This document shows, piece after piece, positions 1 through 64,000 of a stretch of 64,000 nucleotides of DNA (within the stretch, counting starts at the first letter, position 1; each line of letters begins with the position of its first letter). A program made the translations under genes and the position numbers. The notes beneath the pieces were generated by a model. It was not told the DNA's origin and made no database searches. It saw only the letters and a program-made list of their open reading frames with translations. The DNA is from Streptomyces lunaelactis (GTDB lineage: Bacteria; Actinomycetota; Actinomycetes; Streptomycetales; Streptomycetaceae): assembly GCF_003054555.1 (NCBI RefSeq), contig NZ_CP026304.1:2108001-2172000 (forward strand). Reading direction: 5' to 3'.

Positions 1-680
1 GTGTTCACATCGAACTCCTTACCGAACCCCACCCACTTGCCCGTCATGCGCCGACCGGTCGGTTCGACGAGCAGCTGAATCGCCCCGTGATAGCGGGCGC
101 CCCGGTAGTAGCCCTCAGTCTCCGTCTGCTCGGTCCAGGTGCCCGTGGCGACGTGGCCGTCTATCTCCAGATCCATCGTCAGCGGCGAGTCACTGGAGCC
201 GGGCAGGCTCCGCGCGGACAGCCGGTTGCCGTGCTGGAGCAGCACCACGTAGTGCTGCCCGGTGTAGGACGAGTCGCGGCCGCTGGAGAAGTACTCGTAG
301 CGGGACAGCCATACGCCCGAGTAGTTGCGGTGGCTGCCATGGGGTTCGGGCTGCGGCGCGGCATGCGCGGGGGCGATGCCGTTCACGGACGCTTCGACGT
401 CGTGCCCGCCCTGCCCGTCCTCGGCAACGCGCGCCATGGGCACGACGCCGCTGAAGCCGAGGGACTCGATGGGCAGACCGGTGACGTACTCCAGGGCGCG
501 GGCATACACGGGGCGGGGCGCGGTCGTCGTGCCGGACTCCCAGCGCTGCACGAGCCGCTTGTTGGCGTCGTTGGGCTGGCCCGCGCGGGTTCCGGCATCT
601 CGCACGGCGCGGGCGAAGTCGTCTTGGGACATGAGCAGGCCCATGCGGACTGCTCGCAGTGCGCTGTTCGGTGTGGCCAT
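1..680 (-). CDS. XRE-type helix-turn-helix protein, partial
   Basis: Reading from the ATG at 678-680 the frame stays open to base 1, so the C-terminus lies outside the window. The first 60 or so residues contain a lambda-repressor-like HTH: MSQDDFARAVRDAG followed by RLVQRWESG, the usual recognition-helix ending. About 130 further residues have no DNA-binding look (SRYEYFSSGRDSSYTGQHYV, then a beta-rich stretch) and may be a ligand-sensing or effector domain. Similar two-part HTH proteins are common in Streptomyces, but I cannot name a target. The upstream 275 bases hold no gene. It is likely a transcriptional regulator; its operon context is unseen. Confidence 0.7.
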   Translation of the reverse strand, partial: MATPNSALRAVRMGLLMSQDDFARAVRDAGTRAGQPNDANKRLVQRWESGTTTAPRPVYARALEYVTGLPIESLGFSGVVPMARVAEDGQGGHDVEASVNGIAPAHAAPQPEPHGSHRNYSGVWLSRYEYFSSGRDSSYTGQHYVVLLQHGNRLSARSLPGSSDSPLTMDLEIDGHVATGTWTEQTETEGYYRGARYHGAIQLLVEPTGRRMTGKWVGFGKEFDVN

Positions 681-954
681 GGGAGAACGGTAGCTCCAAC
701 CCGCCTTGAATGACACCGATATGACGCCCCGTATGTCGCCGCTTTGACGCCCGCACTGACGCCGCGCAACTCTCCGTGGCCGCGCCATCTTGAATGTGTG
801 ACGACCACAGGCAACGGCAGTACGGGCAAGGGCCCGAACCCGCCGACTGCACACCGGTCGGCCCCGAGTGAAGAAGTCGGCCCGACCTGGTCCGTTCCCT
901 CAACTCACTCGCACGTCAGTCGGTCGATCATACAGTTCGTCGGCCGGCTGCCGG

Positions 955-1527
955 TCAGTCAGCGGGCAGGCCGAACCAGCGGAGGAGTATGGGTCGTGCG
1001 TCGTCGGGGGCGTCCTCGGGGCCGCGGGCATAGCGCGCGAGCAGGGCCAGATAGTCGTCATGGAACGCGTCCAGCTCACCCTTCGTGAGGTGGATGAGGC
1101 CGCGTGAACCCCGCATCCAGCCTTCGGACTCCGCCTGTCCGGCGGTGAACTGCCGGGCTAGCTCGACGTCCTCCTCCATCCTCATCCGGTCCAGCTCGGC
1201 CGACATGGCACGCTCGGCCTCCGTCAGCTCACCCTGCGGCGGTCTGCGGATGTCGAGGCCGCGCACCCCGCGCCACCAGCGCTCACGCCCGGTCGAGCGC
1301 TCGGGGATGTCCTCGACGAGGCCACTGCGCTCCAGCATGCGCAGGTGGTAGCTGAGCGTCCCGGTGTTTTCGCCGAGGGCGGCGGCCAGTGTGGTTGAGG
1401 TGGCCGGGCCCGCCGCGCCGAGGTGGCGCAGGATGCGCAGGCGCAGGGGGTGTGAGAGGGCCTTGAGCACCTCGGGGCTGTCGACCGTGCGCCGCACTGC
1501 GGCTTCCGCTCTCCGCTCTTTCGTCAT
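955..1527 (-). CDS. ArsR-like winged-helix transcriptional regulator
   Basis: A 190-residue protein with an N-terminal winged helix (about residues 15-85): VLKALSHPLRLRILRHL, then TSTTLAAALGENTGTLSYHL and a wing LERSGLVEDI. This is the ArsR/HTH_20 pattern, without the metal-binding cysteines of classical ArsR, so a metal is unlikely to be the signal. The C-terminal 100 residues are charged and helical and resemble the dimerisation part of related Streptomyces regulators. It is transcribed divergently from a secreted protein at 1605, and a perfect 12-bp dyad lies between the two starts. Autorepression and repression of the neighbour is the simplest inference. Confidence 0.85.
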   Translation of the reverse strand: MTKERRAEAAVRRTVDSPEVLKALSHPLRLRILRHLGAAGPATSTTLAAALGENTGTLSYHLRMLERSGLVEDIPERSTGRERWWRGVRGLDIRRPPQGELTEAERAMSAELDRMRMEEDVELARQFTAGQAESEGWMRGSRGLIHLTKGELDAFHDDYLALLARYARGPEDAPDDARPILLRWFGLPAD

Positions 1528-1554
1528 GGCGGCAGTCTATCCAGATCACAGCGA

Positions 1555-1592
1555 TTTCTCTGCAGATCTTACTCTGCAGAGAAACCTCTGCA
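1555..1592. promoter_or_regulatory. Operator-like inverted repeat between divergent genes
   Basis: TTTCTCTGCAGA (1555-1566) and its exact complement TCTGCAGAGAAA (1573-1584) are separated by 6 bases. A further half-site-like CTCTGCA follows at 1586-1592. The element lies in the 77-base gap between the divergent ArsR-like gene and the secreted protein gene. Winged-helix dimers of this family bind such dyads, so it is the probable operator for both promoters. Confidence 0.7.
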
Positions 1593-1604
1593 ATGCTGTG
1601 GCGT

Positions 1605-2357
1605 ATGACGCCGAACCGAGTGACCTTGAATCGCACAGTCCGCCGCTTCACAAGTGGTGCTGCGGGGGCACTACTTGCCGGACTCGCCCTGGGCGCCGCA
1701 CCCGCGCATGGAGCTGAACGGGCCGCGGATCGACCCGAGTTCGACTTCTCCGCCTGCCCGACCGTCGATGAGCTGCCTGCGGGTGCGGACCCCGGGACCT
1801 GGCGCTGCGAGGTCATGCACGCCACGGGGTATCTGCGCATGGGCGCCGTCGACGAGCCGCTCACCGAACCTATGAAGATCACCTTTGCGGAAGGCCGTGT
1901 GGACGGTGAATTCCGCCAGGTTTTCGGGGAGATGACCGCTGCGCCAATCCGGGTGGGAGGCACCCCGTTGACCCTGACTCCGCAGTACGGCGGCTACTCG
2001 GACTTCCTGTCCGACGACACCCGGCGCGGCGAGTTCGACATCAAGTTCGCCATAGGCTCGGCGCACGGGCTGCTGGCCCTGCCGTCGTCGGGCTGCTCGG
2101 TGGGCAGCGATGAGGACGCGGTCCACCTAGTGCTCAAGGACACCGATCCCACCCGGGTGATATCCGAGGACCCCCTGGTCGTCGCCTTCGGTGCCCAGGA
2201 CGCGGAGTTCGCCGCCCCGGGCACTAGTGGCTGCGGCCCCCTGAGCCGCGCGCTCGACCGGGCCCTGGGCCTGCCGTCCGCGGCGGGGGCGAACGCCTTC
2301 GACATGGATGTCACGGTGGCCATCCGGCCCTACATGCAGGCCGGTTCGGTTGAGTAA
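1605..2357 (+). CDS. Secreted protein of unknown function
   Basis: About 250 residues beginning MTPNRVTLNRTVRRF; an in-frame ATG at 1593 would add four residues, but the later start gives a cleaner signal peptide. Arg/Asn-rich n-region, hydrophobic core GALLAGLALGAAPAHG, and a likely signal-peptidase site after AHG-A, so the product is exported. The mature part has spaced cysteines (SACPTVDE, TWRCEV, SSGCSVGS, TSGCGPL) that could form two disulfides. I do not recognise the family. Its position next to the divergent ArsR-like regulator and the intervening dyad suggests dedicated control. Confidence 0.75.
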   Translation: MTPNRVTLNRTVRRFTSGAAGALLAGLALGAAPAHGAERAADRPEFDFSACPTVDELPAGADPGTWRCEVMHATGYLRMGAVDEPLTEPMKITFAEGRVDGEFRQVFGEMTAAPIRVGGTPLTLTPQYGGYSDFLSDDTRRGEFDIKFAIGSAHGLLALPSSGCSVGSDEDAVHLVLKDTDPTRVISEDPLVVAFGAQDAEFAAPGTSGCGPLSRALDRALGLPSAAGANAFDMDVTVAIRPYMQAGSVE

Positions 2358-2388
2358 TTGTCAATACCTCTGCGTCAGTTGAGGTGGT

Positions 2389-2610
2389 TCAGGCCGCGTG
2401 AGCCTCGGAGCGTTCGACGAGGTGGCCGCGCTCGAAGCGGGCTCCGGCCCGGACGAGGGCGACGAGGGGAGGTGCGTTCACGGCCCGCCAGCGGGCTTGG
2501 GCGGACTCGACGAGCTGAAGACCATCGCGAGGGCGGCCGCGCGGGAGCCGGCGCCCGACATGGGCGACGAGCGACCGCATCTGGCGGAGTGGCGCGAGCG
2601 CGGCTGGTGA
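2389..2610 (-). pseudogene. Possible transposase C-terminal remnant
   Basis: A short minus-strand frame ends at 2389 and reads MRSLVAHVGRRLPRG, then LQLVESAQARWRAVN and LVALVRAGARFERGHLVE. From memory this resembles the C-terminus of an actinobacterial transposase, but I cannot name the IS family with certainty. No upstream portion, terminal repeats or catalytic motif is present, so if the reading is right it is a scar. It abuts the TerD-like gene at 2611 and could otherwise be a small gene of unknown function. Confidence 0.35.
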
Positions 2611-3339
2611 TTAGGTCCGCTTGAACTCCACCGGCCCCGCGTCCATCAGCACGGTCCCATCGGTGTGCAGCACCGGCCGCTTCTCCGTGGCCCGCCTGGC
2701 GTACCGCTCGACGTGGCTGATCTCCACGCCCTGCGGATCGGTGAAGTCGATGAAGGCGATGGCGACCCAGTACGAGGTGTTTGCCTCTTCGTAGAGCGGC
2801 ACGGTCACCTCCGAACCGCGTCCGTCGGAGACGACAGCACGCGCGCCGAAACTGCGGAAGCTGCCCCTGCCATTCTCGACCGCGCTGTACGCGCAGATCA
2901 GGGCATAGCCCTGGAGATCCGGGCGGACGATGGTGATCGTCTCTTCGCCCGGGATCTTCGCATCGCCGCTCAGCTTCATGTACGGCGCCGTCTTCAGCGA
3001 GCCGAGCCGCTTGTAGTAGACGACCTGACCGGCGTCCGTACGGTCCGCCAGTTGCGCCTTCAGGGCCTTGGCCTCGTCCTTGTTCTTCGGCCCCAAGAAT
3101 CCCCGCTTCAGCTGGGGAAAGACATACCCGGGTGCATGGTCGGCGCTGCGCACGGCGTCCTCGGCCGGGACGTACAGCGCGTAGAGATCGAGGTCGGCGC
3201 CGCGCTGCCGGCGCTGGTCGCTGCCGCCGTCCCACTGGAGCGACGCCGTCACCGTGACGTCGTGATCCCCCTTGTCCAGGGAAATCCGGGCCTGACCGCC
3301 CTTGGACAGACTGACCTCGCCCAGCGGCTTCTTGCTCAT
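2611..3339 (-). CDS. TerD-family stress protein
   Basis: 242 residues from the ATG at 3339 (MSKKPLGEV); GGGAG sits six bases upstream. Start codons further upstream in the same frame have no such site and add non-conserved sequence. The N-terminus KGGQARISLDKG and the segment LQWDGGSDQ..GADLDLYALYV follow the TerD pattern (KG..LSL, then GW...D.D.DLDAS), although the acidic Ca-binding residues are only partly kept. The C-terminal half (VHVERYARRA-like HVERYARRATEKRP) is specific to this subfamily. TerD proteins are cytoplasmic calcium-binding stress proteins. Other TerD proteins and a TerC lie within 6 kb. Confidence 0.7.
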   Translation of the reverse strand: MSKKPLGEVSLSKGGQARISLDKGDHDVTVTASLQWDGGSDQRRQRGADLDLYALYVPAEDAVRSADHAPGYVFPQLKRGFLGPKNKDEAKALKAQLADRTDAGQVVYYKRLGSLKTAPYMKLSGDAKIPGEETITIVRPDLQGYALICAYSAVENGRGSFRSFGARAVVSDGRGSEVTVPLYEEANTSYWVAIAFIDFTDPQGVEISHVERYARRATEKRPVLHTDGTVLMDAGPVEFKRT

Positions 3340-3419
3340 GTCCATCTCCCGATTCAACCACTGGGCTCCCTGCCGAAAAAGACCTCGGCCGCGCACGGTG
3401 CCCTCGCTACGATCACCGG

Positions 3420-4466
3420 ATGCCGAATCCCACGTATCCGCCCAAGCCCCGTCCCGGTGACCGGATCGGTGTGATCTCGCCATCCAGCGGGCTGCCGGGG
3501 TTGCTGCCGATGCCGTACGAACTCGGGCTTCTGCGGCTGGAGAAGGACTTCGGGCTGGTACCGGTGGAGTATCCGGCGAGCCGGAAGATGGGGGCCACGC
3601 CGCGGGAACGGGCCGACGACATACACGCAGCCTTCCAGGACCCCTCCGTCCGGGCGGTGATGGCGTCCATCGGCGGAGACGATCAGATCACCGTGCTGCC
3701 GCTGCTGGACCGGGAGTTGATCCGCGACAACCCCAAGCCCTTCTTCGGCTACAGCGACAACACCAATCTGCTGGCCTGGCTGTGGAACACCGGGGTCGTC
3801 GGCTATCACGGCGCGAGCGTGATGACGGAGCTCGGGCGGCCCGGGGCGATGGATCCGCATACGGCGGAGTCCGTGCGGGCCGCGCTGTTCTCCTCCGGGA
3901 CCTATGAGCTGCGGCCCGCCGAACGGTTCCGTGATGCCGACCGCGACTGGGCCGACCCGGCGACTTTCACGGCGGAGCCGAAGACCCGGCCGGGTGGCGG
4001 CTGGAGTTGGTACGGGCCGCAGCACGTGGTGGACGGGAGGAGTTGGGGCGGCAATCTGGAGGTGCTCTCCTGGCTGCTGATGTCGGACCGAGAGATCCAG
4101 GCCGGCCTCTCCGCGTACGACGGCTGTGTGCTGTTCCTGGAGACCTCAGAGGAACTGCCGCGTGCCACCGAGGTGTTCCGGATACTGCGGAACATGGGCG
4201 AGCGCGGGCTGCTGCGGCGCTTCCCCGCGCTGCTGATGGGCCGCCCCAAGACCTGGTCCTTCGAGCAGCCCAACGACCGGGCCTCCGCGGAGCGTTACGC
4301 CAGTGAGCAGCGCGAGGCGGTGCAGCGCGCGCTGGCCGAGTACGCCCCGGACACCATGGCGGTCTTCGACGTCGACCTCGGGCACACCGACCCTCAGCTG
4401 GTGATCCCCTACGGCGGTTCGGTCCGCGTCGACGGTCCTGGCCGCCGGATCACCGTGACGTACTGA
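3420..4466 (+). CDS. S66-family (LD-carboxypeptidase/MccF-like) peptidase
   Basis: 348 residues, normal for the S66 family. The N-terminal part has GDRIGVISPSS. The three expected catalytic residues are visible: Ser112 in FGYSDNTN (nucleophile elbow), Glu214 in GGNLEVL and His322 in DLGHTDPQ. The order Ser-Glu-His is diagnostic. No signal peptide, so the enzyme is cytoplasmic. Family members recycle murein tetrapeptides (LdcA) or hydrolyse acylated nucleotides such as microcin C (MccF). The insertion pattern with SWGGN and the length favour an MccF-like enzyme, but the substrate is not shown. It is divergent from the TerD-like gene. Confidence 0.88.
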   Translation: MPNPTYPPKPRPGDRIGVISPSSGLPGLLPMPYELGLLRLEKDFGLVPVEYPASRKMGATPRERADDIHAAFQDPSVRAVMASIGGDDQITVLPLLDRELIRDNPKPFFGYSDNTNLLAWLWNTGVVGYHGASVMTELGRPGAMDPHTAESVRAALFSSGTYELRPAERFRDADRDWADPATFTAEPKTRPGGGWSWYGPQHVVDGRSWGGNLEVLSWLLMSDREIQAGLSAYDGCVLFLETSEELPRATEVFRILRNMGERGLLRRFPALLMGRPKTWSFEQPNDRASAERYASEQREAVQRALAEYAPDTMAVFDVDLGHTDPQLVIPYGGSVRVDGPGRRITVTY

Positions 4467-4482
4467 GCGCCGTAGAGCCGAA

Positions 4483-4527
4483 CACCGGCCGGATCGGGCG
4501 GCAGTGCGTCACTCGCTCCGGCCGGTG
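4483..4527. terminator. Convergent-gene terminator hairpin
   Basis: CACCGGCCGGA (4483-4493) and TCCGGCCGGTG (4517-4527) form an 11-bp perfect stem with a 23-base loop, between the convergent S66 peptidase and terC ends. No U-tract follows, as is usual in Streptomyces. Confidence 0.6.
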
Positions 4528-4553
4528 CTGGTCATCCCTGCGCCGTACGACCG

Positions 4554-5543
4554 TCAGGCCTCGACGCTCTCCTTCTCGGCCGCCTCGGCCGCCTCCCGCT
4601 CGGCCTGCTTCTTGGAGGCGATCAGGCTGGTGATCGTGGTGATGATCAGTACGCCGCAGATGACCGCCAGCGAGAACGGAATGGAGATCTCGGGCACGTG
4701 CACCCCGCCCTCGTGCAGGGCGTGCAGCACCAGCTTGACGCCGATGAAGCCGAGGATGACCGACAGGCCGTAGCTGAGGTGGACCAGCTTCCTGAGCAGC
4801 CCGCCGATGAGGAAGTACAGCTGGCGCAGACCCATCAGGGCAAAGGCGTTGGCCGTGAAGACGATGTACGGGTCCTGGGTCAGGCCGAAGATCGCCGGGA
4901 TGGAGTCCAGCGCGAAGAGCACATCGGTGGTGCCGATGGCGAGCATGACCACCATCAACGGGGTCAGCACGCGCTTGCCGTTGCTCTGGATGAAGAGCTT
5001 GGTGCCGTGGTACTTGTCGGCGACGCCGAAGCGGTTCTCGATGGACTTGAGGAGTCGGTTCTCCTCGAACTCCTCTTCCTCGTCGTCGGAGCGCGCCTCC
5101 TGGATGAGCTTCCAGGCGGTGTAGATCAGGAACGCACCGAAGATGTAGAAGATCCACGAGAAGTTGGCGATGACCGCGGCGCCGGCGGCGATGAATATCG
5201 CGCGCAGAACGAGGGCGATCAGCACACCGAACAGCAGCACCCGCTGCTGGAGGTGGGACGGCACCGAGAACTTCGCCATGATCAGGACGAAGACGAAGAG
5301 ATTGTCGACGCTGAGGGACTTCTCGGTGATGAAGCCCGCGAAGAACTCGCCCGACGCCTGGGTGTTGCCGAATACCAGGAGGCCGAGGCCGAAGAGCGCG
5401 GCCAGGACGATCCAGACGACGGTCCAGATTCCGGCTTCCTTGATCGACACGTCATGGGGCTTCCGCCCGATGAAGAAGTCGACTGCGATCAGGGCACTCA
5501 GACCAAGAATGGTGAGCGCCCAAAGGGTCCATGAAACGTCCAC
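4554..5543 (-). CDS. TerC-family integral membrane protein
   Basis: 329 residues from a GTG at 5543, with GGAGG five bases upstream. Multiple membrane segments; the TerC signature is clear: SVDNLFVFVLIMAKF and FALDSIPAIFGL carry the conserved acidic residues inside transmembrane helices. The charged loop DDEEEEFEENRLLKS lies between the two halves. TerC (Alx/YceF-like) proteins export Mn2+, in some cases loading secreted metalloproteins. The presumed Mn2+ riboswitch in the leader supports manganese as substrate. The product is in the cytoplasmic membrane. Confidence 0.92.
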   Translation of the reverse strand: MDVSWTLWALTILGLSALIAVDFFIGRKPHDVSIKEAGIWTVVWIVLAALFGLGLLVFGNTQASGEFFAGFITEKSLSVDNLFVFVLIMAKFSVPSHLQQRVLLFGVLIALVLRAIFIAAGAAVIANFSWIFYIFGAFLIYTAWKLIQEARSDDEEEEFEENRLLKSIENRFGVADKYHGTKLFIQSNGKRVLTPLMVVMLAIGTTDVLFALDSIPAIFGLTQDPYIVFTANAFALMGLRQLYFLIGGLLRKLVHLSYGLSVILGFIGVKLVLHALHEGGVHVPEISIPFSLAVICGVLIITTITSLIASKKQAEREAAEAAEKESVEA

Positions 5544-5587
5544 TGCGCCTCCGGCGTCGTACGGCTACTGATCAGCGTCGTCGCTGC

Positions 5588-5694
5588 CGGAGGTCTCCTC
5601 CACCCGAGCGGCCTCCGCCGCACCACGGGCCGACGCCCCGGGACCGATGCCGGTCCGTATTGACGGGAACGCCGCGAGTCGGGAGTACTCCCCT
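5588..5694 (-). promoter_or_regulatory. Probable yybP-ykoY (Mn2+) riboswitch in the terC leader
   Basis: Reading the minus strand from 5694, the leader has GGGGAGTACTCCC (the GGGGAGUA signature that opens this class), then CCGTCAATACGG, a paired CCGGCATCGGTCCCGGGG region, GGCCCGTGG, and near the 3' end GGAGGAGACCTCC, corresponding to the terminal AGACC motif. These elements occur in the order expected from my memory of the Rfam yybP-ykoY family. The 3' end lies about 45 bases before the GTG of terC. The class senses Mn2+ and controls Mn exporters, including TerC proteins. A covariance-model search would settle it. Confidence 0.7.
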
Positions 5695-5767
5695 CCGCGC
5701 AAAGAAGAGTACAGGAAAGACCAAAGGGAGGTAAAGGCGTTGGTAAAGCAGGCCCCAAGTGTGCAGG

Positions 5768-7743
5768 TCAGCGGCGCCAGGAGCGACGGGCGGCGGTGAC
5801 CTGATCCAGTACCTGCCGCAGCACTCCACTGCCCGCGGGCACCGTCAGCGGCTCGTACGTCCAGGCATGGCCGACCCACGGGTCGGCCAGGTGGTCGTCG
5901 GGGACCGGGGTGATCCGCAGCAGGGAGCGCCAGAGCGGGTCGAGCACCGGGCCGTACGCGCTCGCGTCCTCGCGGTCCGCGACCATCAGCAGATGGACGC
6001 CGACCGCCGGGCCCTCGTCGGCGAGGTACCGCAGCTGGGTGACCGCGCGGTCGTCGAAGCCGTGCGGGAAGTCGTTGACGATCAGCAGCTGTTCCGCGGT
6101 GTCCAGATCGGGCGGGAGCGAGTCGGCGGCGCCGCCGCGCACCGCCATCGTCACCAGGTCCACGCGCTGGGTGAGCTTGGCGAGGACGGCACTGACGCCC
6201 TGGGCGCCGGCCGCGGGCGGTCCGTCGAGCGCCCCGGAGTCGACCAGCGGGGTGAGCGAAGGGGCCGCTGTGCCCGCCGGGTCGATGACATGGACCGTGA
6301 ACTCGCCCGGCGGGTAGACGGCGAGCAGCCGGGCCGCGTGCGCGACCGCGCAGTCCAGCGCGAGCTTGCGCAACTGCCCCTCGTCGAGCACCAACGCGGC
6401 CTCGGAGCCGGACCGTCCACTGTCCACCCACAGCCCGCGCTCCAGCGGCAGCCGCACCAGGAAGGGGATGCGCAGCTCCGGGCTCTCGGGCAGATGGAGA
6501 TCGCCGAGGCGCAGCGCCATCGGGATCTCCATGGGGACGCGGTACGCGTGCCAGGCGGGGTTGTCCCAGCGGGCGAAGGCGGGCGGCAGGGCGGGCTCGA
6601 CGACTTCGGACTCGGCGGCGAGCTGGGCCAGATCGCGGTCGAGGACCTGGCGTGCCTGGTCGGCCAGCTGCTCGTACTTGACGCGGGCCGCATCGCGGGC
6701 GGCGTCCCCCTGGCCGCCGATACGGCTGCGCGGGTCGGACAGGACCTTGTCGAGCTCCTGGTCCATCCGGTTCTCGGCGAAGTCGATGGCGCTGCGGTAC
6801 GCGGCGACACTGCGGGCCAGGTCTTCGAACATGCCCCAGATCTGGTTGTAGAGCCGCTCGTCCATGGACCAGCCGGTGGCATCGCCCGCGACGGGCGGAG
6901 CCGGCTGACCGGGCTGGGCGGGCTGTGCGGCCGGGGCGGCGGGGGCGCGGCGGACTGACGGCGCGGATGCGCGTAGTTGACGGGCCCGTCGGGCCCTGGC
7001 GCGGCGTCGGGCACGGGAGTCTGCTGGGAACCCGCGTGGCCGCCCGGTGCGCCGGCCTGACCCGAGGTGGACAGGCCGTCGGGCACCGTCGTGTCCGGTC
7101 CGGGTGCGGGGGTCTGGTTCGGCCGCGGCGCGGCCTGCGGGGTGAAAGCGCCGTCGGCGCCGCGCGTGCGCAGCCGCGCCGGTTCGGCCCGGGGGGCGCG
7201 CGGAGCCACCGCCTGCTGAATGTCCGCGGCCGTCTCGCGGGCCGTCTGCAGCCCCTGGTCGCCCAGCAGTTCCGCGAGTCCGCCCGCGTACCCCTGGCCG
7301 ACGGCGCGGACCTTCCAGGCGCCCTGGCGGCGGTACAGCTCGAGCGCGACGAGCGCGGTCTCGGCCTCGAGGCCGGTGATGGTGAAGCTGGCCAGCTCGG
7401 TGCCGTCCTGGCAGGCGACCGCCACGAAAGGCGCCGCGGTTGCTCCGAACTGGGCCGGGCCGCCGGTGCCTTCGGGGAGCGCGAGCAGCACGTTGACCTG
7501 ATGCACCGCTTCGGGCACGGCCTCCAGGTCGACGGTGAACCGGGGCGCTTCGGTGGCGCGCGGGGACACCTCGACTCCGGGCAGTGCGGGGGCGCCGGGA
7601 TGCGCGAGCCACTGCTCCCGCACCGACCCCCGCTCGTCGGAGCAGGTGGCGCAGGCCATGACCGGATGGCCTGCGGACACCCTTATCTCCAGGCGGGTGT
7701 GGGGCAAGGGGTGGTTCTGTCCCCGGACCAGCTCGGCCGTCAT
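5768..7743 (-). pseudogene. TerD-domain long protein, apparent frameshift in linker
   Basis: The N-terminal frame starts at 7743 (MTAELVRGQNHPLPHTRLEI) and has a TerD-like domain (about residues 45-180: FTVDLEAVPEAVHQVNVLLA, ALVALELYRRQGAWKVRAVG), then a Pro/Ala-rich linker to about 6965. The conserved C-terminal domain is in another frame: WSMDERLYNQIWGMFEDL through LRQVLDQVTAARRSW, ending at 5768. The switch lies between 6940 and 6975 in a GC-rich tract, where one base appears lost. With repair the protein would have about 657 residues, with a C-terminal von-Willebrand-like or ATPase-like half that I cannot assign. Sequencing error, true mutation or programmed shifting are all possible. Confidence 0.75.
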
Positions 7744-7830
7744 CGCCTCTGTCCCCTCAGTGCTGTGCGGTGCTCGGTGGTGGTAATCGCTGCGGCTGGT
7801 GGTATTGGTGCGCGTGGTGGCAATTGGTAC

Positions 7831-7861
7831 AGCTCCCGGCGGCCAGGTGCCTCCGGGAGCT
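7831..7861 (-). terminator. Terminator hairpin after terD
   Basis: AGCTCCCGG (7831-7839) pairs with CCGGGAGCT (7853-7861); on the minus strand it begins 26 bases beyond the terD stop codon. The 143-base gap around it has no gene. Confidence 0.55.
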
Positions 7862-7886
7862 GCGTCGTCTTCCGTACGAGCCGTGC

Positions 7887-8465
7887 CTACAGGTGCGGCA
7901 GGATCGACGGCATCAGGTCCTGGAAGGTACGGCCGTTGGCGGGGTTGCCCAGGGCGGTCATCTGCCAGCCGGCGCCCGCGCGGTGCACCTTCGCCATGAT
8001 CTGCGCGGTGTACTGGCCGCCGCCGTCGAGCGTGTAGCGGGCGAGCTCCTGGCCGTTGGTCTCGTCGACGATGCGGCAGAAGGCGTTCTGCACTTCTTGG
8101 AAGGTCTGGCCGGTGAAGGAGTTCACCGTGAAGACGATCTGGTCGATGTGGACCGGCACACGCTGCAGGTCGACCAGGATCGCCTCGTCGTCGCCGCCCG
8201 AGCCGGCGCCGCCGACCAGGTTGTCGCCGGTGTGCTTGACCGAGCCGTCGTCGCTGACGAGGTGGCGGAAAAAGACCACGTCGACCGGCTGCTTGTCGGC
8301 GAACAGCACCGCCGAGGCGTCCAGGTCGACTTCACGGGTGCGCGAGCCGAACAGACCGCGGCGCGGCGCCGCCTGCCAGCCGAGCCCCATCCTCACCGCG
8401 GTGAGAGTGCCCCCGTCGCTCTTCTGCAGGTTGATGGCCTGACCCTTGGTCATGTTGACCGTCAC
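7887..8465 (-). CDS. TerD-family calcium-binding stress protein
   Basis: 192 residues. I chose the GTG at 8465 (VTVNMTKGQAINLQK) because GAAGGGG lies about seven bases upstream; the ATG at 8453 is the alternative. All TerD hallmarks are present: KGQAINLQK, GLGWQAAP, REVDLDASAVLF, SDDGSVKHTGDNLVGG, DDEAILVDLQRVP and FTVNSFTGQTF. The acidic residues of the DLDAS and GDN..GG..GDDE segments are the Ca2+ ligands in characterised members. Cytoplasmic; the family is tied to tellurite, oxidative and DNA-damage stress. It follows uvrB on the same strand, with a 130-base gap between. Confidence 0.93.
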   Translation of the reverse strand: MTVNMTKGQAINLQKSDGGTLTAVRMGLGWQAAPRRGLFGSRTREVDLDASAVLFADKQPVDVVFFRHLVSDDGSVKHTGDNLVGGAGSGGDDEAILVDLQRVPVHIDQIVFTVNSFTGQTFQEVQNAFCRIVDETNGQELARYTLDGGGQYTAQIMAKVHRAGAGWQMTALGNPANGRTFQDLMPSILPHL

Positions 8466-8597
8466 GCGCTGTCCCCTTCTCCCGATATGCGGCCGCTCGT
8501 GTGTGCGGTTGCCCTGCACCCTACGCAGTGGCGTCGACGAGGCAGCACAATTGGCTCATTTTTGTGTCGGTCTTGAAACACACCAGGTGCGCGGTGC

Positions 8598-10718
8598 TCA
8601 GGCGAGGCCCGCCTCCTTCATCTGCCGCAGTTCCTTCTTCAACTCGCTCACCTCGTCACGCAGCCGGGCGGCCACCTCGAACTGCAGGTCGGCGGCCGCC
8701 GCCCGCATCCGGTCGGTCATCTCCTCGATGATCCCCGCCAGTTCGGCCGCGGGACGGTCGGTGAGCACCTCGCCCTTCTTGCCGCCCCGGCCGCCGAGCA
8801 CCGGGACCGGCGCCTTGGCGCCCTTGCCGGACTTGTCCGCCGCCGCCTGGCGGTAGCCGGTGCCGAGCAGCTCCTCGGTGTCGACCTCTTCGCGCGCGAT
8901 GGTCGCGACGATGTCGTTGATCTTCTTACGGAGCGGCTGCGGGTCGAGGCCGCGCTCGGTGTTGTACGCGACCTGCTTCTCCCGGCGGCGGTTGGTCTCG
9001 TCGATGGCCTGTGCCATCGCCGGGGTGATGGAGTCCGCGTACATATGGACCTGGCCGGAGACATTGCGCGCCGCGCGGCCGATGGTCTGGATCAGCGAGG
9101 TGCCGGAGCGCAGGAAGCCCTGCTTGTCGGCGTCGAGGATGGCCACCAGTGACACCTCGGGGAGGTCGAGGCCCTCACGCAGCAGGTTGATGCCGACCAG
9201 GACGTCGTACTCACCGGCGCGCAGTTCGCGCAGCAGCTCGATACGGCGCAGGGTGTCGACGTCGCTGTGCAAGTACCGGACCTGGATGCCCAGTTCGAGG
9301 AAGTAGTCGGTGAGGTCCTCGGACATCTTCTTGGTGAGCGTGGTGACCAGGACCCGCTCGTCCTTCTCGGTGCGCTGCCGGATCTCGTGCACCAGGTCGT
9401 CGATCTGGCCCTCGGTGGGCTTGACCACGACCTCCGGGTCGACGAGGCCGGTGGGACGGATGATCTGCTCCACGAAGCCGTCGCCGCGGGAGAGTTCGTA
9501 CTTTCCGGGGGTGGCGGAGAGATAGACGGTCTGGCCGATCCGCTGCTGGAACTCCTCCCACTTCAGCGGCCGGTTGTCGAGCGCGGACGGCAGCCGGAAG
9601 CCGTGGTCGACGAGGGTCCGCTTGCGGGAGGCGTCGCCCTCGTACATCGCGCCGATCTGCGGGACCGTGACATGCGACTCGTCGATGACGAGGAGGAAGT
9701 CCTCGGGGAAGTAGTCGATGAGGGTGTTGGGGGCGGTGCCGGTCGAGCGGTCGTCGAAGTGCATCGAGTAGTTCTCGATGCCGGAGCAGGAGCCGATCTG
9801 GCGCATCATCTCGAGGTCATATGTGGTGCGCATGCGCAGCCGCTGGGACTCCAGGAGCTTGCCCTGTTTGTCCAGCTCGGCCAGGCGCTCCTCGAGCTCC
9901 TTCTCGATGCCGTTGATCGCCTTCTCCATACGCTCCGGGCCCGCCACATAGTGGCTGGCCGGGAAGACGTAGAGCGACTCGTCCTCGCTGATGATCTCGC
10001 CGGTGAGCGGGTGGAGGGTGGAGAGCGCCTCGATCTCGTCGCCGAACATCTCGATGCGGACGGCGAGCTCCTCGTAGACCGGGAAGATCTCGATGGTGTC
10101 GCCGCGGACCCGGAAGGTGCCGCGCGCGAACGCCACGTCGTTGCGCGTGTACTGGATGTCGACGAAGCGGCGCAGCAGCTGGTCGCGGTCGATCTCCTCG
10201 CCGACCTTGAGCGGCACCATCCGGTCGACGTACTCCTGCGGGGTGCCGAGGCCGTAGATGCACGAGACGGAGGCGACCACGATCACATCGCGCCGGGTGA
10301 GCAGGGAGTTCGTCGCGGAGTGGCGCAGCCGCTCGACCTCCTCGTTGATCGAGGAGTCCTTCTCGATGTAGGTGTCCGACTGCGGGACGTACGCCTCGGG
10401 CTGGTAGTAGTCGTAGTACGAGACGAAGTACTCCACCGCGTTGTTCGGCAGGAGCTCGCGGAACTCGTTCGCCAGCTGGGCGGCCAGGGTCTTGTTCGGC
10501 GCCATCACCAGGGTGGGGCGCTGAAGCTTCTCGATCATCCAGGCGGTCGTCGCCGACTTTCCGGTACCGGTCGCACCGAGCAGGACGACATCCTTCTCAC
10601 CTGCGCGGACACGCCGCTCCAGGTCGGCGATGGCCGTCGGCTGGTCGCCGCTGGGCTGGTAGGGACTGACGACCTCGAAGGGCGCCACCGTACGTTCGAT
10701 GTTGGAAACGGGCCGCAT
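8598..10718 (-). CDS. uvrB: Excinuclease ABC subunit B
   Basis: 706 residues, full length. It begins [20 protein letters not shown]. Helicase motif I (Walker A) [17 protein letters not shown] is at about residue 45, followed by the beta-hairpin region [24 protein letters not shown]-type [13 protein letters not shown], motif [20 protein letters not shown] and QTIGRAARN. The C-terminal UVR domain [19 protein letters not shown] is the UvrC/UvrA contact. It loads at damaged DNA with UvrA and recruits UvrC in nucleotide excision repair. Monocistronic as far as seen; the MHYT gene upstream is on the same strand but ends 59 bases before its start. Confidence 0.98.
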
Positions 10719-10777
10719 GGATCCACCGTACGACCCAGCACTGACAGCGGGTGGGTGATCGGTGGTGGATCAGCTGG

Positions 10778-11674
10778 TCACCAGTCGCTGGAGCGCGGGG
10801 ATTCCCGGGGTGGGACCTCGCGGCGGGGGGACCGGTCGGCCGCCCAGGAGGCGGACGCTCCGTACGACGGCTTCGGCCGCTGGGAGGGCACGCCGGGGCG
10901 GGCGCGCCTGCCCGCCGCGGGCTCCCGCCAGTCCGGCTCCCCCATCACCAGCAGCGGGTCGAACATCACCACGACTCCGGCGAGCAGCAGGAACACCGCC
11001 GGGCCGATCAGCAGGGGGGCCAGCAGCGAGGCGGGCGAATCGCCGTCGCCGACGGCAGCCGCCGCCGCTCCGTGCAGATGGACGCTGGCCGCCGCCATCC
11101 CCGTGTAGTGCATACCGCTCACGGCGACGCCCATCACCAGGCTGGCGCCCAGGCTCGCCATGAAGCCGTGGACCGACACGGCCGCCCAGAGGGCCGCGGT
11201 GGCGGCCACGACGGCGATCACCACGGAGAGGGCGACGGTCGCCGTGTCGTACTCGAGGCGCCCCTGCAGCCGTATCCCGGCCATGCCGAGGTAGTGCATG
11301 GAGGCGATCCCCAGGCCGGTGATCGTGCCTCCGGTGATCAGGGCCATCGGGGTCGCGCCCCGGTAGCCGACGATGAAGATCCCGATGCCGACCATGATGA
11401 TCGCGACGGCGAGGCTGGCGAAGGTGGTCGGCCGGTCGTAGCCGATCGGCGCCTCGGCGACGCTGAAGCCCATCATCGCGACGAAGTGCATGGTCCAGAT
11501 GCCCGAACCGATCGCGGTCGCGCCGAGTGCGAGCCAGCCGGACTTGAAGGAACGCCGGTTGCGGAGAGACCTGGTGGTGCAGCGCAGACCGAGGGCGCCG
11601 CCGAGGCACGCCATGAAGTACGCGGCCACGGGTGTGACGAGGCCGTAGCTGAATCCGTCCACTGTGCCCTGCAT
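10778..11674 (-). CDS. MHYT-domain integral membrane sensor
   Basis: 298 residues from the ATG at 11674 (MQGTVDGFSYGLVTP), preceded by GAAGGGC. Seven predicted membrane helices with three MHYT-type motifs: WTMHFVAMMGF, ASMHYLGMAGI and SGMHYTGMAA. The His/Met pairs are thought to bind copper near the outer face in this family, suggesting sensing of O2, CO or NO. Unlike many MHYT proteins it has no GGDEF/EAL or kinase domain; only a basic Arg/Pro-rich tail of about 50 residues. Role unknown; the domain assignment is firm. Confidence 0.9.
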   Translation of the reverse strand: MQGTVDGFSYGLVTPVAAYFMACLGGALGLRCTTRSLRNRRSFKSGWLALGATAIGSGIWTMHFVAMMGFSVAEAPIGYDRPTTFASLAVAIIMVGIGIFIVGYRGATPMALITGGTITGLGIASMHYLGMAGIRLQGRLEYDTATVALSVVIAVVAATAALWAAVSVHGFMASLGASLVMGVAVSGMHYTGMAAASVHLHGAAAAAVGDGDSPASLLAPLLIGPAVFLLLAGVVVMFDPLLVMGEPDWREPAAGRRARPGVPSQRPKPSYGASASWAADRSPRREVPPRESPRSSDW

Positions 11675-11916
11675 ACCCGTATGCCCTTCGCTCCTTGCGA
11701 TCCCCGTGATCCCTGACGGAACGTCTGGTCCGGGCCGAGAGTATGGCTGACGCCACAGTAAGCAAACATTGGAGCAGAGATTTATCGACACGGAAATCAG
11801 CAGGTGATGCGATCTGGGCGGTTCCGTTCACGTTGTGGCCATACTTCGCCTGTTCCTCGTTGGCTGCCGGCTGCCACCCTCGGCCCGTCCGCGATCCGAA
11901 GACGTGAGGAGTCCAG

Positions 11917-12815
11917 GTGTACGCACGTCCCGCCGCAGCAACGGCCGCCACCGTCCTGGGAGTCACCGCGCTGCTCGTTCCGGGCGCCGCGGCCGGGGCC
12001 GCCGAGGCCTCCCGGTCCGCCGTGCCGGCCGCCGTCCGGCACGGTGAACCGCTCGTGATCGCCCACCGCGGAGCCTCCGCCTACGCCCCGGAGAACACCC
12101 TCGCGGCGATCGACCTCGCCGGCGACATGGGCTTCTCCTGGGTCGAGAACGACGTCCAGCGCACCAAGGACGGCGAGCTGGTCGTCGTCCACGACGAATC
12201 CCTGGCCCGGACCCGGATGTGGAGCAGCGCTTTCCCGGCCGCGCCCCGTGGAAGATCAAGGACTTCACGGCCGCCGAGATCGCCACGCTCGACGCCGGCA
12301 GCTGGTTCGGCCCGAAGTGGGCGGGCGCGCGAGTGCCGACCCTGAAGCAGTATCTGAACCGGGTCGAGGACAACGGCCAGAAACTGCTGCTGGAGATCAA
12401 GAACCCCCGGTCCTACCCGGGCATCGAACAGGACACCCTGCGGGTGCTGGGCGCGGAGGGCTGGCTCGACCGCTGCCACGTCGGGCACAAGCTGGTCATC
12501 CAGAGCTTCGGGGCGGAGACCGTGAAGGTCGTGCACCGGCAGCGGCCGGACATCGTCACCGGATTCCTCGGTACGCCCGCCGTCGCCGATCTGCCGTCGT
12601 ACGCGGCGTTCACCGACCAGATCAACCCGACGTACACCACGCTCACGGCCGCCTATGTGGCCGCGGTGCACCGGCTGAAGGGCCCTCACGGCAAGCCGCT
12701 GCAGGTCAGCACCTGGACGGTGAACGACGCGGCGGGCGCGGTGCGGGTGGCCGGCTTCGGGGTGGACGGCATCATCACCAACAACCCGGACGTCGTACGG
12801 GACGCGCTGGACTGA
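11917..12815 (+). pseudogene. glpQ: Glycerophosphodiester phosphodiesterase, single-base frameshift
   Basis: GTG start at 11917 after GAGGAG, then a signal peptide ([20 protein letters not shown]) and the GDPD core: [39 protein letters not shown] with the catalytic His/Glu residues. After SLART (about 12210) the frame is lost, and homologous sequence resumes one frame over as [15 protein letters not shown], continuing through LLLEIKNPR and STWTVNDAAG to 12815. Adding one base at 12209-12214 (acccggatg) restores a 300-residue secreted enzyme that hydrolyses glycerophosphodiesters to glycerol-3-phosphate. The rest is intact, so this is a fresh mutation or a read error. Confidence 0.85.
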
Positions 12816-12852
12816 ACCGGCATTGTCAGTGCCCGGTCGTACGGTGGTTCGC

Positions 12853-13383
12853 ATGAAGAGCTTCGAGTGGACCGTCGTGGGCACGGACATCGGCCCGCTG
12901 CTGCTCGCCGCGACCGACGAGGGTCTGGTGAGCGTGGCTTTCCATGCCGACGCGGCGGTACGGGACAAGGTGCTCGGCCGGCTGACGGGCCGGCTCGGCG
13001 CCGAGCCGGTCGAGGACGCGACGGGACTGCTGGCCGAGCCGATACGGCAGCTGGAGGCGTATTTCGCGGGCGGGCTGCGGGAGTTCGACCTCCCGCTGGA
13101 CTGGACGCTGTCCTCCGGGTTCAACCGGCAGGTGCTGCGGGAGCTCGCGGACGGGGTGCCGTACGGGACGGTCGTAGGGTACGGCGATCTGGCGGCGCGC
13201 GTGGGTCAGCCGGGCGCGGCACAGGCCGTGGGCGCGGCGATGGGATCGAATCCGCTGCCGGTGGTGGTGGCGTGCCACCGGGTGGTGGAGACGAACGGCG
13301 GGCTCGGCGGGTTCGGTGGCGGTCTTGAGACGAAGCGAAAGCTGCTGGCACTTGAGGGGGTGCTGCCCGAGCCGCTGTTCTGA
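12853..13383 (+). CDS. ogt: Methylated-DNA-protein cysteine S-methyltransferase
   Basis: 176 residues from the ATG at 12853 (MKSFEWTVV). The N-terminal RNase-H-like part is followed by the DNA-binding and active-site domain: FNRQVLRELADGVPYGTVVGYGDLA, AVGAAMGSNPLPVVV-ACHRVVE, GGFGGGLETKRKLL. The transferred alkyl group goes to the Cys of the CHRV motif. The residue before this Cys is Ala (ACHRV), whereas the usual signature is PCHRV. Cytoplasmic suicide repair protein for O6-alkylguanine. It lies 37 bases after glpQ on the same strand. Confidence 0.92.
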   Translation: MKSFEWTVVGTDIGPLLLAATDEGLVSVAFHADAAVRDKVLGRLTGRLGAEPVEDATGLLAEPIRQLEAYFAGGLREFDLPLDWTLSSGFNRQVLRELADGVPYGTVVGYGDLAARVGQPGAAQAVGAAMGSNPLPVVVACHRVVETNGGLGGFGGGLETKRKLLALEGVLPEPLF

Positions 13384-13480
13384 GCGGGTGGCGTGGAGGA
13401 GCGTGTGCGTCGAGGCCGTCGCCGGCCGAGGGCGGGGGAACCCGTTTTCGTACGCTCGTACGGGCTGGCACACTGCGCCA

Positions 13481-13573
13481 GTGACCATCAGCCCTGACGC
13501 ACCTGACATAGCCCACGTGCCGCACAACCCTGCACCCCCGTGCAGCTGGGGTGGATCGGCGTACGCGCTATGA
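13481..13573 (+). CDS. Possible 30-residue leader peptide
   Basis: A GTG at 13481 opens a 30-codon frame (VTISPDAPDIAHVPHNPAPP and ten more, ending in AYAL) whose TGA overlaps the ATG of the MFS gene (CTATGA). A plausible -10 (CACACT, 13470-13475) lies six bases before the GTG, which would make it leaderless. The MFS gene has no close ribosome site of its own, so translational coupling would fit. Alternatively it is chance and the MFS gene starts at GTG 13540. Confidence 0.35.
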   Translation: MTISPDAPDIAHVPHNPAPPCSWGGSAYAL

Positions 13574-14844
13574 CGTCGATCGACAAGGCCGCGGCTCTCG
13601 CGCCCGTGTCGGCGGAGGCGCTGCCCGCGCTGCGGCGGCGTATCACCGCCGTGCTCGTCGCCAGTCAGATCCTCGGCGGGCTCGGTGTCGCGACCGGGAT
13701 CGCGCTGGCCACAGTGCTGGCGCAGCAGGTGAGCGGGACCGAGGCGCTGGCGGGGCTTGCTCCGACCGCCACCGTGGCCGGGACCGCGCTGCTCTCCATG
13801 CCGCTGGCCGCGCTGATGACGGCCCGCGGGCGGCGGCCCGGGCTCGTACTCGCCTATGTGATCGGGGCGTTGGGCGCGGGAGTGGTCGTACTCGGCGCGG
13901 TCGTCGGGAACTTTCCGCTGCTGCTCCTGGGCATGGCCGCGTTCGGTGCGGGGTCGTCGGCGAATCTGCAGGCGCGCTTCGCGGCCGCCGATCTGGCCGA
14001 GCCCGAGCGGCGCGGCCGGGCCATCTCCAATGTCGTCTGGGCGACCACGATCGGCGCGGTGCTGGGCCCCAATATCGCGGCGCCCTCGGGCCGCAGCGTC
14101 TCCGGGCTCGGCATACCGGCGGCCGCGGGCCCGTTCGTCTGGGCGGCCGGGGTGTTCCTCGTGGCCGCCGTCATGGTCTTCGTGCTGCTGCGCCCCGACC
14201 CGCTGCTGACCGCCCGTGCGCTGTCCCCGGCCGACCGCTCGCCCGAAGGGCGCTCGCTGCGGGCGGGGCTGCGGGCCGTACGCGAGTCTCCGATGGCCCG
14301 CCTCGCGCTGGTCACCGTCGCCGTCTCGCACACGGCGATGGTGTCGATCATGTCGATGACCCCGGTCGCGCTCGGCCACCACGGCGCGAGCATCGAGCTG
14401 ATCGGCCTGGTGATCAGTGGCCATATCGCGGGCATGTACGCGTTCTCGCCGCTGATGGGGTGGCTGGCGGACCGTATCGGCAGGCTCGCGGTGATCGGGC
14501 TGGCGGCCGGGCTGCTGGCGCTGGCCGCGCTGCTCGCCGGTACGGCGGGGGCGAGCCACGGGCAGACCGCGGCGGGGCTCTTCGTGCTCGGCCTCGGCTG
14601 GTCGGCGGGCCTGGTGTCCGGTTCGACGCTGCTCACCGACTCCGTGCCGCAGCCCGCCCGCGCGGCCGTGCAGGGCCTGTCGGACCTGACCATGAACACG
14701 GCGGCGGGCCTCGGCGGCGCGGCCGCCGGCCTGATCGTCGCGCAGGCGAGCTACGGCTGGCTGAACCTGATCGGCGCGAGTCTGCTGCTGCCGATGGCGG
14801 CCCTGACGGTCCGGAGGGCGCTCCGCCCTCTTCCCGGAAGCTGA
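13570..14844 (+). CDS. MFS transporter
   Basis: 424 residues with about 12 hydrophobic segments in two halves joined by a charged loop (RALSPADRSPEGRSLRAGLR). The motif-A-like LMTARGRRPGLVLAYV after TM2 and GWLADRIGRLAVIG in the second half fit the Major Facilitator Superfamily. A DHA-type exporter is most likely, but substrate cannot be deduced. The ATG at 13570 overlaps a possible leader-peptide stop; a GTG at 13540 is an alternative start. Cytoplasmic membrane. The next gene, psuG, begins 118 bases later. Confidence 0.85.
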   Translation: MTSIDKAAALAPVSAEALPALRRRITAVLVASQILGGLGVATGIALATVLAQQVSGTEALAGLAPTATVAGTALLSMPLAALMTARGRRPGLVLAYVIGALGAGVVVLGAVVGNFPLLLLGMAAFGAGSSANLQARFAAADLAEPERRGRAISNVVWATTIGAVLGPNIAAPSGRSVSGLGIPAAAGPFVWAAGVFLVAAVMVFVLLRPDPLLTARALSPADRSPEGRSLRAGLRAVRESPMARLALVTVAVSHTAMVSIMSMTPVALGHHGASIELIGLVISGHIAGMYAFSPLMGWLADRIGRLAVIGLAAGLLALAALLAGTAGASHGQTAAGLFVLGLGWSAGLVSGSTLLTDSVPQPARAAVQGLSDLTMNTAAGLGGAAAGLIVAQASYGWLNLIGASLLLPMAALTVRRALRPLPGS

Positions 14845-14962
14845 CTGTCCGGAAATCCGGGCGGGGAGGCGGACCGGCTGCCGCCGATGCCGGGCTGCGG
14901 CCGACGCGCGCAGCGGCCGGCCCGAGGGTTTGGGCGTGCCCCTCCCGTGCCAGGGATGGGAC

Positions 14963-15865
14963 ATGCTGCTGACCGAAGTGACCGAGGAAGTACAGGAAGC
15001 GCTCGACGCGAACCGGCCCGTCGTCGCCCTGGAGTCGACGATCATCGCGCACGGGCTGCCGCGTCCGCGCAATCTGGCTGTCGCCGAGGAGCTGGAGGAG
15101 CTCGTACGGTCCGGGGGCGCCGTCCCCGCCACCGTCGCCGTACTGGACGGACAGCCTCATATCGGACTGGGCAAGGAGCAGTTGGAGCGGATCGCGCGGG
15201 ACGACGGCGTACGGAAATTCGGCCACCGGGATCTCGCGCCCGCGCTGGCGGCGGGGGCGAGCGGGGCGACGACGGTGTCGGCGACGGCGTTCCTGGCGGC
15301 GCGGGCCGGGATCCGGGTCTTCGCGACCGGCGGGCTCGGCGGGGTGCACCGCGAGTGGACCGAGACGCAGGACGAGTCGGCGGATCTGCGGCTGCTGGCG
15401 CAGACACGGATCGCGGTGGTGTGCGCGGGCGTGAAGTCGATACTGGACGTCCCGGCGACGCTGCAGCGACTGGAGACGCTGGGCGTCACCATCGTCGGTT
15501 ACGGCACCGACCGCTTCCCCGGCTTCTATCTGACCTCATCGGGTGAGGGGGTCGACTGGACGGTCCGTACGCCGGAGGAGGTGGCGGAGGTGATCCGGGC
15601 CAAGGAGGCCCTCGGCGGTCCGGAGTCGGCGCTGATCGTCGCCAATCCGGTCACGGAGGCCGATCAACTGGATCCGGCGCTGCACGACCGGGTGCTCGGC
15701 GAGGCGCTGGACGAGTGCCGGGAGCGGGGCATCCGCGGCCAGTCGGTGACCCCCTTCCTCCTCGACTATCTGATGCGGCAGACCGAGGGGGCTTCGCTGG
15801 AGGCCAACCTGGCAGCGGTGCGCGGCAATGTGCGGCTGGCGGCGCGGATCGCGGTGGCGCTGTGA
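14963..15865 (+). CDS. psuG: Pseudouridine-5'-phosphate glycosidase
   Basis: 300 residues from the ATG at 14963, with AGGGA eight bases upstream. Family signatures are strong: VVALESTIIAHGLPRPRN, ATVAVLDGQPHIGL, KFGHRDLA, GATTVSATAFLAARAGI, FATGGLGGVHR, SILDVPATLQRLETLGV, GFYLTSSG and the C-terminal GQSVTPFLLDYL. The enzyme cleaves (or forms) the C-C glycosidic bond of pseudouridine 5'-phosphate to uracil and ribose 5-phosphate, using a catalytic Lys and a Mn2+ site. It overlaps the next kinase gene by four bases (GTGA), so the two form an operon for pseudouridine degradation. Confidence 0.95.
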   Translation: MLLTEVTEEVQEALDANRPVVALESTIIAHGLPRPRNLAVAEELEELVRSGGAVPATVAVLDGQPHIGLGKEQLERIARDDGVRKFGHRDLAPALAAGASGATTVSATAFLAARAGIRVFATGGLGGVHREWTETQDESADLRLLAQTRIAVVCAGVKSILDVPATLQRLETLGVTIVGYGTDRFPGFYLTSSGEGVDWTVRTPEEVAEVIRAKEALGGPESALIVANPVTEADQLDPALHDRVLGEALDECRERGIRGQSVTPFLLDYLMRQTEGASLEANLAAVRGNVRLAARIAVAL

Positions 15866-16797
15866 GCGATGGCCAGGGGGGCGCACTGCTGGTCATCGGG
15901 GATGTCGTCACGGATGTCGTGGCCAGGCACCGCACGCTTCCCCCGGCCGTCGGCCGGGGGGACCCCCGTCTCACTTCGTTCCCCCGGGGGACGGACACGG
16001 CGGCCCGGATCCGCATACTGCCGGGTGGGGCGGGGGCCAACGCGGCCTGCTGGGCGGCGCGTTGGGGCTGTGCGGACGTAACGCTGCTGGGGCGGGTCGG
16101 CGAGGACGAGGCGGGCTGGCACGAGAAGCATCTGCGGGCCGCGGGCGTACGTCCCCTCCTCGTCCCGGACGCCGAGGCTCCGACCGCGACCGTCATCGCC
16201 CTGGTCGACGCGACGGCCGAGCGGACGTTCCTCACCGACAGCGGTGCGGTGCTGCGGATATCCCGCGCGGACTGGTCGCCTTCGATGCTGGACGGCGTCG
16301 GCCATCTGCATCTGTCCGGCTATCTGCTCTTCGCCGACACCAGCCGTGAACTGGCCCTGCTCGCACTGGAGTCGGCGCGAGCCCGCGGCGTCCCGGTGAG
16401 CGTGGACCCGGCATCCGCGGGCTTCATCACCGAGCTCGGCGTGGACCGCGTGCTGGCGGCGGTCGACGGCGCGGCCGTCCTCATCCCGAACGGCGACGAG
16501 GCCCGCCTCCTCACCGGCCTCTCCGACCCGGCCGACGCGGCGGCCAAGCTGAGCCGGCATGTCCCGCTGACCGTTGTCACCCTGGGCGCCGAGGGCGCCC
16601 TGGTCGCGGAGTCCGGCAGGGTCACGGCCCGCGTCGCGCCGTTCCCGGCGGATGCGGTGGACTCCACGGGCGCGGGCGACGCGTTCACGGGTGCGTTCCT
16701 CGCTGCGCGGCTGGCGGGGGCGGATGCGGCGACGGCCGCGGCGCAGGGCTGCCGGGCGGGCGCGGAGGCGGTGACGGTGGTCGGCGGCCGCCCGTAG
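15862..16797 (+). CDS. PfkB-family carbohydrate kinase, probable pseudouridine kinase
   Basis: 311 residues from the GTG at 15862 that overlaps the psuG stop. Ribokinase/PfkB fold: LLVIGDVVTDVVARH, GGAGANAACWAARWG (substrate-binding signature 1), and DSTGAGDAFTGAFLAARL with the anion-hole GAGD and catalytic Asp near residue 275. Coupling to psuG points to phosphorylation of pseudouridine, the reaction of PsuK, feeding the glycosidase. Residues around 27-40 (LPPAVGRGDPRLTSF) correspond to a palindromic intergenic-type repeat inserted in frame, so this loop is longer than I expect for the family. Confidence 0.85.
   Translation: MSDGQGGALLVIGDVVTDVVARHRTLPPAVGRGDPRLTSFPRGTDTAARIRILPGGAGANAACWAARWGCADVTLLGRVGEDEAGWHEKHLRAAGVRPLLVPDAEAPTATVIALVDATAERTFLTDSGAVLRISRADWSPSMLDGVGHLHLSGYLLFADTSRELALLALESARARGVPVSVDPASAGFITELGVDRVLAAVDGAAVLIPNGDEARLLTGLSDPADAAAKLSRHVPLTVVTLGAEGALVAESGRVTARVAPFPADAVDSTGAGDAFTGAFLAARLAGADAATAAAQGCRAGAEAVTVVGGRP
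15936..15992. repeat. REP-like palindromic element inside a coding gene
   Basis: CCCCCGGCCG (15940-15949) and CGGCCGGGGG (15951-15960) form a perfect palindrome, followed by GACCCCCGTCTCACTTCG and another C5-G5 palindrome (15981-15990). This layout is familiar from intergenic regions of Streptomyces genomes. Here it sits near the start of the PfkB kinase and keeps the frame open. Confidence 0.5.
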
Positions 16798-16814
16798 TGC
16801 CGCGGGGGCGCCGG

Positions 16815-17462
16815 TCAGGCCTCTCGGTCCGGCCCACCCCACGCGGGACGGCGGGGATCGTCGGCCTGTACGAGCACGTCCGCCGCCGCCCCCGGCTCCA
16901 CCTCGTCCTCGTACCGCTGGAACGCGGGCAGTGTCCAGCGCTCGCTCTCCTCCGTACGCCGCCGGAGCGCAGCGGCCGACAGCCGCAGATGCACGGTGAG
17001 ATCGAACGGGAACCAGTGCCCGAGGAGAAGCGGTCCGTGCAGCAACAGGACGCCGCCCGGCGGCAGTTCCACCCGCGCACTACGGGTCGCCCGGTCGGTC
17101 GCCGGATCCCACAGATCGGGCAGCACCCGCCCGCTGCCGCCTGCCTCCAGCGGCCCGAAGACCTCACGCCACAGCGCCCCGGTGTCGAACCAGCCGCTGT
17201 AGTACGTATCGGGGTCCTCGCGCCCGTACTCGTACCGCAGCGAGGCGGGCCGCAGAAACCCCCCGGTCCCGACGACAAGGACGCCCCGCCCCCGCACCCG
17301 CAGCGCTTCGGCAACCCGCCCGGCGAGCTCCCCGGCCGGCGCGGCGGGAGCCCCGTCGACACCAATGCGCAGCCACGGACTGCCGTCCTCCGCCTTGGCC
17401 TCCATGATCCGGCCGACGAGGGCAGCGGTCAGCCGCTCCCAGGAGATCGCCTCGAATCGCAT
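16815..17462 (-). CDS. Uridine-kinase-like protein lacking a canonical P-loop
   Basis: 215 residues resembling the P-loop nucleoside kinases annotated as uridine kinase in Streptomyces: WLRIGVDGAPAAPAGELAGRV, then GFLRPASLRYEYGREDPDTYY, VLLLHGPLLLGHWFPFDLTV and a C-terminal RRRTEESERWTLPAFQRYEDE. The strand-loop that should read GxxxxGK[ST] is GVDGAPAAPAGEL, with no Lys-Ser/Thr, so ATP binding may be altered or lost. It starts three bases after the stop of the secreted cupin gene on the same strand and faces the pseudouridine genes convergently. Function uncertain. Confidence 0.7.
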   Translation of the reverse strand: MRFEAISWERLTAALVGRIMEAKAEDGSPWLRIGVDGAPAAPAGELAGRVAEALRVRGRGVLVVGTGGFLRPASLRYEYGREDPDTYYSGWFDTGALWREVFGPLEAGGSGRVLPDLWDPATDRATRSARVELPPGGVLLLHGPLLLGHWFPFDLTVHLRLSAAALRRRTEESERWTLPAFQRYEDEVEPGAAADVLVQADDPRRPAWGGPDREA

Positions 17463-17465
17463 GGC

Positions 17466-17930
17466 CTACTTACCGGCGCACGGCGGCGCGTCCGCGTCGT
17501 CGGACAGTGCGCTGCCCGTGGGCAGCAGATACGTCACGTACAGGACGACCGGCTCGCTGCCCAGATTGCGCCCGATGTGCCGGTGCTTCTTGCCGGACGG
17601 TTCGATGAAGGCCGTACCAGCGGACGTGACCTCGACGGAGCAGTCGTCCAGAGTGCGAGTCAGCGTCCCGGACTTGACGACGGCGAGAAGCTGCCCGGCG
17701 TGCGTGTGCCAGCCTGTGGAGCCGCCCGGGGCGATCGTGATCGTCCGTACGACCACATCCGTCGTCCCCTTGGCCTTCAGCTTGAGGGTCCCCTCCGAAA
17801 CTCCCTGTGCGAGGACCGTGCCCGAAACGCCGCTGCCGGGCGTGGCGTTCGCCGCGGAGGGCACCGTCGCGAGCGCTGCGAGGCATCCGGCCAGGACCAT
17901 CCGCGTACGCGTTCTGTCCTTGAATCCCAT
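17466..17930 (-). CDS. Secreted cupin-domain protein
   Basis: 154 residues from the ATG at 17930 (MGFKDRTRTR), with GGAGGAG five bases upstream. Signal peptide: Arg-rich start, MVLAGCLAALATVPSAANA. The mature protein is a single cupin barrel: IAPGGSTGWHTHAGQLLAVV is motif 1 (two His) and SGKKHRHIGRN is the region of motif 2. Two Cys (DDCSVEV, APPCAG) may form a disulfide. Metal-binding is likely, but the reaction is unknown. The downstream kinase-like gene follows after three bases. Confidence 0.8.
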   Translation of the reverse strand: MGFKDRTRTRMVLAGCLAALATVPSAANATPGSGVSGTVLAQGVSEGTLKLKAKGTTDVVVRTITIAPGGSTGWHTHAGQLLAVVKSGTLTRTLDDCSVEVTSAGTAFIEPSGKKHRHIGRNLGSEPVVLYVTYLLPTGSALSDDADAPPCAGK

Positions 17931-18064
17931 GGAACTCCTCCAACTCGGCGGCGCCGCCAAAACGGCCCCAACGTACCGGATGAGAAGTCCGTTCCGGACC
18001 GGAAACGGGAGCGGGCCCGGGAGCGTAGCCGGCTCCCGAGCCCTGTGATGCCGCCCATTTCGCA

Positions 18065-18200
18065 CGCCGGCACGCTTGAGAACCCAGGTCAGTCGTTATG
18101 TCGCCGCGTCCTGCCTTTGGACCACCGCGCATCGAGCTGCGCGGGCCGGACTTGAACCGGCATTTCGACGCACCAGGGCCTGGGCCCGGTTGATCCGGCG
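18065..18200 (-). ncRNA. tRNA-mimic RNA B, permuted halves (YrlA-like)
   Basis: Read on the minus strand: stem CGTCG 18170-18166, variable AAAT, T arm GCCGG-TTCAAGT-CCGGC (18161-18145), acceptor CCGCGCA (18144-18138), G, linker CTCGA, acceptor TGCGCGG (18131-18125; 7 bp perfect), TG, D arm GTCC-AAAGGCA-GGAC (18122-18108), G, stem CGGCG 18106-18102 pairing with 18170-18166. So the tRNA 3' half precedes the 5' half. No anticodon loop is formed; the outer sequences pair instead: CCCAGG 18184-18179 with CCTGGG 18088-18083, and CGCCGG 18200-18195 with CCGGCG 18070-18065. It is the expected shape of a YrlA-type Y RNA. Ends are estimates. Confidence 0.7.
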
Positions 18201-18222
18201 ATCGGCGGCGAATGCTGAGTCT

Positions 18223-18369
18223 GGAGCAATAGTCTGAGATTGATCGCGGTCTGCCTCTGCCAGTTGGGCTACCGCGGCCCGTACATCCTGCTGGATGTGC
18301 CGCGGGGAGGACTCGAACCTCCACTTGAACCGCACAGTCACGACAAGCTTCAGTTTCAGCTTGCGCTCC
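18223..18369 (-). ncRNA. tRNA-mimic RNA A, permuted halves (YrlA-like)
   Basis: Read on the minus strand: stem CGGTT 18332-18328, variable CAAGT, T arm GGAGG-TTCGAGT-CCTCC (18322-18306), acceptor CCGCGGC (18305-18299), A, a 19-base linker with hairpin CATCC-AGCA-GGATG (18297-18284), acceptor GCCGCGG (18278-18272; 7 bp perfect), TA, D arm GCCC-AACTGGCAGA-GGC (18269-18253), A, stem GACCG 18251-18247 pairing with 18332-18328. The RNA ends pair beyond this: GTCG 18344-18341 with CGAT 18246-18243, CTGA 18353-18350 with TCAG 18237-18234, GGAG 18369-18366 with CTCC 18226-18223; an 8-base bulge TGACTGTG sits between. It begins about 45 bases after the stop codon of the gene at 18414. Confidence 0.7.
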
Positions 18370-18413
18370 TCGCGCACCCCGCCCGCACAGAGGCGGCCGG
18401 GGAATCATTGAGG

Positions 18414-19145
18414 CTACCCGAACAGATAGCCAAATACGGCGTCGCCCACCCGCTGGTCGGTGACCTCCGCGCCATTCGCCTCCTCGCGGGCGAACTTCAC
18501 GGCCTGCTGAAGCTTTTCCACCCGCTCGAGCAGTTCATTCACCCGCCGGGCCGGCAGCGCACCGGAGAATTTCACGGTCGTCCAGTAACCGACCGGAATG
18601 TCCTCGTAGTACACCTCGACCTGCGCGGGATGCTTTTCGGTCGCCTCCGCCTTCACATGGTTGCGCGGGACCTTCTTCGTACGCAGAGTCCGTACCGACT
18701 CGGTCTTCCATGCGTCGGTCGACGGGTCCTGAGACCACGACTCCGAGGCATCGAGCACCGGCAGCTTGCGCACAAAGGTGTTGATGTCCGTCAACTGCTT
18801 CTCGAGAAAGAGGAGATACGCCACCGGCACCTCGCTCACCAGGACCCGCCCGTCCACCGTGACATCGGCGCGCGCGGTGCAGTTGGCCCAGTCCTTGGTG
18901 GCGGTCACGTCGAACAGCCGGGTCAGCGTCTTCGCGGTCTCGCGCAGCACATCCTCGGCCTTGACCTGCACCCGCGTGGACTCGGGCGGCAGCTGCTCGC
19001 CCTCCTCGTCCTTCGGCTGGTACGTACGCGAGATGCCGGCGAGCAGCGCGGGCTTCTGCAGCCCGTGATGCGCTGTCGTCAGGTCCTGATGCGCCTTGGA
19101 CTTGACGCCTTTCTCGACTGCGATGATCTGATTGAGTTTCGCCAC
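18414..19145 (-). CDS. Protein of unknown function upstream of two tRNA-mimic RNAs
   Basis: 243 residues from a GTG at 19145 (VAKLNQIIAVEKGVKS); an upstream in-frame GTG at 19172 is possible. No signal peptide or membrane segment. Features: basic N-terminus, central DWANCTARADVTVDGRVLV, a helical YLLFLEKQLTDINTFVRKL, then YYEDIPVGYWTTVKFSG and a C-terminal coiled-coil-like ELLERVEKLQQAVKFAREEA. I recall similar hypothetical proteins in actinobacteriophages but know no function. Its adjacency on the same strand to the two tRNA-like RNAs suggests a functional unit, for example an RNA-binding partner; this is inference. Confidence 0.8.
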   Translation of the reverse strand: MAKLNQIIAVEKGVKSKAHQDLTTAHHGLQKPALLAGISRTYQPKDEEGEQLPPESTRVQVKAEDVLRETAKTLTRLFDVTATKDWANCTARADVTVDGRVLVSEVPVAYLLFLEKQLTDINTFVRKLPVLDASESWSQDPSTDAWKTESVRTLRTKKVPRNHVKAEATEKHPAQVEVYYEDIPVGYWTTVKFSGALPARRVNELLERVEKLQQAVKFAREEANGAEVTDQRVGDAVFGYLFG

Positions 19146-19229
19146 GTCGATCAAGCTAGCAAGACCGCCCACCCGTTATCGAACGATTTTCAGATCCATC
19201 TCTTCAGATCCGCCGGGGAGTTACGCACG

Positions 19230-19688
19230 ATGGAGACAGCCGTCATCGCGGTCATAGGCACCCTGCTCGGCTCGGTGGCCACCCACTTCTTCCAGCGCCA
19301 GACCATGGAGCGCACCGCTGCCCTCACCCGTGCCGAACAGCTGCGCCAGGAGCGGATCTCCGCGTACAGCGCCTTCGCCGGCACGCTCGTCGACTACCGG
19401 CGCGGTCAGAACGACCGCTGGCACCGGGCGAAGGAGCGGCCGGGCAGCGCGGTGGCCGAGGCGGCGCGTATCGACTCCTACCGGCTGCGCTCGTCCGCCC
19501 ATCAGGCGCTGATCCGCGTCCAGTTGGTCTGTGACGATGCTCAGGCGCTGGAGCTGGCCGCGTCCGCTTTCGAGGTCACCAACTGCATGCACGAGGCGCC
19601 GGACGAGGCCGACCGTTCGCAGCGCTCCGAGCAGGCGCGCGAGACACTGTCCGAGTTCATCGGGGCGGCGGCGCCGGGCGTGCGCTGA
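19230..19688 (+). CDS. Small protein with N-terminal membrane anchor
   Basis: 152 residues from the ATG at 19230 with GGGGAG nine bases upstream. The N-terminus METAVIAVIGTLLGSVATHF is a single hydrophobic segment; the rest is a charged helical domain (RTAALTRAEQLRQERISAYS, then QALELAASAFEVTN). This layout, a short anchor followed by a four-helix-like cytoplasmic part, is common in Streptomyces hypothetical proteins. No function known to me. It is divergent from the gene at 18414-19145. Confidence 0.75.
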   Translation: METAVIAVIGTLLGSVATHFFQRQTMERTAALTRAEQLRQERISAYSAFAGTLVDYRRGQNDRWHRAKERPGSAVAEAARIDSYRLRSSAHQALIRVQLVCDDAQALELAASAFEVTNCMHEAPDEADRSQRSEQARETLSEFIGAAAPGVR

Positions 19689-19714
19689 GACTCCCTAGCG
19701 CGGGCTGGGACTTC

Positions 19715-20686
19715 CTACCCCGGGCTGGGACCGAGCGTACGGACGGGCCGGCCGGCGAGATATGCGGCGATGTCCTCGACGGCCTGCCGGAAGTACCCCT
19801 CGTAATTGCGCCGGGTCACATAGCCGAGGTGCGGCAGCCCGAGGAAGTTCGGCGCGGAGCGCAACGGGTCGTCCTCGGGCAGCGGCTCCGTCTCGAAGAC
19901 GTCGGCGCCCGCTCCGGCGATCCAGCCGTCGTGCAGGGCCCGCACCAGCGCTGCCTGGTCGACGATCGCGGCCCGCGAGGTGTTGACCAGGTAGGCCGTA
20001 CGCCGCATCCGCTCGAGCTCTTTCGCGCCGATCAGCCCGCGGGTGCGGTCGCCGAGCTGCAGATGTACGGAGACGAAGTCACCGGCTTCGAGCAACTCCC
20101 CGAGCGAGTGGGCGCGTACGACCCCGACCTCCGCGGCCCGCTCGTCGGTGAGGTGCCGGCTCCACGCCATGACCTCCATCCCGAAGGCCTGTCCGACGCG
20201 GGCGACTTTCGCGCCGATCCTGCCGAGGCCGAGGAGCGCGAGCCGACTTCCGTGCAGATCGGCGCCGACGGTGCTCTGCCAGGGGCCGTCGTCGCGGAAG
20301 GCCGAGCCCTCCTGGACGACGTGCCGCGCCAGTCCGAGGATCAGCGCCCAGGTCAGCTCGGCGGGCGGTTCGGAGCTGCTGCTGGTGCCGCAGACGGTGA
20401 CACCGTGGCGGGCGGCGGCTTCGAGGTCGATGGACGCGTTGCGCATACCGGACGTGATCAGCAGCTGCAGACGCGGCAGCCGGGCGAAGAGGGAGGCGGT
20501 GAACGGGGTGCGTTCGCGCATCGCTACGAGGATCTCGCAGTCGCCGACGGCCTCCACGACCTCGTCCTCGTGTGTGAAGTGACTTTGCAGCGAGGTCACT
20601 TCGACATCACTTCCGAGGGCCGACCAGTCCGCCATGGACAGCGCGACATCCTGGTAGTCGTCGAGCACGGCACAGTGCAGCGTCAT
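19715..20686 (-). CDS. D-2-hydroxyacid dehydrogenase family protein
   Basis: 323 residues from the ATG at 20686 (MTLHCAVLDDYQDVA). Rossmann NAD-binding motif LALLGLGRIGAKVARVGQAFG at about 150. The catalytic triad is present: Arg in NTSRAAIVD, Glu in VFETEPLPEDDPL and His in LPHLGYVT. Family members reduce 2-keto acids to D-hydroxyacids; the DDYQDVA opening is typical of the actinobacterial subgroup near phosphoglycerate dehydrogenase, with no ACT domain. Cytoplasmic. Substrate not deducible. It is divergent from the DUF2293 gene, with only 35 bases between starts. Confidence 0.9.
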   Translation of the reverse strand: MTLHCAVLDDYQDVALSMADWSALGSDVEVTSLQSHFTHEDEVVEAVGDCEILVAMRERTPFTASLFARLPRLQLLITSGMRNASIDLEAAARHGVTVCGTSSSSEPPAELTWALILGLARHVVQEGSAFRDDGPWQSTVGADLHGSRLALLGLGRIGAKVARVGQAFGMEVMAWSRHLTDERAAEVGVVRAHSLGELLEAGDFVSVHLQLGDRTRGLIGAKELERMRRTAYLVNTSRAAIVDQAALVRALHDGWIAGAGADVFETEPLPEDDPLRSAPNFLGLPHLGYVTRRNYEGYFRQAVEDIAAYLAGRPVRTLGPSPG

Positions 20687-20721
20687 GGGAGCGGAGCGTA
20701 CCTGCTGGGTACGCTGCGGAC

Positions 20722-21378
20722 ATGGACCTGGTGGTGATCGAACCACTGAAGCAGCGGCACTGCGCCGAGTGCCGCCAAGGGCCTCTTCCGCTGCACCTTC
20801 TCGAATTCAACGCGCCCGTCTGTCTGGACTGCGCGGACCTTGCCCACCTGGTGTATCTGCCGCGGGGCTCCGCGGCTCTCACCCGCCGTGCCCGTGAGGC
20901 GAGTTCGCTGTGCGCGGTCGTGGTCCGCTTCAACCGGCGCCGCAAGCGGTACGAACGCCAGGGGCTGCTGGTCGAGGAGGCGGCGCTGGCCCGCGCCGAG
21001 TCGGCGTGCCTGGCGGACGCGGACGCACGGGCGCGACGTCGCGAGCGGGACGCGGTCCGCCGCGCGGCCGAGGACGTACGGTTCACCACCTCGTTCGCCG
21101 CGGAGATCCTGCGGCTGTTCCCCGGCTGCCCGCCTGCCCGCGCCCGCGAGGTCGCGGAGCACGCCTCGGCGCGCGGCAGCGGGAGGGTGGGCCGCACCGC
21201 GGCGGGCCGCTCCCTGGATGAGGGTGCGGTCACGGCCGCGGTGCGGGCCTCCGTACGGCATCTCGACACGGAGTACGACACCCTGCTGATGGCCGGAGTG
21301 GCCCGCTATGAAGCGCGGGCCAGGGTGGCGGCTGTGATCGATGGGGTGCTGGCGTCCTGGTCCTGCCCTGCGCACTAG
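20722..21378 (+). CDS. DUF2293-domain protein
   Basis: 218 residues. The N-terminus carries a zinc-finger-like CAEC (RHCAECRQ) and CLDC (VCLDCADLAHLVYLPRGSAAL). The C-terminal helical part, FAAEILRLFPGCPPARAREVAEHA with SLDEGAVTAAVRASVRHLDTEYD, matches the DUF2293 pattern. The four cysteines probably bind zinc. Function unknown. Its stop overlaps the end of the convergent chaplin gene by four bases. Confidence 0.8.
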   Translation: MDLVVIEPLKQRHCAECRQGPLPLHLLEFNAPVCLDCADLAHLVYLPRGSAALTRRAREASSLCAVVVRFNRRRKRYERQGLLVEEAALARAESACLADADARARRRERDAVRRAAEDVRFTTSFAAEILRLFPGCPPARAREVAEHASARGSGRVGRTAAGRSLDEGAVTAAVRASVRHLDTEYDTLLMAGVARYEARARVAAVIDGVLASWSCPAH

Positions 21379-21794
21379 GACCGGTTGGCGGGCCGGCGGC
21401 GGCGGTAGAGCACGATTCCGCCGAGCAGAAGGGCGGCGCCTGCGGGCGCGGTCAGGGCGACAGAACCGGAGCCTGTGTCGGCCAGGCGCACCGGTGCCGC
21501 GGGCTTCGGCGGGGTGGCAGGACGCGGGCGGACGGGCGGCCTGCCGGGGACGTCGGGGGCGGAGGCGCAGGCGTTCCCGGCGGCAGGGTTGAGCACTCCG
21601 AGGACATCGACCGTGTTGCCGCAGGCGTTGACCGGGACATTCACCGGGATCTGCACCGTGTTGCCGGACAGCAGTCCGGGCGAACGAGCCGCACCGCCGT
21701 CCGCGTTGGAGTCGGCGTGCGCGTGCCCCGCCATGGCGAGCGCGCCGCCCGTGAGCATCAGGACGGCCAGACCCTTTCGGTGAACCTGCCTCAT
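21375..21794 (-). CDS. Sortase-anchored chaplin with a single chaplin domain
   Basis: 139 residues from the ATG at 21794, preceded by GGCAGGGA. Signal peptide LAVLMLTGGALAMAGHAHA. One chaplin domain follows: GLLSGNTVQIPVNVP, VNACGNTVDVLGVLNPA and GNACA, with the two conserved Cys of amyloid-forming chaplins. A Pro-rich stalk leads to LADTG, a hydrophobic stretch and RRRRPANRS, a class E (LAXTG) sortase signal. Long chaplins ChpA-C of S. coelicolor carry two chaplin domains; here there is one. It should coat aerial hyphae or spores after covalent attachment to peptidoglycan. Confidence 0.88.
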   Translation of the reverse strand: MRQVHRKGLAVLMLTGGALAMAGHAHADSNADGGAARSPGLLSGNTVQIPVNVPVNACGNTVDVLGVLNPAAGNACASAPDVPGRPPVRPRPATPPKPAAPVRLADTGSGSVALTAPAGAALLLGGIVLYRRRRPANRS

Positions 21795-21968
21795 GGGTTC
21801 CCTGCCTTCAGGAGAAGTTCGCGGGCACTCGCCCGCACCTGAACCAACGCTCATGAGGCCATTCGGGTTATGGCAGAAATGCCTTTCACTCCATCGAGTG
21901 TGCTTCTTGTCGAACTGACGGGTCTGTTCGTACCGGCTACCGGATCGAGGCGAACGACACGGGCCGGG

Positions 21969-22319
21969 TCAGGCGAAGTTCTCGCCGAGGTAGCGGGTAA
22001 GGGCGTCGCTCGTACGGGACAGTTCTGCGGCCTGCTCGGAAACGTTGTCGCGGATCTCGCGGATCTTCGCCAGCAGCGTGGGGCAGACCTCTGACTGCCG
22101 TCCCGCCGCGCCGTCGCAGGGCAGGATGTCGCGGATCCTGTCAGTCGGCAGGCCGATGGCCAGCAGCGCACGGATACGGAAGACCACTTCGGGCGCTTCA
22201 GGTCCGTATTCGCGATACCCATTGCCCCGGCGTTCGGACGTGAGGATGCCCTGCTGCTCGTAGTAGCGCAGCGAGCGGGCGCTGACGCCGGTCGCTCGAC
22301 TCAACTCGCCGATCCTCAT
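21969..22319 (-). CDS. MerR-family transcriptional regulator
   Basis: 116 residues from the ATG at 22319 (MRIGELSRATGVSARSLRYY). N-terminal winged HTH with YYEQQGILTSERRGNGYREY, then the dimerisation coiled coil RIRALLAIGLPTDRIRDILPC and KIREIRDNVSEQAAELSRT. A single Cys pair (PC, VCPT) is present, not the CxGxxC of SoxR, so an organic effector is likelier than redox sensing. It is divergent from an SDR gene, and the promoter between has the stretched spacer and dyad that MerR proteins use. Confidence 0.9.
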   Translation of the reverse strand: MRIGELSRATGVSARSLRYYEQQGILTSERRGNGYREYGPEAPEVVFRIRALLAIGLPTDRIRDILPCDGAAGRQSEVCPTLLAKIREIRDNVSEQAAELSRTSDALTRYLGENFA

Positions 22320-22355
22320 GCTTCTCCACTCGCAGCCGCTCACCGCCCGGCTTCC

Positions 22356-22387
22356 TTGACCTTGACACTGATGTCAGAGTTTAGCGT
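22356..22387 (+). promoter_or_regulatory. MerR-type promoter with operator dyad
   Basis: TTGACC (22356-22361) and TAGCGT (22382-22387) are spaced by 20 bases, and the spacer contains the perfect inverted repeat TGACA-CTGA-TGTCA (22363-22376). Long spacers with the operator between the boxes are the MerR hallmark. The SDR start at 22394 is seven bases past the -10, so the transcript is probably leaderless. Confidence 0.65.
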
Positions 22388-22393
22388 CGGCGT

Positions 22394-23329
22394 ATGAGCA
22401 CTCGTTCTCCCCGGTTTCCTGCCCTCTCATGGTCCACCGATGACATGCCCGACCTGGCCGGACGTACCGCCGTTGTCACCGGCGCCGCAAGCGGTCTCGG
22501 GCTGGCGGTCACACGATCACTCATCGCCCACGGCGCACGAGTCGTCATGGCGGTGAGGAACACAGCCAAGGCCGAGCAGATGCGCGCCGAATTGGCCCCA
22601 GGTCCGGGTGAAGCGGTGGTGATGGAACTCGACCTGCTCGACCTGGCCTCGGTGCACCGGTTCACGGCCGCGGTGCACGAGCGGTTCACGGCGGTCGACC
22701 TGCTGATCGAGAACGCCGGGATCAGCAGCCAGTCGCTCGTGCTGAGCCCCGAGGGCGTGGAGAGCCAGTTCGCGACGAACCACCTGGGTCACTTTGCGCT
22801 GACCGGTCCGCTGCTGGATCTGCTCGGCAACGGCCATGATCCACGGATCGTCGTCGTCGCGTCCGCGCTGTATGCGCGCGCCGACTTGGACCTGGACCGA
22901 CTCGACGGCAGTGGCACCTACTCACCGGGCCGGGCCTACAACCGCTCGAAGCTCGCCAATGTGCTCTTCGGCCGCGAACTCCAACGCCGCCTGCAAGCGT
23001 CCGGCTCCACGGTCAGAAGCTTCGTCGCCCACCCGGGCATGGCGAAGACACCACTGCACACCACCTACCCCTCACCCGCGCTGCGGCTCGTGACGAAGAC
23101 GGCGGCGGCGCTGATCGGACGGCCCGCGGAACACGCTGCCGTTCCGATCCTCTACGCCGCAACCTCCCCCGACGCCTCGCCGGGCAGCTTCTACGGCCCG
23201 ACCGGCCCCAAGCTCCACCCGCAGGTGCGGCCCGGGGCGTTCACCGGTGCAGGCCTCGACCGCGACGGATCCCACGCCCTATGGGCGACATCGCAGCAAC
23301 TCACGGGTGTCCAGTACCTCGACTACTGA
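22394..23329 (+). CDS. Short-chain dehydrogenase/reductase
   Basis: 311 residues. Rossmann motif TGAASGLGLAV near residue 30, NAG (IENAGIS) about 97, NHLGHFALT, catalytic Ser (VVVASALYA) and YNRSK corresponding to YxxxK. The pattern with an extended C-terminus (LYAATSPDASPGSFYGP) matches the retinol-dehydrogenase-like classical SDRs. NADPH is probably preferred (RN after the second strand). The MerR regulator is divergent, so the enzyme is likely induced by the compound that regulator senses. Confidence 0.9.
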   Translation: MSTRSPRFPALSWSTDDMPDLAGRTAVVTGAASGLGLAVTRSLIAHGARVVMAVRNTAKAEQMRAELAPGPGEAVVMELDLLDLASVHRFTAAVHERFTAVDLLIENAGISSQSLVLSPEGVESQFATNHLGHFALTGPLLDLLGNGHDPRIVVVASALYARADLDLDRLDGSGTYSPGRAYNRSKLANVLFGRELQRRLQASGSTVRSFVAHPGMAKTPLHTTYPSPALRLVTKTAAALIGRPAEHAAVPILYAATSPDASPGSFYGPTGPKLHPQVRPGAFTGAGLDRDGSHALWATSQQLTGVQYLDY

Positions 23330-23425
23330 GCGGGCAGGGGCCCGGTCCCCCTGGAGGGTGCGGCAGTCCGGAACTGTCGACGGCTGCCTGCCGTAATCCG
23401 GCTCCGCAGCGGGCAGTTCTCCCCC

Positions 23426-23959
23426 ATGACGGATCGCCCGCTGCTCCTCCTCGACGTCGACGGCCCGCTCAACCCGTACGCGGCGCGTCTCCCGCGATTG
23501 CGCGGCTATACGACGCACCGCCTGCACCCGGCGAACTGGCTCGCCCGCCAGCGCCCTGGCTCCCGCCGCCACCGCCGCGGCCTACGGGTCCGTCTCAACC
23601 CCGCCCACGGCCCACGGCTGACGGGCCTGCCCTTCGAACTGGCCTGGGCGACCACCTGGATGCACGAGGCCAACACCATGATCGCCCCGGGCGTCGGCCT
23701 GCCCGCCGATCTCCCGGTGATCGAGTGGCCGGAACTCTTCGCGAAGGACCCGGACGGCCTGTACTGGAAGACCCGGCCGCTGCTGGATTGGGCGGCAGGC
23801 CGCCCGTTCGCCTGGGTGGACGACATGATCACGGACCTGGACACGGCCCATGTCGCTGCCAACCACGACGCACCGGCGCTGCTCCTGCGGATCCACCCGG
23901 GGCGGGGGCTGCGGGAGGAGGACTTCGCGGCGCTGGTCAGCTGGGCGGAGGGCTTGTGA
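23426..23959 (+). CDS. HAD-like hydrolase domain protein
   Basis: 177 residues starting MTDRPLLLLDVDGPLNPYAA; the DVDG motif is HAD motif I (DxDx) with the nucleophile Asp first. The rest lacks the usual spacing of motifs II-III, but FAWVDDMITDLD has the acidic pair of motif IV. It belongs to the small Streptomyces HAD-like hypothetical family; a phosphatase role is possible but unproven. It converges with and overlaps the anti-sigma-type gene by 23 bases. Confidence 0.75.
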   Translation: MTDRPLLLLDVDGPLNPYAARLPRLRGYTTHRLHPANWLARQRPGSRRHRRGLRVRLNPAHGPRLTGLPFELAWATTWMHEANTMIAPGVGLPADLPVIEWPELFAKDPDGLYWKTRPLLDWAAGRPFAWVDDMITDLDTAHVAANHDAPALLLRIHPGRGLREEDFAALVSWAEGL

Positions 23960-24431
23960 CCCGCCGGGCCCCGGTGACGCTGGGGCCCAGAGCGATCGAG
24001 CACCAGACGGTCTTCAGGACGGGATCACTGTGGCTGGTTCCCCAGTCGGCAGCGAGGGCGTCGACGAGAAGCAGGCCGCGACCACCGTCGGAGTCGAGAG
24101 GTGCGGACCCAAGGTCAGCCGGCACGGGCAGCCCACGGTCGCGGCGGGCATCGCTGACCTCCACACGGAGCGTGCCAGGAGGGACGACAGTGAGCCCCAG
24201 CCGGAAATCCCGGCCGGGGACACGACCGTGCGTGATGGCATTCGCGGCGAGTTCGGCCACGAGGAGGGCGGCCGTCCGGGAGGAGTCGGAGTCGTACGGC
24301 CAGCCCCAGGCGTCGAGTTGCTGAGTGGCGAGTCGTCGGGCGAGACGGGCGCCGCGGCGGGTCGCGCTCAGCCGGACCGTGAAGCGGTGGGTGGGGACGG
24401 GGAGTTCGGTGCTGACGGTTTGGTGATTCAC
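23937..24431 (-). CDS. ATP-binding anti-sigma-like protein (HATPase)
   Basis: 164 residues from a GTG at 24431 (VNHQTVSTELP); a far-upstream ATG lacks support. GHKL-type ATPase fold: N box LLVAELAANAITHG, G boxes VSDARRDRGLP and SDGGRGLLLVDALAADWG. This is the RsbW/SpoIIAB-like kinase fold expanded in Streptomyces, where such proteins act as sigma-factor or other partner-switch regulators. It is divergent from an XRE/DUF397 pair, the usual three-gene arrangement of the whiJ/abaA-like loci. Confidence 0.85.
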   Translation of the reverse strand: MNHQTVSTELPVPTHRFTVRLSATRRGARLARRLATQQLDAWGWPYDSDSSRTAALLVAELAANAITHGRVPGRDFRLGLTVVPPGTLRVEVSDARRDRGLPVPADLGSAPLDSDGGRGLLLVDALAADWGTSHSDPVLKTVWCSIALGPSVTGARRVTSPPPS

Positions 24432-24585
24432 ATCACTCAGCGTGGCCGAGCGTGCGTAACCTGAACAGGAGCGTTGTCGGTACGCAGCGTGATTGTCCAA
24501 GCTCGGAGGCGTGCTGTCCGGGTTGTCGGGCGTGACGCAGAGCGCAGGGCGGCGTTGGTCAGGGGCGCGTCGAAGGTGGGACGAC

Positions 24586-25443
24586 ATGGCGGATACGACA
24601 GGGCCGATGAACGACGAAGCAGAAGAGCAGCCGGACTGGGACGAGGGGACGGCGGAACTCCTCAAGACCGTCGGCAAGCAGGTCAGGCTGTGGCGGGAAC
24701 GGGCTCACTTGACGCAGGCCGAGCTCGGCAAGGCGATCGGTTACACGGAGCACCAGGTCTCGGCGGTCGAGCGAGGGCGCCGCATCGCGAAACCGGAGTT
24801 CCTCGACCGGGCGGACGAGGCGCTGGGGGCGGGCGGGATCCTGGCGGCGTTCAAGGGGGACGTGGAACGGGCGCGGTATCCCAGGAAAGTGCGGGATCTC
24901 GCCAAGTTGGAGGCGGAGGCAGTCGAGTTGGGTGCGTACGCCAACTCCGTCATCCACGGGCTGCTGCAGACCGAGGACTACTCCCGGACGCTGTTCCGGA
25001 TGCGGACGCCCCTACTGGACGAAGAGACGATCGAACGGTACGTCGCCGCACGCATGGCCCGCCAGGAGATCTTCAGCCGTTGGCCCGCTCCGCTCCTGAC
25101 CTTCGTTCAGGAGGAGGTGACACTGCTCCGCCCAGTCGGTGGCAGGCATGTGCTGAGGGCTCAGCTGGAACGGGTGCTGGAGATCGGCAAGTTGCGGAAT
25201 GTTTCGATCCAGGTGATGCCGACCGACCGTGAGGAGCATGTAGGACTGGGCGGCCCCTTCCAGCTGCTGGAGCCCAAGGTTGGGCCCAGGACAGCGCACG
25301 CCGAAGTGCAGCAGTTCAGCCGCGTGGTCACTGACCGGAAAGAGGTCCGCACCCTTGAGGCAAGGTATGGCACCATCCGAGCGCAGGCTCTCACTCCACG
25401 GGAGTCGCTGGCCCTGATCGAGAAAGTGCTGGGAGAGACATGA
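24586..25443 (+). CDS. XRE-family regulator with DUF5753 (Scr1/WhiJ-like)
   Basis: 285 residues from the ATG at 24586 with AAGGTGGG upstream; an ATG at 24607 is another option. HTH at about residues 25-80: VRLWRERAHLTQAELGKAIG, HQVSAVERGRRI. The C-terminal 200 residues are DUF5753: NSVIHGLLQTEDYSRTLF, FVQEEVTLLRPVGG, VLEIGKLRNVSIQVMP, GLGGPFQLLEP. It overlaps the DUF397 gene by four bases (ATGA). Such pairs act together in development and antibiotic control in Streptomyces; many paralogues exist. Confidence 0.92.
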   Translation: MADTTGPMNDEAEEQPDWDEGTAELLKTVGKQVRLWRERAHLTQAELGKAIGYTEHQVSAVERGRRIAKPEFLDRADEALGAGGILAAFKGDVERARYPRKVRDLAKLEAEAVELGAYANSVIHGLLQTEDYSRTLFRMRTPLLDEETIERYVAARMARQEIFSRWPAPLLTFVQEEVTLLRPVGGRHVLRAQLERVLEIGKLRNVSIQVMPTDREEHVGLGGPFQLLEPKVGPRTAHAEVQQFSRVVTDRKEVRTLEARYGTIRAQALTPRESLALIEKVLGET

Positions 25444-25646
25444 CAGTGCAACCCTCTGCAGACAGCGCCGCCGAGCTGATGTGGTTCAAGAGCAGCTACA
25501 GCACCGGCGAAGGTCCCGAGTGCGTCGAGGTCGCCTCCGCCCCCGGTACCGTCCGCGTCCGGGACTCAAAGGACAAGGCAGGCGCGCAACTCGCCTTCGC
25601 AGACGGCTCATGGGCGGCGTTCGTCCCGTTCGCGGCCTCCCGCTAG
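25440..25646 (+). CDS. DUF397-domain small protein
   Basis: 68 residues. WFKSSYSTGEGPECVEVA, VRVRDSKDKAGAQLAF and WAAFVPFA are the DUF397 signature. Start overlaps the stop of the XRE gene, indicating translational coupling. DUF397 proteins are thought to bind or modulate their partner XRE protein. Confidence 0.93.
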   Translation: MTVQPSADSAAELMWFKSSYSTGEGPECVEVASAPGTVRVRDSKDKAGAQLAFADGSWAAFVPFAASR

Positions 25647-25657
25647 CGCCCAGTCGC

Positions 25658-26909
25658 TCACCTGCCCAGCAGTGCGGTGAGCGCGCCCACCGGGTCGGCG
25701 TCCGGGGTGCCGCGCGGCCACCAGTCCTCGCGGCCGGCGTCCGATTCATAGCCGTACCAGAGGCCGTCGCGGCCGAAGCGGAGCTGGATGGAGTCCGTGG
25801 AGAGGTGGTTGCGCCAGGGACGGAAGTACGGGAAGTCGGCGGCGATCAGGGCCGGGCGGGCGCGGTCGAAGGGGCCCGCCGGCGGGTCCCAGGGGTCTTC
25901 GAGTACGGCCAGGGCTTCGAGACCCCCTTGGCGCCAGGCGGCCACCGCGCGGGCCAGGTCGGTGGGGGTGTGGTCGGTGGCCGCGGCGAGATCGCGGTAG
26001 AGGGCGCGGGTGGAGGCGGTCAGGCCGGATCCGGGGTGGGCGGCGGCCAGGCGGACCGCGTCCTGCCATTCCGTCAGCTCCGCGGTGGGGTCGGTGCCTG
26101 TGGTGAGGAGGGTGTGGGCGCGGGCGGCCGCCTCGGTGGCCAGGAGGTCCAGGGCCAGGGGGTCGGGGGCGCCGGGCATGTGGGGTAGGCGGTGGGCGTC
26201 CGGGGTGGGCGGGGCCGGAACGGGGCGGGAGCATGGGGAGTGAGCGCCGGGCCAGGGCCTCGTCGGCCGGGACCGTCGGCACGGGGGTGGCGGTGGCCGC
26301 GGTGGTGCGCTCGGCGGCCGACCGGGTCGCGTTCCGGTGGGAGAGCGAGGCGAGGATGTCGCGCTCTCCCATACCGCGCATCAGGAACAGGACGAACGGG
26401 TCCTCGTCCAGCAGCCTCGCCGTCTGATAGCAGAGCGCGGCCGCGTGCTTGCAGGGGTAACCGTCGTCCGGGCAGGAGCAGTCGGGGATCAGATCACCCG
26501 GCGTGGGCAGCAGATCCGCCGCGGTCGCCAGCGCGTGCGGGACATCCTTGTCGAGCAGCGCCGCGATGTGGTCCGGTCGGGCCGCCGCGGCGGCCAGGAA
26601 GTCGTCCCAGTCGGCGTCGCTGAGGGTACGGAGGCGGATCTCCGTGCGGTACGGGCGCGGCCTGCTGCCGTGGACGTACGCCATGACCCGGCCCGGCGTG
26701 ACCGTGATCGCGTCGACATGGCCACGGCCGGCGTACGCGCGGCCCCGGGCGAGACGAGCCCGGTCCAACGCCATGTCCTCCAGCGCCTCCACCCAGGTGT
26801 TGCCCCACCAGCTGGATGCGAACTCCTCGCCCTTGGCGTCCCTGAGCGGCTCCATGGCCGGAAACGTACGGCGGCGGTCGTCGTACCGGGGAGGGGTGCG
26901 CGGGGTCAT
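25658..26909 (-). pseudogene. SWIM zinc-finger protein, single-base frameshift
   Basis: It starts at 26909 (MTPRTPPRYDDRRRTFPAME), overlapping the helicase stop (ATGA). The SWIM motif is clear: DLIPDCSCPDDGYPCKHAAA (CxCx..CxH). After ALARRSLPML (about 26230) the frame is lost at a run of C; homology-like sequence continues one frame over as PAPPTPDAHRLPHMPG to 25658 (LTALLGR). Removing one C near 26226-26229 restores a protein of about 416 residues. SWIM proteins beside SNF2 helicases are a conserved actinobacterial pair of unknown DNA or protein role. Confidence 0.8.
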
Positions 26910-29737
26910 GACGGCCTCCGCAGCGAGACGAGGTCGGCCAGCTCTCGGTCGGTCAGTTCGGTCAGGGCCGCCTCTCCCGAGCCGAGGACCGCGTCGGCCA
27001 ACGCCCGCTTGGAGGCGAGCATTTCGGCGATGCGGTCCTCCACCGTGCCCTCCGCGATCAGGCGGTGGACCTGCACCGGCTGTGTCTGGCCGATGCGGTA
27101 CGCCCGGTCCGTCGCCTGCTCCTCGACCGCCGGGTTCCACCAGCGGTCGAAGTGGATGACATGGCCCGCCCGGGTGAGGTTCAGACCGGTGCCCGCGGCC
27201 TTGAGGGAGAGGATGAAGACGGGTGTCTCGCCGGACTGGAAGCGGTCCACCATGCGCTCGCGCTCCGCCACCGGCGTTCCCCCGTGCAGGAGTTGGGACG
27301 GGATCGCCCGGGAGGCGAGGTGCGCCGACAGGATGCGGGCCATCGATACGTACTGGGTGAAGATCAGGACCGAGCCGTCCTCCGACAGGATCGTCTCCAC
27401 GAGCTCGTCCAGGAGTGACAGCTTGCCGGAGCGGCCCGCCAGCCTCGCCGTCTCTTCCTTCAGGTACTGGGCGGGGTGGTTGCAGATCTGCTTGAGCGCG
27501 GTCAGCAGCTTCATCACCAGGCCGCGGCGCGCGATGCCCTCGGCGCTCTCGATCGCCGCCATCGTCTCCCGTACGACCGCTTCGTACAGCGAGGCCTGCT
27601 CGCGGGTGAGCGCGACGGGATGGTCGGACTCCGTCTTCGGCGGCAGCTCGGGCACGATGCCCGGATCGGACTTCTTGCGGCGCAGGAGGAAGGGGCGGAC
27701 CAGCCGGGAGAGCCGCTCGACCGCGTGGTCGTCCTCCCCGTTCTCCACCAGGCGCGCGTGCCGGGAGCGGAAGGCCTTCAGCGGGCCGAGCAGTCCGGGG
27801 GTCGTCCAGTCCAGGAGCGCCCACAGCTCGGAGAGGTTGTTCTCGACGGGCGTTCCGGTCAGGGCGACGCGCGCGGGGGTGGGAATGGTGCGCAGCGCCT
27901 TGGCGGTCGCCGAGAACGGGTTCTTGACGTGCTGCGCCTCGTCGGCGACGACCATTCCCCAGCTGTGCGCGGCCAGTTGGTCCGCGCTGGTGCGCATCGT
28001 GCCGTACGTGGTGAGGACGAAGCCGCCGTCGAGCTCGGGCAGTGTGCGGTCGGCACCGTGGAAGCGGCGCACCGGCACGCCGGGGGCGAAGCGGTTGATC
28101 TCCCGCTGCCAGTTGCCGAGCAGTGAGGCCGGGCAGACGACCAGCGTCGGGGCCGTACGCGCGCGGTGGAGGTGGAGGGCGATCACCGTGACCGTCTTGC
28201 CGAGGCCCATGTCGTCCGCGAGGCAGCCGCCGAGTCCGAGCGAGGTCATCAGGTCCAGCCAGGCCAGGCCCCGGAGTTGGTAGTCGCGCAGTGTGGCGGC
28301 GAGGCCCGCCGGGGGTGCGACGGGGGTGGAGGCCGCGGTGAGCCGGTCGCGCAGGGTCGCGAGCGCTCCCGTCGGCAGCGCCTCCACCGTCTCGCCGTCC
28401 ACCTCCGCCGTGCCGGTCAGCGCCACGGCCAGCGCGTCGACCGGCTGGAGCAGCCCCAGCTCCCGCTTGCGCGCCTTCCGTACGAGATCGGGGTCGAGCA
28501 CCACCCACTGGTCCCGCAGTCGCACGATCGGGCGGTGCGACTCGGCCAGCGCGTCCATCTCGCGCTCGGTCAGCGGATCGCCGTCGAGGGCCAACTGCCA
28601 GTTGAACTTGAGGAGTTCCTCGCTGTCGAAGAACGGCGTGCCGTCCGTCGCCGAGCCGGGCGCGGACCGTACGACCGCGGCGGCCGAGAGGGAACGGGCC
28701 AGCTCCTTCGGCCAGTGCACGGCCACTCCGGCGGCGGCCAGGCGCGCCGCCCCCGGCCCCAGGAGCTCGTACAGCTCGTCCTCGGTGAGCGGCAGCACAT
28801 CGGGCACGTCCCGCTCGAGCAGGCCGGCGAGCGGCGGCCAGACCCGGGCCGCGCGGCGCAGCGCCAGCACCGCGTCGATCCGGGCGCGCGGCCCGAAGTG
28901 CTCGTCGCCGTCGCCCGCCCAGAGCCGGGCCGCGTCGATGACGAGCGTCGGATCGGCGAGGCTGTGCACCTGGACGAGGGCCGCGCCGGCATTCCGCTCG
29001 GCCCCGTCCTCCTCGGCGATGTCGAAGAGCTCGAACGCGGAGAGGTCGAGGCGCAGGGAGACCCGCACCCCCGCGTCCATGCCCGCCGCGGCCTCAGCCG
29101 CCCACTCCCTCGCCCCGGGCAGATACTGCGCGGAGACGGCCGCGAACGGCGCCCCCGCGGCGTACACGGCGGCGGGCGTACGCGGCAGGGCGTCGGCCAC
29201 CGCGTCGAAGAACGACCGCACGAGCGCCTCGGGGTCCGGCAGCTGCAGCGGCGTGAGCTCCGGGACGGCGATGGCATGCGCCTCGTACGGCATGGCGGCG
29301 GCGATCGCCCTCAGCTGGGCGATGTCGTCGGCGTCCAGCGGGCCCGCCCGCCATGCGTCGTGATCGGTGACGGTCAGGCCCGGCAGCAGCCTGCCGCGCG
29401 CCACGAGATGGACGGCATGCAGCGCGGCGGCGCCCCAGCAGGCGGTGGCGGGGTGCGCGGCCGGGTCATGACGGGCTCGGGTCAGCAGCGGTACGGCCTC
29501 GGCGATCGGCAGCAGCACGGCGGGGACGGTACGGCTACGGATGCCCGTGCCATCGCGGCCTACGACGGTGAGCTCATCGGTGGCGTCCCCGAGCCGGTCG
29601 CCGAGCCGGTCGCCGAACCCGTCACCGAGCCGGTCGCCGTCCGGATCCCAGAAGGCGACCCGCCCCTCGCGCGGCAGCGCCGCCGGCACGAAGACCGCGG
29701 CACGGGTGTGCAGCAGCTGCCGCGTCTCGGACGTCAT
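26906..29737 (-). CDS. SNF2-family DEAD/DEAH-box helicase
   Basis: 943 residues. The C-terminal half holds both RecA-like lobes: DYQLRGLAWLDLM, CLADDMGLGKTVTVIAL (motif I), LVVCPASLLGNWQREI, VVADEAQHVKNP (motif II), ALTGTPVENNLSELW (III), LIFTQYVSMARILSAHL, GTGLNLTRAGHVIHFDRWWN (V) and DRAYRIGQTQPVQVHRLI (VI). The N-terminal 450 residues are the SNF2_assoc-type region of RapA-like bacterial SWI2/SNF2 proteins. A 12-bp tandem repeat encodes GDRLGD units near residue 35. It is a double-stranded-DNA translocase, co-transcribed with the SWIM protein. Confidence 0.93.
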   Translation of the reverse strand: MTSETRQLLHTRAAVFVPAALPREGRVAFWDPDGDRLGDGFGDRLGDRLGDATDELTVVGRDGTGIRSRTVPAVLLPIAEAVPLLTRARHDPAAHPATACWGAAALHAVHLVARGRLLPGLTVTDHDAWRAGPLDADDIAQLRAIAAAMPYEAHAIAVPELTPLQLPDPEALVRSFFDAVADALPRTPAAVYAAGAPFAAVSAQYLPGAREWAAEAAAGMDAGVRVSLRLDLSAFELFDIAEEDGAERNAGAALVQVHSLADPTLVIDAARLWAGDGDEHFGPRARIDAVLALRRAARVWPPLAGLLERDVPDVLPLTEDELYELLGPGAARLAAAGVAVHWPKELARSLSAAAVVRSAPGSATDGTPFFDSEELLKFNWQLALDGDPLTEREMDALAESHRPIVRLRDQWVVLDPDLVRKARKRELGLLQPVDALAVALTGTAEVDGETVEALPTGALATLRDRLTAASTPVAPPAGLAATLRDYQLRGLAWLDLMTSLGLGGCLADDMGLGKTVTVIALHLHRARTAPTLVVCPASLLGNWQREINRFAPGVPVRRFHGADRTLPELDGGFVLTTYGTMRTSADQLAAHSWGMVVADEAQHVKNPFSATAKALRTIPTPARVALTGTPVENNLSELWALLDWTTPGLLGPLKAFRSRHARLVENGEDDHAVERLSRLVRPFLLRRKKSDPGIVPELPPKTESDHPVALTREQASLYEAVVRETMAAIESAEGIARRGLVMKLLTALKQICNHPAQYLKEETARLAGRSGKLSLLDELVETILSEDGSVLIFTQYVSMARILSAHLASRAIPSQLLHGGTPVAERERMVDRFQSGETPVFILSLKAAGTGLNLTRAGHVIHFDRWWNPAVEEQATDRAYRIGQTQPVQVHRLIAEGTVEDRIAEMLASKRALADAVLGSGEAALTELTDRELADLVSLRRPS
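29591..29638. repeat. 12-bp tandem repeat in the helicase gene
   Basis: Four tandem 12-base units of gagccggtcgcc (the third is gaacccgtcacc) run from 29591 to 29638. On the minus strand they encode GDRL/GDGF units. As 12 is a multiple of three, copy-number changes keep the frame, so strain variation is likely. Confidence 0.8.
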
Positions 29738-29889
29738 CGGGTCACCTCGCTCCCGCAGGTCGCGTACCGAAGTACTGGATCTACGACCTTACGGGTGGGG
29801 TCTGACAATGGGCCCCGACAGCCTATGAGACGGCGCTCCCGAGCGGGTGCGCCGATGCCCGGCGCGATGTGGGTGAAGGCCGGGCGCAC

Positions 29890-30819
29890 TCACGCGGCGG
29901 GCGGCACGGCCGGCGGCAGAGGCGGCACCGGCTGCACCGGCGGCGGCTCCAATGCCTCCTGCTCCTCGGCCCGCGCCGGCGGCTCCACGGACGTGGGCTC
30001 CCCCGACGTCGGCTGCGCGATCTGGGACTGCGCGGGCTGGGACTGCCCCGACGACGCGGGCTGCTGGGCACGTTCCAAGAAGCGCAGCAGCTCGACCGGG
30101 AACGGCAGCACCAGCGTGGAGTTCTTCTCGGCCGCGACCGCGACCACCGTCTGCAACAGCCTCAGCTGAAGCGCGGCGGGCTGCTCGGCCATCACCCCGG
30201 CCGCCTCGGCCAGCTTCTTGGAGGCCTGCAGCTCCGCGTCGGCGTTGATGACCCGCGCCCGGCGCTCCCGGTCCGCCTCCGCCTGCCGCGCCATCGACCG
30301 CTTCATGGCCTCGGGCAGGGACACGTCCTTGATCTCCACCCGGTCGATCTGCACACCCCACCCCATCGCCGGACTGTCGATCATCAACTCCAGCCCCTGA
30401 TTGAGCTTTTCGCGGTTGGACAGCAGATCATCCAGATCACTCTTGCCGATGATCGAACGCAGCGACGTCTGCGCCATCTGCGAGACCGCGAACCGATAGT
30501 CCTCGACCTGCACGATCGCGTCGGAGGCGTCGATGACCTTGAAATAGATCACCGCGTCCACCCGCACCGTCACGTTGTCCCGCGTAATACCGTCCTGCGC
30601 GGGAACCGGCATCGTCACGATCTGCATATTGACCTTACGCAACCGGTCAACGGCAGGAACGATCATGGTGAAGCCCGGCCCGCGCACAGTGCCGCGCAGC
30701 CGGCCGAGGCGGAAGACCACGCCCCGCTCGTACTGCTTGACCACCTTGGCAGCCGCCACCACATAGACGAAACAACCGGCCGCGACCGCAGCGCCCACAG
30801 CCACCAGCTCTTCGACCAT
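29890..30819 (-). CDS. SPFH/Band 7 (slipin-like) membrane protein
   Basis: 309 residues. N-terminal membrane anchor VAVGAAVAAGCFVYVVAAAK, then the SPFH core: QYERGVVFRLGRLRG, GPGFTMIVPAVDRLRKVN, TRDNVTVRVDAVIYFKV, AQTSLRSIIGKSDLDDLLSN, VEIKDVSLPEAMKRSMARQA, followed by a coiled coil (EADRERRARVINADAELQAS) and STLVLPFPVELLRF. A Pro/Gln-rich C-terminal tail is variable. Slipins form membrane microdomain scaffolds and often pair with NfeD; no NfeD is seen here. Membrane-associated in the cytoplasm. Confidence 0.9.
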   Translation of the reverse strand: MVEELVAVGAAVAAGCFVYVVAAAKVVKQYERGVVFRLGRLRGTVRGPGFTMIVPAVDRLRKVNMQIVTMPVPAQDGITRDNVTVRVDAVIYFKVIDASDAIVQVEDYRFAVSQMAQTSLRSIIGKSDLDDLLSNREKLNQGLELMIDSPAMGWGVQIDRVEIKDVSLPEAMKRSMARQAEADRERRARVINADAELQASKKLAEAAGVMAEQPAALQLRLLQTVVAVAAEKNSTLVLPFPVELLRFLERAQQPASSGQSQPAQSQIAQPTSGEPTSVEPPARAEEQEALEPPPVQPVPPLPPAVPPAA

Positions 30820-30946
30820 CAGGGCACCCCCTACCGTCCGAGCCGGGTATTAATTACCACGATATGCCCGGTATACCCCCTCGGTCGAGCCTCCCACTCT
30901 CCCCTGCCGCCGCAGCGCCGGTCATCAGACCCATGAACCGGAGGGC

Positions 30947-31864
30947 TCAGATCTCGAACCAGCCGTGCCCGCCGTACCAGTGGCCGCCCGCCCGCAGATG
31001 GTCGCCGATGGCGCGCTCCACGCCGGTACGGCGCGGCAGCCCGTCCGGCAGCAGCTCCGGGTCGCCGAACACGAACCCGACCGGGCCGCCGTCGTCGACC
31101 TCCTTCGCCTCGTACGCGGGCCGGAAGCGGCCCTGGAAGCGGACGATGTTGGACTCCTTCGGCAGACACTCGGCAAGCTGCGGGTCGAGCAGCCAGGAGT
31201 GGCAGGTGGCGACCCGGTACGGCTCCTCCGGAAAGTGCCGGGCGAAGAAGTCCCGGGCCCGCGCCAGCGATCGGTCGCAGGTCGCGGGCGAGATCGGCCC
31301 GAGGAAGTCCGGGACATGGAGATCCAGGGCGAAGTCGCCGGGCCCGAGCGGCAGTCCGGCCGCCCGCACGGCCTCACCGGTCCGGCCGCCGAGCCGGGAG
31401 CGCTGGAACTGCAGCCGCCCCAGCTGGTAGAGCTCGCCCCGGAAGTGCAGCCCGATCCAGCCCGGTATCAGCAGTCCGCCCGTGCCGTGCCGCCGCCGGT
31501 GAACGGCCATATTGCGGCCGAGGTCGGCGAGCGTACGGCGGGAGACCTCGTCCGGTACGGAACGCTCACGGTGGTAGGCCCGTACGTACGGAAGGGCCGC
31601 GACAAACACGTACACCGGGAGGTAGCGGCCCACCGCCCCCGATTCCTCGGGCATCCGGGGCAGTTCCCCTCCCCCGCCGACCTTTCCCATGTCCTGGACC
31701 AGCTCCGCCGCGCCCGCATCCAGCAGCCGGCGCAGCCCTGGGTCCGACAGCATCCGGCCGCGCAGAGCGAGGAGTTCATTGATGTCCTCGTGCGGCACCG
31801 CGAGATCCAGCAGAGCCTCGGCCAGGTCGTCGGCTTCCGGCAGGTCCAGCAACGTACTTGTCAC
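30947..31864 (-). CDS. Acyltransferase-domain protein of the GNAT type
   Basis: 305 residues beginning MTSTLLDLPEADDLAEALLD. Internal features: PVYVFVAALPYVRAYHRERS, GWIGLHFRGELYQLGRLQFQ, FALDLHVPDFLGPISPATCD, ATCHSWLLDPQLAECLPKES and a C-terminal GHWYGGHGWFEI. These match Streptomyces proteins annotated as acyltransferase domain-containing (GNAT_C-like), but I see no firm acetyl-CoA motif. Cytoplasmic; substrate unknown. It is upstream of and divergent from the DUF6343 gene. Confidence 0.65.
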   Translation of the reverse strand: MTSTLLDLPEADDLAEALLDLAVPHEDINELLALRGRMLSDPGLRRLLDAGAAELVQDMGKVGGGGELPRMPEESGAVGRYLPVYVFVAALPYVRAYHRERSVPDEVSRRTLADLGRNMAVHRRRHGTGGLLIPGWIGLHFRGELYQLGRLQFQRSRLGGRTGEAVRAAGLPLGPGDFALDLHVPDFLGPISPATCDRSLARARDFFARHFPEEPYRVATCHSWLLDPQLAECLPKESNIVRFQGRFRPAYEAKEVDDGGPVGFVFGDPELLPDGLPRRTGVERAIGDHLRAGGHWYGGHGWFEI

Positions 31865-32002
31865 CAGCGACTCCTCCCCCTCCGGTATCAGTTGAGCAGG
31901 TCGGTCGCGCGGGTCGATCGCGCTCGTCGATTGTGCGGATCAGGCGTACGCATCGGAAGGCGGACAGCGGTCGTACGGGTGCATTCTGGAGGAGGAGATG
32001 CG

Positions 32003-32296
32003 ATGGCCATGCGCACTGGGAGTGAACCGACGACTGCACGCAGTCCCCTGCGGCTGCGGTTCTGGCTGAGTGTGTGGGGCCTGATCTGGGCAGCCGCGGG
32101 CACGGCGTTCTTCACACTCGCCGGCCGGCCCGGCTGGGCGGCCGCCTGCGGTGTGCTGCTGCTGATCGTGGCGGTCGATCTGGCCATGGTCCTGCGCCAT
32201 ATCCACCAGGGCCCGCACTACCAGCCGGGCCGCGACATCCCGCCGTACGAACCGGACCACGGCGGCCACGGCCCGGTCGGCAGAGGTGGACGCTGA
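32003..32296 (+). CDS. DUF6343-family small membrane protein
   Basis: 97 residues from the ATG at 32003; GGAGGAG lies five bases upstream. Two transmembrane helices, RFWLSVWGLIWAAAGTAFF and GWAAACGVLLLIVAVDLAMV, then a basic/His-rich tail HIHQGPHYQPGRDIPPYEPD. The RHIHQGPHYQPGRDIPPYE segment is the family's constant feature. Function unknown. It ends five bases before the convergent TPR gene stop. Confidence 0.8.
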   Translation: MAMRTGSEPTTARSPLRLRFWLSVWGLIWAAAGTAFFTLAGRPGWAAACGVLLLIVAVDLAMVLRHIHQGPHYQPGRDIPPYEPDHGGHGPVGRGGR

Positions 32297-32301
32297 CGCG
32301 G

Positions 32302-32670
32302 TCAGGCCTCCGCGTCGAAGCGAGCGGCCCTCATGTACTCCGGCTTCGGGTCCAGCGCGGCCGCCAGGCGGAAGTGACGCTTCGCCTGTTCCGGGCGGCC
32401 GGAACGCTCGAAGGTGCGGGCCAGTGCGAAGTGGGCGAACGCGTTGTCCGGCTCGCGCTCCAGGACCAGCTCGAACTCGAGCTCGGCCGGGCGCAGTTGC
32501 GCCGCCGCGAAGAAGGCGCGAGCGCGCAGCAGCCGCGCCGCCGTGTTCTCCGGGTGGGCCGCTATCACCGAGTCCAGCAGCTTCACGGCCCCGCGCGGAT
32601 CCCGCGCGGCCAGCAAGTGCTCAGCCGCGCGGTAGTCGATGACGTGCGTCTCCGGGTTGCTCTTGGGCAC
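32302..32670 (-). CDS. Tetratricopeptide-repeat protein
   Basis: 122 residues from a GTG at 32670, with AAGGA seven bases upstream; the GTG at 32676 is too close to that site. Three TPR units: AAEHLLAARDPRGAVKLLDS, NTAARLLRARAFFAAAQLRP and NAFAHFALARTFERSGRPEQ, then AKRHFRLAAALDP. A small protein-protein adaptor, cytoplasmic. Partner unknown; the gene is conserved beside coaE in my memory of Streptomyces chromosomes. Confidence 0.85.
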   Translation of the reverse strand: MPKSNPETHVIDYRAAEHLLAARDPRGAVKLLDSVIAAHPENTAARLLRARAFFAAAQLRPAELEFELVLEREPDNAFAHFALARTFERSGRPEQAKRHFRLAAALDPKPEYMRAARFDAEA

Positions 32671-32772
32671 GGTCACATCCTTCCCCTCGCTGCACGGTTC
32701 CAACACCGGGTCCGACAACGCTATTCCGGCGAAGGGACGAACAGCCGGTTCAGCCCGGCGCTCGGCGGGGAC

Positions 32773-33153
32773 TCAGAGCGCGGTGACCGCCAGCACGAGG
32801 GCGATCACCACCAGTGCCAGCCCGGCGATCACGAATCCCTTGTCGACACGGGTACGCGCATGCCCGTCCAGGACGACATCGCGCGGATCCTCCGGGTCGT
32901 ACGAGAGCCGCACACTGCTCCCCGACTCCAATGGCGCCTGTAGCGGCACGGGCGAGACGATCTCCATCACCCGGCCGTCCTCCGTCTCGTACTGCAGCAG
33001 CGGCCGCTCGACTCCCGGCGGCGCGGGCTTCACCAGGGCGATGGCGAAGTGCCCCGAGGCGGCGATCCGGCGGGTCTGCCGCAGGCCGTACGCACCGGCG
33101 AGCGCGGCGACCAGGCCGCCGATGGCGGTGAAGGCCGCGAAGACGATCTGCAC
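32773..33153 (-). CDS. DUF3592-domain membrane protein
   Basis: 126 residues with two membrane segments, at the N-terminus (IVFAAFTAIGGLVAALAGAY) and C-terminus (GFVIAGLALVVIALVLAVTA). The extracytoplasmic middle has the DUF3592 look: GVERPLLQYETEDGR, SSVRLSYDPEDPRDVVLDG. Function unknown. Confidence 0.8.
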   Translation of the reverse strand: MQIVFAAFTAIGGLVAALAGAYGLRQTRRIAASGHFAIALVKPAPPGVERPLLQYETEDGRVMEIVSPVPLQAPLESGSSVRLSYDPEDPRDVVLDGHARTRVDKGFVIAGLALVVIALVLAVTAL

Positions 33154-33226
33154 CTCATCGATGCTAGGCCGACCCGGCCGTTCGTTTGCGGGATGTTATT
33201 GATCGCGGGAGCTCATTGACGGATGC

Positions 33227-33841
33227 CTAACGCGGAGCGGACCCCGTGGCGGCGCGCTGTGTGAGCTCCGCCCACACCTTGCGGACCTGGGGCTCCAGAT
33301 CCTCCAGCGGCCCGTCGTTGTCGATGACCAGGTCGGCGATGGCCCGCCGCTGCTCGCGCGTGGCCTGCGCGGCCATCCGTGCACGCGCCTCGGACTCTGC
33401 CATTCCGCGCAGCCGCACCAGCCGGTCCAGCTGGGTCTCGGGCGAGGCGTCCACCACGACCACCAGGTTGTACAGCCCCGCCAGCTTGTTCTCCGCGAGC
33501 AGCGGTACGTCGTGGATCACGACCGCGTCCGGCCCTGCCATGCCCTCCAGCTCCATGGAGCGCGCCCCCACCAGCGGATGGACGATCGCGTTGAGCGTCG
33601 CCAGGCGCTCGGGGTCGGAGAAGACGATCGAGCCGAGCTTCGGCCGGTCCAGGGTCCCGTCGGGGTTGAGGATCTCCGGGCCGAAAGCCTCGGCAACGGC
33701 AGCGAGCCCCGGCGTTCCGGGCTCGACGACCTCGCGAGCGATCTTGTCGGCGTCGATCAGCACCGCCCCGTACGACTCGAGCAGACGGGAGACTTCGCTC
33801 TTGCCGGCTCCGATTCCGCCGGTCAGGCCCACCTTCAGCAT
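33227..33841 (-). CDS. coaE: Dephospho-CoA kinase
   Basis: 204 residues, usual length. P-loop [17 protein letters not shown] at the N-terminus, [19 protein letters not shown] (CoA-binding), [49 protein letters not shown] and [17 protein letters not shown]. It phosphorylates the 3'-OH of dephospho-CoA, the last step of CoA synthesis. Cytoplasmic. The PAC2 gene lies 36 bases upstream on the same strand. Confidence 0.96.
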
Positions 33842-33877
33842 GGGCCGCAGCCTACGCGAGCCCCGCGTGCGGGCGCC

Positions 33878-34816
33878 CTACGCGTCGCCCTCCCGCTCCG
33901 CGAGGAAGCGCTCGAATTCGAGGCCGATCTCGTCGGCGGACGGCAGGTCCACCGGCTCGGCGACCAGGCTGCCCCTGGTCTCGGCACCCGCCACCGCGTC
34001 GTACTGGTGCTCAAGTCCCTGCACCAGCGACACCAGCTCCTCGTCGCCCTCGCCGATCTGCCGGTCGATCTCGGTCTGAGTGCGATGGGCTTCGGTGCGC
34101 AGGGAGTGCGCGACAGCCGGCAGGACCAGGCCCGTCGCGGCCGTGATCGCCTCCAGGGCGGTCAGCGCGGCGTCCGGGTAGGAGGAACGCGCGACATAGT
34201 GCGGCACATGTGCGGCAACGCCCAGAACGTCGTGACCCGACTCCATCAGGCGGTACTCCACCAGCGACTCGGCGCTGCCCGGCACCTGCGCCTCGTCGAA
34301 GGGGCTGCGGTGGCCCGGCATGAGGTCCGTGCGGTTGCCGTGCGGTGTGAGGCCTACGGGACGGGTGTGCGGGACACCCATCGGGATGCCGTGGAAGTTG
34401 ACCGCGAGCCGCACTCCGAGGCGCTCGACGATCTGTCCGACGGCAGCGGCGAAGCGCTCCCACTCCACGTCCGGCTCGGGGCCGGACAGCAGCAGGAACG
34501 GCGCGCCCGTGGCGTCCTGGACGAGCCGGACGTCGAGCGTCGGGGTCTCGTAGGCGCTCCAGCGGTCGCGGCGGAAGGTCAGCAGCGGGCGGCGGGCCCG
34601 GTAGTCCACGAGTCTGTCGTGGTCGAAGCGGGCCACCACCTGGTGGGGAAGCGTCTCGAGCAGGTTGTCGACGATCTGCTCGCCGGTCTCACCCGCGTCG
34701 ATGTATCCGTCGAAGTGGTACAGCATGACCAGGCCGGCCGACTCCTGTGCGAGCGCCATGTCGACGACCGCGAGGCCCTTCGGCTCCCATTCGTACAAAC
34801 CCTGCGGATCAAGCAC
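33878..34816 (-). CDS. PAC2-family protein
   Basis: 312 residues. PAC2 (proteasome assembly chaperone-like) fold: [101 protein letters not shown] and a C-terminal acidic tail. Actinobacterial members are linked to proteasome or PafE biology by homology only; exact role unknown. Cytoplasmic. It probably shares a transcript with coaE. Confidence 0.88.
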
Positions 34817-35092
34817 GATTACCGCTCCTCCTCGTGTTCTTAGGCAAGAACGCGTGGTGGTGCATGAGCATTCCCGTCATCGCGTGATGAACACCTGGAG
34901 CAGAACGCTCAGTTCGCGGCAACCGTACGGAGCTGCCGACCGAGCCGCCCTGTTGGTCCGGACCTTGACACGTCTCCGGCCCGTCCCTACCGTCACGGGG
35001 CAGCGCACGTTCAGAGACACGCCCACTGTCCGCATACGAGAACGCTCGAATCCCGGACCCGATACCCGGACCCGACGGGAAGGCAACCCCAC

Positions 35093-36052
35093 ATGCGTAC
35101 CCGAAAGCTGCTCCCCGCCCTGCTGGCCTCCGCAGTCGCGGCCGGCGGACTGTCCTTGCTCGCCACTCCTGCGAAAGCTGCCACGGTCATCGATGTGACC
35201 ACGGCCGCCCAGCTGAAGTCGGCGCTGACCGCCGCTCGCCCCGGCGACACGATCCGGCTCGCCGACGGCAGGTACACCGGCAACTTCAAGGCGACGACGC
35301 CCGGCACCTCCGGATCCCGGATCACCCTGACCGGATCCTCGAAGGCCGTACTCACGGCCGGCGGCGGCTACGGCCTCCACCTCAACGGCGCCTCGTACTG
35401 GACCGTCAAGGGCGTCACCGTCACCGGTGGCCAGAAAGGGATCATGACGGACACGGCCGACGGCGTCGTCATCGACTCGGTCACCGTGCACGGACTGGAC
35501 ATGGAGGGCGTCCACTTCCGCAAGTCCAGCCGCAACGGCGTCATCAAGAACTCGCGGATCTACGACACCGGCAACAACGGCAGCGGCATGGGCGAGGGCG
35601 TCTACGTCGGCTCGGCGGGCGGCACGTCCGACAAGAGCGACAACGTACAGATCCTGGGCAACACCATCGGTCCGGACGTCGGCGGCGAGGCCATCGACAT
35701 CAAGGAAGGCACCACCGGCGCGAAGATCACCGGCAATACCTTCGACGGCCGCGGTCTGACCGGCGCCAACTTCGACGACTCCTGGGTCGATGTGAAGGGC
35801 AACAACGTCCTCGTCGAGAACAACACCGGCAAGAACACCACCAACAACGGCTATGAGACCCACACCCAGCAGAGCGGCTGGGGCTGCGGCACCGTCTTCC
35901 GCAGCAACACGTCGGATCTGCGCGGCTCCACCGGCGACAAGCAACTCGCCATCAACGTCACCAACAACAGCTCCAGTTGCAGGACGACCGTCTACGCCGG
36001 CAACACCGTCACCGGCGGCAAGGGCCTGACGAACATCCCCATAACGCCGTAG
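35093..36052 (+). CDS. Secreted right-handed beta-helix (pectate-lyase-like) protein
   Basis: 319 residues. Signal peptide RTRKLLPALLASAVAAGG..ATPAKA-A. The mature chain starts VIDVTTAAQLKSALTAARPG, the opening of polysaccharide-lyase beta-helices, and runs through PbH1-type coils: GLHLNGASYWTVKGVTVTGG, GVVIDSVTVHGLDMEGVHFR, NVQILGNTIGPDVGG and NVLVENNTGKNTTNNG. Two Cys near the C-terminus (GWGCGTV, SSCRTTV). Probably cleaves an acidic polysaccharide, but catalytic residues cannot be assigned by eye. GGGAAGG is upstream of the ATG, and a strong terminator follows. Confidence 0.85.
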   Translation: MRTRKLLPALLASAVAAGGLSLLATPAKAATVIDVTTAAQLKSALTAARPGDTIRLADGRYTGNFKATTPGTSGSRITLTGSSKAVLTAGGGYGLHLNGASYWTVKGVTVTGGQKGIMTDTADGVVIDSVTVHGLDMEGVHFRKSSRNGVIKNSRIYDTGNNGSGMGEGVYVGSAGGTSDKSDNVQILGNTIGPDVGGEAIDIKEGTTGAKITGNTFDGRGLTGANFDDSWVDVKGNNVLVENNTGKNTTNNGYETHTQQSGWGCGTVFRSNTSDLRGSTGDKQLAINVTNNSSSCRTTVYAGNTVTGGKGLTNIPITP

Positions 36053-36077
36053 AAAATGTCCGTGCCCCATAACGCGG

Positions 36078-36110
36078 TAAGGCCCGCTCCCCAGGGGGGA
36101 GCGGGCCTTA
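36078..36110. terminator. Bidirectional terminator
   Basis: TAAGGCCCGCTCCCC (36078-36092) and GGGGAGCGGGCCTTA (36096-36110) form a 15-bp perfect hairpin with a three-base loop, between the convergent beta-helix lyase gene and rpsA. Being symmetrical, it can serve both. Confidence 0.9.
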
Positions 36111-36141
36111 CTTCAGCTAGTTACCAGCTGGGGTCAGAGCG

Positions 36142-37653
36142 TCAGCTCTGGCCACCGGCCAGCTTCTCGCGCAGGGCAGCCAGGGCCTCGTCCGACGCCA
36201 GGGCGCCGGAGTTGTCGTCCGACTCCGAGGAGTACGAACCACCCGAGACACCAGCGGCGGCACCCGCACCGGCGGCCGGGGCGGCAGCACCCTCGGCAGC
36301 GGCGGCCTCGTCGGCCTCGCGGGACTTGATGACCTGGGCCTGGTGCTGCTCGAAGCGCTGCTGCGCCTCGGCGTACTGGGTCTCCCACACCTCACGCTGG
36401 GACTCGAAGCCCTCGAGCCAGTCGTTGGTCTCGGGGTCGAAGCCCTCGGGGTAGATGTAGTTCCCCTGGTCGTCGTACGACGCGGCCATGCCGTACAGCG
36501 TCGGGTCGAACTCGACCGAGGCCGGGTCGCCGCCGAAGGCCTCGTTGGCCTGCTTCAGCGAGAGGCTGATGCGGCGGCGCTCGAGGTCGATGTCGATGAC
36601 CTTGACGAAGATCTCGTCGTTGACCTGGACGACCTGCTCCGGGATCTCCACGTGGCGCTCGGCCAGCTCGGAGATGTGGACCAGACCCTCGATGCCCTCG
36701 TCGACGCGCACGAACGCACCGAACGGAACGAGCTTGGTGACCTTACCCGGGACGACCTGACCGATCTGGTGCGTACGGGCGAACTGCTGCCACGGGTCTT
36801 CCTGCGTCGCCTTGAGCGACAGGGAGACGCGCTCGCGGTCCATGTCGACGTCGAGAACCTCGACGGTGACTTCCTGGCCGACCTCGACAACCTCGGAGGG
36901 GTGGTCGATGTGCTTCCAGGAGAGCTCGGAGACGTGGACGAGACCGTCGACGCCACCCAGGTCCACGAAGGCACCGAAGTTGACGATCGAGGAGACGACG
37001 CCGGAGCGGACCTGACCCTTCTGCAGGGTGGTGAGGAACGTCTGGCGAACCTCGGACTGGGTCTGCTCGAGCCAGGCGCGGCGGGACAGGACCACGTTGT
37101 TGCGGTTCTTGTCCAGCTCGATGATCTTCGCCTCGAGCTCCTTGCCCACGTAGGGCTGGAGGTCGCGGACACGGCGCATCTCGACGAGGGAAGCCGGCAG
37201 GAAGCCACGGAGGCCGATGTCGAGGATGAGACCACCCTTGACCACCTCGATGACGGTGCCGGTGACGATGCCGTCCTCTTCCTTGATCTTCTCGATGGTG
37301 CCCCAGGCACGCTCGTACTGAGCGCGCTTCTTCGAGAGGATCAGGCGGCCTTCCTTGTCCTCCTTCTGGAGAACCAGGGCCTCGATCTCGTCGCCGACCT
37401 TGACGACCTCGTTCGGGTCGACATCGTGCTTGATCGAGAGCTCGCGGCTCGGGATCACGCCTTCGGTCTTGTAACCGATGTCGAGCAGGACCTCGTCCCG
37501 GTCGACCTTCACGATGACGCCGTCGACGATGTCGCCGTCGTTGAAGTACTTGATCGTCTCGTCGATCGCGGCCAGGAAGGCTTCCGCGTTACCGATGTCG
37601 TTGACCGCTACCTGCGGAGGGGTGGTGGCGGTGGTCTCGGTGCTGCTCGTCAT
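36142..37653 (-). CDS. rpsA: 30S ribosomal protein S1
   Basis: 503 residues, typical of actinobacterial S1. Four S1 RNA-binding domains: DGDIVDGVIVKVDRDEVLLD, EDGIVTGTVIEVVKGGLILD, KGQVRSGVVSSIVNFGAFVD and IGQVVPGKVTKLVPFGAFVR. An Ala/Gly-rich acidic tail with GGSYSSESDDNSGALASDEA follows. It binds mRNA leaders on the 30S subunit and is needed for most initiation events. The 295 bases upstream (37654-37948) hold no gene; they should include its promoter. Strong codon bias fits high expression. Confidence 0.97.
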   Translation of the reverse strand: MTSSTETTATTPPQVAVNDIGNAEAFLAAIDETIKYFNDGDIVDGVIVKVDRDEVLLDIGYKTEGVIPSRELSIKHDVDPNEVVKVGDEIEALVLQKEDKEGRLILSKKRAQYERAWGTIEKIKEEDGIVTGTVIEVVKGGLILDIGLRGFLPASLVEMRRVRDLQPYVGKELEAKIIELDKNRNNVVLSRRAWLEQTQSEVRQTFLTTLQKGQVRSGVVSSIVNFGAFVDLGGVDGLVHVSELSWKHIDHPSEVVEVGQEVTVEVLDVDMDRERVSLSLKATQEDPWQQFARTHQIGQVVPGKVTKLVPFGAFVRVDEGIEGLVHISELAERHVEIPEQVVQVNDEIFVKVIDIDLERRRISLSLKQANEAFGGDPASVEFDPTLYGMAASYDDQGNYIYPEGFDPETNDWLEGFESQREVWETQYAEAQQRFEQHQAQVIKSREADEAAAAEGAAAPAAGAGAAAGVSGGSYSSESDDNSGALASDEALAALREKLAGGQS

Positions 37654-38032
37654 GTGGGTAAGGGCTCCGGTACGGACAGTGAGTCGTAGGTACTGCTACG
37701 CCGGGAGCCCGTATCGCAGCTGTATAAAAGCCGGACAGCCTGAGAAGCGCCGACCCGGCTCGTGTTTTCGCAAACACCGCCCGGGGCGCCTCGTGAACCG
37801 AGGGGACATGCATACAGATGCGAGCGCGGCCTGCTCTGTCTGAGGCGCGCAGGCCCGCAGCGCAACTTGTAGCATACGGGGGCAGCCGGACAGGGTCAAT
37901 GCGCGAAGGCGCACACCCGGGGCGGAACGCCCATACCCGGCACAACTAATGTTTGCCGAGGCCACCATGGCCGTCATTGACCGCCCTGGCCGCCATTGGC
38001 CGCGCTGCACGCAAACTACAACGACGGTGACG

Positions 38033-38836
38033 ATGTTCCAAGATTTTGAGCCGGAAGCCACGCGCCGTAACACCGACGACTCGGAGAGCAGCCGGGCCAG
38101 CCGCGGCTGGTGGGACCGGAACGCCGATGAGTACCAGACCGAGCACGGCGCGTTCCTGGGGGACGACCGTTTCGTATGGGGGCCGGAAGGGCTCGACGAG
38201 GCGGATGCCGGCCTGCTGGGTCCTGCCGGGTCGCTGAAGGGGCTCGGCATCCTGGAGATCGGCGCGGGCGCGGCGCAGTGCTCACGATGGCTGGCCGCGC
38301 AGGGCGCGCGCCCGGTGGCCCTGGACCTCTCCCACCGGCAGCTCCAGCACGCGCTCAGGATCGGCGACGAGATCCCGCTGGTGGAGGCGGACGCGGGGGC
38401 GCTGCCCTTCCGGGACGGTTCGTTCGACCTGGCGTGCTCGGCGTACGGCGCGGTTCCGTTCGTGGCCGACCCGGTGCAGGTCTTCCGGGAGGTACGGCGC
38501 GTGCTGCGGCCCGGCGGGCGGTGGGTCTTCTCCGTCACGCACCCGATCCGCTGGGCGTTTCCCGACGAGCCGGGCCCCGAGGGGCTCTCGGTGGCCGCGT
38601 CGTACTTCGACCGCACCCCGTACGTCGAACAGGACGAGCGGGGGCGCGCGGTCTATGTCGAGCACCACAGGACACTCGGCGACCGGGTGCGGGACGTGGT
38701 GGCTGGGGGCTTCCGGCTGGTGGATCTGGTCGAGCCGGAGTGGCCGGCCTGGAACAGCCAGGAGTGGGGCGGCTGGTCGCCACTGCGCGGGAATCTCATC
38801 CCGGGCACGGCGATCTTCGTCTGCGAGCGCGACTGA
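38033..38836 (+). CDS. Class I SAM-dependent methyltransferase
   Basis: About 267 residues from ATG 38033 (MFQDFEPEATRR); GTG 38027 or ATG 37949 are alternatives, no site decides. SAM-binding motif I GILEIGAGAAQCSRWLAAQG, motif II VALDLSHRQLQHA, LVEADAGALPFRDGSFDLA and VFREVRRVLRPGGRWVFSVT. The HPIRWAFPDEPG segment after it is typical of a Streptomyces group close to UbiE/Methyltransf_11. Substrate unknown. It lies 80 bases before hrpB on the same strand. Confidence 0.88.
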   Translation: MFQDFEPEATRRNTDDSESSRASRGWWDRNADEYQTEHGAFLGDDRFVWGPEGLDEADAGLLGPAGSLKGLGILEIGAGAAQCSRWLAAQGARPVALDLSHRQLQHALRIGDEIPLVEADAGALPFRDGSFDLACSAYGAVPFVADPVQVFREVRRVLRPGGRWVFSVTHPIRWAFPDEPGPEGLSVAASYFDRTPYVEQDERGRAVYVEHHRTLGDRVRDVVAGGFRLVDLVEPEWPAWNSQEWGGWSPLRGNLIPGTAIFVCERD

Positions 38837-38916
38837 GAGCGACCCGAGTGCGGGCCCCAGGATCACCCGCCGGGCTCGTGGGAGACCAGCCGCACGGCTC
38901 TTGGGAGACTGGGGCG

Positions 38917-41463
38917 GTGATCCGCGAAGACGTTCTCGGCAGCCTGCCCGTATACACCGCCGTGCCTGCGCTCACGCGTGCGCTCGACGCGCACGGGTGC
39001 GCGGTGCTGTGCGCGCCGCCCGGAACCGGGAAGACCACGCTCGTACCCCTGGTGCTGTCGGGACTGGTGGGTGGCGGTCCTGTGCGGCGCGTGGTGGTCG
39101 CCGAGCCGCGGCGGATCGCGGCGCGGGCCGCGGCCAGACGGATGGCGTGGCTGCTGGGCGAGAGTGCCGGCGGCAAGGTGGGCTTCACCGTGCGCGGGGA
39201 ACGGGTGGTCGGGCGCGGGACGGTGGTCGAGGTCGTGACCACCGGTGTGCTGCTGCAGCGGCTTCAGCGCGACCAGGAGCTGGCCGGGGTCGATGTGGTG
39301 ATCATCGACGAGTGCCACGAGCGGCATCTGGACGCGGACACGGTGGCCGCGTTTCTGCTGGATGTACGGGCCGCGCTGCGGCCCGAGCTGCGGCTGGTGG
39401 CGGCCTCGGCGACCACGGACGCGCAGGGCTGGGCACGGCTGCTCGGCGATGCGCCGGTGGTGGAGGCGCAGGGCGTCGCGCATCCGGTGGACGTGGTGTG
39501 GGCTCCACCGGCGCGACCCGTTCGGCCTCCGCACGGGATGCGGGTCGACCCGGTGCTGCTGACCCATGTGGCCTCGGTGGTGCGTCGGGCGCTCGTCGAG
39601 CGCGCGGGCGATGTGCTGTGCTTCCTGCCCGGCGTGGGTGAAATCGGCCGGGTGGCGGGCCAGTTGGGGGATGTGGGCGCGGATGTCCTGCAGGTCCACG
39701 GGCGGGCACCGGCAGCCGTGCAGGACGCGGTGCTGTCCGGTGGCTCCGGGCGCCGGGTCGTGCTCGCGACCGCGGTGGCCGAGTCGTCGCTGACCGTGCC
39801 GGGCGTGCGGGTCGTCGTGGACGCGGGTCTCGCGCGCGAGCCGCGCACCGATCACGCGCGGGGTCTGAGCGCGCTGACCACGGTGCGCGTCTCGCAGGCG
39901 GGGGCGCGGCAGCGGGCGGGACGTGCGGGACGCGAGGCCCCGGGCACGGTGTACCGGTGCTGGACCGAGGCGGAGGACGCGCGGCTGACGCGGTTCGCAT
40001 CGCCCGAGATCAAGGTCGCCGACCTGGCGGCGTTCGCCCTGCAGGTGGCGTGCTGGGGCGATCCGACGGCTGCCGGCCTGGCGCTCCTCGACCCGCCGCC
40101 GGCGGGTGCGCTGGCCGCGGCGCGCTCTGTCCTGACCGCGATCGGCGCGGTGGATGCGTCGGGCCGGGCGACCGAACGAGGCGTACGGATGGCCCGGTTG
40201 GGCCTGCACCCCCGGCTCGCGCGGGCGCTGCTCGACGGCGCGCGGGAGGTGGGCGCGCGCCGGGCGGCGGAGGTCGTCGCGCTGCTGAGCGAGGAGCCGC
40301 CGCGGGAGTACGGCGACGATCTGGGGGCGGCGTGGCGCGCGGCCCGGCGGGGCGGCGACTCGTATGCGGGGCGCTGGCGCTCCGAAGCGGAACGCCTGCG
40401 GCGGGCCTTTCCCCACCCCGCCCCTTCCCGTAACCGGGGCTCCGCCCCGGACCCCGCGCCTCAAACGCAGGCGGGGCCGGAGAGTACGGACGCCGTCGCC
40501 GGGCTCATCGCCGCGCTCGCGTTCCCCGAGCGAGTCGCCAGGGCCCGCGGTGAGGGCACGTTCCTGATGGCGTCCGGGACCGCCGGCGAACTGCTCGCCG
40601 GGTCGGGGCTGCGTAACGCGCCCTGGCTGGCCGTCGCCGTCGCTGACCGTCCCGCTCATTCCGCATCCGCGCGGGTGCGGCTCGCCGCCGTCATCGACGA
40701 GGAGACCGCGCGTACGGCCGCCGCGCACCTGCTCGCCTCCGGCGAGGAGGTCCACTGGGAGAACGGCGATGTCGTCGCCCGCGAGGTGGAGCGGCTGGGA
40801 GCCGTCGAGCTCTCCGTGCGTCTGCTGAAGTCGCCGGACCCCGCTCTCGTACGCGAGGCCCTGCTCGAGGGAGTACGGCGCGAGGGGCTCGGGCTGCTGC
40901 GCTGGACGCGCGAGGCGGAAGGGCTGCGCGAGCGGCTCGCCTTTCTGCACCGGGTATGGGGGGCGCCCTGGCCCGATGTGTCGGACGCCGCGCTGCTGGA
41001 CCGTACGCAGGAGTGGCTGGAGCCTGAACTGTCCAGAGCTCGGCGGCGGGCCGATCTCGGTCGCATCCAGGCCGGCCAGGCGCTGCAACGGCTGCTGCCC
41101 TGGGCGACCGGGGACGCGGCCCGGCTGGACGAGCTGGCGCCGGAGCGGATCGAGGTGCCGAGCGGATCGCGGATCCGCGTCGAGTACGGCGGGCCGCAGC
41201 CGGTCCTCGCGGTGAAGCTCCAGGAGCTGTTCGGACTGCGTGAGACGCCCACGGTCTCGGGGGTGCCGGTGCTGGTGCATCTCCTCTCCCCCGCCGGCCG
41301 GCCGGCCGCCGTCACCGCGGACCTGGCGTCGTTCTGGAAGGGCGGATACCGGTCCGTGCGGGCGGAGTTGCGCGGCCGCTACCCGAAGCACCCCTGGCCG
41401 GAGGACCCGGCGACCGCCGAGCCGACCCGGCACACCAAGGCGCGGCTCAGCAGGGAGAGCTGA
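38917..41463 (+). CDS. hrpB: ATP-dependent helicase HrpB
   Basis: 848 residues from a GTG at 38917 (VIREDVLGSLPVYTAVP) with GGGAG upstream. DEAH-box motifs: AVLCAPPGTGKTTLVPLVL (I), VVVAEPRRIAARAAARRM (Ia), VDVVIIDECHERHLDADTV (II, DECH), AASATTDA (III), DVLCFLPGVGEIGRVA, RVVLATAVAESSLTVPGV (V), QRAGRAGREAPGTVYRCWTE (VI). The C-terminal HrpB domain contains LQRLLPWATG and VKLQELFGLRETPTV. Residues at about 503-520 are encoded by a repeat element (see 40416). RNA helicase-like; role in bacteria poorly defined. The protein is cytoplasmic. Confidence 0.94.
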   Translation: MIREDVLGSLPVYTAVPALTRALDAHGCAVLCAPPGTGKTTLVPLVLSGLVGGGPVRRVVVAEPRRIAARAAARRMAWLLGESAGGKVGFTVRGERVVGRGTVVEVVTTGVLLQRLQRDQELAGVDVVIIDECHERHLDADTVAAFLLDVRAALRPELRLVAASATTDAQGWARLLGDAPVVEAQGVAHPVDVVWAPPARPVRPPHGMRVDPVLLTHVASVVRRALVERAGDVLCFLPGVGEIGRVAGQLGDVGADVLQVHGRAPAAVQDAVLSGGSGRRVVLATAVAESSLTVPGVRVVVDAGLAREPRTDHARGLSALTTVRVSQAGARQRAGRAGREAPGTVYRCWTEAEDARLTRFASPEIKVADLAAFALQVACWGDPTAAGLALLDPPPAGALAAARSVLTAIGAVDASGRATERGVRMARLGLHPRLARALLDGAREVGARRAAEVVALLSEEPPREYGDDLGAAWRAARRGGDSYAGRWRSEAERLRRAFPHPAPSRNRGSAPDPAPQTQAGPESTDAVAGLIAALAFPERVARARGEGTFLMASGTAGELLAGSGLRNAPWLAVAVADRPAHSASARVRLAAVIDEETARTAAAHLLASGEEVHWENGDVVAREVERLGAVELSVRLLKSPDPALVREALLEGVRREGLGLLRWTREAEGLRERLAFLHRVWGAPWPDVSDAALLDRTQEWLEPELSRARRRADLGRIQAGQALQRLLPWATGDAARLDELAPERIEVPSGSRIRVEYGGPQPVLAVKLQELFGLRETPTVSGVPVLVHLLSPAGRPAAVTADLASFWKGGYRSVRAELRGRYPKHPWPEDPATAEPTRHTKARLSRES
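40416..40478. repeat. REP-like element inserted in frame in hrpB
   Basis: The stretch has CCGGGGC-TCC-GCCCCGG (40434-40450), ACCCCGCGCC and TCAAACGCAGGCGGGGCC, the layout of a common Streptomyces intergenic repeat; a relative with CCTCAATCGCCGGCGGGG is at 45508-45556 in this window. It encodes APSRNRGSAPDPAPQTQAGP inside the helicase and leaves the frame intact. Confidence 0.6.
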
Positions 41464-41475
41464 CGCGGCGGTCCG

Positions 41476-42471
41476 TCAGGCCGGCACCGGCTCGGGCTCC
41501 GGCTCACGCTCCGCCGCCGGCGGGTGCGGCCGGCGGCTGCGGGCCTCGAGGACCAGGGCGAGCGCCAGCAGTCCGCCGCCGAGCACCAGGAAGCCCCACG
41601 GCAGATACGAGGTCATCAGCAGCACCAACTGACGCTGGGACTTGACCAGTTCGACGGTCGAGTCGATGTAGTCCGCGCGCATCTTCACATGTCCGGCGAA
41701 CGCGGTGACCTTGTCCCGGCCGCCCAGCAGTGTCCCGCCGCGCAGCTCCTCCCGGTGGATCTCCTCGCCGTTGACCGGGGCTCCGGTGACCGGGTCGACC
41801 CAGAACATCCGCTTGGTGGTGTACCAGCGGGTGGTGCCCGTCTGCTTCTCCAGCGTCGTCGCGTCGACGCCCGGGATGGGCATCTTCTTCGGGTACGGCA
41901 CCTTGGTCCAGGGAATCGTCTGGTCGAAGTAGTAGACGTCGAGCCCGCGGAACTTCTGCGTCCCCTTGTAGTGGATGGGCGCCGATGTACGGGCCTGGGC
42001 GTCGAAGTACTCGTAGTCCCGCTTCTCGGTGAGGAACGGCCACTTGAACTCGATGCCCTCGCGCCGTACCGCGTCGCCGTCGACCATCTCGCCGGTGGCG
42101 TGCACGGGCGCCTGGCTGTGGGCGTCGAAGATATAGCGCTCGGGGATCTGGGAGACCATCTTGCCGTCGGGACCCTGGACGTAGGAGAGCGAGTCCCAGA
42201 CGACGACATCGCGGCCCGCGCTGCGCTCGATCTTCTCGGACTCCTCCACATTTCCCTTGAGGGTCTGCACGATGGTGACCTTCTCGACCTCCTTCGCCTT
42301 CAGGGTCCCGTAGTCGAGGAGGGTCGCGGGCTTCGCCTCGAGCACCATCTCCTGATACTGGCCGGGCGGGATCTTCGCGAGCCGCGGGAAGGCGTACCAG
42401 CGCAGCAGCGGTGAAAGAGCGGCGAAGAAGACGGCGAAGGCGAGGAGTACGAGGCTCACTCTGCGGCGCAT
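41476..42471 (-). CDS. DUF3068-family membrane-anchored protein
   Basis: 331 residues. N-terminal helix VSLVLLAFAVFFAALSPLLR, a large extracytoplasmic domain (IPPGQYQEMVLEAKPATLLD, WDSLSYVQGPDGKMV, EGIEFKWPFLTEKRDYEYFD, YYFDQTIPWTKVPYPKK, TTKRMFWVDPVTGAPVNGEE) and a C-terminal helix LLMTSYLPWGFLVLGGGLLA. This is DUF3068, the porin-PorA-like actinobacterial family of unknown role. GGAGG is eight bases upstream. It follows the SPW_0924 gene by 12 bases. Confidence 0.9.
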   Translation of the reverse strand: MRRRVSLVLLAFAVFFAALSPLLRWYAFPRLAKIPPGQYQEMVLEAKPATLLDYGTLKAKEVEKVTIVQTLKGNVEESEKIERSAGRDVVVWDSLSYVQGPDGKMVSQIPERYIFDAHSQAPVHATGEMVDGDAVRREGIEFKWPFLTEKRDYEYFDAQARTSAPIHYKGTQKFRGLDVYYFDQTIPWTKVPYPKKMPIPGVDATTLEKQTGTTRWYTTKRMFWVDPVTGAPVNGEEIHREELRGGTLLGGRDKVTAFAGHVKMRADYIDSTVELVKSQRQLVLLMTSYLPWGFLVLGGGLLALALVLEARSRRPHPPAAEREPEPEPVPA

Positions 42472-42483
42472 GGTCCGGCCCTC

Positions 42484-42621
42484 CTACTTCCTGGGGCCGG
42501 GGACGGTGGTCAGCAGCGGTTCGGGCGAGGTCTCGCCGGGAGGTGCGCCGATCGCCGTGATGGTGAGGACGAGGGCGAGGGCAGCGGCCAGCCCGACGGC
42601 TGCGGCGAGAAGTGCGCGCAT
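42484..42621 (-). CDS. SPW_0924-family small membrane protein
   Basis: 45 residues: MRALLAAAVGLAAALALVLT, then ITAIGAPPGETSPEPLLTTV and PGPRK, ending at TAG 42484. One N-terminal membrane helix and a short Pro-rich outer tail. I recognise the constant pattern of the SPW_0924 family (GETSPxPLLTTVP). It lies 12 bases upstream of the DUF3068 gene, with which it is probably co-transcribed. Function unknown. Confidence 0.85.
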   Translation of the reverse strand: MRALLAAAVGLAAALALVLTITAIGAPPGETSPEPLLTTVPGPRK

Positions 42622-42783
42622 GCTCGGCCTCCCGGGAGCTCGGATCCGGTTGGATCTGATACGGCGTCAGGGCGGGGGCACCGTAGCAATGGAGCCGCGA
42701 GATGAGAACACGTTTCACCACCGGCACATCACACCGCCCCGGCGCCGGCCGGCGGCACAGGGGCGGTGAAGGTGCGTGGTGGG

Positions 42784-44454
42784 TCAGGCGGCCGGGGCGG
42801 CGACCTCCAGCTCGATGGTCACGGTCGCGCCGCCCTCGGTGGTGAGGCGGAGCAGGAAGGTGCCCGTCGCGTCGTCCGCGTAGATCTTCGGGAGCTCCAG
42901 AACACCGTTGGCGTCGGTCTTGAGCTCGGTGAGCGTGCGGACCGTCTTGCCGTCGGCGTCCTTGAAGTACGGACCCTTGTCGTTCACGGCCGGGTTGTCC
43001 GCGGCGGTGATCATGGTGGCGGTCACCGCGACGCCCGAGGCGATGGCGCCCTTGTACGTGGCCGTGACCTCGACGGTGTCCGCGAACTCGGCGCCGGGGG
43101 CGGCCGTCAGGACCTTCTCGTCGGTCCTGGCGATCGCGTCCGCGGCCCGGGCCGTGACAGTCGCGGTGAAGTCGATGACGGGAGCCAGGGGAGCGGCCGC
43201 CGTGGCCCGCACCGTGAAGGTGCCGGTCTTCTCGCCCGCCTGGAGGGCCGGCGCATCGACCGTCCCGTCCGCGCCGGTGTACAGGACGACGCTCTTCTTG
43301 CCGCCGGGGAAGAGGGCGTCCGTGTCGCCGACGATCTCGAAGCGCACGGCCTGCGCCGGGACGGTACGGCCCGCGGCGTTCTTCACCCGCACCGTGGGCC
43401 GCGCGGTGAACTCCTGGCCCGCCATGGCGGCCAGCTCGCCGGTGCCCGCGTCCTCGATACGGGTGACGGGCGACGGGGCCGGGGGCGGCGTAGGTGGCGG
43501 GGTCGGCGTCGGTGGCGCGGTCGGCTTTCCGCCCGGGTCGCCACCCGGCTTCGGGGGGGTGGGAGGCGGGCTGGGCGTCCCGGACGCGGGCGGACTCGGT
43601 GTGGCACTGGGCGGCTGTGTCGAGCCAGGGCTGTCGGGGACGGTGGCGTCCGGCAGTACGCCGGTGCCGTCCGGGACTTCGTGGGTGCCGCGCTTGTAGT
43701 ACTCGAACCAGGACAGAACCGTGCGCAGATACTCCTGCGAGTGGTTGTAGCCGAGGATCGCCCGGTCGAGATCCGCCTTGACCGCCAGGTCGCGGCCGTC
43801 GGCGCAGAGGTAGCGGCCCGCGGCGAGCGCGGCGTCGTAGATGTTGTTGGGGTCCCTGAGTCCGTCGGCGTTCGCGTCCTGGCCCCACGTTTCCCAGGTG
43901 GAGGGGATGAACTGCATCGGGCCGACCGCGCGGTCGTGCGTCGAGTCGCCGTCGTACGCGCCGTTGTCGGTGTCCGAGATGTTGGCGAAGCCGACGCCGT
44001 TGAGTACCGGGCCGAGGATCGGGGAGAGGGTGGTGCCGTCGGCGTCGACCTTGCCGCCGCGCGCCTGTCCGGACTCCACCTTGCCGATCGCGGCGAGCAG
44101 TTGCCACGGGACGTGGCAGCCGGGGTCAGTGCCCGCGATGGTCTGCTCCGCCTGCTTGTACGCCGCGAGGACGGTGGCCGGTATGCCCGATTCCGCCGTG
44201 CCCGTCGCGGGCAGATCTATGGAAGTGCCCGGTTTGCCGGGCGTGTTCAGCGGCGGCAGGTCGGTGTAGTACGGGGAGTTGCCGGTGACCGGGGTGCCGG
44301 GAGGCGGGGTCTCGTCGGCTGCTCCCTGGCTGCCGCCCGAGGGGGTGTGCGTGACACCGGGCGCCTGTGAGGCGGCGAGTGCGGCCACGGCTGCCGCGGC
44401 AATCGCGGTGGTGGTCGCCCCCCTGCGCAGTCGGCGGCCGAATTGCGCTGCCAT
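42784..44454 (-). CDS. Secreted lytic transglycosylase with Pro-rich linker
   Basis: 556 residues. Signal peptide TTTAIAAAAVAALAASQAPG. Lytic transglycosylase domain (about 80-250): VPWQLLAAIGKVESGQARGG with catalytic Glu, DRAVGPMQFIPSTWETWG, DPNNIYDAALAAGRYLC and ILGYNHSQEYLRTVLSW. A Pro/Thr linker (270-320) leads to two Ig-like domains (EFTARPTVRVKNAAGRTVPA and EFADTVEVTATYKGAIASGV). It cleaves peptidoglycan with 1,6-anhydro product, outside the membrane. The 200-base leader has the hairpin ACCGG-TGAAAG-CCGGT but no riboswitch class I can confirm. Confidence 0.93.
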   Translation of the reverse strand: MAAQFGRRLRRGATTTAIAAAAVAALAASQAPGVTHTPSGGSQGAADETPPPGTPVTGNSPYYTDLPPLNTPGKPGTSIDLPATGTAESGIPATVLAAYKQAEQTIAGTDPGCHVPWQLLAAIGKVESGQARGGKVDADGTTLSPILGPVLNGVGFANISDTDNGAYDGDSTHDRAVGPMQFIPSTWETWGQDANADGLRDPNNIYDAALAAGRYLCADGRDLAVKADLDRAILGYNHSQEYLRTVLSWFEYYKRGTHEVPDGTGVLPDATVPDSPGSTQPPSATPSPPASGTPSPPPTPPKPGGDPGGKPTAPPTPTPPPTPPPAPSPVTRIEDAGTGELAAMAGQEFTARPTVRVKNAAGRTVPAQAVRFEIVGDTDALFPGGKKSVVLYTGADGTVDAPALQAGEKTGTFTVRATAAAPLAPVIDFTATVTARAADAIARTDEKVLTAAPGAEFADTVEVTATYKGAIASGVAVTATMITAADNPAVNDKGPYFKDADGKTVRTLTELKTDANGVLELPKIYADDATGTFLLRLTTEGGATVTIELEVAAPAA

Positions 44455-44656
44455 ACGTCTGGTCCCTCCCCATCGGCGGCTGTTCGCGCTCCCCAGCGCG
44501 GACTCAGGTGACCCTACGGCAACCGGAGACCCTGGAACACTGCCCCCTGACCGGCTTTCACCGGTTCGCCACCTCCCGTTTGCCCGGATTCCGGTCTTCC
44601 AACGTCACGCATACTGGGCGTCATTGATCCACAACGGTCGCAGGGGGCACACCACC

Positions 44657-45464
44657 ATGCCGTTCACGCTGAGCCATGCCGCGGCCGTACTGCCGGGCAT
44701 CCGGAGAGACGGGACCGGCCGCGGCCCCCTGCTCGCCTCGGCGCTCGTGATGGGCTCGTTCGCGCCCGATATGACGTACTTCGCGGCCACTGCCATTCCG
44801 GGAGCGATGGAGTTCGGGAGCTTCACGCACGCCCCGCTCGGGGTGCTGACCGTCGATGTGGCGATCGCCGCGGCGCTGGTGGCGGTGTGGCTGCTGCTGC
44901 GCGAACCACTGCTCGCGCTGCTGCCCGCCGCCTGGCGGGGGCGGGTGCACGCGTGTGTACAGGGGCGAGCGCCCGATGGTGGCGGGCGCCCGGCCTTCGC
45001 GCTCCGGTTCTACGTCTCGGCGGTCCTCGGCGCGAGCACCCACGTCGTGTGGGACGCCTTCACCCACCACGACCGGTGGGGCACGGAGCTGGTGCCGGTG
45101 CTCGGCGGGACGGTGGCGGGGCTGCCGGTGTACTCGTACGCGCAGTACGGCAGTTCGGCGCTCGCCCTCGTCGCCATGGTGTGGTTCCTGGTCTCCGCGC
45201 TGCGGCGGCAGCCGGCGGTCGCGTCGCCCGCTTCCGTGCCGGTACTCGACCGGCGGGGGCGATGGCTCGCGGGGGCGCTGCTGGGGATATGCGTACTGCT
45301 CGGCGTCGTACAGCGGTGTGCGCGCTGGTACGTGTACTACGGGCGGGTGGACTCGCCCCTCGACATCATCCCGACGGCCTGCTTCGGGGCGGGCGCGGGC
45401 TGGGGTCGGCCTGTTCGTGTACAGGGCGGGGATGCGGCTGCGGGCGCGCGCGGTGCGGGTCTGA
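44657..45464 (+). pseudogene. DUF4184-family membrane protein, frameshifted near its end
   Basis: ATG at 44657 after CAGGGGG: MPFTLSHAAAVLPGIRRDGT, then LVMGSFAPDMTYFA, THAPLGVLTVDVAIA, STHVVWDAFTHHDRWG and YSYAQYGSSALALVAMV; this is DUF4184 (His/Asp pairs plus several membrane helices). After IIPTACFGAGAG (about 45400) the original frame gives an unlikely Arg-rich tail to 45529, while the next frame gives GLFVYRAGMRLRARAV ending at 45464, the expected last helix. One base appears wrong in the G-run near 45400-45405. Function unknown. Confidence 0.75.
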
Positions 45465-45507
45465 GGCGGGGCGCGGCCGAGTCGTCGCCTGCGGCCTTCG
45501 GCCCTGT

Positions 45508-45556
45508 CCTCAATCGCCGGCGGGGGTGATTTTTTGAGCCCCGCCGGCGATTGAGG
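45508..45556. terminator. Repeat-type terminator between convergent genes
   Basis: CCTCAATCGCCGGCGGGG (45508-45525) and its exact complement (45539-45556) form an 18-bp stem; the loop contains T6. It separates the DUF4184 gene from polA and is a member of the same intergenic repeat family as the element inside hrpB. Confidence 0.8.
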
Positions 45557-45563
45557 AGCGGGG

Positions 45564-48278
45564 TCAGTGCGCCGCGGACTCCCAGTCCGTGCCGACGCCG
45601 ACCGAGACATCCAGCGGCGCACGCAGGGACACGGCCGAGGCCATCTCCTTGCGGACCAGCTCCTCGACCTTCTTGCGCTCGCCCGGCGAGATCTCCAGGA
45701 CGATTTCGTCGTGGACCTGGAGCAGCAGCCGGGAGGACAGCTTCGCCTCCCGCAGCGCCCGGTCGACATTGAGCATGGCGACCTTGACGATGTCCGCCGC
45801 GGTGCCCTGGATGGGGGCGTTGAGCGCCATCCGCTCGGCGGCCTCACGGCGCTGACGGTTGTCGCTGTTGAGGTCGGGCAGATAGCGGCGGCGGCCCAGC
45901 ATCGTCTCGGTATAGCCGGTCGCCCTGGCCTCCACCACGACCCGCTGCAGATAGTCGCGTACGCCGCCGAAGCGCTCGAAGTAGGTGTCCATCAGGCCGC
46001 GTGCCTCGGCGGGATCGATGTTCAGCTGCTGGGAGAGGCCGAACGCCGAGAGCCCGTAGGCCAGTCCGTACGACATGGCCTTGATCTTGCGGCGCATCTC
46101 CGCGTCGACCGCGGACCGCTCCACGCCGAACACCTGGGAGGCGACGGTGGTGTGCAGGTCCTCGCCGGAGGCGAACGCCTCCAGCAGACCCTCGTCCTCC
46201 GACAGATGCGCCATCACGCGCAGTTCGATCTGGCTGTAGTCGGCGGTCATCAGCGACTCGAAGCCCTCGCCGACGACGAAGCCGCGGCGGATCGCGCGGC
46301 CCTCGTCGGTGCGCACCGGCACATTCTGCAGATTCGGGTCGGTGGACGAGAGCCGGCCGGTCGCCGCCACGATCTGGCTGAAGCTGGTGTGGATACGCTC
46401 GTCCGGCGCGATGGTCTTGATCAGACCCTCGACCGTGACCCGGAGCTTCGCCTGCTCGCGGTGGCGCAGCATGAGGACCGGCAGTTCGTGCTCGGTCTGG
46501 GACGCCAGCCAGGCGAGCGCGTCCGCGTCCGTGGTGTAACCGGTCTTGGTCTTCTTGGTCTTGGGGAGGTTCAGCTCGCCGAAGAGGACTTCCTGGAGCT
46601 GCTTGGGCGAGCCGAGGTTGAACTCGTGCCCGACGGAGGCGTGCGCCTCCTTCACGGCCTGCTGCACCGCGCCCGCGAACTGCTGCTCCATGGCCTCCAG
46701 ATGGGGCCGGTCGGCGGCGATGCCGTTCCGCTCCATGCGGGCGAGCAGCGCGGAGGTGGGCAGCTCGACGTCGTGCAGCAGCTCGGCCGCGCCGACCTCG
46801 GGCAGCCGCCCGGAGAAGGCCTCCCCGAGGTCGAGGACCGCGCGGGCCTGGGACATCAGGGCGTCCGCCTCGGCCTGTTCGTCCTCGTCCGTACCGAAGG
46901 CGAGCTGGCCGTCGGCGGCGGCCGGGGCGAGCTCACGGCCGAGGTACTCCACGGAGAGGGCGTCCAGGGCGAAGGAGCGGCGGCCCGGCTTGACCAGATA
47001 GGCGGCGAGCGCGGTGTCCATGGTGACGCCGTCGACGCTCCAGCCGTGCTCGGGGAAGACCCGCATGGCGGCCTTGGCGTTGTGCATGATCTTGGGCCGG
47101 CCGGCGTCGGCGATCCAGGCGGCGAAGGCCTGCTCGTCGGCCTCGTTCAGCTGGGTGGTGTCGAACCAGGCGGCGGCTCCCCCGGCCGCGGCGAGCGCGA
47201 TCTCGGTGACCGTGCCGGTGCCCAGCGCCCAGGTGTCGACGGTGGCCACGCCGAGCGGCTGCGATCCGTGCTCCGCCAGCCAGGGTGCGAGCCCGCCGGT
47301 GGAGAGCACCGTGCCGTCCAGCTCGACGCCGGCGGCGGGAGCCGGGGCCTCGTCCTCCTCCGCGCCCGGGTCGACGGCGAGGAGCCGCTCGCGCAGGCTC
47401 GGGTTCCGGATCTCCAGTACCTCCAGGAACCCCTTGAGCGCGGTCCTGTCGTACGGCTTTCGCTCGAGGTCCATGACGGGCTTCGGCAGCTCCACGTCCC
47501 GCACCAGCTCGGTGAGGTGGCGGTTGAGCTTGACGGACTCCAGGTGGTCGCGCAGCGCCTGCCCGACCTTGCCCTTGACCTCGTCGGCGCGCTCCACCAG
47601 CTCCGCGAACGAACCGAACTGGCTGATCCACTTCGTGGCGGTCTTCTCACCGACGCCGGGGATGCCCGGCAGGTTGTCCGACGGGTCGCCGCGCAGGGCG
47701 GCGAAGTCCGGGTACTGCTGCGGGGTCAGTCCGTACTTCTCCTGGACCTTCTCCGGGGTGAAGCGGGTCAGCTCGGAGACGCCCTTGGTGGGGTAGAGCA
47801 CGGTGGTGTGCTCACTGACCAGCTGGAAGGAGTCCCGGTCGCCGGTGACGATCAGCACATCGAAGCCGGCGGTCTCGGCCTGCGTGGCGAGGGTGGCGAT
47901 GATGTCGTCCGCCTCGAAGCCGTCCACCGCGAACCGCTCGGCGTTCATGGTGTCGAGCAGCTCGCCGATCAGCTCGACCTGGCCCTTGAACTCGTCCGGG
48001 GACTTGGAGCGGTTCGCCTTGTACTCGGGGAAGTCCTGCGAGCGCCACGTCTTGCGGGACACGTCGAACGCCACCGCGAAATGCGTGGGCGACTCGTCGC
48101 GCAGCGTGTTCGCCAGCATCGAGGCGAAGCCGTAGACGGCGTTCGTCGGCTGGCCGGTCGCGGTCGTGAAATTCTCCGCGGGCAGCGCGAAGAACGCCCG
48201 GTACGCCAGGGAGTGCCCGTCCATGAGGAGCAGGCGCGGTCGGTTGTCTGCGGTCTTCTTCGATGCCGTCTCAGCCAC
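45564..48278 (-). CDS. polA: DNA polymerase I
   Basis: 904 residues from a GTG at 48278 (VAETASKKTADN) with GGGGAC before it. 5' nuclease: LLLMDGHSLAYRAFFALPAE, FEADDIIATLATQAE, VTGDRDSFQLV, GDPSDNLPGIPGVGEKTA. The middle domain has VATVDTWALGTGTV in place of the DxE exonuclease motif, so proofreading is probably absent, as in other actinobacteria. Polymerase motifs: TADYSQIELRVMAHLS (A), RRKIKAMSYGLAYGLSAFG (B, O-helix) and LLLQVHDEIVLE (C). Roles: Okazaki maturation and repair gap filling. Divergent from the oxidoreductase gene. Confidence 0.98.
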   Translation of the reverse strand: MAETASKKTADNRPRLLLMDGHSLAYRAFFALPAENFTTATGQPTNAVYGFASMLANTLRDESPTHFAVAFDVSRKTWRSQDFPEYKANRSKSPDEFKGQVELIGELLDTMNAERFAVDGFEADDIIATLATQAETAGFDVLIVTGDRDSFQLVSEHTTVLYPTKGVSELTRFTPEKVQEKYGLTPQQYPDFAALRGDPSDNLPGIPGVGEKTATKWISQFGSFAELVERADEVKGKVGQALRDHLESVKLNRHLTELVRDVELPKPVMDLERKPYDRTALKGFLEVLEIRNPSLRERLLAVDPGAEEDEAPAPAAGVELDGTVLSTGGLAPWLAEHGSQPLGVATVDTWALGTGTVTEIALAAAGGAAAWFDTTQLNEADEQAFAAWIADAGRPKIMHNAKAAMRVFPEHGWSVDGVTMDTALAAYLVKPGRRSFALDALSVEYLGRELAPAAADGQLAFGTDEDEQAEADALMSQARAVLDLGEAFSGRLPEVGAAELLHDVELPTSALLARMERNGIAADRPHLEAMEQQFAGAVQQAVKEAHASVGHEFNLGSPKQLQEVLFGELNLPKTKKTKTGYTTDADALAWLASQTEHELPVLMLRHREQAKLRVTVEGLIKTIAPDERIHTSFSQIVAATGRLSSTDPNLQNVPVRTDEGRAIRRGFVVGEGFESLMTADYSQIELRVMAHLSEDEGLLEAFASGEDLHTTVASQVFGVERSAVDAEMRRKIKAMSYGLAYGLSAFGLSQQLNIDPAEARGLMDTYFERFGGVRDYLQRVVVEARATGYTETMLGRRRYLPDLNSDNRQRREAAERMALNAPIQGTAADIVKVAMLNVDRALREAKLSSRLLLQVHDEIVLEISPGERKKVEELVRKEMASAVSLRAPLDVSVGVGTDWESAAH

Positions 48279-48282
48279 GTCC

Positions 48283-48341
48283 CCGATCCTGCCACGTACC
48301 ACTGACAATCCCGACCGCGGGAAGAACCGTGGCAGGATCGG
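48283..48341. promoter_or_regulatory. 14-bp inverted repeat between polA and the oxidoreductase gene
   Basis: CCGATCCTGCCACG (48283-48296) and its exact complement CGTGGCAGGATCGG (48328-48341) flank 31 bases in the divergent promoter region. Each arm contains CAGGAT, a common Streptomyces -10 hexamer, oriented toward its gene. It may be paired promoters, an operator, or both. Confidence 0.5.
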
Positions 48342-48379
48342 ACACGTACGCAGCAGACGCAGGCTCGAGGGAGAGCGCG

Positions 48380-50659
48380 ATGGCCAGCAAGCCGCCCACA
48401 GGTGACCCGGTCCAGGACGCACCGCAGGTCGCGGGCCCGCAGCACGCCGCCGCCGGACTCCCCGCGATCGGGCACACCCTGCGCATGGCCCAGCAGCAGA
48501 TGGGCGTGCGCCGGACCGCGCAGACCCTGCTCAAGGTCAATCAGAAGGACGGCTTCGACTGTCCGGGCTGCGCCTGGCCGGAGGGCGACAAGCGGCATAC
48601 GGCGGAGTTCTGCGAGAACGGCGCGAAGGCCGTCGCCGAGGAGGCGACGCTGCGCCGCGTGACCCCCGATTTCTTCGCCGCGCATCCCGTTGCGGACCTC
48701 GCCTCGCGCAGTGGTTACTGGCTGGGGCAGCAGGGCCGCATCACGCAGCCGATGTATCTCCCCGAAGGCGCCGAGCGGTACGAAGCGGTCACCTGGGAGC
48801 GGGCCTTCGCGATCATCGCCGAGGAGCTCACGGCGCTGGAATCCCCCGACGAGGCGCTCTTCTACACCTCGGGCCGCACCAGCAACGAAGCCGCCTTCCT
48901 GCTCCAGCTCTTCGCCCGCGAGTTCGGCACCAACAACCTCCCCGACTGCTCGAACATGTGCCATGAGTCCTCCGGCTCGGCGCTCACCGAGACGATCGGC
49001 GTCGGCAAGGGCAGCGTCTCCCTGGAGGACATCCACGAGGCGGACCTGATCATCGTGGCCGGGCAGAACCCGGGCACCAACCACCCGCGGATGCTCAGCG
49101 CGCTGGAGAAGGCCAAGACCGCGGGCGCGAAGATCATTTCGGTGAATCCGCTGCCCGAGGCCGGTATGGAGCGGTTCAAGAATCCGCAGACCCCGCACGG
49201 CATGCTCAAGGGCGTCGCGCTCAACGACCTCTTCCTGCAGATCCGTATCGGCGGCGACCAGGCGCTCTTCCGGCTGCTGAACAAGCTGATCCTGGAGGCC
49301 GAGGGCGCGGTCGACGAGGCGTTCGTACGCGAACACACCCATGGGTACGAGGAGTTCGCGGCCGCGGCGCGCGCGGCCGACTGGGAGGCGACGCTCGCCG
49401 CCACCGGGCTCGGCCGCGCGGAGATCGAGCAGGCGCTGGCGATGGTCCTGGCCTCGAAGCGCACCATCGTGTGCTGGGCGATGGGTCTGACCCAGCACAA
49501 GCACGCCGTGCAGACCATCCGCGAGGTGGTCAACTTCCTTCTGCTGCGCGGCAACATCGGCCGCCCGGGCGCCGGCGTCTGCCCGGTGCGCGGGCACTCC
49601 AACGTCCAGGGCGACCGCACCATGGGCATCTTCGAGCGGCCGTCCCCGGCCTTCCTGGACGCCCTGGAGAAGGAGTTCGGCTTCGCGCCGCCCCGCCACC
49701 ACGGCTTCGACGTCGTACGGTCCATCCGCGCGCTGCGCGACGGCGAGGCGAAGGTCTTCTTCGCCATGGGCGGCAACTTCGTGAGCGCGACTCCCGACAC
49801 CGAGGTCACCGAGGCCGCGATGCGCAGGGCCCGCCTCACGGTCCATGTGTCGACAAAGCTGAACCGCTCGCACGCCGTCACCGGCACCCGGGCGCTGATC
49901 CTGCCCACCCTCGGCCGTACCGACAAGGACGTGCAGGCGGGCGGGCGGCAGGTGGTGACCGTCGAGGACTCGATGGGCATGGTGCACGCCTCGCGCGGCA
50001 ATCTCACCCCGGCGAGCCCCCATCTGCTGTCCGAGCCGGCCATCGTGACCCGCATGGCGCGTGCCGTGCTCGGCCCCGGCTCGGTCACGCCCTGGGAGGA
50101 CTTCGAGAAGGACTACGGGACGATCCGCGACCGCATCGCGCGCGTGGTGCCCGGCTTCGAGGACTTCAACGCCAGGATCGCCCGGCCCGGCGGCTTCACC
50201 CTCCCGCACGGCCCGCGCGACGAGCGCCGCTTCCCCACCGCCACCGGCAAGGCCAATTTCACCGCGGCGCCGGTCGAGTTCCCCGAGGTCCCCGCGGGCC
50301 GGCTGCTGCTGCAGACGCTGCGCTCGCACGATCAGTACAACACCACGATCTACGGTCTCGACGACCGCTACCGGGGCATCAAGGGCGGCCGCCGGGTCGT
50401 GCTGGTGAACCCCGAGGACGCGGGGGAGCTGGGCCTCGCGGACGGCTCGTACACCGATCTGGTCAGCGAGTGGAAGGACGGTGTGGAGCGGCGGGCCCCC
50501 GGGTTCCGGGTGGTGCACTACCCCACTGCCCGTGGCTGCGCGGCCGCGTACTACCCGGAGACCAATGTGCTGGTGCCGCTGGACTCCACCGCGGACACGA
50601 GCAACACCCCCGCGAGCAAGTCCGTGATCGTACGTCTGGAACAATCACCACCCGCCTAA
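48380..50659 (+). CDS. FdhF/YdeP-family molybdopterin oxidoreductase
   Basis: 759 residues; GAGGGAG precedes the ATG. Starts MASKPPTGDPVQDAPQVAGP. A CxxC (DGFDCPGCAWPEGDK) near residue 55, then molybdopterin-binding motifs: LFYTSGRTSNEAAFLLQLFA, NLPDCSNMCHESSGSALTET, DLIIVAGQNPGTNHPRML, GNIGRPGAGVCPVRGHSNVQ, FFAMGGNFVSATPD and C-terminal RSHDQYNTTIYGLDDRYRGI. YdeP-type enzymes lack a classical [4Fe-4S] subunit and act on unknown substrates, sometimes linked to acid resistance. Cys is used in place of selenocysteine (NMCHESS). Cytoplasmic. Confidence 0.93.
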   Translation: MASKPPTGDPVQDAPQVAGPQHAAAGLPAIGHTLRMAQQQMGVRRTAQTLLKVNQKDGFDCPGCAWPEGDKRHTAEFCENGAKAVAEEATLRRVTPDFFAAHPVADLASRSGYWLGQQGRITQPMYLPEGAERYEAVTWERAFAIIAEELTALESPDEALFYTSGRTSNEAAFLLQLFAREFGTNNLPDCSNMCHESSGSALTETIGVGKGSVSLEDIHEADLIIVAGQNPGTNHPRMLSALEKAKTAGAKIISVNPLPEAGMERFKNPQTPHGMLKGVALNDLFLQIRIGGDQALFRLLNKLILEAEGAVDEAFVREHTHGYEEFAAAARAADWEATLAATGLGRAEIEQALAMVLASKRTIVCWAMGLTQHKHAVQTIREVVNFLLLRGNIGRPGAGVCPVRGHSNVQGDRTMGIFERPSPAFLDALEKEFGFAPPRHHGFDVVRSIRALRDGEAKVFFAMGGNFVSATPDTEVTEAAMRRARLTVHVSTKLNRSHAVTGTRALILPTLGRTDKDVQAGGRQVVTVEDSMGMVHASRGNLTPASPHLLSEPAIVTRMARAVLGPGSVTPWEDFEKDYGTIRDRIARVVPGFEDFNARIARPGGFTLPHGPRDERRFPTATGKANFTAAPVEFPEVPAGRLLLQTLRSHDQYNTTIYGLDDRYRGIKGGRRVVLVNPEDAGELGLADGSYTDLVSEWKDGVERRAPGFRVVHYPTARGCAAAYYPETNVLVPLDSTADTSNTPASKSVIVRLEQSPPA

Positions 50660-50705
50660 GCGTTCGCTCAGGCACAGGACGGTACGACGATCGGAGCCGG
50701 GCCCC

Positions 50706-51182
50706 ATGGGCGAGCAGCGAACCGTGAAGTTCCCGCAAGAGGTCATCGACGAATACGCCGCGCTGGGGGTCGATCTGCCCGCGCTCTTCTCCGCCGGGCA
50801 TCTGGGCAACCGCATGGGCGTACAGATCGTCGAGGCATCCGCGGACCGCGTCGTCGGCACGATGCCGGTCGAGGGCAACACCCAGCCGTACGGACTCCTG
50901 CACGGCGGCGCCTCCGCCGTGCTGGCCGAGACCCTCGGCTCGATCGGCTCGATGCTGCACGGCGGGACCTCCAAGATCGCCGTCGGCGTCGATCTCAACT
51001 GCACGCACCACCGTGGCGTCCGCTCTGGCCTGGTCACCGGGGTCGCGGCCCCGGTGCACCGGGGCCGCACCACGGCCACGTACGAGATCGTCATCACCGA
51101 CGAGCAGGACAAGCGGGTCTGCACGGCTCGGCTGACCTGTCTGCTGCGGGATGCCGGCGGCGCGGCGGCGTCCACTGCGTGA
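50706..51182 (+). CDS. Hotdog-fold thioesterase (PaaI-like)
   Basis: 158 residues starting MGEQRTVKFPQEVIDEY. Hotdog motifs: LGNRMGVQIVEASADRVVGT, TQPYGLLHGGASAVLAETLG (HGG active-site helix), GVDLNCTHHRGVRSGLVTGV. Hydrolyses an acyl-CoA, commonly aryl-CoA in PaaI or 1,4-dihydroxy-2-naphthoyl-CoA in MenI relatives. It follows the oxidoreductase after 46 bases and may share its transcript. The ATG at 50706 follows GGAGCCGGG, a weak site. Confidence 0.88.
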   Translation: MGEQRTVKFPQEVIDEYAALGVDLPALFSAGHLGNRMGVQIVEASADRVVGTMPVEGNTQPYGLLHGGASAVLAETLGSIGSMLHGGTSKIAVGVDLNCTHHRGVRSGLVTGVAAPVHRGRTTATYEIVITDEQDKRVCTARLTCLLRDAGGAAASTA

Positions 51183-51256
51183 ACGGTCCCGCGCGGGCCG
51201 GCCGGGGACTTTCCGGCCTGTTGTGTCACGGATCGTGACGACTTAGCGTTCCCCTT

Positions 51257-51658
51257 ATGGGGACCAAGCAGTACACCTCGGCCAGGTACCTCGCCTGCGC
51301 GCTCCTGGCCGCGCTCGCCGTCGCGGGCTGCACCCGATCGTCCCCGGCCGGGCAGCCCGCCACCTCAACACCCGTACCGCAGAAGACATCGCCGGCAGAT
51401 GTATGCGCGAATCTCGTCTCCTACTGGGCAAAAGAGACAGTCAACGGCGGCAAGTGGTCGGGGCTCGACTGGGAGCAGAAGGGGCTGTCCAACGAGCAGT
51501 ACGCCATCCACGAGGAGATCCTCGCCGCGGCTCGCGCCGAGGAGAAGCGGCAAGGGCGTCCAGCGGCCCTGAAGTTGATCGATCTCCAGGCCAGGCAGAA
51601 GTGCACCGCACAGAACGGCGCCACCGGCAGCTCGGAGAACTGGCGTCCGCCGAAATAG
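51257..51658 (+). CDS. Small lipoprotein of unknown function
   Basis: 133 residues. Signal peptide with lipobox LLAALAVAGC-T (Cys about residue 25). The mature part has SPADVCANLVSYWAKETVNG, LDWEQKGLSNEQYAIHEEIL and ARQKCTAQNG, a helical domain with two Cys likely bridged. Common in Streptomyces as a hypothetical lipoprotein. The following 642 bases (51659-52300) carry no convincing gene: only a degraded tRNA-like stretch and, near the end, promoter DNA for the amino acid transporter. Confidence 0.8.
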   Translation: MGTKQYTSARYLACALLAALAVAGCTRSSPAGQPATSTPVPQKTSPADVCANLVSYWAKETVNGGKWSGLDWEQKGLSNEQYAIHEEILAAARAEEKRQGRPAALKLIDLQARQKCTAQNGATGSSENWRPPK

Positions 51659-51894
51659 GCGGCGGCATCTCGCCGGTCGAAGCGGTCACCGACGGTGAGG
51701 ACACCGCCGTGCGCGACAATCGGTGACGCCAACCCCGATAATCGGACGCCCCGTTGGAGTCGACCCGCGCTCGCCGGCGCCGCGGCCACCGCCCCGGTCC
51801 TCGCCGTATGCCCTGGCGCGAGCCGCACCAGCACTCTTGAGGTCACCGTGCGCGGCCGCGACGGCTTCCCGCGTGACGCGCAACCGCCCCTCCT

Positions 51895-51952
51895 TGATAT
51901 AACTCTCCGTAACAAGGAAGGGGTCGGGGGTTCGGGCTCCACCCCCGGCCGC
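51895..51952 (+). pseudogene. Degraded tRNA-like stretch
   Basis: The plus strand has TCC-GTAACAA-GGA (51905-51917), an anticodon-arm-like piece, then AGGGGTC and GGGGGTTCGGGC, resembling the T-loop region, followed by CCACCCCCGG. D arm and acceptor stem cannot be paired. The opposite strand translates to ARTPDPFLVTES, a phrase I know from spurious proteins read off tRNA genes. Probably a relic or chance. Confidence 0.3.
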
Positions 51953-52300
51953 ACCCACTCCGACGATCTCGCGCGAGCCCTCCGCGCGATCTTTCCGCCG
52001 CCGGCACCAAGATCGCTTCAAGCCCCTTAGCGGAACTGCGCGTTCTCACCATGTGAGCCGAAACGTCGGTGTAACGAACGCCCGATCTGTCCACAGTCCC
52101 CCCACCGAGCCTTGGCCTCGGCATAACAAGAGCGTCACATCCTGACGTCCCGGCTCCCCGACCCCGCCGCCTCCGCTTAGAGTCACGGCCAGTCACCGCG
52201 CCGCCGGGCTCGTCATCAGCACGGCCGTGTACCTCTCAGTACGGCCCGGCGACCAAACGGCACCTCAGCAGAGGGGGCCGCGCCAGGGAAAGGATTTATT

Positions 52301-53530
52301 GTGCGACACCGTTCCTTGCTCATCCTCACCACCGTGGTCACCACGGGAGCTCTCACCCTCTCCGCCTGCGGATCGCGCGACGACGACAAGGGCACCGACA
52401 GCGGAAAGAAGACCACCGTCGTCATCGGTGTCGACGCACCGCTGACCGGCTCGCTGTCCGCACTGGGCCAGGGCATCAAGAACTCCGTGGACCTCGCGGC
52501 CAAGACCGCGAACAAGAACAACGAGGTTCCGGGCGTCGAGTTCAAGATCGAAGCCCTCGATGACCAGGCGGTTCCCGCTTCGGGCCAGGCCAACGCCACC
52601 AAGCTCGTCGCCAACAAGGACGTTCTCGGCGCCGTCGGCCCGCTGAACTCCGGTGTTGCCCAGTCAATGCAGAGCGTCTTCGACAAGGCCACCCTCGCCC
52701 AGGTCTCCCCGGCCAACACCAACCCGGCACTGACCCAGGGCGACAAATGGGGCAGCGGCGACAAGAAGCGTCCGTTCAAGACGTACTTCCGCACCGCCAC
52801 CACGGACGTCATCCAGGGCAAGTTCGCCGCCCAGTACCTGTACAACGACGCGAAGAAGAAGAAGGTCTACGTCGTCGACGACAAGCAGACCTACGGCGCC
52901 GGTCTCGCCGCGATCTTCTCCGCGGAGTTCAAGCGCCTCGGCGGCACGATCGCCGGTACCGACCACGTCACGGTGAAGGAGACCGACTTCTCCAGCACCG
53001 CCGACAAGGTCAAGGCCTCCGGCGCCGACTCGGTCTACTTCGGTGGCCAGTACCCTGAGGGCGGTCTCCTCTCCGACCAGGTCAAGAAGGCCGGAGCCAA
53101 GATCCCCACCATGGGTGGCGACGGAATCTACGACCCCGCCTTCATCAAGGCGTCCGGCGAGGCCAACGAGGGTGACCTCTCGACCTCCGTCGGCTACCCG
53201 GTGGAGAAGCTCCCGACCGCCAAGAAGTTCATCGCGGACTACCAGGCCGGTGGCTACAAGGACCCGTACGCGGCCTACGGCGGCTACTCGTACGACGCAG
53301 CCTGGGCCCTCATCCAGGCCGTCAAGACCGTGGTCGCCGCCAACGACGGCAAGGTCCCGGACGACGCCCGCACCAAGGTCGTCGAGGCACTGGCCAAGGT
53401 CTCCTTCGACGGTGTGACCGGCAAGGTCGCCTTCGACGAGTTCGGTGACACCACGAACAAGCAGCTCACCGTGTACTCGGTCAAGGGCAACGCCTGGGTC
53501 GACGTCAAGAGCGCCACGTTCGAGGACTGA
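52301..53530 (+). CDS. livJ: Branched-chain amino acid ABC transporter substrate-binding lipoprotein
   Basis: 409 residues from a GTG at 52301 after AAAGGA. Lipobox TLSAC (Cys about 23). Periplasmic-binding type I fold: VVIGVDAPLTGSLSALGQGI, EALDDQAVPASGQANATKLV, GAVGPLNSGVAQSMQSVFDK, FKTYFRTATTDVIQGKFAAQ, KKKVYVVDDKQTYGAGLAAI and DPYAAYGGYSYDAAWALIQA. It captures Leu/Ile/Val or related ligands outside the membrane and delivers them to the LivHMGF complex encoded next. A hairpin after the gene allows it to be made in excess. Gene symbol by homology. Confidence 0.93.
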   Translation: MRHRSLLILTTVVTTGALTLSACGSRDDDKGTDSGKKTTVVIGVDAPLTGSLSALGQGIKNSVDLAAKTANKNNEVPGVEFKIEALDDQAVPASGQANATKLVANKDVLGAVGPLNSGVAQSMQSVFDKATLAQVSPANTNPALTQGDKWGSGDKKRPFKTYFRTATTDVIQGKFAAQYLYNDAKKKKVYVVDDKQTYGAGLAAIFSAEFKRLGGTIAGTDHVTVKETDFSSTADKVKASGADSVYFGGQYPEGGLLSDQVKKAGAKIPTMGGDGIYDPAFIKASGEANEGDLSTSVGYPVEKLPTAKKFIADYQAGGYKDPYAAYGGYSYDAAWALIQAVKTVVAANDGKVPDDARTKVVEALAKVSFDGVTGKVAFDEFGDTTNKQLTVYSVKGNAWVDVKSATFED

Positions 53531-53564
53531 TCCACACCGCATCGCCCCGCACCACCTGATCCAG

Positions 53565-53596
53565 CCGCGCGAGGGCGCAACAGCGCCCTCGCGCGG
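53565..53596 (+). terminator. Attenuating hairpin between livJ and livH
   Basis: CCGCGCGAGGGCGC (53565-53578) pairs perfectly with GCGCCCTCGCGCGG (53583-53596), loop AACA. Located 35 bases after the binding-protein stop and 35 before livH. Such intercistronic stems reduce read-through or protect upstream mRNA, giving more binding protein than permease. Confidence 0.75.
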
Positions 53597-53630
53597 AGTC
53601 ATATCCGACAAGCTCATCGGAGGCCCTGCG

Positions 53631-54563
53631 GTGAACGAACTGCCGCAACAGCTGGCCAACGGCCTTGCCCTCGGAGCCCTCTATGGCCTCATCGCCATTG
53701 GGTACACGATGGTTTACGGCATCGTCCAGCTCATCAACTTCGCCCACGGCGAGATCTTCATGATCGGCGGCTTCGGCGCCCTCACCACCTACATTCTGCT
53801 CCCCAGCGGAACCTCACTCCTGGTGGCGATACCCCTCATGATCGTCGGCGGCGCAATAGCCTCCGTCGCTGTCGCCACAGCCGCGGAACGCTTCGCCTAC
53901 CGGCCGCTGCGCGGCGCCCCACGGCTGGCCCCGCTGATCACCGCGATCGGCCTGTCCATCGCCCTGCAGCAGCTCATCTGGGGCTTCTACCCCGAAGCAA
54001 AGGCGGCCCGCAGCTTCCCCGAGTTCCACGGTGAGTCCTTCAAGGTCCTGGACAACCTGGCCATCCAGCGAGCCGACGCCTTCGTGCTGATCCTCGCCCC
54101 CCTGTGCATGCTCGCCCTGGGCGTCTTCGTCTCCAAGAGCCGCAGCGGCCGCGCCATGCAGGCCACCGCACAGGACCGCGACACCGCGCAGCTCATGGGC
54201 ATCAACACCGACCGCATCATCGTGATGGCCTTCGCCATCGGCGCCGCGTTCGCCGCGGTCGCAGCGGTCGCCTACGGACTCGACAAGGGCCAGATCAACT
54301 TCGAGATGGGCTTCATCCTCGGACTGAAGGCCTTCACGGCAGCGGTCCTCGGAGGCATCGGCAACATCTACGGAGCCATGGTCGGCGGCGTCGTCCTCGG
54401 CCTGGCGGAATCCCTGTCGATCGCCTACATCGAAGAGATCCCCGGTATGCAGCAGCTCGGCGGTGGCGCCTGGTCCAACGTCTGGGCATTCGTACTTCTC
54501 ATCGTCGTGCTCCTCGTGAGGCCGCAGGGTCTGCTCGGTGAGCGCGTCGCGGATCGGGCGTGA
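53631..54563 (+). CDS. livH: Branched-chain amino acid ABC transporter permease LivH
   Basis: 310 residues from a GTG at 53631 (VNELPQQLANGLALGA) with CGGAGG seven bases upstream. Eight or so membrane helices. LivH features: ALYGLIAIGYTMVYGIVQLI, NFAHGEIFMIGGFGAL, ERFAYRPLRGAPRLAPLITA, LMGINTDRIIVMAFAIGAAF (EAA-like coupling region) and GLKAFTAAVLGGIGNIYGAM. Pairs with LivM to form the membrane channel. Its stop overlaps the livM GTG by four bases. Confidence 0.95.
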   Translation: MNELPQQLANGLALGALYGLIAIGYTMVYGIVQLINFAHGEIFMIGGFGALTTYILLPSGTSLLVAIPLMIVGGAIASVAVATAAERFAYRPLRGAPRLAPLITAIGLSIALQQLIWGFYPEAKAARSFPEFHGESFKVLDNLAIQRADAFVLILAPLCMLALGVFVSKSRSGRAMQATAQDRDTAQLMGINTDRIIVMAFAIGAAFAAVAAVAYGLDKGQINFEMGFILGLKAFTAAVLGGIGNIYGAMVGGVVLGLAESLSIAYIEEIPGMQQLGGGAWSNVWAFVLLIVVLLVRPQGLLGERVADRA

Positions 54564-56301
54564 GAGCGATGACCACCGACACCACCAAGACCGCCGAAGC
54601 CATCCCGGCCGGGGTCACCTCCCGTACCACCACGCTCCGCCGGCTGATCGCCGTCGGCGGGCTCGCCACCATCGCCAGCACCTTCCTGTCCTGGACGTAC
54701 ACGGACGAGTTCCCCGGCGACCTCACCGTCTACGGGTACCCCGGCGGCCTCCAGGTCCTCACCCTCGTGGCGGGCCTGCTCGTCCTGCTGTACGCACTGG
54801 CCTCGCTGGAGATCAAGGGCCTGCGCTGGCTGGCGCCGACCGGCACGACCAAGGCCCTGCAGCTGTTCGCCCTCGGCGCGTTCGGCACCACCTGGTTCAC
54901 GGTCATCGCCATCACCGTCGAACTCGGCGGCGTGGTCAACCTCGAACCGGGCGGCTTCGTCGCCGCCGTGGCCTCGGCCATCCCCGTCGCCGCGGCGTTC
55001 CAGCTCCCCGACGACACCCGCAAGGCCGCGCGCCCCAAGGAGCTCCCCTCCTGGGCCGAAATCCTGATCATCGTCGGCGCCTTCGCGATCGCGTTGTTCG
55101 CGATCACCTACGGCATCGACACGGAGTACGCCGAACTCTTCACCGGCTACCTGATCACCGCCGGCCTCGCAGCGGCGGCACTCTTCAAGGCCGGCCTCAT
55201 GGCGCGGCTCTCGGCGCTCACCGCCAAGTACCGCTCCATCGCCGTCGCCGCCGCGTTCGTCGCCGCCGCGGCCTTCCCGTTCACCCAGAACACCGACCAG
55301 TTCACCCTGATCGCGGTCAACATCCTCATCTTCGCGACCGTCGCTCTCGGACTGAACATCGTCGTCGGCCTCGCCGGACTCCTCGACCTCGGATATGTCG
55401 CCTTCCTCGGCGTCGGCGCGTACACCGCGGCCCTCGTCTCCGGATCGACCGCTTCCGCCTTCGACGTCGAATTCCCCTTCTGGGCGGCAGTCCTCACCGG
55501 AGCCGCGGTCTCCCTGATCTTCGGTGTCGTCATCGGAGCCCCGACCCTGCGGCTCCGCGGTGACTATCTCGCCATCGTCACCCTCGGCTTCGGCGAGATC
55601 TTCCGAATCACCGTCGGCAACCTGGACGGCGTATCGGGACCCGAGATCACTGGTGGCCCCAACGGCATCCCGAACATTCCCGACCTCGTCTTCTTCGGGT
55701 ACAGCTTCGGCGAGTCCCACAACATCCTGGGCTTCGAACTCGGCTCCTACGCCAACTACTACCTGCTGATGCTGGTCGTGATGATCCTCGTGGTCGTCGT
55801 CTTCAGCCGGGCCGGCAGCTCGCGCATCGGACGCGCCTGGGTCGCCATCCGCGAGGACGAGACCGCGGCGACCGCCATGGGCATCAACGGCTTCCGGGTC
55901 AAGCTCATCGCCTTCGCGCTGGGCGCCACCCTGGCCGGCCTCGCCGGCACCGTGCAGGCACATGTCCAGAGCACCGTGGTCCCCGAGATGTACCAGTTCG
56001 CCGGTCCGGTCCCGCCCAACTCCGCCTTCCTCCTGGCGGCCGTCATCCTCGGCGGCATGGGCACCATCAGCGGACCCCTCATCGGCGCCACGCTGCTGTA
56101 CATGATTCCCGCGAAGCTGCAGTTCCTCCAGGACTACCAGCTCCTCGGCTTCGGTATCGCGCTGATCCTGCTGATGCGCTTCCGGCCCGAAGGCCTGATC
56201 GCCAACCGGCGTGCCCAGCTCGAATACCACGAGAACGACCAACTCGACGTACCGGACGAGGGGCCGCCCCCCTCCGGCGTCGGCATCGCGAAGGCGGGGG
56301 C

Positions 56302-56305
<4 letters not shown>
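54560..56305 (+). CDS. livM: Branched-chain amino acid ABC transporter permease LivM
   Basis: 581 residues; GTG 54560 overlaps livH, with ATG 54569 as an alternative. Unusually long for LivM (often 320-420): the first 270 residues form an extra set of helices (LIAVGGLATIASTFLSWTYT, LQVLTLVAGLLVLLYALASL, ILIIVGAFAIALFAITYGID) that is common to actinobacterial versions. The LivM core follows: LNIVVGLAGLLDLGYVAFLG, TLRLRGDYLAIVTLGFGEIF, IREDETAATAMGINGFRVKL and FLLAAVILGGMGTISGPLIG. Cytoplasmic membrane; the coupling helix contacts LivG/LivF. Confidence 0.95.
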
Positions 56306-57206
<901 letters not shown>

Positions 57207-57210
<4 letters not shown>

Positions 57211-57923
57211 CCGCTCTGCTCGAGGTCGAGGACCTCAGGGTCGCCTACGGCAAGATCGAAGCCGTCAAGGGCATCTCCTTCAGCGTCGAGGCCGGCCAGG
57301 TCGTCACCCTCATCGGCACCAACGGCGCGGGCAAGACCACCACCCTGCGGACGCTGTCCGGGCTGCTCAAGCCCTCCGGCGGCCGGATCAGCTTCGACGG
57401 CAAGCCGCTCGCCGGTGTCCCGGCCCACAAGATCGTGTCGCTGGGGCTTGCCCACTCCCCCGAGGGCCGGCACATCTTCCCGCGTCTGACGATCGCGGAA
57501 AACCTCCAGCTCGGTGCGTTCCTGCGGACCGACAAGGCGGGCATCGAGAAGGACATCCAGAAGGCCTACGACCTGTTCCCGATTCTGGGAGAGCGCAGGA
57601 AGCAGGCCTCGGGCACCCTCTCGGGCGGTGAGCAGCAGATGCTGGCGATGGGACGCGCACTGATGTCCCAGCCGAAGCTCCTGATGCTGGACGAGCCTTC
57701 GATGGGTCTCTCCCCGATCATGATGCAGAAGATCATGGAGACGATCATCGAGCTGAAGGCGCAGGGCACCACCATCCTGCTCGTCGAGCAGAACGCCCAG
57801 GCGGCTCTCTCGCTGGCCGACCACGGCCATGTGATGGAGGTCGGCGAGATCAAGCTGACCGGCAGCGGCCAGGACCTGCTCCACGACGAGAACGTCCGCA
57901 AGACGTACCTCGGCGAGGACTAG
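57207..57923 (+). CDS. livF: Branched-chain amino acid ABC transporter ATPase LivF
   Basis: 238 residues from the GTG at 57207 (VTALLEVEDLRVAYGKIEAV) overlapping the livG stop; GGAAGGGGAA is the ribosome site. Walker A TLIGTNGAGKTTTLRTLSGL, GLAHSPEGRHIFPRLTIAEN, signature TLSGGEQQMLAMGRALMSQP, Walker B LLMLDEPSMGLSPIM and H-loop LLVEQNAQAALSLADHGHVM. All full-length and intact, completing the five-gene operon. A strong terminator follows. Confidence 0.96.
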
Positions 57924-57930
57924 GCCTACG

Positions 57931-57979
57931 CATACGGAAGGGCCCGCACCCCGAGTCGGGGTGCGGGCCCTTCCGTATG
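57931..57979. terminator. Bidirectional terminator after liv operon and pdtaR
   Basis: A perfect 23-bp stem: 57931-57953 (CATACGGAAGGGCCCG and seven more bases) with 57957-57979, loop AGT. It lies between the convergent livF and pdtaR stops and fits both directions. Confidence 0.92.
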
Positions 57980-57981
57980 TC

Positions 57982-58635
57982 CTACTCGCCCTTCGCGGCC
58001 TTCTTCTCCTCGGCGTCCTCGATGACCGCCTCGGCGACCTGCTGCATCGACAGCCGCCGGTCCATCGAGGTCTTCTGGATCCACCGGAACGCGGCAGGCT
58101 CCGTCAGCCCGTACTGCGTCTGCAGAACGCTCTTCGCGCGGTCGACCAACTTCCGCGTCTCCAGCCGCATGGAGAGGTCCGCGACCTCCTGCTCCAGCGC
58201 CTTCAGCTCCGCGAAACGGGAGACAGCCATCTCGATGGCGGGCACCACGTCGCTCTTGCTGAACGGCTTCACCAGATACGCCATCGCTCCGGCGTCCCGC
58301 GCCCGTTCGACGAGATCGCGCTGCGAGAACGCAGTCAGCATCAGGACGGGGGCGATGGACTCCTCGGCGATCTTCTCGGCCGCGGAGATCCCGTCCAGGA
58401 CGGGCATCTTCACATCGAGAATGACCAGGTCGGGACGGTGCTCCCGGGCGAGCTCGATGGCCCGCTGACCGTCACCGGCCTCGCCGACGACCGCGTATCC
58501 CTCTTCCTCGAGCATCTCTTTGAGGTCGAGACGGATGAGGGCCTCGTCCTCGGCGATCACGACGCGGGTCGTCAGCGGCGGAACGTGCGACTTGTCGTCA
58601 TCGGCGGCGGGCTGGGGCGACTCGGGGGCGGTCAC
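57982..58635 (-). CDS. pdtaR: ANTAR-domain response regulator
   Basis: 217 residues. Receiver domain: TRVVIAEDEALIRLDLKEML (acidic pair), LVILDVKMPVLDGISAAEKI with phospho-acceptor Asp about residue 75, VLMLTAFSQRDLV (Thr) and AYLVKPFSKSDVV (Lys). C-terminal ANTAR RNA-binding domain: ETRKLVDRAKSVLQTQYGLT, EPAAFRWIQKTSMDRRLSMQ. ANTAR proteins are antiterminators that act on paired hairpins in leaders. The PdtaS sensor kinase is not in the window, as usual. Targets here are not visible. Cytoplasmic. Confidence 0.94.
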   Translation of the reverse strand: MTAPESPQPAADDDKSHVPPLTTRVVIAEDEALIRLDLKEMLEEEGYAVVGEAGDGQRAIELAREHRPDLVILDVKMPVLDGISAAEKIAEESIAPVLMLTAFSQRDLVERARDAGAMAYLVKPFSKSDVVPAIEMAVSRFAELKALEQEVADLSMRLETRKLVDRAKSVLQTQYGLTEPAAFRWIQKTSMDRRLSMQQVAEAVIEDAEEKKAAKGE

Positions 58636-58733
58636 GGGACTCCTCGTTCAGGGCAGGTGCAGCTATCCATGAGCCTACCCAGCTGCGGTAAGGTAGGGCA
58701 GCAGAAGGCCCCCTTGATCCTTCGATTCGCAAG

Positions 58734-58807
58734 GCCCCAGTACTCCAATGGTTAGAGAGACGGTGCTCAAACCACCGACAGTGTGGGTTCGAATCCCACC
58801 TGGGGCA
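58734..58807 (+). tRNA. tRNA with anticodon CAA (Leu by codon), class I shape
   Basis: Acceptor GCCCCAG/CTGGGGC (58734-58740 and 58800-58806), TA, D arm CTCC-AATGGTTAGA-GAG, A, anticodon arm CGGTG-CTCAAAC-CACCG with anticodon CAA at 58768-58770, variable loop ACAGT (five bases), T arm GTGGG-TTCGAAT-CCCAC, discriminator A58807. All stems pair. Anticodon CAA reads UUG (Leu), but tRNA-Leu should have a long variable arm; here it is short, so the charging identity is open. The CCA is not encoded. A LAGLIDADG-domain gene starts 110 bases downstream. Confidence 0.9.
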
Positions 58808-58812
58808 CATTT

Positions 58813-58827
58813 CCTTGGATTCCAAGG
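58813..58827 (+). terminator. Small hairpin after the tRNA
   Basis: CCTTGGA (58813-58819) and TCCAAGG (58821-58827) pair around one base, five bases after the tRNA 3' end; a short weak terminator or processing signal. Confidence 0.4.
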
Positions 58828-58916
58828 TCACGTACCCCTTTCGTGATCGTCGCTCTTCACGGTGAACGCATCATCGCTTCAGCTCGGCTTGGCGAAGATC
58901 CAGCGAAGCTCGTGCC

Positions 58917-59696
58917 ATGGAGCAACATGACCTTTCGATACGCGAAGAAGCACTCGTGCTGTTGAGGCGAGGCGTGACCAATCGTGCCGTGGCCGACCGC
59001 CTGAACGTGCCTCGCGGCACGGTCGGCTGGTGGCGCCACGAAGACCGCAAGAAACGGGGCGAGAAGTTCGAGCACCCCACCGATTGCCCGAAGTGCACGG
59101 GACGCGGATTCGACCGCGAGGCGTACTCGTACCTTCTGGGGCTCTACCTCGGCGACGGCCACATCATCTCGAAGCCCAAGCAGCATCACCTGTCGATCTT
59201 CTGCACCGACACATGGCCCGGATTGATCAATGCAGCAGAGTCGGCAATGCGCCACGTGATGTCCCTGCCAAGCGTGCGACGACGGCAGAGACAGGGGTGC
59301 GTGGAGGTCAAGTCCTACACGCAGCACTGGACGTGCATGTTCCCCCAGCATGGCCCGGGCAAGAAGCACGAGCGGAAGATCGTGCTCGAACCCTGGCAGC
59401 GAGAGATCGTGGACGCCCATCCCTGGGCGTTCATCCGTGGGCTGATTCACTCTGACGGGTGCCGGAACATGAACTGGACCACTCGCCTCGTCAGCGGCGA
59501 GCGGAAGCGCTACGAGTATCCCCGCTACTGGTTCACCAACGTGTCTGACGACATCCGACAGCTCTACACCGACACTCTCGACAAGGTCGGCGTCGAGTGG
59601 AAGCACTGCACCCGCGCAGGGAAGCCGTACAACATCTCCGTCGCCAAGCGCGCGTCCGTCGCGCTCATGGACGCCCACGTCGGGCCGAAGTACTGA
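58917..59696 (+). CDS. LAGLIDADG homing-endonuclease-like protein with N-terminal HTH
   Basis: 259 residues. Residues 8-45 form an HTH (EEALVLLRRGVTNRAVADRL, RGTVGWWRHEDRK). A CxxC (DCPKCTGRG) follows. Two LAGLIDADG dodecapeptide motifs: YLLGLYLGDGHI at about 74 and AFIRGLIHSDGC at about 176, each with the Asp that binds metal. C-terminal WFTNVSDDIRQLYTDTLDKV is the usual second-half fold. It is freestanding, not in an intron or intein. The neighbouring tRNA might be its target or cargo. Base composition is lower in GC than its neighbours. Confidence 0.88.
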   Translation: MEQHDLSIREEALVLLRRGVTNRAVADRLNVPRGTVGWWRHEDRKKRGEKFEHPTDCPKCTGRGFDREAYSYLLGLYLGDGHIISKPKQHHLSIFCTDTWPGLINAAESAMRHVMSLPSVRRRQRQGCVEVKSYTQHWTCMFPQHGPGKKHERKIVLEPWQREIVDAHPWAFIRGLIHSDGCRNMNWTTRLVSGERKRYEYPRYWFTNVSDDIRQLYTDTLDKVGVEWKHCTRAGKPYNISVAKRASVALMDAHVGPKY

Positions 59697-59727
59697 CCAC
59701 CCCGGCCCGACAGACCTGCCCCGCCGC

Positions 59728-61161
59728 CTACTTGGGGCTGTCGTCATCGCCGATGTGGTGCACCCGCACGAGGTTCGTGGAGCCAGCGACCCCGGGCGGG
59801 GAACCGGCCGTGATGACCACGATGTCGCCCTTCTCGCAGCGGCCGATCTTCAGCAGCTCCTCGTCGACCTGGGCGACCATCGCGTCCGTTGAGCCGACGT
59901 GCGGGCCGAGGAAGGTCTCCACGCCCCAGGTGAGGTTGAGTTGGGAGCGGGTGGCCGCGTCCGGGGTGAAGGCCAGCAGCGGAATCGGTGAGCGGTAGCG
60001 GGACAGCCGCTTGACCGTGTCGCCGGACTGGGTGAAGGCGACGAGGAACTTGGCGCCCAGGAAGTCGCCCATCTCCGCGGCCGCGCGGGCCACGGCGCCG
60101 CCCTGCGTGCGGGGCTTGTTGCGCTCGGTCAGCGGCGGCAGGCCCTTGGCGAGGACGTCCTCCTCGGCCGCCTCGACGATGCGGCCCATCGTCTTCACCG
60201 TCTCGACGGGGTACTTGCCGACGCTCGTCTCGCCCGACAGCATCACGGCGTCCGTGCCGTCGATGACGGCGTTGGCGACGTCGGACGCCTCGGCGCGCGT
60301 GGGGCGGGAGTTGTCGATCATCGAGTCGAGCATCTGGGTCGCGACGATGACCGGCTTGGCATTGCGCTTGGCGAGCTTGATGGCGCGCTTCTGGACGATC
60401 GGCACCTGCTCCAGCGGCATTTCGACGCCGAGGTCGCCGCGGGCGACCATGATGCCGTCGAAGGCGGCCACGATGTCGTCGATGTTCTCGACGGCCTGGG
60501 GCTTCTCGACCTTGGCGATCACGGGGAGGCGGCGGCCCTCCTCGTCCATGATGCGGTGGACGTCCACGATGTCGCGTCCGCTGCGCACGAAGGAGAGGGC
60601 GATGATGTCGGCGCCGATACGCAGGGCCCAGCGGAGGTCGTCGATGTCCTTCTCGGAGAGCGCGGGCACGGACACCGCTACGCCGGGGAGGTTGAGGCCC
60701 TTGTGGTCGGAGACCATGCCGCCTTCGACGACGGTGGTACGGACCCGGGGGCCGTCGACCGCGGTGACCTCCAGGGCGACCTTGCCGTCGTCGACGAGGA
60801 TGCGCTCACCGATGGTGACATCGCCGGCGAGGCCCTGGTAGGTGGTGCCGCAGGTGTGACGGTCGCCTTCTGTCTCCTCGACGGTGATGGTGAATTCATC
60901 GCCGCGTTCAAGGAGTACGGGACCTTCCCGGAAGCGGCCCAGACGGATCTTCGGACCTTGAAGGTCGGCGAGGATGCCGACGCTGCGGCCCGTCTCGTCG
61001 GAAGCTTTGCGTACGCGCTGGTAGCGCTCCTCGTGCTCGGCGTAGGTGCCGTGGCTGAGGTTGAAGCGGGCGACGTCCATTCCGGCTTCGACCAGTGCCT
61101 TGATCTGGTCGTATGTGTCGGTGGCGGGCCCAAGAGTACAGACGATCTTTGCTCGGCGCAT
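59728..61161 (-). CDS. pyk: Pyruvate kinase
   Basis: 477 residues. MRRAKIVCTLGPATDTYDQI, VARFNLSHGTYAEHEERY, GILADLQGPKIRLGRF, IIALSFVRSGRDIVDVHRIM, VIAKVEKPQAVENIDDIVAA (catalytic Lys), DGIMVARGDLGVEMPLEQVP (metal Glu/Asp), VATQMLDSMIDNSRPTRAEA and DGTDAVMLSGETSVGKYPVE. The C-terminal allosteric domain is complete. Converts PEP and ADP to pyruvate and ATP. Convergent with the LAGLIDADG gene. The 170 bases upstream hold no gene. Confidence 0.97.
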   Translation of the reverse strand: MRRAKIVCTLGPATDTYDQIKALVEAGMDVARFNLSHGTYAEHEERYQRVRKASDETGRSVGILADLQGPKIRLGRFREGPVLLERGDEFTITVEETEGDRHTCGTTYQGLAGDVTIGERILVDDGKVALEVTAVDGPRVRTTVVEGGMVSDHKGLNLPGVAVSVPALSEKDIDDLRWALRIGADIIALSFVRSGRDIVDVHRIMDEEGRRLPVIAKVEKPQAVENIDDIVAAFDGIMVARGDLGVEMPLEQVPIVQKRAIKLAKRNAKPVIVATQMLDSMIDNSRPTRAEASDVANAVIDGTDAVMLSGETSVGKYPVETVKTMGRIVEAAEEDVLAKGLPPLTERNKPRTQGGAVARAAAEMGDFLGAKFLVAFTQSGDTVKRLSRYRSPIPLLAFTPDAATRSQLNLTWGVETFLGPHVGSTDAMVAQVDEELLKIGRCEKGDIVVITAGSPPGVAGSTNLVRVHHIGDDDSPK

Positions 61162-61308
61162 GATTCGAGCCTACGGCTTACCGGTCGGTAGAGAATTGGC
61201 CCTGCATGACTACTCAACAACCTTTACGTGAAAGCTTATTGACAAGTGTTGAATTGTGCGCGGGGGTGCTCTGATGAGCATTACCGGGCCATCGGCTCGG
61301 CATTGCCT

Positions 61309-61597
61309 AGAGCGTGTTTAGAAAGTGCGTTCACAACCACTCGTCGATCATGGCGATGTTGACTGTGGCCTCGTAGCGGACGGCCAACTTGTCGTACCGG
61401 GTCGCGACCGCGCGTCGGCGCTTGAGCCGGCCGATCCCGCACTCCACCGCGTGGCGCTCGCGGTAGTCGACCTTGTCGAACGTCGGTGGTCGGCCACCGG
61501 CGGAGCCCCGCTTCCTACGGTTGCGGATCCGGTCCCGCTTCTCCTGGATGGTGCAGCGTATGCCGCGTCTGCGCAGGTAGGCGCGGACGGTGCGCGC
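61309..61597 (-). pseudogene. IS5-family transposase C-terminal remnant
   Basis: Minus-strand frame: [60 protein letters not shown] and IAMIDEWL. This is the C-terminal third of an IS5-type DDE transposase (the final E is in VECGIGRLK). At 61309-61329 lies AGAGCGTGTTTAGAAAGTGC, matching known IS5-like terminal ends. The N-terminal two-thirds is missing and the piece is joined to an IS1380-like fragment. Not functional. Confidence 0.75.
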
Positions 61598-61874
61598 ACG
61601 CCGCCGAAGGCGGGCGCGATGTGCGCGAGAGCGGGCAGCATCGACGACGCCGACCGGCTGCGGCACGGCGCGCTGGCCCCAGCAGCGACATCACCTTGGC
61701 CGCCGGGTGGGCGCCGTCGCTGTTGGCGGCCCCGTCGATGCGTATCGCGGCGGCCAGGTCGGGCAGTCCGGCCCGCTCGGCCAGGCGGACCAGCGGCCGC
61801 AGCCCGGCGTCGGCGATCAGGTTCGGCTCGTCGAACGCAGCGCGGACCGCCGTGATGGCATGGGAAGATTGCAT
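61584..61874 (-). mobile_element. IS1380-like transposase N-terminal remnant with an inverted segment
   Basis: Minus-strand frame from 61874: [59 protein letters not shown], the start of an IS1380-family transposase. The next expected segment ([18 protein letters not shown]) is found instead on the plus strand at about 61615-61682, meaning it has been flipped in place. The minus strand resumes as FGGVRAP at about 61600, then ends at the IS5 junction. Catalytic domain absent; a dead scar. Confidence 0.65.
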
Positions 61875-62061
61875 CTCGCGGATGTTCTCTCGATCTGTGG
61901 ACTTGGAACCGTGGGAAGTCCCATCATCCCAGGTCAGATGGTATCCACGCCCTCACGTCCAAGCCCTGGACCAGCAATTGACCGGTGGATTCGGGCTCAG
62001 TAAGACCAGCGTCTTGCCCCGGCCCATCCGCTCACCGGAGAGTGCCGACCGTCCGCTCGGA

Positions 62062-64000
62062 TCAGTCCGCCGCCCAGCGGGCGTACTCGTCGTCGGCCAT
62101 AGCCGCTTCGGCGGGCCGGCCCAGGCGTCGGAGCAGTTCTCCCTGACTGGCAAGGGAGTTGAGGTATGCGGGCAGGTATGCCTCCGGATCGATCCCGCCC
62201 AGGTTCCGCAAGATCCCGGTTGCCTCGACACAGAAGGGCAGCGCTTCGAGATCACGGCCGTGCTCGGCGAGGAAGCTGAAGTGAGAGGTCAACATGTCGG
62301 CGTAGTAGAGCGTCGCATGGGTCGGTTCGCCCGGCTGGGATAGCCTCCATGTCCGGAGGAAGTCGATGCCCTCGGTGGCTGCGGCGTCGGCGTCAACGCT
62401 GTTGCCGGCCGACTCCTGGCAGACGACCACCTCCCACAGGGCTTCGGTCAGCGCGTCCGCGAGGCCAGCGGCGCTGTGCTGGTCGACGATGAGCTCACAG
62501 CACCGGCTCACCGCCTCGTTCAGCAGGGGCAGCCCGGCCAGGTCGCGTCCCAGCTCCCGATGGCACCGGGCGGCGAGCACCAGCGTCCCGGAGAACAGCG
62601 GCGTCTGGTCGGGGATCTCCCGGAAGAACCCCGCCGCCGCCAGGAACGCGTCCAGCGCTTCGGTGTGCCGACTGAGCGCAACCTGGCAGTTCCCGTAGCC
62701 GAGATTGACGAGCCCGAGCTGGATCGGTGGGATCTTGTGACCTACGGCCAACTCGGCCACGTTCAAGCCCTCTTCGAGCACGCTCAGCGCTTCCGGCAGG
62801 CGGCCGAGTTCGAACGCACAGTTCGCATGTACTCGCAAGGCGTTCACCAGCTCGGCGGCAGCCTGCGGCACGCCCCGGGCTGCCACGACGGCCTCCAGGC
62901 TGACCCGGTACGCCTCGTTGAGATCTCCGAGCATGCCGAGCCCGACGGCCTGCACCACCAGGTTCGGGGCCACCCGTGCCTGCAGCGCCGGCACCTGCTC
63001 GAGCTCAGGACTTCGCAGCAGTTCCATGGCCAGCCGCGAACTCTGCACGGCCAGTTCCGCCTGGCCCAGTTCCTGCCGACAGACGGCCGTCAGGAATACG
63101 GCTTGCGCCAGAGCGGCCGGGGAGGAAGGCGCGAGATCCGCATCCTCGTGCACTCCGATGACCTGATCAAGCGCGGCCAGGGCGCTTTCGTAGCGGCCGA
63201 AAGCGAGCTCGCCCTGGCCTTCGACGAGGTAGGTGGACAGCATCAGGGTGACGACGTGTTTCGTCTGCGGCCACGGCAGGAGAAGGTCACGTGCGACCAG
63301 CGCCTGCTCGATCGCCTCCGCATGCCGATCGGCGGCGAGGTAGGCGTTGGACAGGATGACCAGCGCCTCGGCTCGCATCACCGCCACACTCGCCGAGTCT
63401 GCGAACGAGCCCAGCTCGTCGATCTCGCCGAGCGAGTGCACCGCCGTCACCAGATCGGCCGTCGCACTCTCCGCGATACCGACGACGTCGATGTGCGGAT
63501 CGCCGGCCAGTGATGCGCGGGCCAACGCGAGCTCGGCCTGTCCGCGGACGAGCGGCAGCAGCAGCTCATCCTCGGGGGCCGAGGCGATGACGTCCACGGC
63601 TTCCCTGGCATATCGAAGCGCCTCCTCGGGAACCCCTATCCTTATCCCGGATAGGTTCGACAGCGAACTGCTCAAACCCATCCGAATTTCGGTTCGCTCC
63701 TCCGGATCCGATTCCTCTTCGAACCTCAGCCAGAACCGGGCGAGCTCGACGGACTGATTGGCGAATCCGAGGGCGAGGTCCGGTCGATCGGCGGCAATGA
63801 GCATACCGGACAGCAGATCGAAGAACTGCCCGATCTCCTCCGAGTCCGCCAGGATGGCCTGGTCAAGCAGTGGCAGTGCCTCCGGGTCCATTTCTGTCAG
63901 CTCATAATCGCTCAATGAGGTCAGCCATTCATACGGCCGCCGACCGGCCAGTAATTCCAGCAGGATGTACGGTATCGCCCGCTCATCAAAGGAGTCCTCG
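62062..64000 (-). CDS. Large TPR-repeat protein, N-terminus outside the window
   Basis: The frame is open to base 64000 (upstream residues EDSFDERAIPYILLELLAGR), so the start lies beyond the window; the TTG at 63915 would be a false start. At least 645 residues. Repeated helical pairs of about 40 residues: LPLLDQAILADSEEIGQFFD, DLALGFANQSVELARFW, LVILSNAYLAADRHAEAIEQ, SSRLAMELLRSPELEQVPAL, GLVNLGYGNCQVALSRHTEA and ELLRRLGRPAEAAMADDEYA. No catalytic domain visible; it may be the C-terminal part of an STAND-type or CHAT-type regulator. Located just behind the IS scar. Confidence 0.8.
   Translation of the reverse strand, partial: EDSFDERAIPYILLELLAGRRPYEWLTSLSDYELTEMDPEALPLLDQAILADSEEIGQFFDLLSGMLIAADRPDLALGFANQSVELARFWLRFEEESDPEERTEIRMGLSSSLSNLSGIRIGVPEEALRYAREAVDVIASAPEDELLLPLVRGQAELALARASLAGDPHIDVVGIAESATADLVTAVHSLGEIDELGSFADSASVAVMRAEALVILSNAYLAADRHAEAIEQALVARDLLLPWPQTKHVVTLMLSTYLVEGQGELAFGRYESALAALDQVIGVHEDADLAPSSPAALAQAVFLTAVCRQELGQAELAVQSSRLAMELLRSPELEQVPALQARVAPNLVVQAVGLGMLGDLNEAYRVSLEAVVAARGVPQAAAELVNALRVHANCAFELGRLPEALSVLEEGLNVAELAVGHKIPPIQLGLVNLGYGNCQVALSRHTEALDAFLAAAGFFREIPDQTPLFSGTLVLAARCHRELGRDLAGLPLLNEAVSRCCELIVDQHSAAGLADALTEALWEVVVCQESAGNSVDADAAATEGIDFLRTWRLSQPGEPTHATLYYADMLTSHFSFLAEHGRDLEALPFCVEATGILRNLGGIDPEAYLPAYLNSLASQGELLRRLGRPAEAAMADDEYARWAAD

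Follow-up and report, generated by a model that had tools for sequence, protein, structure and literature searches.

Bacterial Y RNAs of the YrlA type (RF02553) carry a tRNA module in which the 3' half comes first, the acceptor is closed by a loop and the anticodon stem is extended into a long stem. In circularly permuted tRNA genes, for which PMC3978253 gives a 2014 tally of 34 spread over six unicellular algae and one archaeon, the 3' half likewise lies upstream of the 5' half, a loop separates the acceptor strands and CCA is present in some. The acceptor ends are also joined in the precursor of the two-piece (permuted) tmRNA (RF04321). GOLLD and ROOL are large structured RNAs of phages and prophages that are often found near tRNA islands and have no known function (PMC12286853).

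Here, we describe an element found on the minus strand of a 64 kb stretch of Streptomyces lunaelactis DNA, the whole of which is called the window. The element shares the features listed above with YrlA, but it has two modules, a 3' hairpin with a GGNUA motif and a neighbour that belongs to the DUF7873 family and is not Ro60. It also scores well below the 69-bit YrlA cut-off and occurs in genomes with no detected TROVE gene. It resembles the permuted tRNA genes of PMC3978253 in the order of its halves, in the loop between its acceptor strands and in the CCA of some copies. However, it has no anticodon loop and is embedded in long conserved stems, and nearly every locus seen, bacterial or phage, places it beside DUF7873. 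As in two-piece tmRNA, the acceptor ends are joined, but there are two tRNA-like domains, ARAGORN calls no tmRNA and the score is 19.3 bits against a cut-off of 47. Like GOLLD and ROOL (PMC12286853), it is a large structured phage or prophage RNA of unknown function that often lies near tRNA islands; unlike them it is smaller, carries permuted tRNA-like domains and has a neighbouring protein family.

For the element, neither the window nor nine phage loci yielded an Rfam 15 family at its threshold, the nearest being YrlA (24.9-37.6 bits), and no match to GOLLD or ROOL was found in the window or these loci at the gathering threshold. A tmRNA was not identified in the element by Rfam (window) or by ARAGORN (window and 58 virus loci). 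No earlier description was found in the literature searched, in which coverage of the relevant Y RNA and GOLLD papers was incomplete. The element is apparently an undescribed RNA family that imitates tRNA. We would count it as a variant Y RNA if that term were used broadly, for any permuted tRNA mimic; its neighbouring gene, two arms and 3' hairpin mark it as a separate kind.

Extent and parts of the element

The conserved feature covers approximately 18013-18402 (-), including flanking hairpins at 18402-18362 and 18043-18013, and its 5' hairpin starts 11 bases past the stop codon of the DUF7873 gene. The initial annotation had described two separate Y RNAs at this location, linked to an uncharacterised protein. 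The protein is the DUF7873 family member listed below. As the conserved element spans both arms and the 5' and 3' hairpins, it looks like a single RNA, and the two permuted tRNA cores with their flanking hairpins probably form one molecule of about 390 nt. The parts were mapped onto alignment A3, which comprises 32 sequences (31 of 55 Streptomyces loci with both units, near copies removed, and the window). In the A3 consensus, a 5' hairpin and a second hairpin are followed by two long stems, stem 1 bearing permuted tRNA 1 and stem 2 bearing permuted tRNA 2, and then by the 3' hairpin.

18414-19145 (-), DUF7873 gene, 243 aa, GTG start, TAG stop (PF25283, 407 bits)
18377-18402 (-), 5' hairpin (A3 helix 1; 8 pairs, 3 changed on both sides)
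18362-18376 (-), second small hairpin with GCGC stem and purine-rich loop (A3 helix 2)
18214-18360 (-), unit 1, long imperfect stem with the first permuted tRNA-like core (A3 helices 3-8)
18306-18322 (-), unit 1 T arm, loop TTCGAGT (direct reading; A3 helix 6, invariant)
18272-18305 (-), unit 1 acceptor stem with 20-nt linker (A3 helix 7; 7 pairs, 4 changed on both sides)
18253-18269 (-), unit 1 D arm, GG in loop (A3 helix 8)
18050-18209 (-), unit 2, long stem with conserved internal loop and the second permuted tRNA-like core (A3 helices 9-15)
18145-18161 (-), unit 2 T arm, loop TTCAAGT (A3 helix 13; 3 of 5 pairs changed on both sides)
18125-18144 (-), unit 2 acceptor stem with 6-nt closing loop (A3 helix 14; 4 of 7 pairs changed on both sides)
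18108-18122 (-), unit 2 D arm (A3 helix 15)
18013-18043 (-), 3' hairpin with apical GGNUA motif, here GGCTA (A3 helix 16; 13 pairs, 4 changed on both sides)

A descriptor of the permuted core (T arm, 7-nt acceptor strand, linker, complementary 7-nt strand, D arm) gave four matches on the two strands of the 64 kb window. Only the two units scored at least 14 (17.0 and 18.0); the other two matches scored 9.0. A covariance model of the unit 2 domain, R1, which was trained on 21 phage and 8 Streptomyces sequences, matched unit 2 with 123.8 bits at 18062-18203 and unit 1 in part, with 36.6 bits at 18235-18326. At curated thresholds, ARAGORN and Rfam called nothing at the element in the window. An ordinary tRNA gene was rejected as a candidate, there being no cloverleaf in the standard order and no tRNA called at this position. 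The only ordinary tRNA gene called in the window is a tRNA-Leu (CAA) at 58734-58808 (+).

In unit 1, the 3' acceptor strand comes first (18305-18299) and the 5' strand second (18278-18272). This pairing, and that of 18144-18138 with 18131-18125 in unit 2, had been given exactly in the initial annotation, and all seven pairs form in each, both on reading and when mapped onto A3. The T loops TTCGAGT and TTCAAGT and the GG of both D loops were also correct when read against the sequence. The linkers, previously put at 19 and 5 nt, are 20 and 6 nt according to the descriptor. The outer flanks do pair into terminal helices, as had been claimed, but these helices are longer than was stated, running over 18360-18214 in unit 1 and 18209-18050 in unit 2. 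In the A3 consensus, the anticodon stem continues into the conserved long stems with no anticodon loop.

Conservation in Streptomyces

In A3, 99.4% of 3520 cells are paired and 30 of the 110 pairs have changes on both sides. Shuffled controls had a mean of 11.4 two-sided pairs and reached 30 in none of 500 shuffles, and slid versions of the structure gave 2-6. The covariation score is 0.156, against 0.096 for shuffled and 0.025-0.045 for slid versions. Compensatory changes across Streptomyces, which the initial annotation had suggested looking for, are thus present, and its proposal of tRNA mimicry with permuted halves holds for both cores. Helix 2 speaks neither for nor against, since its five pairs are invariant in the 32 sequences. 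Folding of the single sequence gave z values of -1.56 (18050-18412), -1.46 (unit 1) and +0.62 (truncated unit 2), none of them significant, so the case for the structure and its permuted topology is made by comparison.

The Streptomyces set consists of the best 80 of 541 loci (L001-L080) and is thus made up of the closest relatives. In all 80 of these best 80 of 541 loci, the element lies no more than 900 nt 3' of DUF7873 on the same strand as the gene, unit 2 is present, and GG[CT]TACG is found 200-600 nt past the stop codon, with its end a median of 386 nt beyond it. In 21 of the same best 80 of 541, the first tRNA-like cap has been exchanged for a short sequence with no T or D arm. The replacement reads as a plain hairpin on the same stem, which suggests modular loss, and because of these 21 loci the two arms are not essential everywhere, as judged from sequence. 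In the capless loci (L007, L009, L012 and 18 others), the replacement falls within the 190 nt that follow the stop codon of DUF7873. In 25 Streptomyces loci the descriptor detected a single unit; four of these (L003, L038, L061 and L077) do have unit 1 when examined by eye. Swapping anticodon-stem partners among Streptomyces loci was uninformative, as 97-98% pair when swapped too.

Copies in phages

DUF7873 and the RNA occur as a pair in phages of Gordonia, Arthrobacter, Rhodococcus, Pseudanabaena, Rhizobium, Vibrio and Klebsiella. Among GenBank phage loci, the descriptor found the element no more than 900 nt 3' of DUF7873 in eight of nine (two units in five, one in three). The exception, L089 from a Microcoleus phage, has a HEARO RNA (3950-4159 (+), 129.1 bits) 3' of DUF7873 where the element would be expected, and a weak R1 match (35 bits) further on, at 5808-5932. 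Units were found no more than 900 nt 3' of DUF7873 in 97 of 107 IMG/VR loci, with 12 further descriptor matches elsewhere in 588 kb; L125 and L173, which have no in-frame stop before the end of the stretch, were left out of the descriptor count, and L124 and L143 were left out of later unit tables. Descriptor matches elsewhere number 15 in the Streptomyces and IMG/VR loci (1.1 Mb) and one in the GenBank phage loci (61 kb).

With R1 at E ≤0.001, a downstream match on the same strand is present in 101 of the 107 IMG/VR loci by our own tally. A score of at least 50 bits at any position was obtained in 86 of 107, a count that includes training sequences and some near-duplicate contigs. Of the remaining IMG/VR loci, L113 has its R1 match on the opposite strand, L174 has it upstream of DUF7873, and R1 found nothing at E 0.001 in L103, L104, L124 or L161. 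Weak R1 matches in tRNA-rich loci may be tandem tRNAs.

Compensatory changes were seen in 30 of 33 pairs in a mixed alignment, A5, that combines 21 phage sequences with 8 of 12 Streptomyces sequences and omits L126, which runs off its contig, and L152, a near copy of L085. In the 56 distinct virus loci with two units, the acceptors are perfect within units in 54 and 52 but across units in just one and two, the descriptor itself permitting at most one mismatch. Anticodon stems form no part of the descriptor. Across the 67 phage loci with two units (not de-duplicated), these stems are perfect in 31 and 39, compared with 6.4% and 8.1% when partners are swapped. For the helices around the internal loop of unit 2, which has the motifs AUCRA on the 5' side and UUAAA on the 3' side, own partners gave 6.50 and 7.04 against 4.03 (sd 0.20) and 3.57 (sd 0.26) for swapped partners; this test used only units with both regular-expression motifs (51, reduced to 41 without identical ones). 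The base stem of unit 1 showed no covariation beyond that of swapped partners in phages (5.53 versus 5.17, sd 0.19; 29 rows).

The GGNTA loop is closed by six pairs in 59 of 104 phage loci that have a unit. At the best hairpin, the strict motif GGNTAY was found in 48 of the 96 phage loci that have one, compared with none of 76 upstream control hairpins. GG was present in the D loop of 158 of 161 phage units when the descriptor did not require it.

The DUF7873 protein and its linkage to the RNA

The nearest named loci of the DUF7873 protein are in Streptomyces (95-97% protein identity). An AlphaFold2 model (pLDDT 95, pTM 0.73) consists of long helices and two long strands, residues 151-166 and 175-190. 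A conserved basic stretch, RTKKVPRNHV, lies on the first of these strands, and we read this as a likely RNA-binding surface. Searches of PHROGs and NCBIfam with DUF7873 returned nothing, a sequence search of the PDB returned nothing significant (best E 0.11), and PADLOC gave a single weak match, in L091 only (E 0.023). The name DUF7873 was absent from the literature searched.

Within the window's genus, DUF7873 was detected in 93 of 199 genomes; among 149 genomes sampled over the phylum it was found in three, all members of that genus. The control genome of Deinobacterium chartae matches both DUF7873 and TROVE. Relatives occur in 73 phage records, and four scans of IMG/VR recovered 30, 299, 8 and 3 stretches, the best 80 being kept from the largest. 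Among 8000 candidates scored, at least 7627 are DUF7873 relatives.

The presence of the RNA follows that of the gene. In a set of 61 genomes of the genus, 32 have DUF7873, and in 31 of these R1 matches beside the gene with 99.7-131.6 bits. The last, G158, has a score at background level (53.3 bits) and is counted solely for where its match lies. The best R1 score in the 29 genomes that have no DUF7873 was 53.0 bits (stricter filters); of the several thousand first-look candidates in each genome, this search scored only 52, and weak copies may have escaped it. Because of their places beside TROVE and their scores, we infer that the residual R1 matches in other genomes are YrlA-like RNAs or tandem tRNAs, as in the window's own genome. 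In viral scans that started from the RNA motif, the R1 RNA was present in 5 of 19 stretches, and exactly those five have DUF7873 adjoining; four of the five contigs were already known. Comparison of loci thus establishes both the linkage to DUF7873 and the presence of the pair in phages.

Synteny was dropped as a clue to function, as the flanks split into groups and the window's neighbours are seldom shared. The 68 Streptomyces loci with full flanks form two main groups (28 and 23 upstream; 28 and 25 downstream), small groups and singletons, and the four neighbours tested from the window were found in 10, 7, 5 and 1 of the 68. A consensus scan for promoters and terminators found no promoter and one terminator-like site, which is inside the gene.

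Relationship to YrlA and Ro60

The initial annotation had likened the units to YrlA, and at relaxed thresholds YrlA does match unit 1 (24.9 bits, E 0.0055). The permuted module of T arm, closed acceptor and D arm is common to the element and YrlA, the YrlA model (RF02553) scores 37.1 bits in L085 and 37.6 bits in L092, and a Ro60 protein is encoded elsewhere in the same genome, all of which could be expected if the element were a genuine YrlA-type Y RNA that binds Ro60. We regard this as very improbable. The shared module stands, but identity with YrlA does not, as none of the scores in the window or the nine phage loci reaches the curated cut-off of 69 bits. TROVE is present in 39 of the 61 genomes of the genus and is about equally common with DUF7873 (22 of 32) and without it (17 of 29), and it was found in 9 of 47 virus records with DUF7873, which may be incomplete. 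Ten of the 32 genomes that have DUF7873 and the RNA show no TROVE match, and from this comparison of genomes Ro60 is not required for the element. Given the distribution of TROVE in the genus and in the virus records, the DUF7873 RNA and Ro60/YrlA look like two separate systems. As the element shares the tRNA module, it would nonetheless work like the tRNA head of a Y RNA.

The Ro60 locus of the window's own genome also has its own YrlA-like RNA, which R1 matches only over model positions 42-104. This RNA (33.8 bits with YrlA, 49.8 bits with R1) is just upstream of the TROVE protein, an open frame of 613 codons. The locus (L081/L083) is at about 2039500-2040800 of contig C1, outside the window and about 85 kb from the element. 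Several other genomes of the genus (G023, G163, G171, G180, G181 and G187) have two R1 matches 234-264 nt apart beside TROVE. Elsewhere in the same genome as the window, two neighbouring tRNA-Asn genes (L082, 1487-1637 (-); isotype from the anticodon reading) score 40.7 bits with YrlA. Tandem tRNAs can thus imitate the permuted core and are a trap for YrlA annotation.

Acceptor ends and alternative explanations

The maturation of tRNA ends is signalled by the base at position 73, the CCA that follows it and a U ahead of the 5' acceptor strand. Among distinct phage units, the unit 1 linker has A73 in 41, C74 in 52 and CCA in 26 of 56, and the unit 2 linker has U73 in 37, C74 in 53 and CCA in 21 of 55. 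A full CCA would be expected by chance in about one phage unit. U precedes the 5' acceptor strand in 33 of 56 (unit 1) and 36 of 55 (unit 2). In Streptomyces, all 29 copies of unit 2 carry G73 and lack CCA, its closing loop is 6-8 nt long, and unit 1 encodes CCA in 9 of 48. Either the acceptor ends are cut and used, or they are part of the mimicry and have been simplified in Streptomyces.

As many phage copies encode CCA at their acceptor ends, cleavage and charging may occur, and they are the main rival to the reading we favour, that of a tRNA-mimic particle which captures or redirects a tRNA-handling factor. Enzymes of tRNA processing could cut the two acceptor loops and so split the RNA into three pieces, freeing a 3' CCA at one or two ends. 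These ends would be charged with an amino acid, as in two-piece tmRNA, and then used on the ribosome or by another enzyme. The end signals kept by the phage units are consistent with this, as is the match of the permuted tmRNA model, itself below the cut-off, to unit 1 of L085. The Streptomyces copies argue against it, with G73, no CCA and a short closing loop throughout unit 2, CCA in a minority of unit 1 sequences and the first cap lost from 21 of the best 80 of 541 loci, and ARAGORN called no tmRNA in any copy in the window or the 58 virus loci. On balance we think such cleavage unlikely. A more specific proposal is that the ribonucleoprotein holds its two arms a fixed distance apart, processing of the acceptor loops leaves charged or chargeable CCA ends, and the particle occupies two tRNA sites of the ribosome, or two tRNA-binding enzymes, to switch or protect translation in infection; we judge this to be doubtful, more so than cleavage as such.

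In all 80 Streptomyces loci (best 80 of 541), and in the 101 of 107 IMG/VR loci noted above (R1, E 0.001), the element shares the strand of DUF7873 and comes after its stop codon. This arrangement would also suit a cis-acting element in the 3' UTR through which the DUF7873 mRNA is controlled, for example by binding a tRNA-handling protein. The opposite orientation in L113 and the upstream location in L174 do not fit this, and the size and conservation of the element appear to exceed the needs of autoregulation, leaving it a slim prospect. Finally, ordinary tRNA genes, decayed or in tandem, might account for the units. Two identical tRNA genes side by side can resemble a permuted core, as the tRNA-Asn pair in L082 does, and ARAGORN places a tRNA-Ser over the element in L102. 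However, pairing of the acceptors within units and almost never across them, the strong covariation in A3 and A5, and the lack of any tRNA call at the element in the window (ARAGORN; Rfam threshold) make this scarcely credible. The same pairing and covariation contradict independent decay of the halves into tRNA fragments, the outcome that the initial annotation had named as fatal to its claim.

Proposed role

We consider it probable, on the sequence comparisons above, that the approximately 390-nt non-coding RNA is the RNA half of a DUF7873 ribonucleoprotein which offers tRNA-shaped arms to the host machinery that handles tRNA, and that this particle is of a phage type now resident in many Streptomyces. 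The RNA would be made as a single transcript and fold into two long stems, each tipped by a tRNA-shaped domain with the 3' half first, in the order T arm, acceptor, closing loop, acceptor, D arm. With the anticodon stem continuing into the long stem, no anticodon loop would be left. The likeliest places for DUF7873 to bind would be the stems, the conserved internal loop in unit 2 or the GGNUA hairpin. The two arms would then be presented to a host machine that handles tRNA, and the likeliest job is to sequester or redirect such a factor while a phage infects the cell, be it a tRNA nuclease, the ribosome or an enzyme of processing or decay. Many Streptomyces would have retained a resident copy, the direction of movement that we infer being from phages to Streptomyces.

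We favour capture or redirection of a tRNA-handling factor because phage tRNAs can counter tRNA-cutting defences (PMC11555353) and because DUF7873 has a putative RNA-binding surface. By analogy, the best reading of the element is as a functional likeness of a double-headed Y RNA that is not YrlA.

The element appears to represent an RNA family absent from Rfam 15 that is found beside a protein family of unknown function, and that spans Streptomyces and the tailed phages of hosts from several phyla. In it, the permuted tRNA module known from YrlA recurs beside another protein. Confirmation would make permuted tRNA mimicry a building block of general use with at least two different protein partners, Ro60 and DUF7873. 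It would also indicate a first function for DUF7873 and open a phage-type tRNA-mimic particle to tests in safe laboratory hosts.

tRNA and tmRNA genes near the element in virus loci

Among the 58 virus loci scanned for tRNA and tmRNA genes, 30 have at least one call within the few kilobases fetched, with up to 21 in L153, and 28 have none. A few of the calls overlap or adjoin the element itself; in addition to the tRNA-Ser in L102, ARAGORN reported an odd tRNA near the R1 match in L145. Two phage contigs have a tmRNA gene near DUF7873, at 1072-1600 (+) in L085 and 976-1373 (+) in L157.
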